The notes beneath the pieces were generated by a model. The model saw nothing but the letters and a program-made list of their open reading frames with translations, did not search any database and was not told the DNA's origin. Below are positions 1 to 34,185 of a stretch of 34,185 bases of DNA, in pieces (the stretch's first letter is position 1; each line of letters opens with the position of its first letter). This DNA is from a virus: the IMG/VR virus record IMGVR_UViG_3300009161_000138, positions 1 to 34,185 of that record. One strand, written 5' to 3'. The position numbers were made by a program, and so were the translations under genes.

Positions 1-1
1 C

Positions 2-307
2 ATCTCAGTTTGGAAGCCATATGATCACGCAACTGAAAAGCTGGTTTCTGCCGCTCCGCATCTTTATGATGGAATGTGCTGTTTGGTTGCCGTGGAGCCT
101 TTGACTGCTGACGAGCTTAAAGCACGGGTTGACACGCAATGGCAAGTTATCCGCACACAGCGCAACCAGATGCTCAAGGACTCAGACTGGACGCAAGTGG
201 CTGACGCTCCGGTGGACAATCTGACTTGGGCGGTCTACCGGCAAGCGCTGCGGGACATTACCAAGCAGGCCGATCCGTTCAACATTACATGGCCTAAACA
301 ACCATAG
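2..307 (+). CDS. Phage tail assembly chaperone-like protein, 5'-truncated
   Basis: The reading frame is open from the window edge, so the N-terminus is missing; 101 residues are visible. The internal ATG at 74 lacks a Shine-Dalgarno and sits inside continuous coding sequence, so it is probably not the start. The C-terminal part carries the pattern of the Phage_tail_APC family: an R-x2-R-N-x-M-L-x2-SDWTQ stretch, then W-x2-YRQALRDI, ending in a TWP motif. Such proteins are typically encoded beside tail fibre genes and are thought to help fibre or tail assembly in the host cytoplasm; that role is inferred from family and position. It lies 8 bases upstream of a repetitive tail protein gene on the same strand. 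Confidence 0.75.
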   Translation: MSVWKPYDHATEKLVSAAPHLYDGMCCLVAVEPLTADELKARVDTQWQVIRTQRNQMLKDSDWTQVADAPVDNLTWAVYRQALRDITKQADPFNITWPKQP

Positions 308-315
308 TGTGAGTC

Positions 316-1668
316 ATGGCCGCAGCGTTTCAATCAGGCGCATTTGAACCGACTGCGTTTGAGGTTGGAAGCGCTGGGTCAATAACCGGTGTAACTGCGT
401 CCGGCGCAGTTGGTTCTGCCACTTCATCTGTAGCTGTTGGGCTTACGGGCGTAAATGCAGCAGGGTCTGTTGGTGGTTTAAATTATGTAGTGCCACTTAC
501 CGGAGACTCGGCGTCCGGCGCAGTTGGTTCAGTTACTTCTTCATTAACCATATCTTTATCTGGTGTTTCGGCATCAGGTTTAGCAGGATATGCAAGTGTA
601 GCTGGGGCTGGAGCGTTCCAGTCTGGTGCATTTGAGCCGACCGCATTTGAAGTTGGCAACGGTGGTGGTAGTGATGTAACGGTAGCTATAACAGGCGTAG
701 CTGCGTCTGGGTTAGTTGGTTCCGCCACCCAATCAAAGTCTGTTGCACTTACAGCAAATGCGGCATCAGGCTTAGTTAATTCCCCTACTGCATCTCAATC
801 TGTTGCACTTACCGGGGTATCTGCTGCTGGGGCAACAGGCTCCGTAGTATTTAGTGCTGTAATTACCGGGGTTTCTGCATCCGGCTCTGTTGGTTCAGTA
901 ACTGTTGGAGCGCGGTCAGTTGCGATTACCGGCAACGCCGCATCTGGGTTAGTTAATACAGCCACTCCAACTTCTACGGTAAGCATTACGGGTGCCGCAG
1001 CATCTGGGGCCGTAGGTTCAGTATCACTCAGTGCAACAACAGCACTTACTGGGAATTCTGCATCAGGCTCTGTCGGCACGGTAACGGTTGCCGCGCGTAG
1101 TTTTGCTCTGACTGGGGTATCTGCCGATGGTGCGGTTGGGTCAGTCACTCAGTCTATACCCAGAACTTTATCGGGTGTTTCTGGCACAGGCTCTGTCGGC
1201 ACCGTAACAAATTCGGTTACTGTCGCACTAACCGGTAACTCTGCATCAGGCGCGGTTGATACAGTAGTTTATGGACGCCCGCTGACTGGGGTATCCGCAT
1301 CTGGCTCAGTCGGCACTCTTGTTGCTGGGTTTGGAGTAGCGGGTACACAAGCTGCGGGTTCGGTTGGAATCCCAACTACTAATAGAACGGTTGCTTTGAC
1401 CGGCGCGGCATCGACCGCATCTGTCGGGACAATGACTGGTGAAGCCATATACTATGCTTCAATTTCTGGCAATTCTCTTTCCGGTGCCGTACAATCTGTA
1501 TCAATAGGGCAGAGGCTTGTAGCAATTACAGGTAGCCGTGCAATGGGCGCGGTTGGCGATTTTGGCGTTCTTTACTGGAGCATCATCAACGATAACCAAA
1601 CCCCCAACTGGACAAGCATAAATGATACGCAGACTCCGGTTTGGGAAGTTGTAGACGACCTGTTATAA
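316..1668 (+). CDS. Repetitive Gly/Ala/Ser/Val tail-region structural protein
   Basis: 450 residues, nearly all made of about 19 imperfect copies of a 17-20 residue unit of the form L-T-G-V-S-A-S-G-S-V-G-S-V-T followed by a variable hydrophobic stretch. A second motif, AFQSGAFEPTAFEVG, occurs at residues 4-18 and again near residue 100. The C-terminus changes character to a tandem aromatic motif (I-N-D-N-Q-T-P-x-W, then I-N-D-T-Q-T-P-x-W). Alternating small and beta-branched residues suggest stacked beta-strands, as in fibrous appendages. There is no signal peptide, membrane segment or enzyme motif. Position between a tail chaperone and the S74 fibre suggests a tail appendage. The start has only a weak ribosome-binding site. 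I know no family name for it; the structural role is inference. Confidence 0.7.
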   Translation: MAAAFQSGAFEPTAFEVGSAGSITGVTASGAVGSATSSVAVGLTGVNAAGSVGGLNYVVPLTGDSASGAVGSVTSSLTISLSGVSASGLAGYASVAGAGAFQSGAFEPTAFEVGNGGGSDVTVAITGVAASGLVGSATQSKSVALTANAASGLVNSPTASQSVALTGVSAAGATGSVVFSAVITGVSASGSVGSVTVGARSVAITGNAASGLVNTATPTSTVSITGAAASGAVGSVSLSATTALTGNSASGSVGTVTVAARSFALTGVSADGAVGSVTQSIPRTLSGVSGTGSVGTVTNSVTVALTGNSASGAVDTVVYGRPLTGVSASGSVGTLVAGFGVAGTQAAGSVGIPTTNRTVALTGAASTASVGTMTGEAIYYASISGNSLSGAVQSVSIGQRLVAITGSRAMGAVGDFGVLYWSIINDNQTPNWTSINDTQTPVWEVVDDLL

Positions 1669-1684
1669 CCAACCGAGGTGATCT

Positions 1685-2179
1685 GTGAGTCTGGGTTGGG
1701 GTGACAATACTTGGGGGGCAAACGGCTGGGGCGGTACGCTCGCTGCAACAGGTACTTCGGCAACAGGGAATGTCGGAACTGTAGGAGCAAACCCAACTGT
1801 TTCCATATCTGGGGTTGGATCGTCTGGACTGGTTGGTAGCGTAATAGCTTCTCCCCCTCTGTTGGGGGTATTGGGGTCTGGGCTTACAGGATCTCCGGTT
1901 GTTACAATCTCCAAAGCTATAAGTGGGGTTGTTGGGTCAGGAAATGTTGGAACTGTAGAGTATGCAAAAGTTGGGGTGCTAACTAACGTATCGGCAAGTG
2001 GTTTTGTTGGGGCAGTAACGGTAAGTAAGGTAGTTGCTCTAACGGGTGTAACGGCAAACGGTAGGGCTGGAAATGTTGGGTATAGGTATTGGATGGCTAT
2101 AGATGACAACCAAACACCCACTTGGACGGCCATCAACAATAATGAATCCCCAAATTGGGCATTGATCACGACAATTTAA
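1685..2179 (+). CDS. Short repeat-bearing structural protein, paralogue of the preceding gene
   Basis: 164 residues starting at GTG, with GAGGTG at 1675-1680 as ribosome-binding site; this is the only well-supported start. The N-terminus has the W-G-rich run GWGDNTWGANGWGG. About six units of the same G-V-x-A-S-G-x-V-G-x-V repeat seen in the preceding gene follow. The end again carries two D-N-Q-T-P-x-W / N-N-E-S-P-x-W motifs, so the two genes share both repeat and C-terminal cap and probably arose by duplication. They lie in different frames, 16 bases apart. A similar W-G motif recurs in the nozzle-like protein starting at 7612, which argues for a shared structural setting in the tail. Function beyond that is unknown. 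Confidence 0.7.
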   Translation: MSLGWGDNTWGANGWGGTLAATGTSATGNVGTVGANPTVSISGVGSSGLVGSVIASPPLLGVLGSGLTGSPVVTISKAISGVVGSGNVGTVEYAKVGVLTNVSASGFVGAVTVSKVVALTGVTANGRAGNVGYRYWMAIDDNQTPTWTAINNNESPNWALITTI

Positions 2180-2188
2180 GGACTTGAA

Positions 2189-4786
2189 ATGGCTACTTCA
2201 TATACCACGCTACTAGGGTTTGCCCTCCCTGCTACGGGGGAGCTATCAGGGACTTGGGGCGATACGGTCAATAACTACATTTCAAACTATATTGACGCTG
2301 CTGTTGCCGGGGCGCAGACGGTTACGACCGACACGACGCTAACTAAAACGACCAACGCAAGTCTTGGATCTACATCATCTCAATATGCGATTATCATCGC
2401 GTCTCCAGCATCAGCCAACATCACTATCACGGCACCGGCAGCGAGCAAGATCTACACGATCATCAATACGTCAGGGACGTACACGGTCAAGATTTGCGGT
2501 GCTGGACCCACGACAGGTGTCACACTAGGTGTGAATGAAAAGGCTCAGGTTGCTTGGAACGGTTCGGACTTTATCAAGATCAGCAACACAGGCGGCGCAG
2601 CTTCGTTCACCAACGTCACTGTTACAGGCACAACCACTTTATCTGGCCTGACAGCTTCTACGGCACTGGCACTGGACGCCAGCAAGAACGTAGTGAGCGT
2701 GACCAACACGGGTACTGGGAACAATGTCTTGTCCGCGTCTCCTACGCTAACAGGAACAATTGCTGGTGCGAGCCTGTCGTTGAGTTCATTGACTTCTGGT
2801 CGCGTGACATATGCTGGTACATCTGGCCTACTCCAAGACTCTGCAAACCTGACGTTCGATGGTACGAATTTAGGTGTTGGTGGAAGTGGAGATCCGTTTG
2901 GCAGATTTTATGGGCGTAGTGTTGGGCTGACATCATCGTCAAGTGCGTTCTTTGAAATCAATGCTGCAACAGGTAGTTCTTCAGGTATTGACTTTGGAGT
3001 AAATGCTTCTCGTACCGCAGGAATTACCAGTAATACAACGGAAACCAACTTCACTACGCTGGGCGCAACTCCGTTGCTGTTCGGTATTAACGGCTCCGAA
3101 CAAATGCGCCTGACCAGCACGGGGCTGGGTATTGGGACGAGTTCGCCGGGATACAAACTGGAGGTAACTGGAACTGCTGCAATTAGCGGGGCTGTCACTT
3201 TGTCCGGCGGTACAGCCAGTGGTGTTGCCTATCTCAACGGTTCCAAGGTCTTGACCACTGGGTCTGCGCTGACGTTTGATGGCGCTGGCACATTGGTTTC
3301 AGGGGCTGGTGGTACAGGAACAAACAATAGCGTATTGCGACTCAATGGAAGCGATGCTTCAAGTTACGGTTCGTATCTTCAGTTTCAACGTAACAGCGTA
3401 AATAAATGGACTATTGGCACCGACAGCGGCATCAATGGCGGGACAAGTGATGACCTAACAATATTTGGCACGGCATCACAACGATTTTATGCTTCATCTA
3501 CCGAACAAATGCGCCTGACCAGCACGGGACTGGGTATTGGGACAAGTTCGCCTGCTTCTAAGCTGGACGTCACAGGTAATGCACGTTTTGCCGGGACTAC
3601 AAACTCTGTAAAATTTTCAATTATTAATACTGGCGGTGAAACCACCATCGCAAGAGATGATTCAACAGGTTCTCAATTTGGAGTTGCATACGCTACAAAC
3701 TTTTTTGCAACAGGTGCTTATCCGATGTTGTTCTGGACAAACGGCAACGAACGGATGCGTCTCGACTCCTCTGGCAACCTTGGTATTGGTGGGACAGCAA
3801 ACAACTATGCGGGTTTTAAAACTCTGGCTGTAATTGGACCTGATGCTACACATTCAGGTATTGTCCGAGTCAGAACATCCGATGATGCCATTGGCATGAA
3901 TATTTATGCCGATTCCACAGGCCCTTTGTTCAATACTACAAACAATCCGCTTCGTTTTTTGATTAGCGATACCGAACGGATGCGCCTCGACTCCTCCGGA
4001 AACCTTGGTCTGGGGGTTACGCCGAGTGCTTGGACAACTTCATCAACTGCTAAAGCATTTGAAATCGGCACGGTTGGTAATGCACTTTATGGATTTTCTG
4101 GGTCAAATATAAATTTGACATCAGGTGCTTATTACAACTCAGGATGGAAATATGCAGTTAGTTCTTTGCCTGTAAGTTACTACAACCAAAGCAACGGGGT
4201 TCACTCTTGGTACAACGCCCCCTCCGGCACAGCAGGTAATGCAATCACATTCACACAGGCAATGACGCTGGATGCCTCCGGCAACCTGCTGGTGGGGACT
4301 ACAAGTTCATCGGGCGCAGGTGCAGGTATAGTTTTATCGTCTAGCGGCGTAGGTGCGTTTACCAGAAACAATGTCAACTATGTTAATTATATTAGCAATT
4401 TAACTACAAGTGGGAACGCAGGGTTTATTACTTTTCAATATGGAACAAGCCAAACTGAAATTGGCTCAATTTCAACAGCAACTGGCACCGTAACCTTATA
4501 CAACACCACATCTGACCAAAGGTTAAAAGAAAATATTCAAGACGCTGAATCTGCGTCTGATTTGATTGATGCAATCCAAGTCCGACAGTTTGATTGGAAG
4601 TCAGATAACACTCATCAACGTTATGGCTTTGTTGCTCAAGAACTTGTTACGATAGCACCTGAAGCTGTATACCAACCCCAAGACGAAGATAAAATGATGG
4701 CTGTGGACTATTCCAAACTGGTCCCAATGTTAGTCAAAGAAATCCAATCCCTTCGTATCCGTATCGCCCAACTGGAGGCAAAATGA
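2189..4786 (+). CDS. Tail fibre/spike protein with C-terminal peptidase S74 intramolecular chaperone
   Basis: 865 residues. The N-terminus (about 1-130) resembles phage fibre attachment regions (T-L-L-G-F-A-L-P-x-T-G-E-L-S-G-T-W-G-D). The middle holds at least five beta-type repeats of the form E-R-M-R-L-D-S-S-G-N-L-G-I-G near residues 303, 438, 520, 595 and 690. The last 91 residues are a peptidase S74 (endosialidase-type) chaperone domain: SDQRLKENI at 775-783, then R-Q-F-D-W and Y-G-F-V-A-Q-E-L, and a terminal coiled coil. In this family the Ser/Lys pair of S-D-x-R-L-K drives self-cleavage just before the Ser, after the domain has trimerised the fibre; Ser775 is therefore the predicted cut site. 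The protein probably contacts the host receptor. A 52-base near-identical repeat lies within it. Confidence 0.93.
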   Translation: MATSYTTLLGFALPATGELSGTWGDTVNNYISNYIDAAVAGAQTVTTDTTLTKTTNASLGSTSSQYAIIIASPASANITITAPAASKIYTIINTSGTYTVKICGAGPTTGVTLGVNEKAQVAWNGSDFIKISNTGGAASFTNVTVTGTTTLSGLTASTALALDASKNVVSVTNTGTGNNVLSASPTLTGTIAGASLSLSSLTSGRVTYAGTSGLLQDSANLTFDGTNLGVGGSGDPFGRFYGRSVGLTSSSSAFFEINAATGSSSGIDFGVNASRTAGITSNTTETNFTTLGATPLLFGINGSEQMRLTSTGLGIGTSSPGYKLEVTGTAAISGAVTLSGGTASGVAYLNGSKVLTTGSALTFDGAGTLVSGAGGTGTNNSVLRLNGSDASSYGSYLQFQRNSVNKWTIGTDSGINGGTSDDLTIFGTASQRFYASSTEQMRLTSTGLGIGTSSPASKLDVTGNARFAGTTNSVKFSIINTGGETTIARDDSTGSQFGVAYATNFFATGAYPMLFWTNGNERMRLDSSGNLGIGGTANNYAGFKTLAVIGPDATHSGIVRVRTSDDAIGMNIYADSTGPLFNTTNNPLRFLISDTERMRLDSSGNLGLGVTPSAWTTSSTAKAFEIGTVGNALYGFSGSNINLTSGAYYNSGWKYAVSSLPVSYYNQSNGVHSWYNAPSGTAGNAITFTQAMTLDASGNLLVGTTSSSGAGAGIVLSSSGVGAFTRNNVNYVNYISNLTTSGNAGFITFQYGTSQTEIGSISTATGTVTLYNTTSDQRLKENIQDAESASDLIDAIQVRQFDWKSDNTHQRYGFVAQELVTIAPEAVYQPQDEDKMMAVDYSKLVPMLVKEIQSLRIRIAQLEAK
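3096..3552 (+). repeat. 52-bp direct repeat inside the tail fibre gene (3096-3147 and 3501-3552)
   Basis: The two copies differ at only two positions by eye (50 of 52 identical) although the flanking fibre sequence is diverged. They encode the motif S/T-E-Q-M-R-L-T-S-T-G-L-G-I-G-T-S-S-P. Nucleotide identity this high within an otherwise diverged repeat family suggests recent duplication or gene conversion between fibre repeats. Confidence 0.8.
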
Positions 4787-4938
4787 TTCAAATTGATGGA
4801 AAAACAGTTGATTTGACAAAGCCCCAGACATGGGGAAATTCAATCCAAATTAAACCCAATGGTTTTATTCAACAGACCAAAAACGGCGTGACAACTATTG
4901 TTCAGCCTACACCACAACCTTTAAAGGAAGCAAAATGA
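4783..4938 (+). CDS. Small hypothetical protein (51 aa), tail fibre-linked
   Basis: The ATG overlaps the stop of the fibre gene (ATGA) and its own TGA overlaps the ATG of the next gene (ATGA), so it fits the operon exactly. A GGAGG-type ribosome-binding site lies about 7 bases upstream. The product starts MIQIDGKTVD, is polar and short, and has no membrane segment or cysteine. I recognise no family. Its position directly behind an S74 fibre suggests a small fibre-associated or assembly protein, which is inference. The tight overlap on both sides is the main evidence that it is translated. Confidence 0.7.
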   Translation: MIQIDGKTVDLTKPQTWGNSIQIKPNGFIQQTKNGVTTIVQPTPQPLKEAK

Positions 4939-5255
4939 CTACTTTCACATGGACCGTATCCCAACTCGACTGCTACCCGCAAGCAGAAGGCCAGACGGAC
5001 GTAGTGTTCACTGTTCACTGGACCTGCTCCGGCACAGACGGCACTTACAACGGCTCGGTCTACTCGACCTGCGCTGTTACCTATGTAGCTGGTACACCCT
5101 ACACGCCGTTTGCTGATCTGACTCAAGACATTGTACTTGGCTGGATCTGGGCTGGCGGTGTAGATCAAGCATCTGCCGAAGCTGCTGTGCAGCAGCAGAT
5201 CAACAATCAGATCAACCCACCTGTCGTTTCACCTCAACTTCCTTGGACTAACTAA
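4935..5255 (+). CDS. Conserved phage protein (MTTFTWTVSQLDCYPQ type, DUF7936-like)
   Basis: 106 residues. The N-terminus M-T-T-F-T-W-T-V-S-Q-L-D-C-Y-P-Q, followed by G-Q-T-D-V-V-F-T-V-H-W, matches a small protein I know as common in tail regions of uncultured phages; the DUF7936 label is from memory. The middle looks like a beta-sandwich (alternating T/V/Y), and the C-terminus is helical (A-E-A-A-V-Q-Q-Q-I) with a Pro-rich end. No catalytic motif is visible. It is coupled by ATGA to the upstream 51-codon gene and ends one base before the next ATG. A virion or tail-associated role is likely from context, but the function is unknown. Confidence 0.75.
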   Translation: MTTFTWTVSQLDCYPQAEGQTDVVFTVHWTCSGTDGTYNGSVYSTCAVTYVAGTPYTPFADLTQDIVLGWIWAGGVDQASAEAAVQQQINNQINPPVVSPQLPWTN

Positions 5256-5423
5256 ATGGAAAACACCGAAATCACCCTCAAGCTGCCACTGGCTCAAGTC
5301 AACCTGATCATGGCTGCGCTGGGCAAAGCTCCGTACGAAGCGGTTGCTGATGTCGTTCAGTCGATCCGCGAGCAGGCGATCCCGCAGGTGCCCATGCCCA
5401 AAGTTGAAGAGCCACAGGTCTGA
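5256..5423 (+). CDS. Small conserved hypothetical protein (55 aa)
   Basis: The ATG follows the upstream TAA directly. The product begins MENTEITLKLPLAQVNLIMA and continues with A-L-G-K-x-P-Y-E-x-V-A-D-V-V-Q-x-I-R-x-Q. This resembles short proteins I have seen next to the preceding gene type in other phages. It is predicted to be one beta-strand followed by two helices, with a Pro/Glu-rich end (VPMPKVEEPQV). There is no membrane segment. It ends the first tail cluster; the 74 bases after it hold a hairpin. Function unknown. Confidence 0.7.
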   Translation: MENTEITLKLPLAQVNLIMAALGKAPYEAVADVVQSIREQAIPQVPMPKVEEPQV

Positions 5424-5457
5424 AGAAGTAATCTTGTTGTCGTACTCAAACGGCATA

Positions 5458-5491
5458 CTCGGGGCGGGCACTTGCCCGCCTAACCCCGGAG
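5458..5491 (+). promoter_or_regulatory. GC-rich hairpin upstream of the acidic-protein gene
   Basis: A perfect inverted repeat, GGCGGGCA at 5463-5470 and TGCCCGCC at 5473-5480, forms an 8-bp stem. No U tract follows, so it is not a standard intrinsic terminator. Flanking CTC (5458-5460) could also pair with GAG of the Shine-Dalgarno (5488-5491) to extend the stem, which might weaken translation of the next gene. It could equally be an RNA processing or stabilising element. Confidence 0.5.
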
Positions 5492-5497
5492 ATTCCC

Positions 5498-5737
5498 ATG
5501 AAAGACTTGATCATTGATGCGATTGATGGTTCGGAGCCGATTGACGCGCTGAACGGTTTGTTTTCTGTTGCGTTTGCTGTCGCTGTTGAAAGCGGCATCA
5601 ACGAGTTCACCCTATCATCGCTATTCTCTTCACACATCGAAGCCCAGTTTGAAGTTGCTGCCAACGCAGTTGCTGAAGCAGGTGACGCTGAAGACGAAGA
5701 CGAAGACGAAGAAGACGACGAACAGACCGACAACTAA
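5498..5737 (+). CDS. Small acidic protein with Asp/Glu-rich tail
   Basis: 79 residues with a clear ribosome-binding site (GGAG at 5488-5491) seven bases before ATG. Residues 1-60 look like a compact helical domain (MKDLIIDAIDGSEPIDAL onward). The last 20 or so are almost purely acidic (D-E-D-E-D-E-E-D-D-E) and end in EQTDN. A similar acidic tail ending EQTDQ occurs in the unrelated early gene at 28852-29151. The gene is bracketed by two GC-rich hairpins, which gives it the look of an inserted cassette. No family recognised. Acidic tails can mimic DNA or bind basic proteins, but nothing here proves that. Confidence 0.7.
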   Translation: MKDLIIDAIDGSEPIDALNGLFSVAFAVAVESGINEFTLSSLFSSHIEAQFEVAANAVAEAGDAEDEDEDEEDDEQTDN

Positions 5738-5744
5738 GGTCAGG

Positions 5745-5767
5745 CCCCGGTGCGACCCACCGGGGTG
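5745..5767 (+). promoter_or_regulatory. Hairpin covering the ribosome-binding site of the HNH endonuclease gene
   Basis: CCCCGGTG (5745-5752) and CACCGGGG (5758-5765) form a perfect 8-bp GC-rich stem with a 5-base loop. The right arm contains GGGG of the only plausible Shine-Dalgarno (GGGGTG, 5762-5767), five bases before the ATG at 5773. There is no U tract. The structure should hide the ribosome-binding site in long transcripts; it could also be a weak terminator. Confidence 0.6.
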
Positions 5768-5772
5768 TTCAA

Positions 5773-6213
5773 ATGCCTTCTTGCGCTGTATGTGCTGGCG
5801 AGTTTGCCAGAGAAGACCTGATTATTCATGGTCGCAAGGATTACTTTCTGTGCCGCCCCTGTAAAGCCGATGTAAACCGCCTTGATCGGTTTGGACTGTC
5901 CCCCACAGATTATGACTTTTTGTTGAAACTTCAGGGATATAATTGCGCTATCTGTCACAACCCCCTCAAACTCAAGCAGTACAAGTTTGCAGTAGACCAC
6001 TGCCACGACTCTGATGATGTTCGTGGGATCTTGTGTAAACGATGTAACACAGCGCTAGGTAGCTTTGACGATGACCCGGATATGATTTTGAGAGCCGCAG
6101 AATACTTGAACAACCCGCCAGCCTTGGGTAGAGTCAAACGACATGATGGGCGCAAAAAAGTGTCGTTTCTACGAAGTGAGTACATAAGGATGCACGGAAA
6201 TGGAAATAGCTGA
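5773..6213 (+). CDS. HNH endonuclease, recombination endonuclease VII type
   Basis: 146 residues. An N-terminal CxxC pair (C4/C7 with C27/C30) is followed by the endonuclease VII-type His-Me finger core: C58-x2-C61, D75-H-C-H78, then R-G-I-L-C88-K-R-C91-N-T-A-L-G. In this family the two CxxC pairs bind structural zinc, and the DHxH His and the Asn act at the metal-dependent cleavage site. Free-standing phage enzymes of this kind act as junction-resolving or homing nucleases. It is shorter than T4 endonuclease VII (157 residues) and has an extra N-terminal zinc knuckle. Its ribosome-binding site lies in a hairpin. It sits just before the lysis genes, and its end overlaps the next start by 14 bases. 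Whether it resolves junctions or is a selfish mobile gene cannot be told. Confidence 0.88.
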   Translation: MPSCAVCAGEFAREDLIIHGRKDYFLCRPCKADVNRLDRFGLSPTDYDFLLKLQGYNCAICHNPLKLKQYKFAVDHCHDSDDVRGILCKRCNTALGSFDDDPDMILRAAEYLNNPPALGRVKRHDGRKKVSFLRSEYIRMHGNGNS

Positions 6214-6355
6214 ACTTTTCCTAAAAGCATGGCCCGTGCTTCTTGGTCTGGTGACGCTCATCATTGTGCTGTCCAAGCTTGACTTGCGCGTGGCGGTGCT
6301 TGAGGAAAAAGTCAAGTCCGCATTCGAAATTATCAACAAGATGAAGGATAAGTAA
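6200..6355 (+). CDS. Small single-TM protein with coiled-coil tail (51 aa), lysis region
   Basis: The ATG lies inside the end of the HNH gene, and the TAA overlaps the next ATG (TAATG). The ribosome-binding region is AAGGATGCACGGAA upstream. The product has one hydrophobic helix (about residues 9-25: A-W-P-V-L-L-G-L-V-T-L-I-I-V-L) followed by a heptad-like charged helix (V-L-E-E-K-V-K-S-A-F-E-I-I-N-K). Position right before an endolysin suggests a small holin-like, antiholin or spanin-related protein, but no lipobox or signal peptide is visible. Function is inference from topology and context. Confidence 0.7.
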   Translation: MEIAELFLKAWPVLLGLVTLIIVLSKLDLRVAVLEEKVKSAFEIINKMKDK

Positions 6356-6666
6356 TGAGCGAAAAACTTGAAGCCAAGAGCCAGCTAATCGAAAAGACTG
6401 CCTTTGCCGTCTTGCCAATCCTTTTTACTTGTGTCGTCTACTTGATGTCTTCACTGGACAAACTCAGTCACGACGTAACGGTACTTAACGCAAAGATAAG
6501 TCTGGTTGTAACGTCCGACAACAAACAAGCCGCCAACTCCGGGGCTGAACTGGCGCGAGAAAAACTGCGACAGGATCTTGAGAAACAGATCCACGAGAAC
6601 CGGGAACTGATTCACATTAACCGTGAGCGCATTGTAATTCTCGAAGAACGGATGGCGAGGAAATAA
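6355..6666 (+). CDS. Membrane-anchored coiled-coil protein, lysis cassette (DUF7201-like)
   Basis: 103 residues. The N-terminus M-S-E-K-L-E-A-x-S-Q-L-I-E-K leads into one TM helix (about 14-33, F-A-V-L-P-I-L-F-T-C-V-V-Y-L). A long amphipathic helix rich in E/K/R follows (residues 60-103, L-A-R-E-K-L-R-Q-D-L-E-K-Q). This layout matches a small phage protein that I recall next to endolysins in uncultured phages; the DUF7201 label is from memory. N-in membrane anchor plus periplasmic coiled coil would suit an i-spanin-like role, but no o-spanin gene is apparent. It overlaps both neighbours by one base (TAATG), so it is translationally coupled to the endolysin. Confidence 0.75.
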   Translation: MSEKLEAKSQLIEKTAFAVLPILFTCVVYLMSSLDKLSHDVTVLNAKISLVVTSDNKQAANSGAELAREKLRQDLEKQIHENRELIHINRERIVILEERMARK

Positions 6667-7175
6667 TGGCTGACTTCAACCCCGCCTTTGAAAAAATGAT
6701 CCACGACGAAGGTGGATACCAATTAACCGACATTTCTGGTGACCGGGGAGGACAGACGTATGCAGGAATCGCAAGAAAACCAAACCCCGACTGGGCAGGG
6801 TGGCAGTTCATCGACCGTAAAGACTTTGGGTCAGCTACGCCTTTGGTCCGTGAATTCTATAAATCTAATTTTTGGGATCGTGTCCGAGGTGACGAGCTTA
6901 CGAACCAAGCTATTGCCGAGACAATCTTCAACTTCTCCGTCAACACCGGAGTCGGGGTCGCAGCCAAGCTCGCCCAACTCATCGTCGGCGTCACTCCAGA
7001 CGGCGCAATCGGCGCAAAAACCGTCGAACGCTTAAACATCTGTACGCCAGAAAAGTTTCTCCCCGCATACGCCCTTGCCAAAATCAGCCGGTACGCGCAG
7101 ATCTGTAACAAGGACCGAGGGCAATCTAAATTCCTTCTCGGCTGGATCAATCGTACCCTGCAAGGACTCAAGTAA
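6666..7175 (+). CDS. Endolysin, glycoside hydrolase family 108 muramidase
   Basis: 169 residues. The N-terminal domain carries the GH108 signature: F-E-K-M-I-H-D-E15-G-G-Y, with E15 as the expected catalytic acid, then D-R-G-G-Q-T-Y-A-G-I-A at about 26-36 and F-Y-K-x2-F-W-D. The C-terminal half matches the peptidoglycan-binding domain that accompanies this family (N-F-S-V-N-T-G, D-G-A-I-G-A-K-T, W-I-N-R). The enzyme cuts the N-acetylmuramic acid to N-acetylglucosamine bond of peptidoglycan at the end of infection. No signal peptide is present, so it needs a holin; a three-TM holin gene follows immediately, sharing one base (TAATG). Length is normal for the family. Confidence 0.93.
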   Translation: MADFNPAFEKMIHDEGGYQLTDISGDRGGQTYAGIARKPNPDWAGWQFIDRKDFGSATPLVREFYKSNFWDRVRGDELTNQAIAETIFNFSVNTGVGVAAKLAQLIVGVTPDGAIGAKTVERLNICTPEKFLPAYALAKISRYAQICNKDRGQSKFLLGWINRTLQGLK

Positions 7176-7612
7176 TGGATTTGATTGGAATAGGATCAAT
7201 AATTGAAGGCGTGGGTAAGGTTGCCGGTGACCTCATTACCACCGATAAAGAGAAACTCCAGATGGCGCTCGAAGAGCGCAAACTCGATCTGGAGGAAAAG
7301 AAAATTGATCAAGCCACTGATTTGGCACAAGTGGATATCAATAAGATTGAAGCTGCGTCTACTAGCCTATTTGTCAGCGGTTGGCGTCCTGCTGTGGGTT
7401 GGGTTGGGGTGGTTGGCTTGGCTTATCAATTCCTTGGATACCCTTTGATGCAATGGCTGTGGGCTTTTGGTCAGGGGGTGGATATAATCCCAAAAGAACT
7501 GCACCCGCCGCCGGATCTTGACGTTGAGCAACTTATGACGTTGCTTGCCGGTTTGCTTGGGTTTGGCGGCATGAGGTCGTTTGAAAAGCACAAGGGTGTA
7601 GCGAGCAAATAA
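7175..7612 (+). CDS. Holin, GTA-type three-TM family
   Basis: 145 residues. The N-terminal third is a Gly-containing amphipathic start (L-I-G-I-G-S-I-I-E-G-V-G) followed by a charged helix (L-E-E-R-K-L-D-L-E-E-K-K). Then comes the family hallmark S-L-F-V-S-G-W-R-P-A-V-G-W-V at about 64-77, which opens a hydrophobic stretch to about residue 97, and another hydrophobic helix at 120-134 (L-M-T-L-L-A-G-L-L-G-F-G-G-M). This is the layout of the holin family first described in gene transfer agents. It should oligomerise in the inner membrane and release the upstream endolysin. It overlaps the endolysin and the following structural gene by one base each. Confidence 0.88.
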   Translation: MDLIGIGSIIEGVGKVAGDLITTDKEKLQMALEERKLDLEEKKIDQATDLAQVDINKIEAASTSLFVSGWRPAVGWVGVVGLAYQFLGYPLMQWLWAFGQGVDIIPKELHPPPDLDVEQLMTLLAGLLGFGGMRSFEKHKGVASK

Positions 7613-9681
7613 TGGCCCTAACCAAAATTTTGTTCAAGCCCGGAGTGAACCGGGAAAACACGCGGTATACAACTGAAGGCGGTTGGTACGAGTGTGACAA
7701 AATTCGTTTTCGCCAAGGTAACCCTGAAGTTATTGGCGGTTGGCAGCAAATTTCTAACAATACGTTTGTTGGTACCTGCCGCTCAATGTGGAACTGGACA
7801 ACACTTAACAACCTTAACTTATTAGCGTTAGGTACAAATCTAAAGTTTTACATTGAGAACGGGGGCGCGTATTACGACATTACCCCGATTCGCGCTACCA
7901 CTACGCTAGGTACTAACCCATTTACAGCCAACGGCACTACGACCGTCACAGTTACCGCCCCATCTCACGGTGCAACTGTTGGGGATTACGTTACTTTTAG
8001 TGGTGCTACGGGTACGTACGCATCTACATTAAACGCTGAATACCGTATTACCGCAGTTTTAACTGCTAACTCCTATAGCATCACAACATCTTCCGCTTTA
8101 ACTGCGGGCTCTTATGGTGGTTCGGCAGTATCCGCAGCGTACCAAATTAGTATCGGCCCTGAATACCAACAACCATTAAATGGTTGGGGCGCTGGTGGAT
8201 GGGGTGCTGGTACGTGGGGTAATGGTAGCCCTAATCCCATAGCGCTTCGTATTTGGAGCCAAAACAATTTTGGTCAAGACCTTGTATTTGGACCTCGTAT
8301 TGGGGCTATTTATTATTGGCAAGCAAGCAACGGATTAACTACTCGCGGGGTGTTATTAAATACTCTGGGCGGGACAGTGACTTTTACCGCCGCTTCCCCT
8401 GCGGTAGTTACGCTAACTAGTGTTTTATCAGAAGGCACTGCCGTTCAGTTTGCTGCGTCAGGGTCCCTACCCTCTGGCATTTCTGCGGGTACGACGTATT
8501 ATTTATTTAACGTAAATGGGCTCACTGCTAACTTACTTACTACTGGTGGCGCACAAGTAAATACCGCAACGACAGGGTCTGGTGTATATATTTCGCTATT
8601 GGTAGACGTCCCAACGGTCCAAAACTATTTATTTGTGTCGGACACAAGCCGGTTTGTGTTTGCGTTCGGTTGCAATGATTACGGGTCGGCTACGCAAAAC
8701 CCAATGCTAGTGCGGTGGTCAGATCAAAACAACGTACTAGAATGGACCCCAGATGCCACAAACCAAGCCGGTAGCGTGCAGCTATCTCACGGATCACAAA
8801 TTATTACTGCGGTCCAGACTCGACAAGAAATTGTAGTTTTTACAGACTCCACAGTATATTCGTTCCAATATCTTGGGCCTCCGGTTGTCTGGGGTACTCA
8901 ATTATTGGGCGATAACATATCCATCTTAAGCCAGAACTCAGCAATAATTGCCTCTGGTGTTATTTATTGGATGGGCGTAGATAAGTTCTACATGTATGAC
9001 GGGCGCGTGCAAACACTTAGTTGCGACCTACGGCGGTTTATATTTTCGGATATTAACTTGGGGCAAGGGCAACAAGTATTTGCGGGTACCAGCGAAGGCT
9101 TTAACGAAGTCTGGTGGTTTTACTGTTCCGCCGACTCCAACACAATTAATAGGTATGTGATATACAACTACTTAGAAAAAGTTTGGTACTACGGCACGAT
9201 GGCACGTACTGCTTGGAATGATTCTGGATTGCGAACCTACCCACAAGCAGCTACTTATTCACAAAATATTGTGAATCACGAATTTGGAATAAATGACAAT
9301 ACAACAAATACTACAGCGCCCATAAACGCCTACATATCATCGTCTGAGTTTGACATTGGTGACGGGCATAATTTTGGTTATGTTTGGCGCGTACTGCCCG
9401 ATCTGACGTTTGATAATTCAACCAATTCGGACACAGGGGCTGCCCCACAAGTAACTATGTCCTTGTACCCTATGGCTAACTCTGGCTCAGGTGCAGGGGA
9501 TCCCGGTGTTGACTACGTTAATAAAATAGCCGCCTACAATATTACTGAAGAATTTACTGGGATTGTGTACACCCGAGTACGGGGCCGACAGCTAATTTTA
9601 AAGGTTGGATCTAATCAAATTAATACTACTTGGCAGCTAGGCGCACCACGAATTGATATTCGTCAGGATGGTAGAAGATGA
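7612..9681 (+). CDS. Large structural protein, probable tail nozzle/hub (P22 gp10-like)
   Basis: 689 residues. The N-terminus K-I-L-F-K-P-G-V-N-R-E-x-T, then G-G-W-Y-x-C-D-K-I-R-F-R and P-E-V-I-G-G-W, resembles phage stabilisation or nozzle proteins that bind the portal end and form beta-propellers. Later blades are suggested by Q-E-I-V-V-F-T-D-S-T-V-Y-S-F-Q-Y and G-V-I-Y-W-M-G-V-D-K-F-Y-M-Y-D-G. The C-terminus (T-R-V-R-G-R-Q-L-I-L-K-V) recalls the end of P22 gp10. Two beta-type insertions are visible, at about 100-165 (S-H-G-A-T-V-G-D-Y-V-T-F) and 245-320. A WG-rich loop lies at 191-203 (GWGAGGWGAGTWG). Assignment to the hub/nozzle class is from pattern memory and context, not a computed alignment; a tail tube or other virion protein is possible. 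Confidence 0.65.
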   Translation: MALTKILFKPGVNRENTRYTTEGGWYECDKIRFRQGNPEVIGGWQQISNNTFVGTCRSMWNWTTLNNLNLLALGTNLKFYIENGGAYYDITPIRATTTLGTNPFTANGTTTVTVTAPSHGATVGDYVTFSGATGTYASTLNAEYRITAVLTANSYSITTSSALTAGSYGGSAVSAAYQISIGPEYQQPLNGWGAGGWGAGTWGNGSPNPIALRIWSQNNFGQDLVFGPRIGAIYYWQASNGLTTRGVLLNTLGGTVTFTAASPAVVTLTSVLSEGTAVQFAASGSLPSGISAGTTYYLFNVNGLTANLLTTGGAQVNTATTGSGVYISLLVDVPTVQNYLFVSDTSRFVFAFGCNDYGSATQNPMLVRWSDQNNVLEWTPDATNQAGSVQLSHGSQIITAVQTRQEIVVFTDSTVYSFQYLGPPVVWGTQLLGDNISILSQNSAIIASGVIYWMGVDKFYMYDGRVQTLSCDLRRFIFSDINLGQGQQVFAGTSEGFNEVWWFYCSADSNTINRYVIYNYLEKVWYYGTMARTAWNDSGLRTYPQAATYSQNIVNHEFGINDNTTNTTAPINAYISSSEFDIGDGHNFGYVWRVLPDLTFDNSTNSDTGAAPQVTMSLYPMANSGSGAGDPGVDYVNKIAAYNITEEFTGIVYTRVRGRQLILKVGSNQINTTWQLGAPRIDIRQDGRR

Positions 9682-10007
9682 CTTATGTTGTCACAACAGA
9701 TAGCGCCTTTGAAAAAGTTGCTTCACCTAATCTTCCATTAGCGCCAGACCAATGGGGTCGGCAGTACCAAGATCAATTTAGCAATATATTGCGTTTGTAT
9801 TTTAACCGACTAGATAAATTTTTAGGTCAGCTAAACGCTAGTGCTCCTGTGCTTGTTGCCGATTTGCCGAGTGCATCTGTTGTTGGAGCAGGATCAAGAT
9901 TGTTTGTAACTGATTCTTCTGTGTCTACATTTGGATCTACGGTGGCCGGTGGAGGGTCAACTAAAGTGCCTGTGTATTCAGATGGCACAAATTGGAAAGT
10001 AGGTTAA
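9678..10007 (+). CDS. Small tail-associated structural protein
   Basis: 109 residues, coupled to the upstream gene by ATGA. The N-terminal half contains Q-Y-Q-D-Q-F-S-N-I-L-R-L-Y-F-N-R-L-D, a helical motif I associate with phage tail or adaptor proteins beside nozzle genes. The C-terminal half (D-L-P-S-A-S-V-V-G-A-G-S-R-L-F-V-T-D and V-P-V-Y-S-D-G-T-N-W) resembles a small beta domain found near the ends of tail fibre and appendage proteins. It may link the nozzle to appendages. No enzyme motif. The exact role is inferred. Confidence 0.7.
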   Translation: MTYVVTTDSAFEKVASPNLPLAPDQWGRQYQDQFSNILRLYFNRLDKFLGQLNASAPVLVADLPSASVVGAGSRLFVTDSSVSTFGSTVAGGGSTKVPVYSDGTNWKVG

Positions 10008-10009
10008 TT

Positions 10010-12502
10010 ATGAGGGCTTATGACGAGTTGTTTAACGGTGAAATGACCGAAGATGATGGTCTTCTGTCTGCAAGGCAGGAAGCCGCAGCCGCGCAACAAA
10101 AACGTAATCAGGAAGCTACCGCCGCAAAAGAAGCCGCTTTAAAGCCCTTGCTAGCGGAACTTGGTGGAGATAACCCCCGAGCTAGAGCCATTGCTGAAGG
10201 TCTTCAAAAGCAAGGCATTAACAGTACAAAAGACATTGGCGTAAGGAAAGTTACTGTCCCCGGTGCAGTTTCAGGGTCGGACGAATCGTTCTATCAGGCT
10301 CCAGACACGATTGAAAACGCATACTTTAACAAAGCTACTGGCGAGGACATTGACCCTAATCGTGTTGGCATCATTCAAAACGGCACGGGGGGACTCAAGG
10401 GCGGCGACATCTTTTTTCATTTAAACGCTGACGACAATGGCAACGTTAGTTTTCAACCGCAGTGGAGTCCACGCGCTCACGGGTTTCTAAGAGATAACCC
10501 AATCGGCCAAGCCATTATGGCTCTTGGGGCGCTTATTCCATCCCCAATCCAGCCTTTTGTTATGGCTGCCAAAGGGGCGGACACCTTAGCCCACGCTAGT
10601 ACTCCTCTTGGTTATTTAAGTGGTTTGGCTAGTTTGGCGGGCGCTGGGCTTACTGGCGCTGGACTTATAGGTGGTCCAGATATTGTTGGGTCTGATTGGG
10701 CTGCGGGTGCCCCAACTACAGGTTTTGGAAATGCCACACTCCCTATAGATGTTACGGCTGGATCTTATTTATCCACGTTAAAAGACGTTGCTAATGGGCT
10801 AAAGAACGCCGTTACTGGCGCAAATGTAGTTAACGCAGTTGATAAAGGGAATTTAACGGGGGCGGTAAATGCTCTCACTTCCAACTCTAATCTTGCTGGG
10901 GGCCTTGGTAGTACTCCTATTGGTGGTACTGGGTTTAATCTTGGAGATGTTGGCACTGCTGCATCGTTAGCATCAAACTTAGCTTCTGGGAACCCCAACA
11001 TTGGTGCTGCGCTTGGCTCGGCGGGGTCGTTAGCAGGTAACCAAGATTTAAGCACGCTCGGCAAAGCGGTTTCACTCGGCCAAGGTATTATGTCGGGCAA
11101 CCCGATTAGCGCACTTAACTCAATGGTTGGCTTGGGTAAGTTGGGCAGTACTGGGTTTGATTCGACTACTGCGCCAATTGATGACCGGTCAACCTCAGAT
11201 ACTCAGTTCGACACTAGTGCTTTTAATTCAAGCTTTCAGCAACCGGTTAGCCCGGACTTATCTTCAGTAAACGTTTCGGGAACTAATACGGACTTAGGCG
11301 CAGTAAATGCGGTAGGAGGAAACAACATGGATGATTACGAAATAGAGCAGTACCTACAGAGCATACCTAGTGGGTACTCTGATATTGGCCTTGGCGGGTA
11401 TGATTTTAACAGCTCAGACCTAAGTAACTACATTAGTAGTTTAGATCTTGGAGGGCTCGGCTCAAAGGGTGGGGTTACGCTACCTAATGCAGACGGCACT
11501 ATGCCGGAAGGTGCATTTACATCCGCAGACCAAGAGCGACTAAATGAAATCGTCGCCCAACAATATGCTGAACAGCAGCCTCCACCAGCAGCAGAGACAA
11601 GCGCGGTATCTCCCCCCTCAGTAATTTCAGAGGTAGACCCAGTTAAATACCTTCAAGATATACCTAGTGGGTATTCTGATATTGATCTTACTCCGTCTTC
11701 CGGACTTGATTCCTCGTTGGGGGATACTCCTGACAGACCCACTGGGGTTGGGCCACTTGCTGTTTGGAGCCCTACGACTGGAATGTGGGAAGAAAGGGAT
11801 GATGCTGGTAACGTCCTTAAATATACTCGAAGCGGCACTTTGCTCACTGACCGAGGGACTGGTCCGGGGTTTGATGCTAGCGGAAAACCAATTGCGGGAA
11901 CCCCCCAAAAATTAACTACTCCAACCAAAGCCACAGCCCCAGCTAAAACAGCAACTACACCCGCCAAAACTGCTGCTGGTGCTCCGTCTAATCAGCCACA
12001 GGGAACTGGTTTAGGGTCGCTTCTTCCGTTGTTGTTAATGATGTACGCAGCTAACCAAAGTAAAGGTAGTAGTGCTCCCGCTTCTTCGGCCACTATCCCA
12101 GCTTTGACGGCAACGCAAACACAAACGCCTTATACTTCGCAAACACAATCCCCTACATATCGTCCGGGTCAGGGTGGAATTAGTTACTTTAATCCTGTAC
12201 AGTACACACCTAAGATGGCTGCTGGTGGTATTGCTGGGCTTGGTGCAGCAAGTGGGCGGTTTTTAAAAGGCGCGGGGGATGGCGTATCTGACTCAATCCC
12301 AGCTACAATTGGATCTAACCAACCAGCTAGATTAGCTCGTGGGGAGTTTGTCGTAGACGCTCGAACTGTATCGGAGTTAGGCAATGGATCTAGCGAAGCT
12401 GGTGCGGATAAACTGCTCAAAATGATGGAGCGCGTACACCAAGCCCGTAAAAAAGCAGGTCGTGGTCAAGACTCCCACGCCGACCGGCACATGCCAGCGT
12501 AA
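10010..12502 (+). CDS. Virion-associated protein with conserved phage C-terminal domain (830 aa)
   Basis: I place the start at ATG 10010, three bases after the upstream TAA with TAGG/GGAAAG upstream; an in-frame TTG at 9992 lies inside the previous gene and is unlikely. Residues 1-60 form a charged Ala-rich helix. A Gly/Ala/Leu-rich region follows (about 190-370) with stretches that could insert in membranes. A 16-residue unit, Y-L-Q-x-I-P-S-G-Y-S-D-I, is duplicated near 448 and 547. A Pro/Thr/Ala linker follows. The last 95 residues are a module common in phage virion proteins (G-G-I-A-G-L, G-A-G-D-G-V-S-D-S-I-P-A, A-R-G-E-F-V-V-D-A-R-T-V, H-x-A-R-K-K-A). Its place before the other large proteins suggests an internal or ejected virion protein. 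Not an enzyme as far as I can see. Confidence 0.7.
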   Translation: MRAYDELFNGEMTEDDGLLSARQEAAAAQQKRNQEATAAKEAALKPLLAELGGDNPRARAIAEGLQKQGINSTKDIGVRKVTVPGAVSGSDESFYQAPDTIENAYFNKATGEDIDPNRVGIIQNGTGGLKGGDIFFHLNADDNGNVSFQPQWSPRAHGFLRDNPIGQAIMALGALIPSPIQPFVMAAKGADTLAHASTPLGYLSGLASLAGAGLTGAGLIGGPDIVGSDWAAGAPTTGFGNATLPIDVTAGSYLSTLKDVANGLKNAVTGANVVNAVDKGNLTGAVNALTSNSNLAGGLGSTPIGGTGFNLGDVGTAASLASNLASGNPNIGAALGSAGSLAGNQDLSTLGKAVSLGQGIMSGNPISALNSMVGLGKLGSTGFDSTTAPIDDRSTSDTQFDTSAFNSSFQQPVSPDLSSVNVSGTNTDLGAVNAVGGNNMDDYEIEQYLQSIPSGYSDIGLGGYDFNSSDLSNYISSLDLGGLGSKGGVTLPNADGTMPEGAFTSADQERLNEIVAQQYAEQQPPPAAETSAVSPPSVISEVDPVKYLQDIPSGYSDIDLTPSSGLDSSLGDTPDRPTGVGPLAVWSPTTGMWEERDDAGNVLKYTRSGTLLTDRGTGPGFDASGKPIAGTPQKLTTPTKATAPAKTATTPAKTAAGAPSNQPQGTGLGSLLPLLLMMYAANQSKGSSAPASSATIPALTATQTQTPYTSQTQSPTYRPGQGGISYFNPVQYTPKMAAGGIAGLGAASGRFLKGAGDGVSDSIPATIGSNQPARLARGEFVVDARTVSELGNGSSEAGADKLLKMMERVHQARKKAGRGQDSHADRHMPA
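11345..11691 (+). repeat. Internal coding duplication, YLQ-IPSGYSDI unit
   Basis: The segments at about 11345-11388 and 11642-11685 encode near-identical peptides ending in IPSGYSDI and share the run ATACCTAGTGGGTA at the DNA level. They are 99 codons apart, with unrelated sequence between. This may be a short binding motif used twice by one virion protein. Confidence 0.65.
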
Positions 12503-12510
12503 GGATTATC

Positions 12511-13569
12511 ATGACTACAGATGTTGCAGCTACTGGCGGAACGGCGGGTTCATCACTCCCAGCAGTGGGAGGAACTTCTACGCAAGGGTTGGCTCCTTGG
12601 GCTGCGGGGTACATCACCGACTACCTTAGTAAAGCGCAAGCTTTATCAAACACACCATACCAGACATACCAAGGCCCGCTAACGGCGGGCGCGTCAGACC
12701 TACAGACTAAAGCGTTCCAAGGTATTGGCAATCTAAGTGTTCCAAATAATGGGATGTACACCCCAGTCGGCGGTACGTTTACTTCTTCTGGGGCGTATCA
12801 GCCCCCCGGTGTTAGTGGTTTTGGTGCAGGGCCAACGGATGCAAACTCCCCCGTAGCTACAGATGCTGGGCAGAGTCCTGTTCAGCAGTACATGAATCCG
12901 TATTTGCAGTCGGTCCTTGATCCCCAACTAAATGCGCTTCGCCGACAGAATCAAATTAGCCAGAACGCACTCGGTGCTCAATACGCTGGCTCGGGTGCTT
13001 TTGGTGGCGGTCGGCAGGCAATTGGTCAGGCTCAGTCCAACGCGGACTTGATGCGTAATTTAAACCAGACAGTTGGTCAGGGGTACGCAAATGCCTTTGA
13101 CGCAGCGCAGCAGCAGTTCAATACTGAACAAGCACGTAAGATTCAAGAAGCTCAGTTTGGGGCTAACTTTGGTTTGCAAGGGCTTGAAGCTAAACGGGGG
13201 TTGTTGGGCCAAATGGCTGGTCTGGGTGAAGCTCAGCGTGGTATTACCTCTGAAGGGATTGCTGCGGACAAAGCTGAGTTTGAAAAGCAGCGCGAATACC
13301 CATTCAAACAGGTGCAGTTCCAACAGAGCGCTTTGTCTGGACTGCCAACGTCTTCAGTCAGTAATACTCCAGCCCAACTAAGTGGGATTGCCCAACTACT
13401 CGCTTCCTTGGGTGGTGTTGATAAGCTACTGGGTGTAACTGGGCAGGGTAGTTTGGCGGATATATTTAAGTCGTCAGGGCTTGGTAATTTGTTTAGTGGC
13501 TTGTTTAGTTCTGGGACTACTCCTAGCCCAACAGGTACTGGGGCTGGTACTGGAACCGGGGGTAGCTAA
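12511..13569 (+). CDS. Virion-associated protein, probable DNA-ejection/internal protein (352 aa)
   Basis: 352 residues. A Gly/Pro-rich N-terminus (L-A-P-W-A-A-G-Y-I-T-D-Y-L, Y-Q-T-Y-Q-G-P-L) is followed by Q-Q-Y-M-N-P-Y-L-Q-S-V-L-D-P-Q-L and G-A-F-G-G-G-R-Q at about 125-170. I know that block from uncultured phage structural proteins. A long Gln/Ala-rich amphipathic helix runs to about 270, and the C-terminus is Gly/Thr-rich (T-G-T-G-A-G-T-G-T-G). No catalytic residues are evident. The order of three helix-rich proteins followed by one giant protein resembles the internal core or ejection protein set of T7- and P22-like phages. That parallel is positional, not sequence-based. It overlaps the next gene by one base. 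Confidence 0.7.
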   Translation: MTTDVAATGGTAGSSLPAVGGTSTQGLAPWAAGYITDYLSKAQALSNTPYQTYQGPLTAGASDLQTKAFQGIGNLSVPNNGMYTPVGGTFTSSGAYQPPGVSGFGAGPTDANSPVATDAGQSPVQQYMNPYLQSVLDPQLNALRRQNQISQNALGAQYAGSGAFGGGRQAIGQAQSNADLMRNLNQTVGQGYANAFDAAQQQFNTEQARKIQEAQFGANFGLQGLEAKRGLLGQMAGLGEAQRGITSEGIAADKAEFEKQREYPFKQVQFQQSALSGLPTSSVSNTPAQLSGIAQLLASLGGVDKLLGVTGQGSLADIFKSSGLGNLFSGLFSSGTTPSPTGTGAGTGTGGS

Positions 13570-15116
13570 TGAATCTAATTCAAGTCCAAGACGATCTTCG
13601 TCAACTCCCTAATACTCCTCAGACTCTTCAACTGTTGGCGCAGTATGCCAACGGTATGAACCCAACTGTGCCACCCTACGTGGCATTAGGGGAACTGCAA
13701 TCTCGCAACAAGCGGATGCAACAGCTAGCGCAGCAACAGCAAGCTGGTCAACAACCCCAAGGCACAGTTAACGATCAAGTTCAGCAGCAAGCGATGGCTA
13801 TGGCTGCACCACAACAAGCTCAACCACAGCCTCAGCCCCAGCAGGCTGGTATAGCTGGCCTCCCTGTCCAAGACAACGTGACTAAGTTTGGCTCGGGTGG
13901 GATCATTGCTTTTAAAGAGGCTGGTGCAGTAAACGACGCTGTTGATGACGAAGATGACAGCGATGATGAAGCCACTACTGGGGAATACTTAAAGCCATCC
14001 AGAGAAGTACTTGCAAAACTAGAGGCGCAGGCGGAGAACCTTAGAAGACAAACAGCGCCTAGTCCGGGTAAAAGTCCGGAAGTAGCCCGTGCTCTCTTGG
14101 CTGCAAAAAACCCCGCTTTGTTTGGATCGTTGGTTAAGCCAATCGGTGGAGATGTTGAAGCTAGGTTAACTGAACTACAGCGAGCGCAAGCAGCCGAGTA
14201 CGCTAAACAACGCGAAGAAGCCCAAAAGTCCAAACCTAGTTTGTTCCAACAGTTGGGTGAGGCCGCGATTGGTAGTCGTGGGCAGTATGGACGTAGTGCG
14301 TTAGCCAGTATCCTTGGGGGCTACTCAAGTATAGCTAACAAACAAGAGCAGCAGGCACTTGAGCAAGAGCAAGGCTTGCGCATGAAAGAGCTTGGGCTAC
14401 AGCAAGCTAAGTCTGAAGTACTTAACAAACTCGACGAAGCCCGACGCGCTCACGCTGAAGGTCGCTTTGACGATGAGCAGAAGTACCACGTCGAAGCCGC
14501 CAAGATTGCTAACACCTACAACACGACCGTTGCTAACCTACTCGGCAAATCAATTGCCGCCGCTGCTAGTGTTGCTGGTAGAGAAGGCGCGGCAGATACT
14601 GCGGCTAGGGCTAAGATTGCAGCGGCTAGGATTGCTGCAAGCAAAATCCCACGTACAACTGACGCACAAGATCAAGTCGCAGCGTTGATGGCTGACATCA
14701 AAGCAAAGAACCCCAATATGTCTGACGTTGAAGCCAAAGCCGAGGCTATCCGTCAACTTAAAATTGGGCTGGCCTCTTCGGGTATTAGCGCTGGGGTTAA
14801 AGCAACTAGCGATGCAGTTGAAGCGCTTGGTAAGTTTGCGCTCCTTAACCAGAAAAAATGGAAAGAGTATTCGGCTAAGTTTGCAAACGAAGATGAAGCC
14901 AAGAAAGCTTACATTGCCGACTACAAACGCGATGCGTTACCTCCAGAACTACTCCCTTCTACGTTCCCCAGTAGACCTACTGCTCCTGCCGCCCCTGCTC
15001 CTGCTGCTACATCAACCCCTCCTGTTAGTGCGCTAAAATCGGGCGTGGATACTCAATTTGCAAATGGACAAATTTGGACACTCGGTGACGACGGTAAACC
15101 TAAACGTGTGAAGTAA
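13569..15116 (+). CDS. Gln/Ala-rich coiled-coil virion-associated protein (515 aa)
   Basis: 515 residues starting at the TAATG overlap. The N-terminus has L-P-N-T-P-Q-T-L-Q-L-L-A-Q-Y-A-N-G and P-P-Y-V-A-L-G-E-L-Q-S-R-N. A Gln/Pro-rich low-complexity stretch follows (about 55-95). A short F-G-S-G-G-I-I-A-F motif near 107 resembles the G-G-I-A-x-L element in the 830-residue protein. An acidic patch (D-D-E-D-D-S-D-D-E) lies near 127-135. Most of 150-450 is predicted long helix with coiled-coil character (A-K-Q-R-E-E-A-Q-K, E-Q-Q-A-L-E-Q-E-Q). An Ala/Pro linker leads to a small C-terminal end. It probably belongs to the internal core with its neighbours; no enzyme motif is seen. Confidence 0.68.
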   Translation: MNLIQVQDDLRQLPNTPQTLQLLAQYANGMNPTVPPYVALGELQSRNKRMQQLAQQQQAGQQPQGTVNDQVQQQAMAMAAPQQAQPQPQPQQAGIAGLPVQDNVTKFGSGGIIAFKEAGAVNDAVDDEDDSDDEATTGEYLKPSREVLAKLEAQAENLRRQTAPSPGKSPEVARALLAAKNPALFGSLVKPIGGDVEARLTELQRAQAAEYAKQREEAQKSKPSLFQQLGEAAIGSRGQYGRSALASILGGYSSIANKQEQQALEQEQGLRMKELGLQQAKSEVLNKLDEARRAHAEGRFDDEQKYHVEAAKIANTYNTTVANLLGKSIAAAASVAGREGAADTAARAKIAAARIAASKIPRTTDAQDQVAALMADIKAKNPNMSDVEAKAEAIRQLKIGLASSGISAGVKATSDAVEALGKFALLNQKKWKEYSAKFANEDEAKKAYIADYKRDALPPELLPSTFPSRPTAPAAPAPAATSTPPVSALKSGVDTQFANGQIWTLGDDGKPKRVK

Positions 15117-15117
15117 T

Positions 15118-18100
15118 ATGGCTCTCGATGATTGGTCTGTAGTTTCCGAAACTCCTAGCACTTCAACTACGCCAACATCCACTGGGTGGGAAGTAGTTTC
15201 CGAAACCCCCAAGAAAGCCGCCGCTCCTACCCCTGCGCCTAAACCCGTAGCTGCTCCTGCCCCTCAAGCAACGGGACAAGTTCCGTATGCAAACAGACTT
15301 CAGGCGTTAGACGACGCAGTAAATATGCTGGAGGAGAATGCTCCTCAGCAGGGAGTCCGAGATGCGTTTGCCAAAATAGGCATATCGTGGCCCGATATCA
15401 TTAAGCACGGCCAGTCTCGTGGTAGTGAATATTTCAAGCAGCAAGCTGTACCTGCGGGTATCAAACCCCCTGCTCAGCCCATAACCGGTGAAATTACACC
15501 GGCTGAAAAGACGTATACCGAAGGTGTAGTTAACGTAGGTAAACGCGCCAAAGCTGGTTTGCGTGAAGCTATCGCTAATCCTTTGTTCCAAGCTGGAGCA
15601 CTTAAACCTGACCAAGCTGCCAGAGTATTGGCCCAATCTGCACGGGACCGCGCTGCGGCTGCGCCTTCCGAAGACATCCAAGAAGGCATGATGAAGATTG
15701 GTAGCGCCGAGACTTTTGGCGATGCTGCATATCAATTAGCTGCAAACCCCCGAGCTACTTTTACGATGCTTGTGGATTCGTTAGCGGTCTCACTGCCGAT
15801 GATGGCTCCCGCCCTAGCACTTGGCCCCGCTGGTGCCGTAGCTAGAGGTGCTACTGCTGGTATAGGTTCTGGGGGCCTTGAGTATGGATCGGCTATGGCC
15901 GACGTGCTCCAAGAAAAAAAGGTGAACTTACTAGACCCTGTTGCTATAGAGAAGGCACTACGCGACCCCAAAATAATGGCCGAAATAAAGGAAGTAGGGG
16001 CCAAACGTGGGTTGATTGTTGGTGGGTTTGATGCACTTACGGCTGGACTGGCTGGGCGTTTTATGCGCCCCGCGAAAGAGCTAATTAGAGCTGGGCAATT
16101 AACTGGATCCGCTGCGCGTAATGCGACGGTGTCGGCTTGGGCTAAAGAGCTGGGTGTACAAATAGCTGGTGGTGCCGGTGGTGAAGCTGCGGGTCAAGTA
16201 GCTACAAAAGGAACAATTAATAAGCCAGCAGATGTTTTGCTGGAAGGGCTTGCTGAAGGGATAAGTTCTCCACTAGAAGTTAGGGCTGCATTGCGCGAAG
16301 CTAAAGAACTTCAAGCTGGGCGAGTGCCGGGGATTACACCACCTGCTGCCCCTACCAAACCTACTGAACCCACAATCGGTGAAGGATGGGAAACAATTGT
16401 CCCCGCTGGGCGTAAAGAGCCTGTGTTCAGGGAAGAGGGTGCGCCATCGCCCCCTCCGCCACCAGCACCTAAGAGGGACATTGAAGCGGAAGTCGCTCGG
16501 CTAAACAAAATGGGCTTTCCAATGTCGGAAGCTCGTCGCATTGCCGAGTTGGTTGGTAGAACTCCTGAGAATGCACTGCCTCCGGTAGATACATGGCCCG
16601 ATGCTGCGGTGCGTGCTACGTTGGAGTTCCAGTTAAACAAACCGGAAGAAGAGCGCAACGAAGAGCTGGTCAACCTACTGCAAGCAGAAGCCGCCAAGCG
16701 GGGCCCAATCTCTGAAGCCCAAAAGCGGGTTGCTGATGTTGCTGATGAGTTCATTGCTGCCGGTGTGCCACCACTCGAAGCTCGTCAACGGGCAGAAACG
16801 CAGATCAAAGAACAGGACGAAGCCGACGCGCTCGCGGAAGCGGAAGCCCCTAAAGGAGAACAACGTGATACAGGAACTGTCGTTACCTCAAGTGGAGAAG
16901 GCGCTGGCGTGGCTGGCGTCTCCGATACAGGAGTCCCCCCCGGAGGACCTAGTGAAACTGAGCCAAGCGGAGTGGTACCTACTTCAGAAGATGTTGGACA
17001 GCCTCCTGCTGGAGAAGTCACACAACCCGCTCCACTAGAAGACGCTCCGACTGAAGAAACAGTAACGGAAAAAGCCCCGGCTGAAGAAGCCCCCGCTACA
17101 ACTGAAGCTCCTTTTACGTTTTTTAAATCTTTGCTAGGGGCAGATGGAAATGTAACGTCATACAAACCAACTAAAGATGAACCGTGGCGGTTTACTAAAC
17201 AAGCCGTTGGGCAAATAGTTACATTTAAAGATAGTGGAACCGGCAAAACTCACACCGGTACTATTACTGAAATAGAGCAGCTTAGGCTTCCCGGTGCAAG
17301 AGGGACAACGGAACTACTAAAAATAACTGATAGTGACCCCGCGTCTGCCCAAGATAATGACGGTAATCCTGTACCCGAACAATGGACTTTGGGTAACGAT
17401 GAAATCCTAGATGTAAAAGAAGCTCCCAAAAAACGGGGTCGGCCAGCACTGACTGCGGAACAGAAAGCGGAACGGGCTGCGGCTCAACAACCTGCGGGCA
17501 AACGTGGGCGCAAGCCGCTGACTGAAGAAGAGAAAGCGGAAAAGAAAAAACAAAACGCCCCTGAACGGGCTACGCTTGCTCAAATAGTTCGTGCTGTTCA
17601 GAAACTGACTGAGCGGGTAAAGAACGCGCTTACTCCCGTAAATGAAGATGCGTTTGAGACCGACGAAGAAGTAGCTCAGGCTGAGGAAGATAAACGGGTA
17701 GAAAGAAAAGACGTTATCCGTGAGCTGCTGAAGTTCGATGCCAACCCAATCGTTCGTGGCCGACCAATCCACAAGCGGATTAAAGACCTGCTCAACAGCC
17801 CCGGCATTACTGAGCAGGAGAAGGCTGACATTAAGAAGGGGATGGAGCTTGTCAGCAAAGTAAACCTGCGGGAAGAAACGCTGCCAGCGGCGGGTAAAGC
17901 CGCTTCGGACCCAGTAGATTCGGCGTTCAGTAAATTTACTACTGGGTTAGCGGCTATCTACCACATAATTAAAAACGGTAACCCAATTCAAAAAGCTATT
18001 GCTAACCGTCTGCGCAACTCGGTCAACAACATAAAATTTGTTGTAATTGAAAAGGGAGATGAACTACCCCCGCAGTTAAAAACCCGTAAGAACGCAGAGC

Positions 18101-21100
18101 AATGGGAACGTTCCCGTGCGCTTTATATCGAGAACTACAAAACTAGAACGCGCACTATCTATGTCCGGGGTGCTTCTTTTGGTGAGTCTCAAGGCGCTAA
18201 CAACACTACGGTGTTACATGAGCTGCTGCACGGGGCTACCAATTACAAGATTGCTCTAGCTAAGGAATATATTGACAAAGGTATCCACCTTGAATCTAGG
18301 CTAGTCAAGTCGTTTGAGCGCTTGATTGAGATCATGAACTTCGCTGGGTACAAGTTCAATGAACTGTCAGCGGCTAAGAAGTTACCCAAAGAAATATCCG
18401 CCCTTGCCAACTACGGGGAAATCTTTGATGATCCTCGGGAGTTCGTTGCTTACGGAATGACCGATGAGCGTATGCAGCAATTCTTGCAAGCTACTGAAGG
18501 GTTTGACGAGGACACATACCTATTCCCTAAGTTTGTGCAAGTCATCCGTGGCTTCTTTGGGTTTAAAGAATCCGAAGTCAACGCTCTGTCCGACCTCATG
18601 CTCGCAGTCCATAACCTTATGGAAGCACCGGAGGAAGCTACTCCGCTGGAAGATACAAGTACGCAAGTATCCGCCCAAGCCAAGCGAAGTGCTGAGGAGA
18701 TTGATGACGCGGTTAAGAAAGCGCAAACTACAGTAGAGCAATCACGTGCTGGGGAAGAAGCTCGTGGGGTAAAGCTGATGCAGCTTGCCCGCGACCCCAA
18801 ACAAATGCTTGAAATCTTCCCAGCTATGTGGGAAGGGGCAAAGAACGCTCAGCGCGAAGTAATGGCTCGCCTGCCTACGTTTGACTTCTTGGCTAAGTGG
18901 ATGGGTAAAGACGTACCCATGCTTAACGATATGCACAAGAATCTCCAGAACATGACGGGTATGTCTACCAAGTTCTTGGAAGGGGCGGAGCAGATAATTA
19001 GTGCATTGCAAAAAACATTCAACGCCGAGCCAGATCAGCGGAGAAAAGTTGAAGATCTAGTTCTGCAAACTACGCTTGCTCGTATTGATCCGTCAATTGT
19101 TGCAGCACAAGAACGCTCACCCACACTTGATGCAGCTTATAGGGCACTAAGCCCCGCTGGTAAAGAAGCATACAAGCTGCTGCGTGAGTACTACGAACGG
19201 GTGCATGACCTGTACCGCCTGCTGCTCGATGACCAGATTAGTAACCTAGAAGGTATAAGCGACGAAGCAAAAGCCAAACTGATGGCTACGATCCGACTCG
19301 CTTACGAAGGTGAAGGATCGATTAGACCTTTCTTCCCGTTGGTTCGTCGCGGGAACTTCTGGGTGGCTACTGGTTCTGGACCCAGTCGGCAATTCTTTAT
19401 GTTTGAGTCACGCCGGGAGCGTAATAAGTTTGCCGGTCAATTGCGTGCAGTAAATGCAAACCGTGAAGTCAGGGTCGGCGACGATGTAAATACGTTGCGT
19501 ACCGCTTCGCGTGATGCAAGCAACATGCTCAAAGAACTTTTTGACGCAATCGATAAGCAGGACTTGACCGAGTCCGACGTTAAGGAAGGGTTGAAGGACG
19601 CTGTATATCAGATCTATTTGCAGACGATGCCCGAGCAGACGTTCCGCAAGATGTTTGTGCATCGTAAAGGGATTGCTGGTTTCAGTACCGACTTGGTCAG
19701 GAACACGGCTACTACTGCATCAAAGATGGCGACCCAACTGTCTCGCCTAAAATACGCTCCAATCCTGCGCAACAATCTGACTGCGGCTAGGTCTTTACTG
19801 GCAGATCGCCCAGAGCTAACCCCTATTGTGCGTGAAGCCCAACGTAGAGTTGAGTCAGCGTTGTCCGGACGAGATGCTGGAATTAGTGATGCTATAGCTG
19901 GTGCAGCTAATAAGCTCTCATACCTTTGGTATCTGTCTAGTGCATCGTCGGCGTTGATACAGCCGTTTAGCCCAATCATTTCCGGTATACCCGTACTTGG
20001 CGCTAATCACGGGAACGTTACTGGGGCGGCTGTAGAAATTGGTCGTATGATGACGTTCATCAACCAGTACGGGATTACCCGACGTAATCTTGACGGTACT
20101 CTTTCTTACGCTGCACCAAGCCTAGCAAACAACGAAAAGCTCCCAGACGAAGAAAGAGAAGCAGTTCGTCAGATGGCTGAGCGAGGGGTGCAAGATTCTA
20201 CGTACTCCTCGCTAGTCTGGGGCTACGCCCGTACACCTAGTGCCAACTTAAACAGTGTAGTCGGTAAAGGTAAAGAAGCTGCCAACTTGCTGGTCGGCGG
20301 GTTGATGCACCACACGGAGCGGTTATCGCGGGAGGCTTTATATCTCGCCTCTTACCGACTGGGTCGGCAACGTGGGCTTACTAACGACGAAGCAATTGAC
20401 CAAGCGGTCTCGGACGTAAACGAAGCACTTGGTGACTACAACATTGAGAACCGCCCACGCTGGATGCAGAAGGGGCTGGGGAAGATTGCCTTCCAGTTCA
20501 AAATGTACCCGTTGCAAATGGCTCTGCTTGCGCTTACCAGTCTGAAAAAAATGCTTCCGCTTCTAAACAAAGAAGGTAAAAAAGAGGCTGCAACCAAATT
20601 CTTCGGGCTTATGGGCTCGTCGCTCATGCTGGCCGGTGCATCCAACATGCTCTTCTTTAGTCCCATCATGGGATTACTCGGTTGGGCGTGGAAGCAGATG
20701 GGCGATGACGATGACTTGCCTGATGAACTAAAGGATAAAGACTTTGAAACTTGGTTCCGCACCGTGTTCTTGCCCGATACGTTTGGGCACATAAGTATTG
20801 GTAACGTCACCTTGGCCGACATCATTGACCGAGGACCGCTTAACGCTATTTCTGGTTGGGACATTGCCTCACGTATTGGGCTTAATGATTTGTGGGGCCG
20901 GGATTCCAAAGACATGAAGACAGCACGGGAGAGCTTTACTGCTTTTGTGATTGATAACTTTGGGGGTCCAACAGCTAGCTTAGGGTTGTCAATGATTGAT
21001 GCGTACGAAGCGTATGCCTTGGGTGACTACCAAAAGGCGATTGAAAAAGCTACCCCATCCGTTGTGCGCAATATTGTGGTGGCTAACAAATACGCCGAAG

Positions 21101-21540
21101 AAGGTGTAGAAAGCTCACGTGGGTCTGAACTTGTTTCCAAGGAAGCGCTGACTAAAGGTGAGTTGTTTGGTCAGGCAATTGGGTTCCGCCCTGATCGTGT
21201 TGCTGCTGCGCAAACAAGTGCGTTTAAGTTAATGGGTGTAGAGCAGCGGGTCACAAATGAACGTGCTACCTTGCTCAAGCGCTTAAACATTGAGCACAAG
21301 AATGCGGAAAAGACCGACAACTACGACCGATTTGATGCTTTGATCGCCGACGAACTTCCCAAGTTCAACGGCAAGAACCCCGAGAACGCTATTGATGCAG
21401 ATGACATTTACAACTCAATCCTTAAACGGGCTGAGCTGCGGGGGTCTGAGCGTGCCGGAGTTGCTCTTACCGAGAAGAACGCTAGGGTTATGCGTGACTC
21501 GGTTGAGAATATGAAAAAGATGCTTGAACGCGGCGAATAA
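15118..21540 (+). CDS. Giant polyvalent virion protein (2140 aa) with AT-hook-like motifs and HELLH zincin-like motif
   Basis: The N-terminus has two V-V-S-E-T-P motifs (5-13, 23-31). A hydrophobic Ala/Gly-rich region at about 215-250 could insert in a membrane. A Pro/Glu-rich linker spans about 400-640. Two AT-hook-like motifs, KKRGRP (771-776) and KRGRKP (795-800), lie in a lysine-rich helix. HELLH at 1034-1038, with E1108 in R-E-F-V-A-Y-G-M-T-D as a candidate third ligand, fits a zinc metallopeptidase of the kind found in large polyvalent phage and mobile-element proteins. A long helical region follows, then a hydrophobic patch at 1829-1861 and a charged helical end. It ends the late operon. 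I infer an ejected internal protein that handles DNA or opens the cell envelope; I saw no lytic transglycosylase motif. Catalytic activity is unproven. Confidence 0.75.
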   Translation: MALDDWSVVSETPSTSTTPTSTGWEVVSETPKKAAAPTPAPKPVAAPAPQATGQVPYANRLQALDDAVNMLEENAPQQGVRDAFAKIGISWPDIIKHGQSRGSEYFKQQAVPAGIKPPAQPITGEITPAEKTYTEGVVNVGKRAKAGLREAIANPLFQAGALKPDQAARVLAQSARDRAAAAPSEDIQEGMMKIGSAETFGDAAYQLAANPRATFTMLVDSLAVSLPMMAPALALGPAGAVARGATAGIGSGGLEYGSAMADVLQEKKVNLLDPVAIEKALRDPKIMAEIKEVGAKRGLIVGGFDALTAGLAGRFMRPAKELIRAGQLTGSAARNATVSAWAKELGVQIAGGAGGEAAGQVATKGTINKPADVLLEGLAEGISSPLEVRAALREAKELQAGRVPGITPPAAPTKPTEPTIGEGWETIVPAGRKEPVFREEGAPSPPPPPAPKRDIEAEVARLNKMGFPMSEARRIAELVGRTPENALPPVDTWPDAAVRATLEFQLNKPEEERNEELVNLLQAEAAKRGPISEAQKRVADVADEFIAAGVPPLEARQRAETQIKEQDEADALAEAEAPKGEQRDTGTVVTSSGEGAGVAGVSDTGVPPGGPSETEPSGVVPTSEDVGQPPAGEVTQPAPLEDAPTEETVTEKAPAEEAPATTEAPFTFFKSLLGADGNVTSYKPTKDEPWRFTKQAVGQIVTFKDSGTGKTHTGTITEIEQLRLPGARGTTELLKITDSDPASAQDNDGNPVPEQWTLGNDEILDVKEAPKKRGRPALTAEQKAERAAAQQPAGKRGRKPLTEEEKAEKKKQNAPERATLAQIVRAVQKLTERVKNALTPVNEDAFETDEEVAQAEEDKRVERKDVIRELLKFDANPIVRGRPIHKRIKDLLNSPGITEQEKADIKKGMELVSKVNLREETLPAAGKAASDPVDSAFSKFTTGLAAIYHIIKNGNPIQKAIANRLRNSVNNIKFVVIEKGDELPPQLKTRKNAEQWERSRALYIENYKTRTRTIYVRGASFGESQGANNTTVLHELLHGATNYKIALAKEYIDKGIHLESRLVKSFERLIEIMNFAGYKFNELSAAKKLPKEISALANYGEIFDDPREFVAYGMTDERMQQFLQATEGFDEDTYLFPKFVQVIRGFFGFKESEVNALSDLMLAVHNLMEAPEEATPLEDTSTQVSAQAKRSAEEIDDAVKKAQTTVEQSRAGEEARGVKLMQLARDPKQMLEIFPAMWEGAKNAQREVMARLPTFDFLAKWMGKDVPMLNDMHKNLQNMTGMSTKFLEGAEQIISALQKTFNAEPDQRRKVEDLVLQTTLARIDPSIVAAQERSPTLDAAYRALSPAGKEAYKLLREYYERVHDLYRLLLDDQISNLEGISDEAKAKLMATIRLAYEGEGSIRPFFPLVRRGNFWVATGSGPSRQFFMFESRRERNKFAGQLRAVNANREVRVGDDVNTLRTASRDASNMLKELFDAIDKQDLTESDVKEGLKDAVYQIYLQTMPEQTFRKMFVHRKGIAGFSTDLVRNTATTASKMATQLSRLKYAPILRNNLTAARSLLADRPELTPIVREAQRRVESALSGRDAGISDAIAGAANKLSYLWYLSSASSALIQPFSPIISGIPVLGANHGNVTGAAVEIGRMMTFINQYGITRRNLDGTLSYAAPSLANNEKLPDEEREAVRQMAERGVQDSTYSSLVWGYARTPSANLNSVVGKGKEAANLLVGGLMHHTERLSREALYLASYRLGRQRGLTNDEAIDQAVSDVNEALGDYNIENRPRWMQKGLGKIAFQFKMYPLQMALLALTSLKKMLPLLNKEGKKEAATKFFGLMGSSLMLAGASNMLFFSPIMGLLGWAWKQMGDDDDLPDELKDKDFETWFRTVFLPDTFGHISIGNVTLADIIDRGPLNAISGWDIASRIGLNDLWGRDSKDMKTARESFTAFVIDNFGGPTASLGLSMIDAYEAYALGDYQKAIEKATPSVVRNIVVANKYAEEGVESSRGSELVSKEALTKGELFGQAIGFRPDRVAAAQTSAFKLMGVEQRVTNERATLLKRLNIEHKNAEKTDNYDRFDALIADELPKFNGKNPENAIDADDIYNSILKRAELRGSERAGVALTEKNARVMRDSVENMKKMLERGE

Positions 21541-21566
21541 AAAAACTCCCGGTCCAGCCGGGAGTT
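21539..21566 (-). terminator. Intrinsic terminator of the leftward early operon
   Basis: AACTCCCGG (21544-21552) and CCGGGAGTT (21558-21566) form a perfect 9-bp stem with a 5-base loop. Read on the minus strand, the stem is followed directly by seven T (complement of A at 21539-21545), a textbook rho-independent terminator for the early genes. On the plus strand the hairpin sits right after the giant gene's stop but has no U tract, so it may only weakly stop late transcription. Confidence 0.9.
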
Positions 21567-21615
21567 GAAGGTGGCACACCCCACCGAGGAGAGCACACAA
21601 GCACCGAAAAACCAA

Positions 21616-21813
21616 TCATACCACGCGCCAGACCCGCAGTCCTTTAACACCCTCGTTAATAACTAATTTAGTTATTACATCTATTTTGTAGGGCTTAAAG
21701 TGCGCCTCAATTAAAGCGCGTGCGGCGGCGTGGTTGATACACGGTACAAAAAAGGATGTTCCGGGCCTAAACTTAGCCCAGTTAATCCTGTACAGAACTG
21801 TTTCTATCTCCAT
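21616..21813 (-). CDS. Small conserved basic phage protein (65 aa)
   Basis: The ATG at 21813 overlaps the end of the primase-helicase gene by 32 bases, with GAG six bases upstream as a weak ribosome-binding site. The product has V-L-Y-R-I-N-W-A-K-F-R-P-G-T-S-F-F-V-P-C, then A-R-A-L-I-E-A-H-F, and ends G-L-R-V-W-R-V-V. It is basic and predicted alpha/beta, without a membrane segment. I recall similar short proteins downstream of phage primases but know no function. It is the last gene of the early operon, 50 bases before the terminator. Confidence 0.7.
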   Translation of the reverse strand: MEIETVLYRINWAKFRPGTSFFVPCINHAAARALIEAHFKPYKIDVITKLVINEGVKGLRVWRVV

Positions 21814-24625
21814 GCTCGGCTTTTACGAAGTCGTCCATACGAAGATACTCATCCTTAGTCGTATCTAGCTCAATAGCCCGAACCGCTGGAGCTACAATTC
21901 GCATCCCTTTTGATAGCCGTTTGTTGGCTATAGCGGTCAAAACCCCCTTCTTGGTAAGCTGGTCTACAAAATCCCGGTAGCCAATCTGCCGCATAGCGCA
22001 GTACTTCCTGAACGCCTGTACACTCACGTACATCTTTTTGGTGTCGGGCTCGTAGCGAATGTGTAGCTCGCCCCTCGGTTCAAGGATTGGCGCTGCTTCC
22101 ATACTAGTACGGGCGTCTATGTCACCGTTAACCACCACCACATTATTGATGTGAGAGTTTACAAACTCACCAAGTACAGCGGTCATTTCTGGTGGGGGTG
22201 CCGCGATGTTCTCGCGCATACGCTTGAGCATTTCAATCAGCCACTTATACACGGCCTTCATATCGTAGTCGTGTAAGCCTAGCGCCTTGGAGATTAAACC
22301 GCCGGTGATGTTAGCCGCCGCCGTTGCCGACCAGAATCTTTCACGACTAGTGAACTGTACGTCCCTGTCAATCCGAGCCTGTATCTCACGGAGGGTACGG
22401 ATGGCTTCTTCCTTGTTCTTGACCAACCACGTAGCATAGATATCCCCAGCGTGTCCGTAGTTTTCCATCAACTGATGGTCAAACATTTCTTTGCCCTCGG
22501 CAGTGCCGATTATGCTGTTTGGGCTGATGTGATACTCAAGTAAGCGCATCGACTCACCGTCGGGGGAATCCTTAGCGATACCCATCTTCTCGTAGAAGCT
22601 AGCGTTTGATGAACACAGGGTGATGCCCTGCCAACTAGTCAGGTTGACTCGTTGCTCGTTAACTTGGGACTTCATCTTATTCTTGCCGCGCCCTTGGCTG
22701 ATGCTGTATGCCAAGTCAGAAAACTCCATCGGCGAGGTATTCGTAATCTCGTCAAGCGTATTGGCAAAGTTGTTAAGCACGCCGAGCCGGTGGATCTTGG
22801 CGTTAAACGTATCTTTAAATATAGAAGTCAGATCCTGCGGGTGCCCAATCACGCTGTTACACATATATAGAACTGTGGTTTTACCCGTACCCGACACAGG
22901 GTGGATCAAGTTAATGATCGCGCCCTTCATCCCGGTGAACTTCAACAACGGTGACCCAAATGCAGTTATCGCACCGAACGCTTGCCCCTCAAGCCCCGGT
23001 TTGTTGTACATGTTGAATACTTCTTTCCACTTCTCAAGCGACCCAGTCGGCACCATCATCTCCGCCACATCTCGGGTTACCGTGGATGGGGGACTGTAGA
23101 ACGTACCTTCAATAGTAATTTCACGATCACCAAGAATGATCTTCGTATCGTTTTCGGCCCAACCAAATTGTGTTCTCATCGTTTCCGCCTTATCAGTTAC
23201 TTGTAAATTCTTAACGTACGTAATTAAGTACGCCATCAGTGCCTTCATCTGTGCATCACCAGCCGCCACCCCGTGTTTGGCTAGCTCTTCCCTCAGTCGC
23301 TCCTTCACTACTATGGAAGCTAAAGGAATAGGAAACTCCTTCACCCCGTCGCGTGGTAGGTGCAACCTTATTAGTGCGACTTCTCCCAAATTGGGATCTC
23401 TCATCCGCTTTACTACGTAAAGGAAGTTCTCGTAGACCAACCTTGGTCCTTCCTCATCGTCAGAGGGGACGTTGTAATAAAGTGCTCCGTTCTTAGCTCG
23501 AAAGTATGGTTCTGGTAGATTCTTTGGGTATGTGCTGACATCTTCATCAACTTCCTCAGCAGCATCGCCATCATCAAAGTCCTCAGCCTTAGCTATCTCA
23601 GCCCCAAGCATGATTGGGGATTTGAACTTGCCTCTGTGCTGACAACCATCACAACCACCGGGGTTCTCGTTCTCAAACGTTGAGCAATGGTGCGGTCCGC
23701 CAATATCTTCTGCCTTTTCTTCCGTCTCCCCCGGATGGTAACTAGGGTGCTTGGAAGACATCTTGTGGATAGCAGACTCTCGGTCAACGCAATGAGTAGC
23801 AATCGACAGGGCAGACCGCCACAAATTGTACCCAATGCTATCTTGGTTCTGGTAACAGTAAAGTAATTGGTTACACCCATCCCCAGTAGCCGACTTCACC
23901 ATGATGGTTTTGAACCGCTTGACACGGTTTTCCATCATCGACTCCATCAAAGGACTTAGCCGACGCGGTACGTAAGCGCGTTCTTCATTAGGCTCGGGGG
24001 CGTTAATTAACGCTTTCCATGTATCGTACGGTGTTACATCGTGTTCCTCAATCAGCACCTCAACAGGTGCTTGTTGGTTGTTTTTAAAGTTGTATGTGCC
24101 GGGGATACGGAGTACACGTGACGCTTCAAATACTGAAGTGTCCACAATCAAACAAGCTTCTAACGCAAGGTCACGTAGCCTATGGGCTACAGCTTCCCAC
24201 TCATTCCGCTTAACTACCTTGTCTAGCGGCCAATAAAAATGAAGCCCGTACCCCGAGTTGACCACGATGGGCCGAGGTAAGGAATATTTCTTAATGAACG
24301 CTTTGACTGCTTTGAACCCAGTCGGTTGGTCAATATAGCCCCTAATCTTGCCGTCTTTGTCTGGCTCGGCTTTATCCGCACCGCAATCTATGTCCATCCA
24401 TATCGACTTAAAGTAAAGCGCGTTGGACTGCCTGCGGTTATCGGCCTCACCGTACTTGGCGCAGCCAAAGTAGGCATCAAAGTTGTTATCAACTAGCCAT
24501 TTGATGTTCTCGTCAAACTCTGTGCGGGATGTAAAAAACTTTTGACTTATGTATCTTCCGTTTCCCCAAGCGCAGTACCGACCTTCGGGGGGCAGTACGG
24601 CATCGAGCAAGTTAAAACTTGTCAT
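21782..24625 (-). CDS. Primase-polymerase (AEP)/helicase fusion, replicative primase-helicase
   Basis: I start at ATG 24625 (947 aa); an in-frame TTG at 24661 would add 12 residues but falls next to a hairpin. The N-terminal archaeo-eukaryotic primase domain shows I-W-M-D78-I-D80, N-S-G-Y-G-L-H129-F-Y-W and V-D162-T-S-V-F-E-A-S-R-V-L-R-I-P-G, the metal- and nucleotide-binding motifs of PrimPol enzymes. A Cys/His cluster at 312-330 (H-H-C-x10-C-x2-C-x-H) is probably a zinc site. The C-terminal half is a DUF927-like P-loop helicase: Walker A S-G-T-G-K-T at 578-583 and Walker B T-L-D-E near 624-626, then C-S-S-N. It should make primers and unwind the fork for the phage PolA. It follows an HTH gene and an SSB-like gene in the second early transcription unit. 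Confidence 0.9.
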   Translation of the reverse strand: MTSFNLLDAVLPPEGRYCAWGNGRYISQKFFTSRTEFDENIKWLVDNNFDAYFGCAKYGEADNRRQSNALYFKSIWMDIDCGADKAEPDKDGKIRGYIDQPTGFKAVKAFIKKYSLPRPIVVNSGYGLHFYWPLDKVVKRNEWEAVAHRLRDLALEACLIVDTSVFEASRVLRIPGTYNFKNNQQAPVEVLIEEHDVTPYDTWKALINAPEPNEERAYVPRRLSPLMESMMENRVKRFKTIMVKSATGDGCNQLLYCYQNQDSIGYNLWRSALSIATHCVDRESAIHKMSSKHPSYHPGETEEKAEDIGGPHHCSTFENENPGGCDGCQHRGKFKSPIMLGAEIAKAEDFDDGDAAEEVDEDVSTYPKNLPEPYFRAKNGALYYNVPSDDEEGPRLVYENFLYVVKRMRDPNLGEVALIRLHLPRDGVKEFPIPLASIVVKERLREELAKHGVAAGDAQMKALMAYLITYVKNLQVTDKAETMRTQFGWAENDTKIILGDREITIEGTFYSPPSTVTRDVAEMMVPTGSLEKWKEVFNMYNKPGLEGQAFGAITAFGSPLLKFTGMKGAIINLIHPVSGTGKTTVLYMCNSVIGHPQDLTSIFKDTFNAKIHRLGVLNNFANTLDEITNTSPMEFSDLAYSISQGRGKNKMKSQVNEQRVNLTSWQGITLCSSNASFYEKMGIAKDSPDGESMRLLEYHISPNSIIGTAEGKEMFDHQLMENYGHAGDIYATWLVKNKEEAIRTLREIQARIDRDVQFTSRERFWSATAAANITGGLISKALGLHDYDMKAVYKWLIEMLKRMRENIAAPPPEMTAVLGEFVNSHINNVVVVNGDIDARTSMEAAPILEPRGELHIRYEPDTKKMYVSVQAFRKYCAMRQIGYRDFVDQLTKKGVLTAIANKRLSKGMRIVAPAVRAIELDTTKDEYLRMDDFVKAEHGDRNSSVQD

Positions 24626-24650
24626 ATCTTCAGATGGGGAGAGAGAAGAA

Positions 24651-24669
24651 GCGGGGCGCAAACCCCGCC
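24651..24669 (-). promoter_or_regulatory. Small hairpin between the HTH and primase genes
   Basis: GCGGGG (24651-24656) pairs with CCCCGC (24663-24668), a 6-bp stem with a 6-base loop. On the minus strand it is followed by a pyrimidine run (TTCTTCTCTC), not a pure T tract. It could attenuate transcription into the primase gene or be fortuitous. Confidence 0.4.
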
Positions 24670-24679
24670 ACCCGGATTA

Positions 24680-24919
24680 CTACGTACGCTTGCTTAGCTG
24701 TTCGATGAACAGGAGTATCTGTTCTTTGAGCGAAGCCTTGGGTTTATGTACCCCCCAGAACCAGTTGTAAACTGTACTTCGGGATACGGCAAACTTTTTT
24801 GCTACGTCATTAACAGGAACACCGTGTTCAATGCACAGACGCCCAAGCATTATGCCAACGGAGTCGGATCCCGCCTTGTTACAGGCATCGGCTAGTCGTT
24901 GGCTGTATCCGTAACTCAT
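24680..24919 (-). CDS. Small helix-turn-helix DNA-binding protein
   Basis: 79 residues. A helix-turn-helix is clear at about 35-58: V-N-D-V-A-K-K-F-A-V-S-R-S-T-V-Y-N-W-F-W-G, with a recognition helix S-R-S-T-V-Y-N-W. The N-terminal helical region (S-Q-R-L-A-D-A-C-N-K-A-G) resembles the start of phage Cro/C1-like regulators. It starts two bases after the stop of the SSB-like gene and precedes the primase, so it may regulate replication genes or bind an origin. I do not see its operator. It is too small to have a dimerisation domain like lambda CI. Confidence 0.78.
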   Translation of the reverse strand: MSYGYSQRLADACNKAGSDSVGIMLGRLCIEHGVPVNDVAKKFAVSRSTVYNWFWGVHKPKASLKEQILLFIEQLSKRT

Positions 24920-24921
24920 AC

Positions 24922-25791
24922 TTAGTCCTCATCGCTCCACGCGCTGATGACATCAGCTAACTTCTTTTTCTCGACTGGTGCTTCCTCAGTCTTCTTAGAA
25001 GCTCGCTTGACTGGCTCATCAATCTCCGCAGCTTTCGGTGCGGCTAACGTAGCTGGTTTCTTAACAACGCCGTCGGCTTGGGAGGGCGTCATGATGACAA
25101 GCGACTTAGTTTTTTCAGTATTGGCAACCTTCTGAACAACTTCATATTCAGGGCGGTTGATATACCGAGTAGGGCTAAACAGTACCGACTGGTTATCGTT
25201 GTTCTCGTTAAAAGAAACCTGACTAACCATGAAGTCGATGCTTTTGCCGTTGCTGCTAAGGTACTTGGTGTAGTTCTCAAAGGTGTATGTCCCATCACCA
25301 CCGTCGCCAAACAGCGACTTGGAAGCTAGGTTCAGTTGGTACACCTCACCCTCAAGATTAGTACCAAAGTCCTGTTCAAGCAACACCGCGATACGACGGG
25401 AGTACCGGCAAGCCTTTGAGTTGCCCTGACCCGAACCCTTGATGTTGTTGGGGCAGTCATCGCAGTTCGCCGACTGGGGATTTTCTGCCTTGGCATCAGG
25501 GGCCTTGCCATCGTTTGAGAAGCAATCCGGTGATGTCGGTTCAGCATCGGGGCTCCACGACTTAGCGTAGAAGATGCGTCCTACCTTCGGTGCCGCGTTA
25601 ACAATGACCACATTTAGGTCACCCTTAACTTTGCCCATCTCTTCGCCGCCGACTACCAAGCGGAAGATCCCGTTCTTGGGCACGATACGCTTAACACCCG
25701 AACGACCAGCGAGGGTCTTCGTAAGCTCACTAACACCCGCCGTCTGGAGGAAGTCGGGCAGTGCTTGATCCATCAATTGCAAATTAGCCAT
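24922..25791 (-). CDS. Probable single-stranded DNA-binding protein
   Basis: 289 residues. The N-terminal part suggests an OB-like beta domain (I-F-R-L-V-V-G-G, L-N-V-V-I-V-N-A-A-P, V-G-R-I-F-Y). Four cysteines, C90, C110, C113 and C128, in the pattern C-F-S-N-D-G-K, C-D-D-C-P-N-N and K-A-C-R-Y-S-R-R, could bind zinc. A Lys/Ala linker leads to an acidic end, V-I-S-A-W-S-D-E-D, like the protein-docking tails of SSB and T7 gp2.5. I know this type only as a conserved phage replication-region protein. Position between a coiled-coil gene and HTH/primase genes fits ssDNA protection at the fork. Function is inferred from the acidic tail and context. Confidence 0.6.
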   Translation of the reverse strand: MANLQLMDQALPDFLQTAGVSELTKTLAGRSGVKRIVPKNGIFRLVVGGEEMGKVKGDLNVVIVNAAPKVGRIFYAKSWSPDAEPTSPDCFSNDGKAPDAKAENPQSANCDDCPNNIKGSGQGNSKACRYSRRIAVLLEQDFGTNLEGEVYQLNLASKSLFGDGGDGTYTFENYTKYLSSNGKSIDFMVSQVSFNENNDNQSVLFSPTRYINRPEYEVVQKVANTEKTKSLVIMTPSQADGVVKKPATLAAPKAAEIDEPVKRASKKTEEAPVEKKKLADVISAWSDED

Positions 25792-25794
25792 TTT

Positions 25795-26229
25795 CTAACC
25801 TTCTTTAGAGCGTCTAACAACCACGGTGTACTCCCTATCCACATTGAGTCCAATGGGGCTAAGGTCTGGATTCTCTTCAAGAAACTGCTTCATGTGTGTT
25901 TGATGAAGCCTCTTCTCTAGCAGGGCGAATGCACTGTTTTCACGGATGAATTGGTACATAGAATCCCAATCGTTCGTCCAGTACCGTGACTTGACTGAGC
26001 GAATGATCGTCCCTGCTTCTGTCTTGATGCTACTTGCGTTGAACTTCTTGCAGACGTCTAGCATCTGCTCTTCAATCACTTGCATCTGCTCGCGCAACTT
26101 ATCGTCCTCGGTCTTGAACTCCTGCTCAAGCTTCCTACGACTGTCACGGATTTTTATGTATGCCTTGGTCAACTGTTCCAAGGTCGGTGCGCCATCTTCG
26201 ACGGCTAGCTCGTCGGCTTCGATTTCCAT
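25795..26229 (-). CDS. Coiled-coil protein of unknown function, replication region (144 aa)
   Basis: I choose ATG 26229, which has GGAG with good spacing; a GTG at 26262 would give 11 more residues but lies at or before the predicted transcript start. The N-terminal half is a long acidic/basic coiled coil (L-E-Q-L-T-K-A-Y-I-K-I-R, K-L-E-Q-E-F-K-T). A folded region follows with W-T-N-D-W-D-S-M-Y-Q-F-I and F-A-L-L-E-K-R-L-H-Q. The shape loosely recalls Gam-like host-nuclease inhibitors, but I see no firm motif, so I leave it unnamed. It is the first gene after the internal promoter and is followed three bases later by the SSB-like gene. Confidence 0.7.
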   Translation of the reverse strand: MEIEADELAVEDGAPTLEQLTKAYIKIRDSRRKLEQEFKTEDDKLREQMQVIEEQMLDVCKKFNASSIKTEAGTIIRSVKSRYWTNDWDSMYQFIRENSAFALLEKRLHQTHMKQFLEENPDLSPIGLNVDREYTVVVRRSKEG

Positions 26230-26269
26230 CTGATGCTCCAATGATTCGTGGGTGGACCCCACGACCTCT

Positions 26270-26297
26270 AATATACACTAACTCTGAACAATGTCAA
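26270..26297 (-). promoter_or_regulatory. Sigma70-type promoter for the SSB/HTH/primase unit
   Basis: On the minus strand, -35 TTGACA (26297-26292, perfect consensus) and -10 TATATT (26275-26270) are separated by 16 bases. The start would fall near 26263, leaving about a 33-base leader with a GGAG ribosome-binding site before ATG 26229. The -35 overlaps the stop codon of the upstream helicase gene. The element shares TTnACATTGTyCAG and the same spacer length with the promoter at 34137-34164. Confidence 0.78.
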
Positions 26298-27685
26298 GCA
26301 GTGTCATCGATCTCGTGACGGTAAAGCTCGATAATTTTCTGGTGGTTGACGATGTTGTTGCGCAGCATCCCGTACAGTTCGCCCTCTATCGGCGAGCCTT
26401 TGATGTGTACCACGGTCATTGTGTTCTTCTGACCGGGGCGGTTGATACGGGCGTTTGATTGTAGATACGTCTCTACACTGGTCACCGGGGCATACCAGAC
26501 TATTGTGTCTGCTGCGGTAAGGGTTAGTCCGTGAGAAGCGGCTTGTGGTTGAATGATCAACACGTGGGGGTTGGTCTTCTCTTGGAAGTTCTTGATGATC
26601 TGACTGCGCTTGGACACCGGCACATCACCGTTGATGATCTCGCACTCGATGCCGTGCTTGGTCAGGTACTGATTGATAATGTGTATGGTGTGGGTAAACG
26701 GCACGAACACTAGTACTTTGTGTGATGCCTCTTCAATCACTTCCTTGACTGCTTGCAGTCGGTTCTTCGCGTCGAAGTCCAATACTTCTTTGTTGTCGGT
26801 GTATACCGCACCACATGCAATCTGGAGTAGCTTGTTCAATTTAACTGCGGCGTTAACTGCCGTAATCTCCTCACCCGCTGCTTCGATTAGCATCTCCTGC
26901 TTTAGCTTCTTATAGTACTTGGCCTGTTGCGGCGTCATAGGAGCATCACGGTCTGTGTAGATAACATCGGGCAAATCGAGGCAGTCGGCTTTGGCAAACC
27001 TGATCGCTGGTTGAAGCACCTTGTGAACTATCGCAGTTGCTTCCGGTTTAGGGAGCCATCTGTATTCACTCACCGGAAACATAACTTGGTTCTTAAACTC
27101 AGCGAAGAACATCGGCAAGTTAGTCGGGCTGACTAGTTTGGCTAGCCCATAAGCATCCACGGGTGACTGCGCAGCAGGTGTACCCGTCAACATCCACAAT
27201 CCTTTGACCTTCTTCATGATGTCGCGCAGGGTCTTCCACCTAACTGTCTGCGCGTTTTTGTAGGCTGACGCCTCGTCCACTACAATCAAGTCAAACCCAC
27301 CGTTTATGATCTCCTGTTTGACGATCTCAACCCCATCGAAGTTGATAACGACGTACTCGGCGATGCCCTTGATTACTTCCTTGCGCTTGCTAGAACTACC
27401 GTAAGCTACATCTACTCGGCGATGTACGGCAAACTTAAATAGATCCTGCTGCCAAGCGGAGTGCATAATAGACAAAGGGCAGATCACCAGCACGCGCCGG
27501 ATCAACTGCTTCTTCATGAGGTAGTCGGTAGCCCATATAACCGACGCGGTCTTCCCCGTACCTTGCTCATTGAAACAAAAAGCTTTCTTGTGCGAGGCTA
27601 GAAATGCCGCTGTCTCTTTTTGGTGGTTAAATGGGGTAAGTCCGGGCGGGCAGGGCCAGTTGTAGCCCGATAAATAATCTTGCAT
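26294..27685 (-). CDS. SNF2-type DEAD/DEAH-box helicase
   Basis: About 463 residues from ATG 27685; an in-frame TTG at 27691 would add two. RecA-like domain 1 shows the Q-type motif F-N-H-Q-K-E, Walker A E-Q-G-T-G-K-T (40-46), the Walker B box V-D-E-A-S (DEAS at 137-140) and L-T-G-T-P (166-170). Domain 2 ends with motif VI, Q-S-N-A-R-I-N-R-P-G-Q (409-419), typical of the SNF2 family. Such phage enzymes use ATP to move on duplex DNA and are thought to remodel protein-DNA complexes or help recombination and replication restart. It lacks the extra domains of chromatin remodellers. It sits between nuclease genes and the SSB/primase unit; stop and start with the upstream mini HNH gene nearly touch. 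Confidence 0.92.
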   Translation of the reverse strand: MQDYLSGYNWPCPPGLTPFNHQKETAAFLASHKKAFCFNEQGTGKTASVIWATDYLMKKQLIRRVLVICPLSIMHSAWQQDLFKFAVHRRVDVAYGSSSKRKEVIKGIAEYVVINFDGVEIVKQEIINGGFDLIVVDEASAYKNAQTVRWKTLRDIMKKVKGLWMLTGTPAAQSPVDAYGLAKLVSPTNLPMFFAEFKNQVMFPVSEYRWLPKPEATAIVHKVLQPAIRFAKADCLDLPDVIYTDRDAPMTPQQAKYYKKLKQEMLIEAAGEEITAVNAAVKLNKLLQIACGAVYTDNKEVLDFDAKNRLQAVKEVIEEASHKVLVFVPFTHTIHIINQYLTKHGIECEIINGDVPVSKRSQIIKNFQEKTNPHVLIIQPQAASHGLTLTAADTIVWYAPVTSVETYLQSNARINRPGQKNTMTVVHIKGSPIEGELYGMLRNNIVNHQKIIELYRHEIDDTA

Positions 27686-27691
27686 TTCCAA

Positions 27692-27946
27692 TTACTTCTT
27701 CTCACCTTTGTGGTGCAGATTCCGACTACGGTTTTTGCTTGGGCTTTCTAGCTTGTAGCCATCAGCGTTGGTTCCACCTTTAGCCAAAGCCTTCACATGC
27801 GATACATCTTTACCTGCACGGTTTACCCCTTTCTGATCGAGTTTATTTCGAGCGCGTTGGCGCTCCATCCGATCCTCATGTTCGCCCCGTTTCAACTCCA
27901 TCTGGTACTCATGCTTGTACGGACGGGGGGTCTTGGTGTATGGCAC
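27692..27946 (-). CDS. Mini HNH-like endonuclease family protein (84 aa)
   Basis: I choose GTG 27946: it lies 2 bases after the nuclease gene's stop and has CAGGAG with ideal spacing. A GTG at 28018 would overlap the nuclease gene by 70 bases and lacks a ribosome-binding site. The product begins P-Y-T-K-T-P-R-P-Y-K-H-E-Y and has M-E-R-Q-R-A-R-N-K-L-D-Q-K-G-V-N-R, then G-K-D-V-S-H-V-K-A-L-A-K-G-G-T-N and S-P-S-K-N-R-S. The D-x2-H, G-G-x-N and N-R spacing resembles the His-Me finger core of small phage HNH proteins, although the first motif has D-V-S-H instead of the usual D-H-I. It may be a nicking enzyme or a DNA-binding derivative. It is strongly basic. Confidence 0.7.
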   Translation of the reverse strand: MPYTKTPRPYKHEYQMELKRGEHEDRMERQRARNKLDQKGVNRAGKDVSHVKALAKGGTNADGYKLESPSKNRSRNLHHKGEKK

Positions 27947-27948
27947 GA

Positions 27949-28611
27949 CTAACTCCTGTTGTGTTCGCAAGTTTTGACGGGGCAGAATCGGCAAAGGGGG
28001 CCACTGATTGGGTTCCACACGCCACTAACAAACGCGGAACTCAGCCGTTGTAGGTCGGGCATCACCCCTTCCATGTAGCGTTTGCGGTCCTTGGCGTAGT
28101 GATCTTTGCTTACAAATTCGTTGCTAACCACAAACAACAAAGCCGACTTAATTTTTTGTACGACTGGGAACTTAGCGAACACGGCTACTGCCATGAGGTC
28201 TAACTGTTGCGTATCAGCGTAGCGAGCGTTCTTGCTGGTCTTGTAGTCAACCATGTGCGCTAAACCTGTAGAAGAATCTACAATCAACAGGTCAACGATA
28301 CCGTGCCACCAAACGTTACTCGCATCGAAGTCGCAGTACTCCAAGTCTCGGGTCAGACCGAGCTTTATCTCACAGTACTTCTCACCCTCAATGTTGTTGA
28401 GCGAGTCAAGAATGGGGCGCATGTAATTGAATTTGGGTGGGATGGGCGTACCATCCCGTACGTGTTCTTCAGCCGCCAGATGCACAGCAGACCCGTATAA
28501 CGCCGACTCATGCGGGGTGTCAACAATGTCTCTAGCCACCTTTATGTGGTAGTACTTTTTGGGGCATTGCTGAAACGTCTTTAGACTGCTGTGCGACCAG
28601 ACGAAATCCAT
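27949..28611 (-). CDS. PD-(D/E)XK exonuclease, Cas4/AddB-like with probable Fe-S cluster
   Basis: 220 residues. The nuclease core shows Y-G-S-A-V-H44, G-I-V-D107-L-L and M-V-D122-Y-K124-T-S-K, the H...D...D-x-K signature of RecB-family nucleases. Cysteines C16 (in Q-Q-C-P-K-K-Y), C207, C210 and C215 (C-R-F-C-P-V-K-T-C-E-H) have the one-plus-three arrangement that binds a 4Fe-4S cluster in Cas4 and AddB. In phages such enzymes act as 5'-3' or 3'-5' exonucleases in recombination or host DNA breakdown. No cas genes or repeats are present, so this is a phage recombination nuclease, not a CRISPR adaptation gene. It starts right after the stop of the 62-residue gene. Confidence 0.88.
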   Translation of the reverse strand: MDFVWSHSSLKTFQQCPKKYYHIKVARDIVDTPHESALYGSAVHLAAEEHVRDGTPIPPKFNYMRPILDSLNNIEGEKYCEIKLGLTRDLEYCDFDASNVWWHGIVDLLIVDSSTGLAHMVDYKTSKNARYADTQQLDLMAVAVFAKFPVVQKIKSALLFVVSNEFVSKDHYAKDRKRYMEGVMPDLQRLSSAFVSGVWNPISGPLCRFCPVKTCEHNRS

Positions 28612-28800
28612 TTAGTTCTCTTGTAGCTGGTACTTGCGTTGATCCACTAGGTCTTTAACCAGAGCGCAAGTTAGTTTGGTTTCCGCTAGTGCATCGTATG
28701 CTTGCTTAAGCGCCGCATCGTAATCGTTGCTCTGCATAGCCTCGTGTAGCAACCGTAGTGCGTTCTGGGCCATCAGCATAGGGTAGGTGTAGTCAGCCAT
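28612..28800 (-). CDS. Small helical hypothetical protein (62 aa)
   Basis: The ATG at 28800 has AGGA six bases upstream, just after a strong hairpin. The product is all-helical: Y-P-M-L-M-A-Q-N-A-L-R-L-L-H-E-A-M, then Y-D-A-A-L-K-Q-A-Y-D-A-L-A-E-T and A-L-V-K-D-L-V-D-Q-R. The paired helices look like a small TPR-like hairpin. No catalytic residues. Its stop abuts the start of the Fe-S nuclease gene, so it may be co-regulated with it. Function unknown. Confidence 0.65.
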   Translation of the reverse strand: MADYTYPMLMAQNALRLLHEAMQSNDYDAALKQAYDALAETKLTCALVKDLVDQRKYQLQEN

Positions 28801-28812
28801 TTGGTTCCTAAA

Positions 28813-28844
28813 GGGGAGTGCAAAGTCGGTACTTTACACCCCCC
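28813..28844 (-). promoter_or_regulatory. Strong intergenic RNA hairpin in the early operon
   Basis: Arms 28813-28826 and 28831-28844 pair over 14 bases on the minus-strand RNA if two G-U pairs are allowed, with a 4-base loop (ACCG). The bases after the stem on the RNA are UUUAGG, a poor U tract, so this is a weak terminator at most. It separates the acidic-protein gene from the nuclease cluster and may tune downstream expression or act as a processing site. Confidence 0.6.
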
Positions 28845-28851
28845 GACCTAC

Positions 28852-29151
28852 TTACTGATCGGTCTGTTCGTCAGTTTCTTCAGCTTCTTCGTCTTCAGCT
28901 TCTTCGTCTTCAGCTTCTTCGTCCTCGTACTCTTCTTCAGCTTCTTCGTCCTCGTACTCTTCTTCAGCTTCTTCAGCTTCTTCGTCTTCAGCTTCTTCGG
29001 CTTCGTCGGCGAAGATGATTAATTCGGACTCGGACTCAAAAACAGATTCGCTAGCAGCAGCTTCGCCGTCAACAATAGCGTCCACAAACGGTTGCATAGC
29101 GGACATATCCAGCTCGGCCACATCGGCCTCAAACGTGATCGTTACTTTCAT
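28852..29151 (-). CDS. Early acidic-tail protein with Glu/Asp/Ala repeats (99 aa)
   Basis: The start is ATG 29151, with GGAG seven bases upstream; the TTG at 29163 overlaps that site and is not used. The N-terminal 50 residues form a small domain (MKVTITFEADVAEL, then M-S-A-M-Q-P-F-V-D-A-I-V-D-G). The rest is a low-complexity acidic tail of A-E-D-E-E-A-E-E units with two E-E-Y-E-D-E-E copies, ending T-D-E-Q-T-D-Q. At pH 7 the tail would be very highly charged. It may be a DNA mimic, an inhibitor of a host DNA-binding protein or an assembly buffer; none is shown. The end resembles that of the late acidic protein at 5498-5737. Confidence 0.7.
   Translation of the reverse strand: MKVTITFEADVAELDMSAMQPFVDAIVDGEAAASESVFESESELIIFADEAEEAEDEEAEEAEEEYEDEEAEEEYEDEEAEDEEAEDEEAEETDEQTDQ
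28878..29005. repeat. Tandem low-complexity repeat encoding an acidic tail
   Basis: Plus-strand units of CTTCAGCTTCTTCGT (15 bp) repeat several times, and a 27-bp unit containing CCTCGTACTCTTCTTCAG occurs twice in tandem. The units are in register with minus-strand codons for Glu, Asp and Ala. Copy number may vary between relatives through slippage. Confidence 0.8.
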
Positions 29152-29200
29152 GACTGACTCCAAAAGTTATGCCGAGGTTCGGCTCGTCGATTGTACTTGG

Positions 29201-29464
29201 TCAATGTTTCGGAATTATGGCCTCGTTCTTTAGCCGCTTAACTTCTTGCGCTGACCGTTGCCCATGTAAACCTTCGTCGGACTTCATGTAAAACGTGGTA
29301 CCGGGAAATTCACAGCGGTACTCAACAATCATTCTTGATTGGTATTGCGGCGTACAGTCTTCGCAATAGCTATGCCCCGGAGATGGGTAACAGGACCGAG
29401 CGGCTTGCCGCCAAGCAGCGTATTGCTTAGCACTATCAAAGCATCGTGGGTAGGGTTCTTTCAT
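29201..29464 (-). CDS. Small Cys-containing conserved phage protein (87 aa)
   Basis: 87 residues with C8, C25, C34, C37 and C51. The core C-F-D-S-A-K-Q-Y-A-A-W-R-Q-A-A-R-S-C and S-Y-C-E-D-C-T-P-Q-Y-Q-S-R-M is a pattern I recall from small proteins of uncultured phages. The CxxC at 34-37 with neighbours may bind zinc. No enzyme signature. It lies 3 bases after the stop of the MSGGYFDY gene, so it is part of the early operon. Function unknown. Confidence 0.7.
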   Translation of the reverse strand: MKEPYPRCFDSAKQYAAWRQAARSCYPSPGHSYCEDCTPQYQSRMIVEYRCEFPGTTFYMKSDEGLHGQRSAQEVKRLKNEAIIPKH

Positions 29465-29467
29465 TGC

Positions 29468-29731
29468 TTATCCAGTTGTTCTTTCCAGTTGTTCTTTAAG
29501 GCGATTGTGGAATGTATTTTCAGAGTCATCACCGCTTATCAGCCAATCGATGCGTTGCACATAAACGTAGGCTTCGCGTAGTAAATTTATGGCCTTGTTA
29601 AATTTCTCAATGGTTTCGTGTTTATATCTACAGTCCCAATCTTGATCTGCGTTTTCTAAAACTATTTGCTCAATGTTGTCGGCAATTTGTTGTAGTTCAA
29701 ATTGCTTGTAATCAAAATATCCACCACTCAT
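29468..29731 (-). CDS. Conserved phage protein of the MSGGYFDY type (87 aa)
   Basis: The N-terminus M-S-G-G-Y-F-D-Y-K-Q-F, then I-A-D-N-I-E, E-T-I-E-K-F-N-K-A-I-N-L-L-R-E-A and Y-V-Q-R-I-D-W-L-I-S-G-D-D-S-E, matches a widespread short protein of phages and prophages whose role I do not know. It is helical and soluble. A strong AGGAGG ribosome-binding site precedes the ATG. The C-terminal helix ends in R-L-K-E-Q-L-E-R. Placement within the small-gene cluster suggests a host-interaction or accessory role, but this is a guess. Confidence 0.82.
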   Translation of the reverse strand: MSGGYFDYKQFELQQIADNIEQIVLENADQDWDCRYKHETIEKFNKAINLLREAYVYVQRIDWLISGDDSENTFHNRLKEQLERTTG

Positions 29732-29739
29732 ACAACCTC

Positions 29740-29886
29740 CTAAAATAGTGCGTCTGGTACGTTGGACAAGTCCAACTTGGGTTTACGTTTGCGTTTGATG
29801 CGCTCGACTATGTGAGGGTATGGCGGCATATGCCAGACCCAGCGAATCACCTTGCCTTCGTCGTCAAGGATTCCGTACTTAGTCAT
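29740..29886 (-). CDS. Small basic hypothetical protein (48 aa)
   Basis: The ATG at 29886 overlaps the end of the upstream gene by 8 bases, with GGAG just upstream of it in that gene's end. The product starts M-T-K-Y-G-I-L-D-D-E-G-K-V-I-R-W-V-W and has a basic run I-K-R-K-R-K-P-K before a short acidic end. The pattern of a short phage protein starting with a beta hairpin and ending basic is familiar to me, but not its function. The longer frame to 30090 lies mostly antiparallel to no gene but inside the upstream gene's other frame, so I shortened it. Confidence 0.6.
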   Translation of the reverse strand: MTKYGILDDEGKVIRWVWHMPPYPHIVERIKRKRKPKLDLSNVPDALF

Positions 29887-30097
29887 CTCTCCATGTCCCG
29901 TCTTTAAAAATAAACCGCGTGTACAGCAGGTTGCCTTCTTTGTCGTAGTTAGCCACCATGCACGGCGGTTTGTTATATGCCGGTGCGCGAGACTGAAGGC
30001 CGATACCGCTTTGCTTATTGTGCGGAAAATAGTACAAACTAGCGTGTGCCCCCTTTGAATCAGGAGGGGTTGTGAAGTCATATAGTTCACGCTTCAT
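29879..30097 (-). CDS. Small hypothetical protein (72 aa)
   Basis: The ATG at 30097 overlaps the upstream TGA (ATGA). The product starts M-K-R-E-L-Y-D-F-T-T-P-P-D and contains Y-Y-F-P-H-N-K-Q-S and Y-D-K-E-G-N-L-L-Y-T-R-F-I-F-K-D-G-T. It is predicted to be mostly beta. No cysteine cluster, membrane helix or known enzyme motif. It is part of the chain of overlapping early genes and is likely translated by coupling. I do not recognise it. Confidence 0.65.
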   Translation of the reverse strand: MKRELYDFTTPPDSKGAHASLYYFPHNKQSGIGLQSRAPAYNKPPCMVANYDKEGNLLYTRFIFKDGTWRDD

Positions 30098-30342
30098 GTG
30101 TTCTTTTCCTTAAGTTTGGTTTCAATCTGGTCAAACAGTTTGCGGGTGTAGCCTTTGATTGGCGTATCCCCCCACGGTCCTATAATTCCCTTGATCTCAT
30201 CATCCGTCAGCCCGACCCATTCGCGGGCTTTTAGTTGTTCGTTTTCTGAGTGAAGACGGCGAAGTTCTTTTGCGATTTCAATTCGTGGCGCGTATTCCTT
30301 TGCCAAAACTTCATCAGCTAATTTCAAAGCCTTTTCACCCAC
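30094..30342 (-). CDS. WVGLT-motif protein, paralogue of the upstream gene (82 aa)
   Basis: Start GTG 30342 with AGGAG seven bases upstream. The N-terminal half is helical (L-A-D-E-V-L-A-K-E, I-A-K-E-L-R-R-L-H-S-E-N). The C-terminal half has R-E-W-V-G-L-T-D-D-E-I, a variable loop, and I-E-T-K-L-K-E-K-N. The same R-x-W-V-G-L-T-x-E-E and L-K-E-K-N elements occur in the adjacent upstream gene, so the two are tandem paralogues with swapped N-termini. WVGLT proteins are frequent in phage accessory regions, and their function is unknown to me. Confidence 0.72.
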   Translation of the reverse strand: MGEKALKLADEVLAKEYAPRIEIAKELRRLHSENEQLKAREWVGLTDDEIKGIIGPWGDTPIKGYTRKLFDQIETKLKEKNT

Positions 30343-30583
30343 CGTTCTTCTCCTTTAACCTTGCCTCAAGCGCGGCTATCATGTCTATGACATATGGACG
30401 ATTTGCCAGCGAAATTTCTTTTGCCTCTTCTTTAGTTAGCCCAACCCACTGACGCTCTGGTTGCGCCAGTCTGTTGCGCAGGGCGTAGATTAAGTCGTTA
30501 ACTTTTGAAGCGTCTAAGCGTTCTCCAACGCTAAAACTTAACAAAAAATCACACGCCTTTTCCATAAGTTCGCGGTCAGTCAT
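30335..30583 (-). CDS. WVGLT-motif protein (82 aa)
   Basis: ATG at 30583 overlaps the upstream TGA (ATGA), and its own end overlaps the next start by 8 bases. The N-terminus is helical (R-E-L-M-E-K-A-C-D-F-L-L). The second half has R-Q-W-V-G-L-T-K-E-E-A-K-E-I, a linker, then M-I-A-A-L-E-A-R-L-K-E-K-N-G-G. It shares this half with the following gene. Equal length and order suggest tandem duplication with divergence of the first half. No catalytic motif. Confidence 0.72.
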   Translation of the reverse strand: MTDRELMEKACDFLLSFSVGERLDASKVNDLIYALRNRLAQPERQWVGLTKEEAKEISLANRPYVIDMIAALEARLKEKNGG

Positions 30584-30789
30584 GATTCAACTCCTAGATA
30601 TTCTTCAATGTATTGTTTGACAGAAAAAGCACCAGATGCTTCTTTTTCTAGTCCGTGTGTAAGATACCCCACTTGAGCAACCTCACACATTCTCATACAT
30701 TCCTGAACAATCAACTCGGCAAACTTGAAATCATCATGGTGTGCTGAACCATATACTTGTTCAGCCAATTCTTTAATTCGTTCGTTCAT
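30580..30789 (-). CDS. Small conserved phage protein (69 aa)
   Basis: M-N-E-R-I-K-E-L-A-E-Q-V-Y-G and F-A-E-L-I-V-Q-E-C-M-R-M-C are features of a short helical phage protein type I have seen often, without known function. A C-terminal helix has V-K-Q-Y-I-E-E-Y-L-G. It is coupled to both neighbours by ATGA overlaps. The single Cys pair (C-M-R-M-C) is too little for a clear zinc site. Confidence 0.72.
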   Translation of the reverse strand: MNERIKELAEQVYGSAHHDDFKFAELIVQECMRMCEVAQVGYLTHGLEKEASGAFSVKQYIEEYLGVES

Positions 30790-31109
30790 TTCTCTCCCCT
30801 TGCGCGGATAGCGGCGGCGCAGTCGTGTGCTTGCTGGTTTTCACCCCAAGCCCCCAAGCGAGTCCATCCGTGAGCAACCTTAATGCACTCCATTGCGCAC
30901 TCCTCCCTCTCATGCGCGGCGACAAGGGCGGCAAAGCGTTCAAGGTCTTCGTCAATTCCATTCACGCGCAGCAAGAATCCCTGCTCCAAATTGAATCCAG
31001 CCTCCCGCGCCATGCGAATGATGTCTTCTCTGTTCATGGCTTTCCCGTTCGGTAATTGTGCTTCGCTATTAGTAGGCTTTCCTGCGGATTCTTCCCGTTC
31101 GGTAATCAT
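30786..31109 (-). CDS. Conserved early phage protein with MNREDIIRMAREAG motif (107 aa)
   Basis: I keep ATG 31109: it overlaps the upstream TGA (ATGA) and has AAGGA upstream. An internal ATG at 31037, preceded by GGGAAAG, is a fallback and would start the conserved part exactly at M-N-R-E-D-I-I-R-M-A-R-E-A-G-F. The rest has L-E-R-F-A-A-L-V-A-A-H-E-R-E and A-H-D-C-A-A-A-I-R-A-R-G. This is a common helical phage protein of unknown function. The first 24 residues may be an extra extension, since a 15-base repeat duplicates the ATTACCGAACGGGAA sequence before both starts. Confidence 0.75.
   Translation of the reverse strand: MITEREESAGKPTNSEAQLPNGKAMNREDIIRMAREAGFNLEQGFLLRVNGIDEDLERFAALVAAHEREECAMECIKVAHGWTRLGAWGENQQAHDCAAAIRARGEK
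31042..31106 (-). repeat. 15-bp direct repeat before two candidate starts
   Basis: TTCCCGTTCGGTAAT (plus strand) occurs at 31042-31056 and 31092-31106, 50 bases apart. Each copy lies next to a possible start codon: the first upstream of ATG 31037, the second just inside ATG 31109. This may be a duplicated translation-start region. Confidence 0.7.
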
Positions 31110-31252
31110 GCAATTTTGTCCTTAAATCCGCTCGGGGCTAGTCGTTTGAAGCAAGCCTCACATTTCCAACGAAACCCATTGCCCTTTGCTGTTGGCACTT
31201 TATGGACCGCTGGATTTACTCGGCACTGCTGGCAGTTATGTTTTACTTCCAA
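31106..31252 (-). CDS. Small zinc-ribbon protein, TTG start (48 aa)
   Basis: No ATG or GTG fits; TTG at 31252 has GAGG six bases upstream and a product that makes sense. It reads M-E-V-K-H-N-C-Q-Q-C-R-V-N-P-A-V-H-K-V, then F-R-W-K-C-E-A-C-F-K-R, with two CxxC pairs (C7/C10 and C31/C34). This should form a small zinc ribbon. Basic residues around the knuckles fit nucleic-acid binding. Its TGA overlaps the next ATG (ATGA), and its start overlaps the upstream gene by 10 bases. The function is unknown; the coupled frame and zinc motif are the evidence for translation. Confidence 0.68.
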   Translation of the reverse strand: MEVKHNCQQCRVNPAVHKVPTAKGNGFRWKCEACFKRLAPSGFKDKIA

Positions 31253-31503
31253 CTCCCACCTCGTGCCGTCATCTGACCGGCTAGAAACGCAGCTTTGTAT
31301 GCGCCATCGTTTGTGTTAGCTCTAAGCAACTGTTCTTTGAGGTGCGTGATCTCAACTTGAGATTGTTTATCTGCCGCATCCCAAGCCGCGACCCACGCCT
31401 CATACATGTGTGCTTCTAGGGGGTTGTAGCTACCCGCCGGGGTGTTTTTACCGTGAGTAATTGCCCACCACTCACGCCAAGCTTCAGACATTTTGTTCTT
31501 CAT
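31243..31503 (-). CDS. Small hypothetical protein (86 aa)
   Basis: ATG at 31503 with GGAAGG upstream; a second ATG four codons later is possible. The product contains W-R-E-W-W-A-I-T-H-G and M-Y-E-A-W-V-A-A-W-D-A-A, then a coiled C-terminal helix (L-K-E-Q-L-L-R-A-N). Trp-rich short helical proteins like this recur in phage accessory clusters. It overlaps the zinc-ribbon genes on both sides (20 and 10 bases). Function unknown. Confidence 0.7.
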   Translation of the reverse strand: MKNKMSEAWREWWAITHGKNTPAGSYNPLEAHMYEAWVAAWDAADKQSQVEITHLKEQLLRANTNDGAYKAAFLAGQMTARGGSWK

Positions 31504-31678
31504 TCGTACCTTCCATATATTTAGCCCAAACCTCTTTGGGCAGTTCGATTGTCATTACTCGATAATTGCAAAATTCACATACTCTGCGACGTTCAACCCA
31601 ATCAAATTCTTTTGCAGTATCCCTCCATTGCCGAGTATCTTTGGTCTTCATTGGTTCTAAACATTCCGGACATTTCAA
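31484..31678 (-). CDS. NrdR-like zinc-ribbon protein without ATP-cone (64 aa)
   Basis: TTG start at 31678, immediately after the polymerase stop; the family signature begins at that codon, which supports it. The product has M-K-C3-P-E-C6, then K-D-T-R, and R-R-R-V-C34-E-F-C37-N-Y-R-V-M-T-I-E. This is the zinc-ribbon half of the transcriptional repressor NrdR (CPxC, VxDTR, RRRxCxxC), while the ATP-cone half is absent. In NrdR the ribbon binds DNA boxes upstream of ribonucleotide reductase genes. The phage copy could compete for such boxes, or simply be a small ribbon; that is inference. Confidence 0.75.
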   Translation of the reverse strand: MKCPECLEPMKTKDTRQWRDTAKEFDWVERRRVCEFCNYRVMTIELPKEVWAKYMEGTNEEQNV

Positions 31679-33511
31679 TTAACATTCCCCATAACTATGG
31701 CCGTAGCCCGATTCACAATTAAGCGGTAGATCCTGCGCCCACTCCGGGCGTAAGCGCATACATAGTTCAACGTACTCCTTAGCTAGTTCCGCCTCCTTCT
31801 CTGGGACAACACAACCTACCGAGTCATGAACAGTCATAGATACGCGATACTTCTTGGCAATCATTAACATCTGCCCACCGATTACGATACGGGCAAGTGC
31901 TTGACATAGGTTTTCAACTACTTTCCCACCGTATATCCGTGTGGGTATAGCCGCCTTGCCTTTCTTGGTGTCGTAAAGCAGTTCGCTCTTGCCGTCTTCC
32001 TGCTGTATCTTACGAAGGTTGGGGTACTTAATAAGTAAATCATTGGGCAACCTGATTCCATTTTTGCCCTCAATCTTAAGTAGCCCGTCGCGGCCTAGAG
32101 CCGAAACTTTATTACCCATCATGTCCGTCAGCGCGTCGTGGGCATCCCCCCATAACTCAGGGATCTTGGGGTAGGTCTTACGGTATACGTCAATAATGCG
32201 TTTGCATTCCTCAATGGGCGTATCAACACCGAAGTTTTTAAGTTGGGTTTGGAACTTCGTAGCCCCCATCCCGTACCCAGCACCGAGGATTGTGGTCTTG
32301 CCTACGAACCGCTCTTGCTTGGTGATATCTCCGATTGGCTTGTCGTATATAGAAGAGGCCATGATTTTGTATACGTCCTCGCCATTGGTAAACGCGGTTA
32401 ACAGATCTTCCTGACCAGCCAGCCACGCAACGATCCGCGCCTCAATCTGGGCTGAGTCCGCATCCAATATGACATAGCCGACTGGGGCGACGATTGCGTG
32501 TTTTAACGGGCTATTGCGGGGAAGGTTCTGAAGGTTGAGCTTGTCGTCACCACCCCACCGCCCCGTGTGGGCGGCGTAGTATCGGAGGGGGACTGGCATA
32601 GGCCCACGTTGAGCGATGGCGATGAACCGCTCGGTCCGGGTCTCTTCAAGCGTGGACTTCACACCAAGCCTTGCGGCTACTACGGATTGGACAACTGGAT
32701 CTTCGTGCTCAAGCAGAGCTTTGAACCCCTCGTCGGTCTTGGAGAACGCCCAAGTCTTCTTGTCAGTAGCAGCACTAATCTTAGTCGGCGGTACTACATT
32801 TCGCAGGGTCAAAATCTCAGCGAGCTTGGGGTTGCTCATTAGATCTTCTCGCGTATACCCTTGCTCTTCTAGGGTCTGCATCAATACATCTTTCCCCGCC
32901 CTAACATTTGTTAGGTGTCCCTCAAGTAGATTGGAGTTAAGCTGCAACACAGGCTCGGAGAACATCTTGATCGTAAGATCAATCAGGCGAAGCTCTACCT
33001 TCGGGAACCCGTCGGCCATACATTGGAAGAGCTTGTAGGTGAGCGCGGTGTCGTTCTTGCAATACTCACCGTACCGAGCGAGTTCAGCGTCGGTGAAGTC
33101 CACCCTACGTTTGCCTTGTGCCGCAACAACCTCGTTGCCCTTAACTCCGATATCGTAGTAGTCGGCTAAGGTTTTAAGACTCCCGCCCACCTCAGTACCG
33201 TGTATAGCGCGAGCCATACTAAGAGTATCGAGCCAACCCCTAGGGTTAATACCAAAGCTCCAGCCCAAGATAGCAGCATCGAACATAGCGTTGTGGGCGA
33301 GCGCCAAGTTGTTCTCAAAGTCATATTGCTCAAGGAACTCCTTCGTCTGTGCGTGCGTACCTGAAAACCACTGCGGCTCATCGGTGTCCACCTGCACCGA
33401 CACACCGATCACCTCAAACTGCTCGTCCCTTACGTATTCTTCCGTAGTCAGTTTGGTTAGACTGTAGTCTTTCGTGTACAGAGTTTCGAAATCAATCGTT
33501 ATTATTTTCAT
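31679..33511 (-). CDS. DNA polymerase I family (A), with 3'-5' exonuclease
   Basis: 610 residues, T7-like in size and layout. Exonuclease motifs: Exo I D7-F-E9-T, Exo II H-N-A-M-F-D78, Exo III Y150-x3-D154. Polymerase motifs: A is D352-S-A-Q-I-E357-A-R; B is R401-x3-K405-x7-Y413-G; C is V-H562-D563-S564. The 3'-5' exonuclease should proofread, and Tyr413 corresponds to the sugar-selecting aromatic of T7 polymerase. Motif C has Ser where most relatives have Glu (H-D-E). There is no 5'-3' exonuclease domain. It is the main replicative polymerase of the phage, third gene of the early operon, coupled by ATGA to the upstream gene. Confidence 0.95.
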   Translation of the reverse strand: MKIITIDFETLYTKDYSLTKLTTEEYVRDEQFEVIGVSVQVDTDEPQWFSGTHAQTKEFLEQYDFENNLALAHNAMFDAAILGWSFGINPRGWLDTLSMARAIHGTEVGGSLKTLADYYDIGVKGNEVVAAQGKRRVDFTDAELARYGEYCKNDTALTYKLFQCMADGFPKVELRLIDLTIKMFSEPVLQLNSNLLEGHLTNVRAGKDVLMQTLEEQGYTREDLMSNPKLAEILTLRNVVPPTKISAATDKKTWAFSKTDEGFKALLEHEDPVVQSVVAARLGVKSTLEETRTERFIAIAQRGPMPVPLRYYAAHTGRWGGDDKLNLQNLPRNSPLKHAIVAPVGYVILDADSAQIEARIVAWLAGQEDLLTAFTNGEDVYKIMASSIYDKPIGDITKQERFVGKTTILGAGYGMGATKFQTQLKNFGVDTPIEECKRIIDVYRKTYPKIPELWGDAHDALTDMMGNKVSALGRDGLLKIEGKNGIRLPNDLLIKYPNLRKIQQEDGKSELLYDTKKGKAAIPTRIYGGKVVENLCQALARIVIGGQMLMIAKKYRVSMTVHDSVGCVVPEKEAELAKEYVELCMRLRPEWAQDLPLNCESGYGHSYGEC

Positions 33512-33825
33512 ATAGCTTTTCTGTAGCCGCTAGTCACGGGCCTACCGCCATTACCAAGCCGATGAGCGCGTTCCCTCATTTCCTCTGTTTCTTGATCTTT
33601 ATCCTCTTGGTCGTGCAATAGCAGCGTGGTCATAACTAGCGTCTCAAACTGCTGACGCCGCACCTGCTTGAGTGCTTCGTACATAGCGGCCTTCTCAGGC
33701 TCGGTCATGATGTCCTTGAAGTTTTCCTTGAAGATAAAATTCCATCGTCCAGCGTCCCCAAAGAACTCCTCTGGGTGTGACGTCATGCGGTTGACGATTG
33801 CTTGAACTCCGCTCGATATGCTCAT
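33508..33825 (-). CDS. Hypothetical protein upstream of DNA polymerase (105 aa)
   Basis: 105 residues. The N-terminal half (G-V-Q-A-I-V-N-R-M, E-E-F-F-G-D-A-G-R-W-N-F-I-F) leads to a helical region rich in E/Q/R (K-A-A-M-Y-E-A-L-K-Q-V-R-R-Q-Q-F) and a basic C-terminus (R-L-G-N-G-G-R-P-V-T-S-G-Y-R-K). It overlaps the nuclease stop by one base (TAATG) and the polymerase start by ATGA. It may be a polymerase accessory factor from position alone. No known domain recognised. Confidence 0.7.
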   Translation of the reverse strand: MSISSGVQAIVNRMTSHPEEFFGDAGRWNFIFKENFKDIMTEPEKAAMYEALKQVRRQQFETLVMTTLLLHDQEDKDQETEEMRERAHRLGNGGRPVTSGYRKAI

Positions 33826-34112
33826 TAAGGCTCCAGTATTTGGGCTAGGTCGTCTAAGTTGCTCTCGTTGATCACTATCGCCATGCCTCCGCTCTCGCGG
33901 ATTGTGCGTAGGTGTTTGTCTTGCAGGGCTGTCGTTGTGCCCTTACCCGCCTTGGCTTCGATAGCTATGAACTGACCCCGCATACAACAAAGGAAGTCAG
34001 GCACGCCACTATTGCCGTACATCGTGCCAATAGGCATAGCGTAGTAAATGTTGTGCTTGGCAAGGAGAGCTTTGATCTTAGCTTTGACCTTGGACTCGGG
34101 GGTTGACGCCAT
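33825..34112 (-). CDS. VRR-NUC domain nuclease (95 aa)
   Basis: The whole protein is a minimal VRR-NUC (PD-(D/E)XK) domain: E6 in the first helix, G-V-P-D39-F-L-C-C, then F-I-A-I-E52-A-K54, and a later helix with Q-D-K-H-L-R. D39, E52 and K54 are the expected metal-binding and catalytic residues. Phage stand-alone VRR-NUC proteins are likely structure-specific nucleases that process replication or recombination intermediates. It is the first gene of the early operon, 17 bases behind the predicted transcript start at about 34129. Length is normal for phage versions. Confidence 0.92.
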   Translation of the reverse strand: MASTPESKVKAKIKALLAKHNIYYAMPIGTMYGNSGVPDFLCCMRGQFIAIEAKAGKGTTTALQDKHLRTIRESGGMAIVINESNLDDLAQILEP

Positions 34113-34136
34113 GTAAACTCCTCTTCAGACCCACCT

Positions 34137-34164
34137 ACTATACCACACAACTGGACAATGTAAA
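34137..34164 (-). promoter_or_regulatory. Sigma70-type early promoter for the leftward operon
   Basis: On the minus strand, -35 TTTACA (34164-34159) and -10 TATAGT (34142-34137) are separated by 16 bases. Each matches the consensus at five of six positions. The transcript would start near 34129. AGAGGAG then lies about 6 bases before ATG 34112. The promoter shares TTnACATTGTyCAG with the internal promoter at 26270-26297. Confidence 0.75.
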
Positions 34165-34185
34165 GAGGGGCGGGAACTGGTTTAG

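What the first reader, a model, noticed from the sequence alone, without database searches (positions are those of the whole stretch)
316..2179. Two adjacent tail proteins made of about 25 copies of one short beta-type repeat
Both genes are built from units of the form G-V-S-A-S-G-S-V-G-S-V-T and both end in a duplicated D-N-Q-T-P-x-W cap. They are in different frames with a GTG restart between them, so they look like a duplicated or split fibrous appendage. I know no named family for this repeat. It could be a length-variable tail spike or surface-binding array.
Basis: partly seen in the sequence, partly recalled or inferred. Interest (0 to 1): 0.6.

Follow-up and report, generated by a model that had tools for sequence, protein, structure and literature searches.

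The report
Phage tail rods with docking caps
Two neighbouring genes of an uncultured short-tailed phage encode rod-like tail proteins, each made of many copies of a 20-residue unit between two conserved aromatic end caps; the start cap also occurs in the phage's tail nozzle, so these proteins are probably length-adjustable connectors that hold tail fibres.

Summary
In detail: ORF A (316-1668, 450 aa) and ORF B (1685-2179, 164 aa) hold 19 + 6 = 25 units of about 20 aa (VALTGVSASGSVGSVT), far beyond shuffles, and both end in a Trp/DNQTPxW ladder. They are two separate genes, not a split one, and not a recent duplication: each is closer to its own orthologues in other phages. The family is widespread in freshwater and marine phage contigs (287 distinct proteins here; isolates include SAR11 phage HTVC023P gp68) and has no real Pfam, PHROGs or NCBIfam family. 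Architecture: an N-cap of exactly three 5-spaced aromatics (WGxxxWGxxxWG, AFxxxAFxxxAF or YG...), then 3-68 units whose spacing is almost always even, then Trp every 10-11 residues. Repeat number varies between relatives with near-identical ends. The gene normally lies just before a tail-fibre gene. The new finding: the same triad sits inside the nozzle protein (window 8185-8220; 157 of 172 nozzles), and Tyr-triad nozzles occur only with Tyr-triad tail proteins. In phage SU10 three nozzle tryptophans dock one trimeric fibre, so the triad is probably a docking peptide for a trimeric fibre and the repeats a swappable spacer. Rod fold and docking are inferred; AlphaFold confidence was low.

The parts
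316..1668 (+). ORF A, repeat tail protein, 450 aa, 19 units
325..369 (+). A: first aromatic triad AFQSGAFEPTAFEVG (residues 4-18)
388..612 (+). A: first repeat array, 4 units
613..657 (+). A: second, internal triad AFQSGAFEPTAFEVG (residues 100-114); differs from the first by 9 synonymous nucleotides and no amino acid
676..1569 (+). A: second repeat array, 15 units
1573..1665 (+). A: C-terminal Trp ladder YWSIINDNQTPNWTSINDTQTPVWEVVDDLL (W421, W432, W443)
1675..1682 (+). Shine-Dalgarno-like GAGGTGAT of ORF B
   Evidence: read directly
1685..2179 (+). ORF B, repeat tail protein, 164 aa, 6 units
1685..1735 (+). B: aromatic triad VSLGWGDNTWGANGWGG (W5, W10, W15)
1736..2077 (+). B: repeat array, 6 units
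2081..2176 (+). B: C-terminal Trp ladder YRYWMAIDDNQTPTWTAINNNESPNWALITTI
2189..4786 (+). adjacent tail-fibre gene: conserved N-terminus (LLGFALPATGELSGTWGDTVN in the window) and C-terminal Peptidase_S74 chaperone; proposed docking partner
2..307 (+). tail fibre assembly chaperone (Phage_tail_APC), cut by the window start
7612..9681 (+). nozzle-like virion protein (phrog_3287; related to chain Y of PDB 9nwi)
8185..8220 (+). aromatic triad WGAGGWGAGTWG inside the nozzle (W192, W197, W202)

Best explanation
A and B are two members of one widespread, unnamed family of modular tail proteins of short-tailed environmental phages. Each has an aromatic-triad cap, a rod of 18-22-residue units that probably form short beta hairpins, and a C-terminal tryptophan ladder. 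The triad is most likely a docking peptide of a single chain whose three aromatic side chains fill the three equivalent pockets at the base of one trimeric tail fibre, as the three tryptophans of the SU10 nozzle do. The nozzle of this phage has one such site, B one and A two. The repeat array is then a spacer of adjustable length that carries extra fibres, or holds them away from the tail. Shown: the repeats, the three-part architecture, tail synteny, whole-unit length variation, the triad in both nozzle and repeat proteins with nearly always exactly three aromatics, and the swapping of the inner repeat between constant caps. Inferred: the rod fold, docking to the trimeric fibre encoded next door, and presence in the virion.
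For: Repeat and period. Family: 287 distinct proteins, 3-68 units each, spacing even in about 94% of neighbouring pairs (18, 20 or 22; none at 19, one at 17), as expected if a hairpin grows one residue pair at a time. Length variation: 210 protein pairs with near-identical ends but different lengths; the larger steps cluster near multiples of 20-22 aa. N-cap: 201 of 270 complete proteins have exactly three 5-spaced aromatics and 3 have four; 2.5% of shuffled caps reach three. Ladder length is three in 230 of 236 cases in repeat proteins and 161 of 162 in nozzles. The internal triad of A is identical in protein with 9 synonymous nucleotide differences, so it is under selection. Nozzle triad: 157 of 172 distinct nozzles, against 2.4% of shuffles; in most of the 15 misses the visible stretch shows GWG..WG, in some followed by an insertion. 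Residue match: YYY nozzles only with Y-type caps, WWW nozzles with W, F or aliphatic caps and never Y. 241 of 261 repeat genes have a gene with a fibre-type N-terminal motif directly downstream, or in three cases the B paralogue. Other proteins keep both caps but have a different 20-aa repeat. SU10 precedent: nozzle Trp839, 847 and 857 in pseudo-threefold symmetry, each touching one chain of the trimeric short fibre (PMC9509320).
Against: The Y/W match between nozzle and cap follows two nozzle lineages, so it may be shared ancestry rather than a shared partner. SU10's tryptophans are spaced 8 and 10 and lie near the nozzle C-terminus; here they are spaced 5 and 5 at about residue 100-290. Seven of 36 nozzle loci with at least 8 kb upstream show no triad or repeat protein there. 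The ladder at the other end has 2, 3, 4 or 6 Trp, so it is not tied to three. No structure: AlphaFold2 pLDDT 39 and 44. No virion proteomics was found, and the partner was not tested directly.
Confidence: 0.5

Rival explanations
1. The repeat proteins are themselves trimeric tail fibres or spikes: the triad anchors each chain to the tail, the repeats form a trimeric beta shaft, and the Trp ladder is the distal, surface-binding tip.
For: Tail synteny, beta-like alternating repeat, length variation, conserved N-terminal cap on proteins with different interiors.
Against: The C-terminus is one of the most conserved parts across phages (W421 invariant, W432 and W443 at least 90%), unlike a receptor-binding tip; no trimerisation or chaperone domain; a single chain already carries exactly three aromatics, which suits pseudo-threefold docking better than a threefold homotrimer; the next gene encodes a proper S74 fibre.
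Confidence: 0.25
2. A single-chain beta-solenoid decoration or glue protein with structural or unspecific surface-binding function; the triad in nozzle and repeat proteins is a generic aromatic-glycine anchor to another tail protein, not a fibre dock.
For: Monomer models show short strands in register with the 20-residue period, and weak fold matches include a beta-helical antifreeze protein.
Against: All those models and matches are below reliable confidence (no match with E under 0.001); the triad is nearly always three long in two unrelated protein families.
Confidence: 0.2
3. A low-complexity, fast-evolving filler protein without a specific partner; the caps reflect compositional bias.
For: Simple composition (Ala, Ser, Gly, Val and Thr make up about 73% of A).
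Against: Strict conservation of caps, even-number spacing, synonymous-only change between the two triads of A, and conserved gene position.
Confidence: 0.05

Closest known systems
Fibre dock loop of the nozzle protein gp17 of Escherichia phage SU10 (PMC9509320)
   Same: Three aromatic residues on one chain of a tail protein; the nozzle of this phage group carries such a trio; SU10-type adaptor genes in the same cluster
   Different: Spacing 8 and 10 rather than 5 and 5, different place in the nozzle, and the SU10 stretch searched showed no 5-spaced triad and no repeat protein
Pelagibacter phage HTVC023P gp68, HTVC027P gp68, phage DSL-LC04 hypothetical protein, Roseobacter phage CRP-901 gp53
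   Same: Members of, or relatives within, the same repeat family, with a triad-bearing nozzle in the same genome
   Different: Divergent repeats; HTVC023P has an aliphatic (L/I/I) instead of aromatic triad; CRP-901 carries its triad at the C-terminus; all annotated as hypothetical
BACON-domain tandem repeats of crAss-like phages (PMC6949934)
   Same: Tandem repeat in a phage protein
   Different: Full-size globular domains, not 20-aa units; no triad caps (from general knowledge; only the abstract was seen)
Adenovirus-type triple beta-spiral and other fibrous beta shafts
   Same: Short beta repeats with conserved Gly and variable loops (general knowledge)
   Different: No sequence relation found; repeat length and hydrophobic pattern differ; fold not determined here
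IgA1 protease of Streptococcus pneumoniae (PDB 7uvk), TGVQAG repeats
   Same: 20-residue TGVQAG-type repeats; profile match E 8e-7
   Different: Composition-driven match to an unrelated cell-surface protein; no caps; probably convergent

Membership tests
Peptidase_S74 tail fibre | C-terminal S74 intramolecular chaperone domain (PF13884) | tested here: not met
   No Pfam match in A or B; the domain is in the next gene
Tail spike or receptor-binding fibre | Encoded in the tail gene cluster | tested here: met
Tail spike or receptor-binding fibre | Variable distal receptor-binding domain | tested here: not met
   C-terminus is the conserved Trp ladder
Tail spike or receptor-binding fibre | Homotrimer | not testable with these tools
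   No multimer prediction; monomer models at pLDDT 39 and 44
SU10-type fibre dock loop | Three aromatic residues on one chain | tested here: met
   Ladder length three in 230 of 236 repeat-protein and 161 of 162 nozzle ladders
SU10-type fibre dock loop | Same place and spacing in the nozzle (SU10 residues 839-857, spacing 8 and 10) | tested here: not met
   Window nozzle residues 192-202, spacing 5 and 5
SU10-type fibre dock loop | Contacts one trimeric fibre | not testable with these tools
   Needs a multimer model or structure
Curlin (CsgA) repeat fibre | Curlin repeat family match in Pfam | tested here: not met
   No match of any Pfam family for A or B up to E 1
Any named phage protein family (PHROGs, Pfam, NCBIfam) | Profile match shared by several members | tested here: not met
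   62 diverse members: no family matched more than one member; NCBIfam none for 8 proteins

The most novel reading that the evidence does not exclude
A portable three-aromatic docking peptide, used by the tail nozzle and copied onto the ends and interior of repeat rods of adjustable length, lets short-tailed environmental phages string several trimeric tail fibres on one protein: a branched fibre architecture not described so far.
Probability: 0.35. Interest if true: 0.72.

Novelty: new variant of a known kind. Interest (0 to 1): 0.56.

Why it matters
The family occurs in phages of SAR11, Roseobacter and freshwater bacteria and is annotated only as 'hypothetical protein'. If the triad is a fibre dock, it gives a sequence signature for finding where fibres attach and how many a virion can carry, and it makes the architecture of uncultured phages readable from sequence. 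The swap of the inner repeat between constant caps is a clear case of modular evolution of a phage appendage.

Tried and rejected
AlphaFold2 on B and A with family alignments: pLDDT 39 and 44, unusable beyond strand register; Foldseek against the PDB: no match with E under 0.001. Coupling analysis on adjacent units: same-column couplings were about as strong or stronger at two units' distance as at one, so they mostly reflect shared ancestry and do not settle solenoid versus hairpin. PDB sequence hits (antibody chains, 26dk_M, EutS, IgA1 protease) judged composition-driven. Stray Pfam hits (PCuAC, CdhC, Spt5 CTD), each in one member, judged chance. Curli repeats considered because HTVC023P-type phages carry curli genes (PMC9599517): no Pfam support. 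Programmed frameshift joining A and B: rejected, both have complete caps and B has its own ribosome-binding site. A genome-collection scan gave one hit, a locus in a Dehalococcoidia MAG, not followed for host assignment. Literature searches for the motifs found nothing.

Full report
CHECK OF THE OBSERVATION. The window lies in an IMG/VR virus record. They contain 19 and 6 units, 25 in all, of a 20-residue repeat with core [VI]-x-[LI]-T-G-V-x-A-x-G-x-V-G-[ST]-V. Lag-20 self-similarity exceeds every one of 500 shuffles in both proteins, while the neighbouring fibre gene shows none. Units are 42% identical in protein and 48% in DNA on average, so the array is old. Both proteins end in a duplicated [DN]-x-[QE]-[ST]-P-x-W motif.

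TWO GENES. A has a full C-terminal cap and a stop codon. B has its own ribosome-binding-like site GAGGTGAT (1675-1682) before its GTG start. Among 270 complete family proteins the best blastp partners of A are A-type proteins with AF caps from other phages, and those of B are WG-capped proteins; A and B rank 203rd and 56th for each other. A and B stand side by side in three genome types (window or L002, L009, L003); other relatives have only one. This is coexistence of two subfamilies, not a split gene and not a recent duplication.

FAMILY. Six scans of IMG/VR with family proteins gave 287 distinct proteins with 3 to 68 units. Among isolates and named records it is in Pelagibacter phages HTVC023P and HTVC027P, phage DSL-LC04, Roseobacter phages CRP-901 and CRP-902 and the assembled genome ct7L0027. 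None of 62 diverse members shares a Pfam or PHROGs family with another, NCBIfam gives nothing, and no paper in the library holds the motifs. It is an unnamed family.

ARCHITECTURE. (i) N-cap: three bulky aromatics five residues apart. Of 270 complete proteins 201 have exactly three and 3 have four; shuffled caps reach three in 2.5%. HTVC023P-type proteins show aliphatic residues (L, I, I) at the same spacing. (ii) The array: unit spacings 18 (110), 20 (1023), 22 (1242), 21 (148), 19 (none) and 17 (one). Steps of two suggest a beta hairpin that gains or loses a residue pair; this is inference. (iii) C-cap: Trp every 10 or 11 residues, mostly 2, 3, 4 or 6 of them. Caps can also be internal: A has a second AFQSGAFEPTAFEVG at residues 100-114, identical in protein to the first but with nine synonymous nucleotide differences; 16 of 270 proteins have an internal triad, and L127 has seven. 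Pairs of proteins with near-identical ends differ by about 20-22, 40-44, 58-66, 101-105 or 276-279 residues, i.e. by whole units.

SURROUNDINGS. Upstream genes include an SU10-type adaptor, phrog_644 proteins and, in the window group, a tail chaperone. Directly downstream, 241 of 261 repeat genes have a gene with a fibre-type N-terminal motif such as LLGLALPxTGxxSGTWGxxVN, LKIQLMTTGENxTTWG or NLLLTKPEVGASTDTWGTKIN (in three of these cases it is the B-type paralogue); in the window it is an 865-aa protein with a C-terminal S74 chaperone. The window nozzle (7612-9681) is related to chain Y of PDB 9nwi and to 135 phage records.

THE LINK TO THE NOZZLE. The window nozzle contains WGAGGWGAGTWG at 8185-8220, the same triad as the N-cap of B. 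A triad is found in 157 of 172 distinct nozzles (shuffles 2.4%). In most of the 15 exceptions the visible stretch shows GWG..WG, in some followed by an insertion (L003). Ladders are three long in 161 of 162 nozzle cases and 230 of 236 repeat-protein cases. Nozzles of one lineage have YGxxxYGxxxYG, and their phages' tail proteins have Y-type triads; W-triad nozzles go with W, F or aliphatic caps, never Y. Because the two nozzle types are separate lineages, this match is suggestive and not proof of a shared partner.

CAPS CONSTANT, INTERIOR SWAPPED. Of 36 nozzle loci with at least 8 kb upstream, 18 have a protein of this repeat family, 11 have a triad-bearing protein without this repeat, and 7 have neither. 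Several of the second kind keep both the triad and the Trp ladder but carry a different repeat with exactly 20 residues per unit (SVSETATGTDAISSVPIYVA; GAFAVSSTSTVAADANVVKS). Function therefore seems to sit in the caps, with the array as a rod or spacer.

MECHANISM. In SU10 the nozzle carries a fibre dock loop whose Trp839, 847 and 857 are arranged in pseudo-threefold symmetry, each against one chain of the trimeric short fibre (PMC9509320). A single chain with exactly three regularly spaced aromatics, present in the nozzle and in the protein encoded just before the fibre, fits the same logic: the triad fills three equivalent pockets of a trimeric fibre base. Then the nozzle bears one dock, B one, A two, and the array sets their distance. 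Differences from SU10 (spacing, place in the nozzle) forbid calling it the same loop; it may work like it.

LIMITS. Structure predictions failed to reach useful confidence, coupling analysis was inconclusive, trimers could not be modelled, and no virion proteomics was found. The docking mechanism is a proposal at about even odds; the family, its architecture, its tail context and the triad shared with the nozzle are solid.

Noticed in passing
window 15118-21540 (+): A 2140-aa ORF whose C-terminal part matches PHROG phrog_10089 'DarB-like antirestriction' (E 7e-66), in the virion gene region; may be an injected protein.
   Followed up: no
window 5773-6213 (+): An endonuclease VII-like (HNH) gene sits between the tail-fibre and lysis genes; relatives have it in the same place.
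   Followed up: no
L042, L049, L494, L556, L580: Tail proteins with the same triad and Trp-ladder caps but unrelated repeats of exactly 20 residues.
   Followed up: partly
L127:5941-8034: A 697-aa repeat protein with seven WGxxxWGxxxWG triads alternating with repeats, which would be a seven-dock rod under the proposed mechanism.
   Followed up: no
L092:1147-6876: A 1909-aa member with 60 to 68 units and about 12 C-terminal tryptophans, the longest found.
   Followed up: no
L444:5439-6428 (Roseobacter phage CRP-901 gp53): Repeat-bearing protein with the triad at its C-terminus instead of the N-terminus.
   Followed up: no
PDB 7uvk, IgA1 protease: Its 20-residue TGVQAG repeats match the family profile (E 8e-7); probably convergence.
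   Followed up: partly
L133 (CP070693.1, Dehalococcoidia MAG): The only hit in the genome collection; not checked whether it is a prophage or a binning artefact.
   Followed up: no
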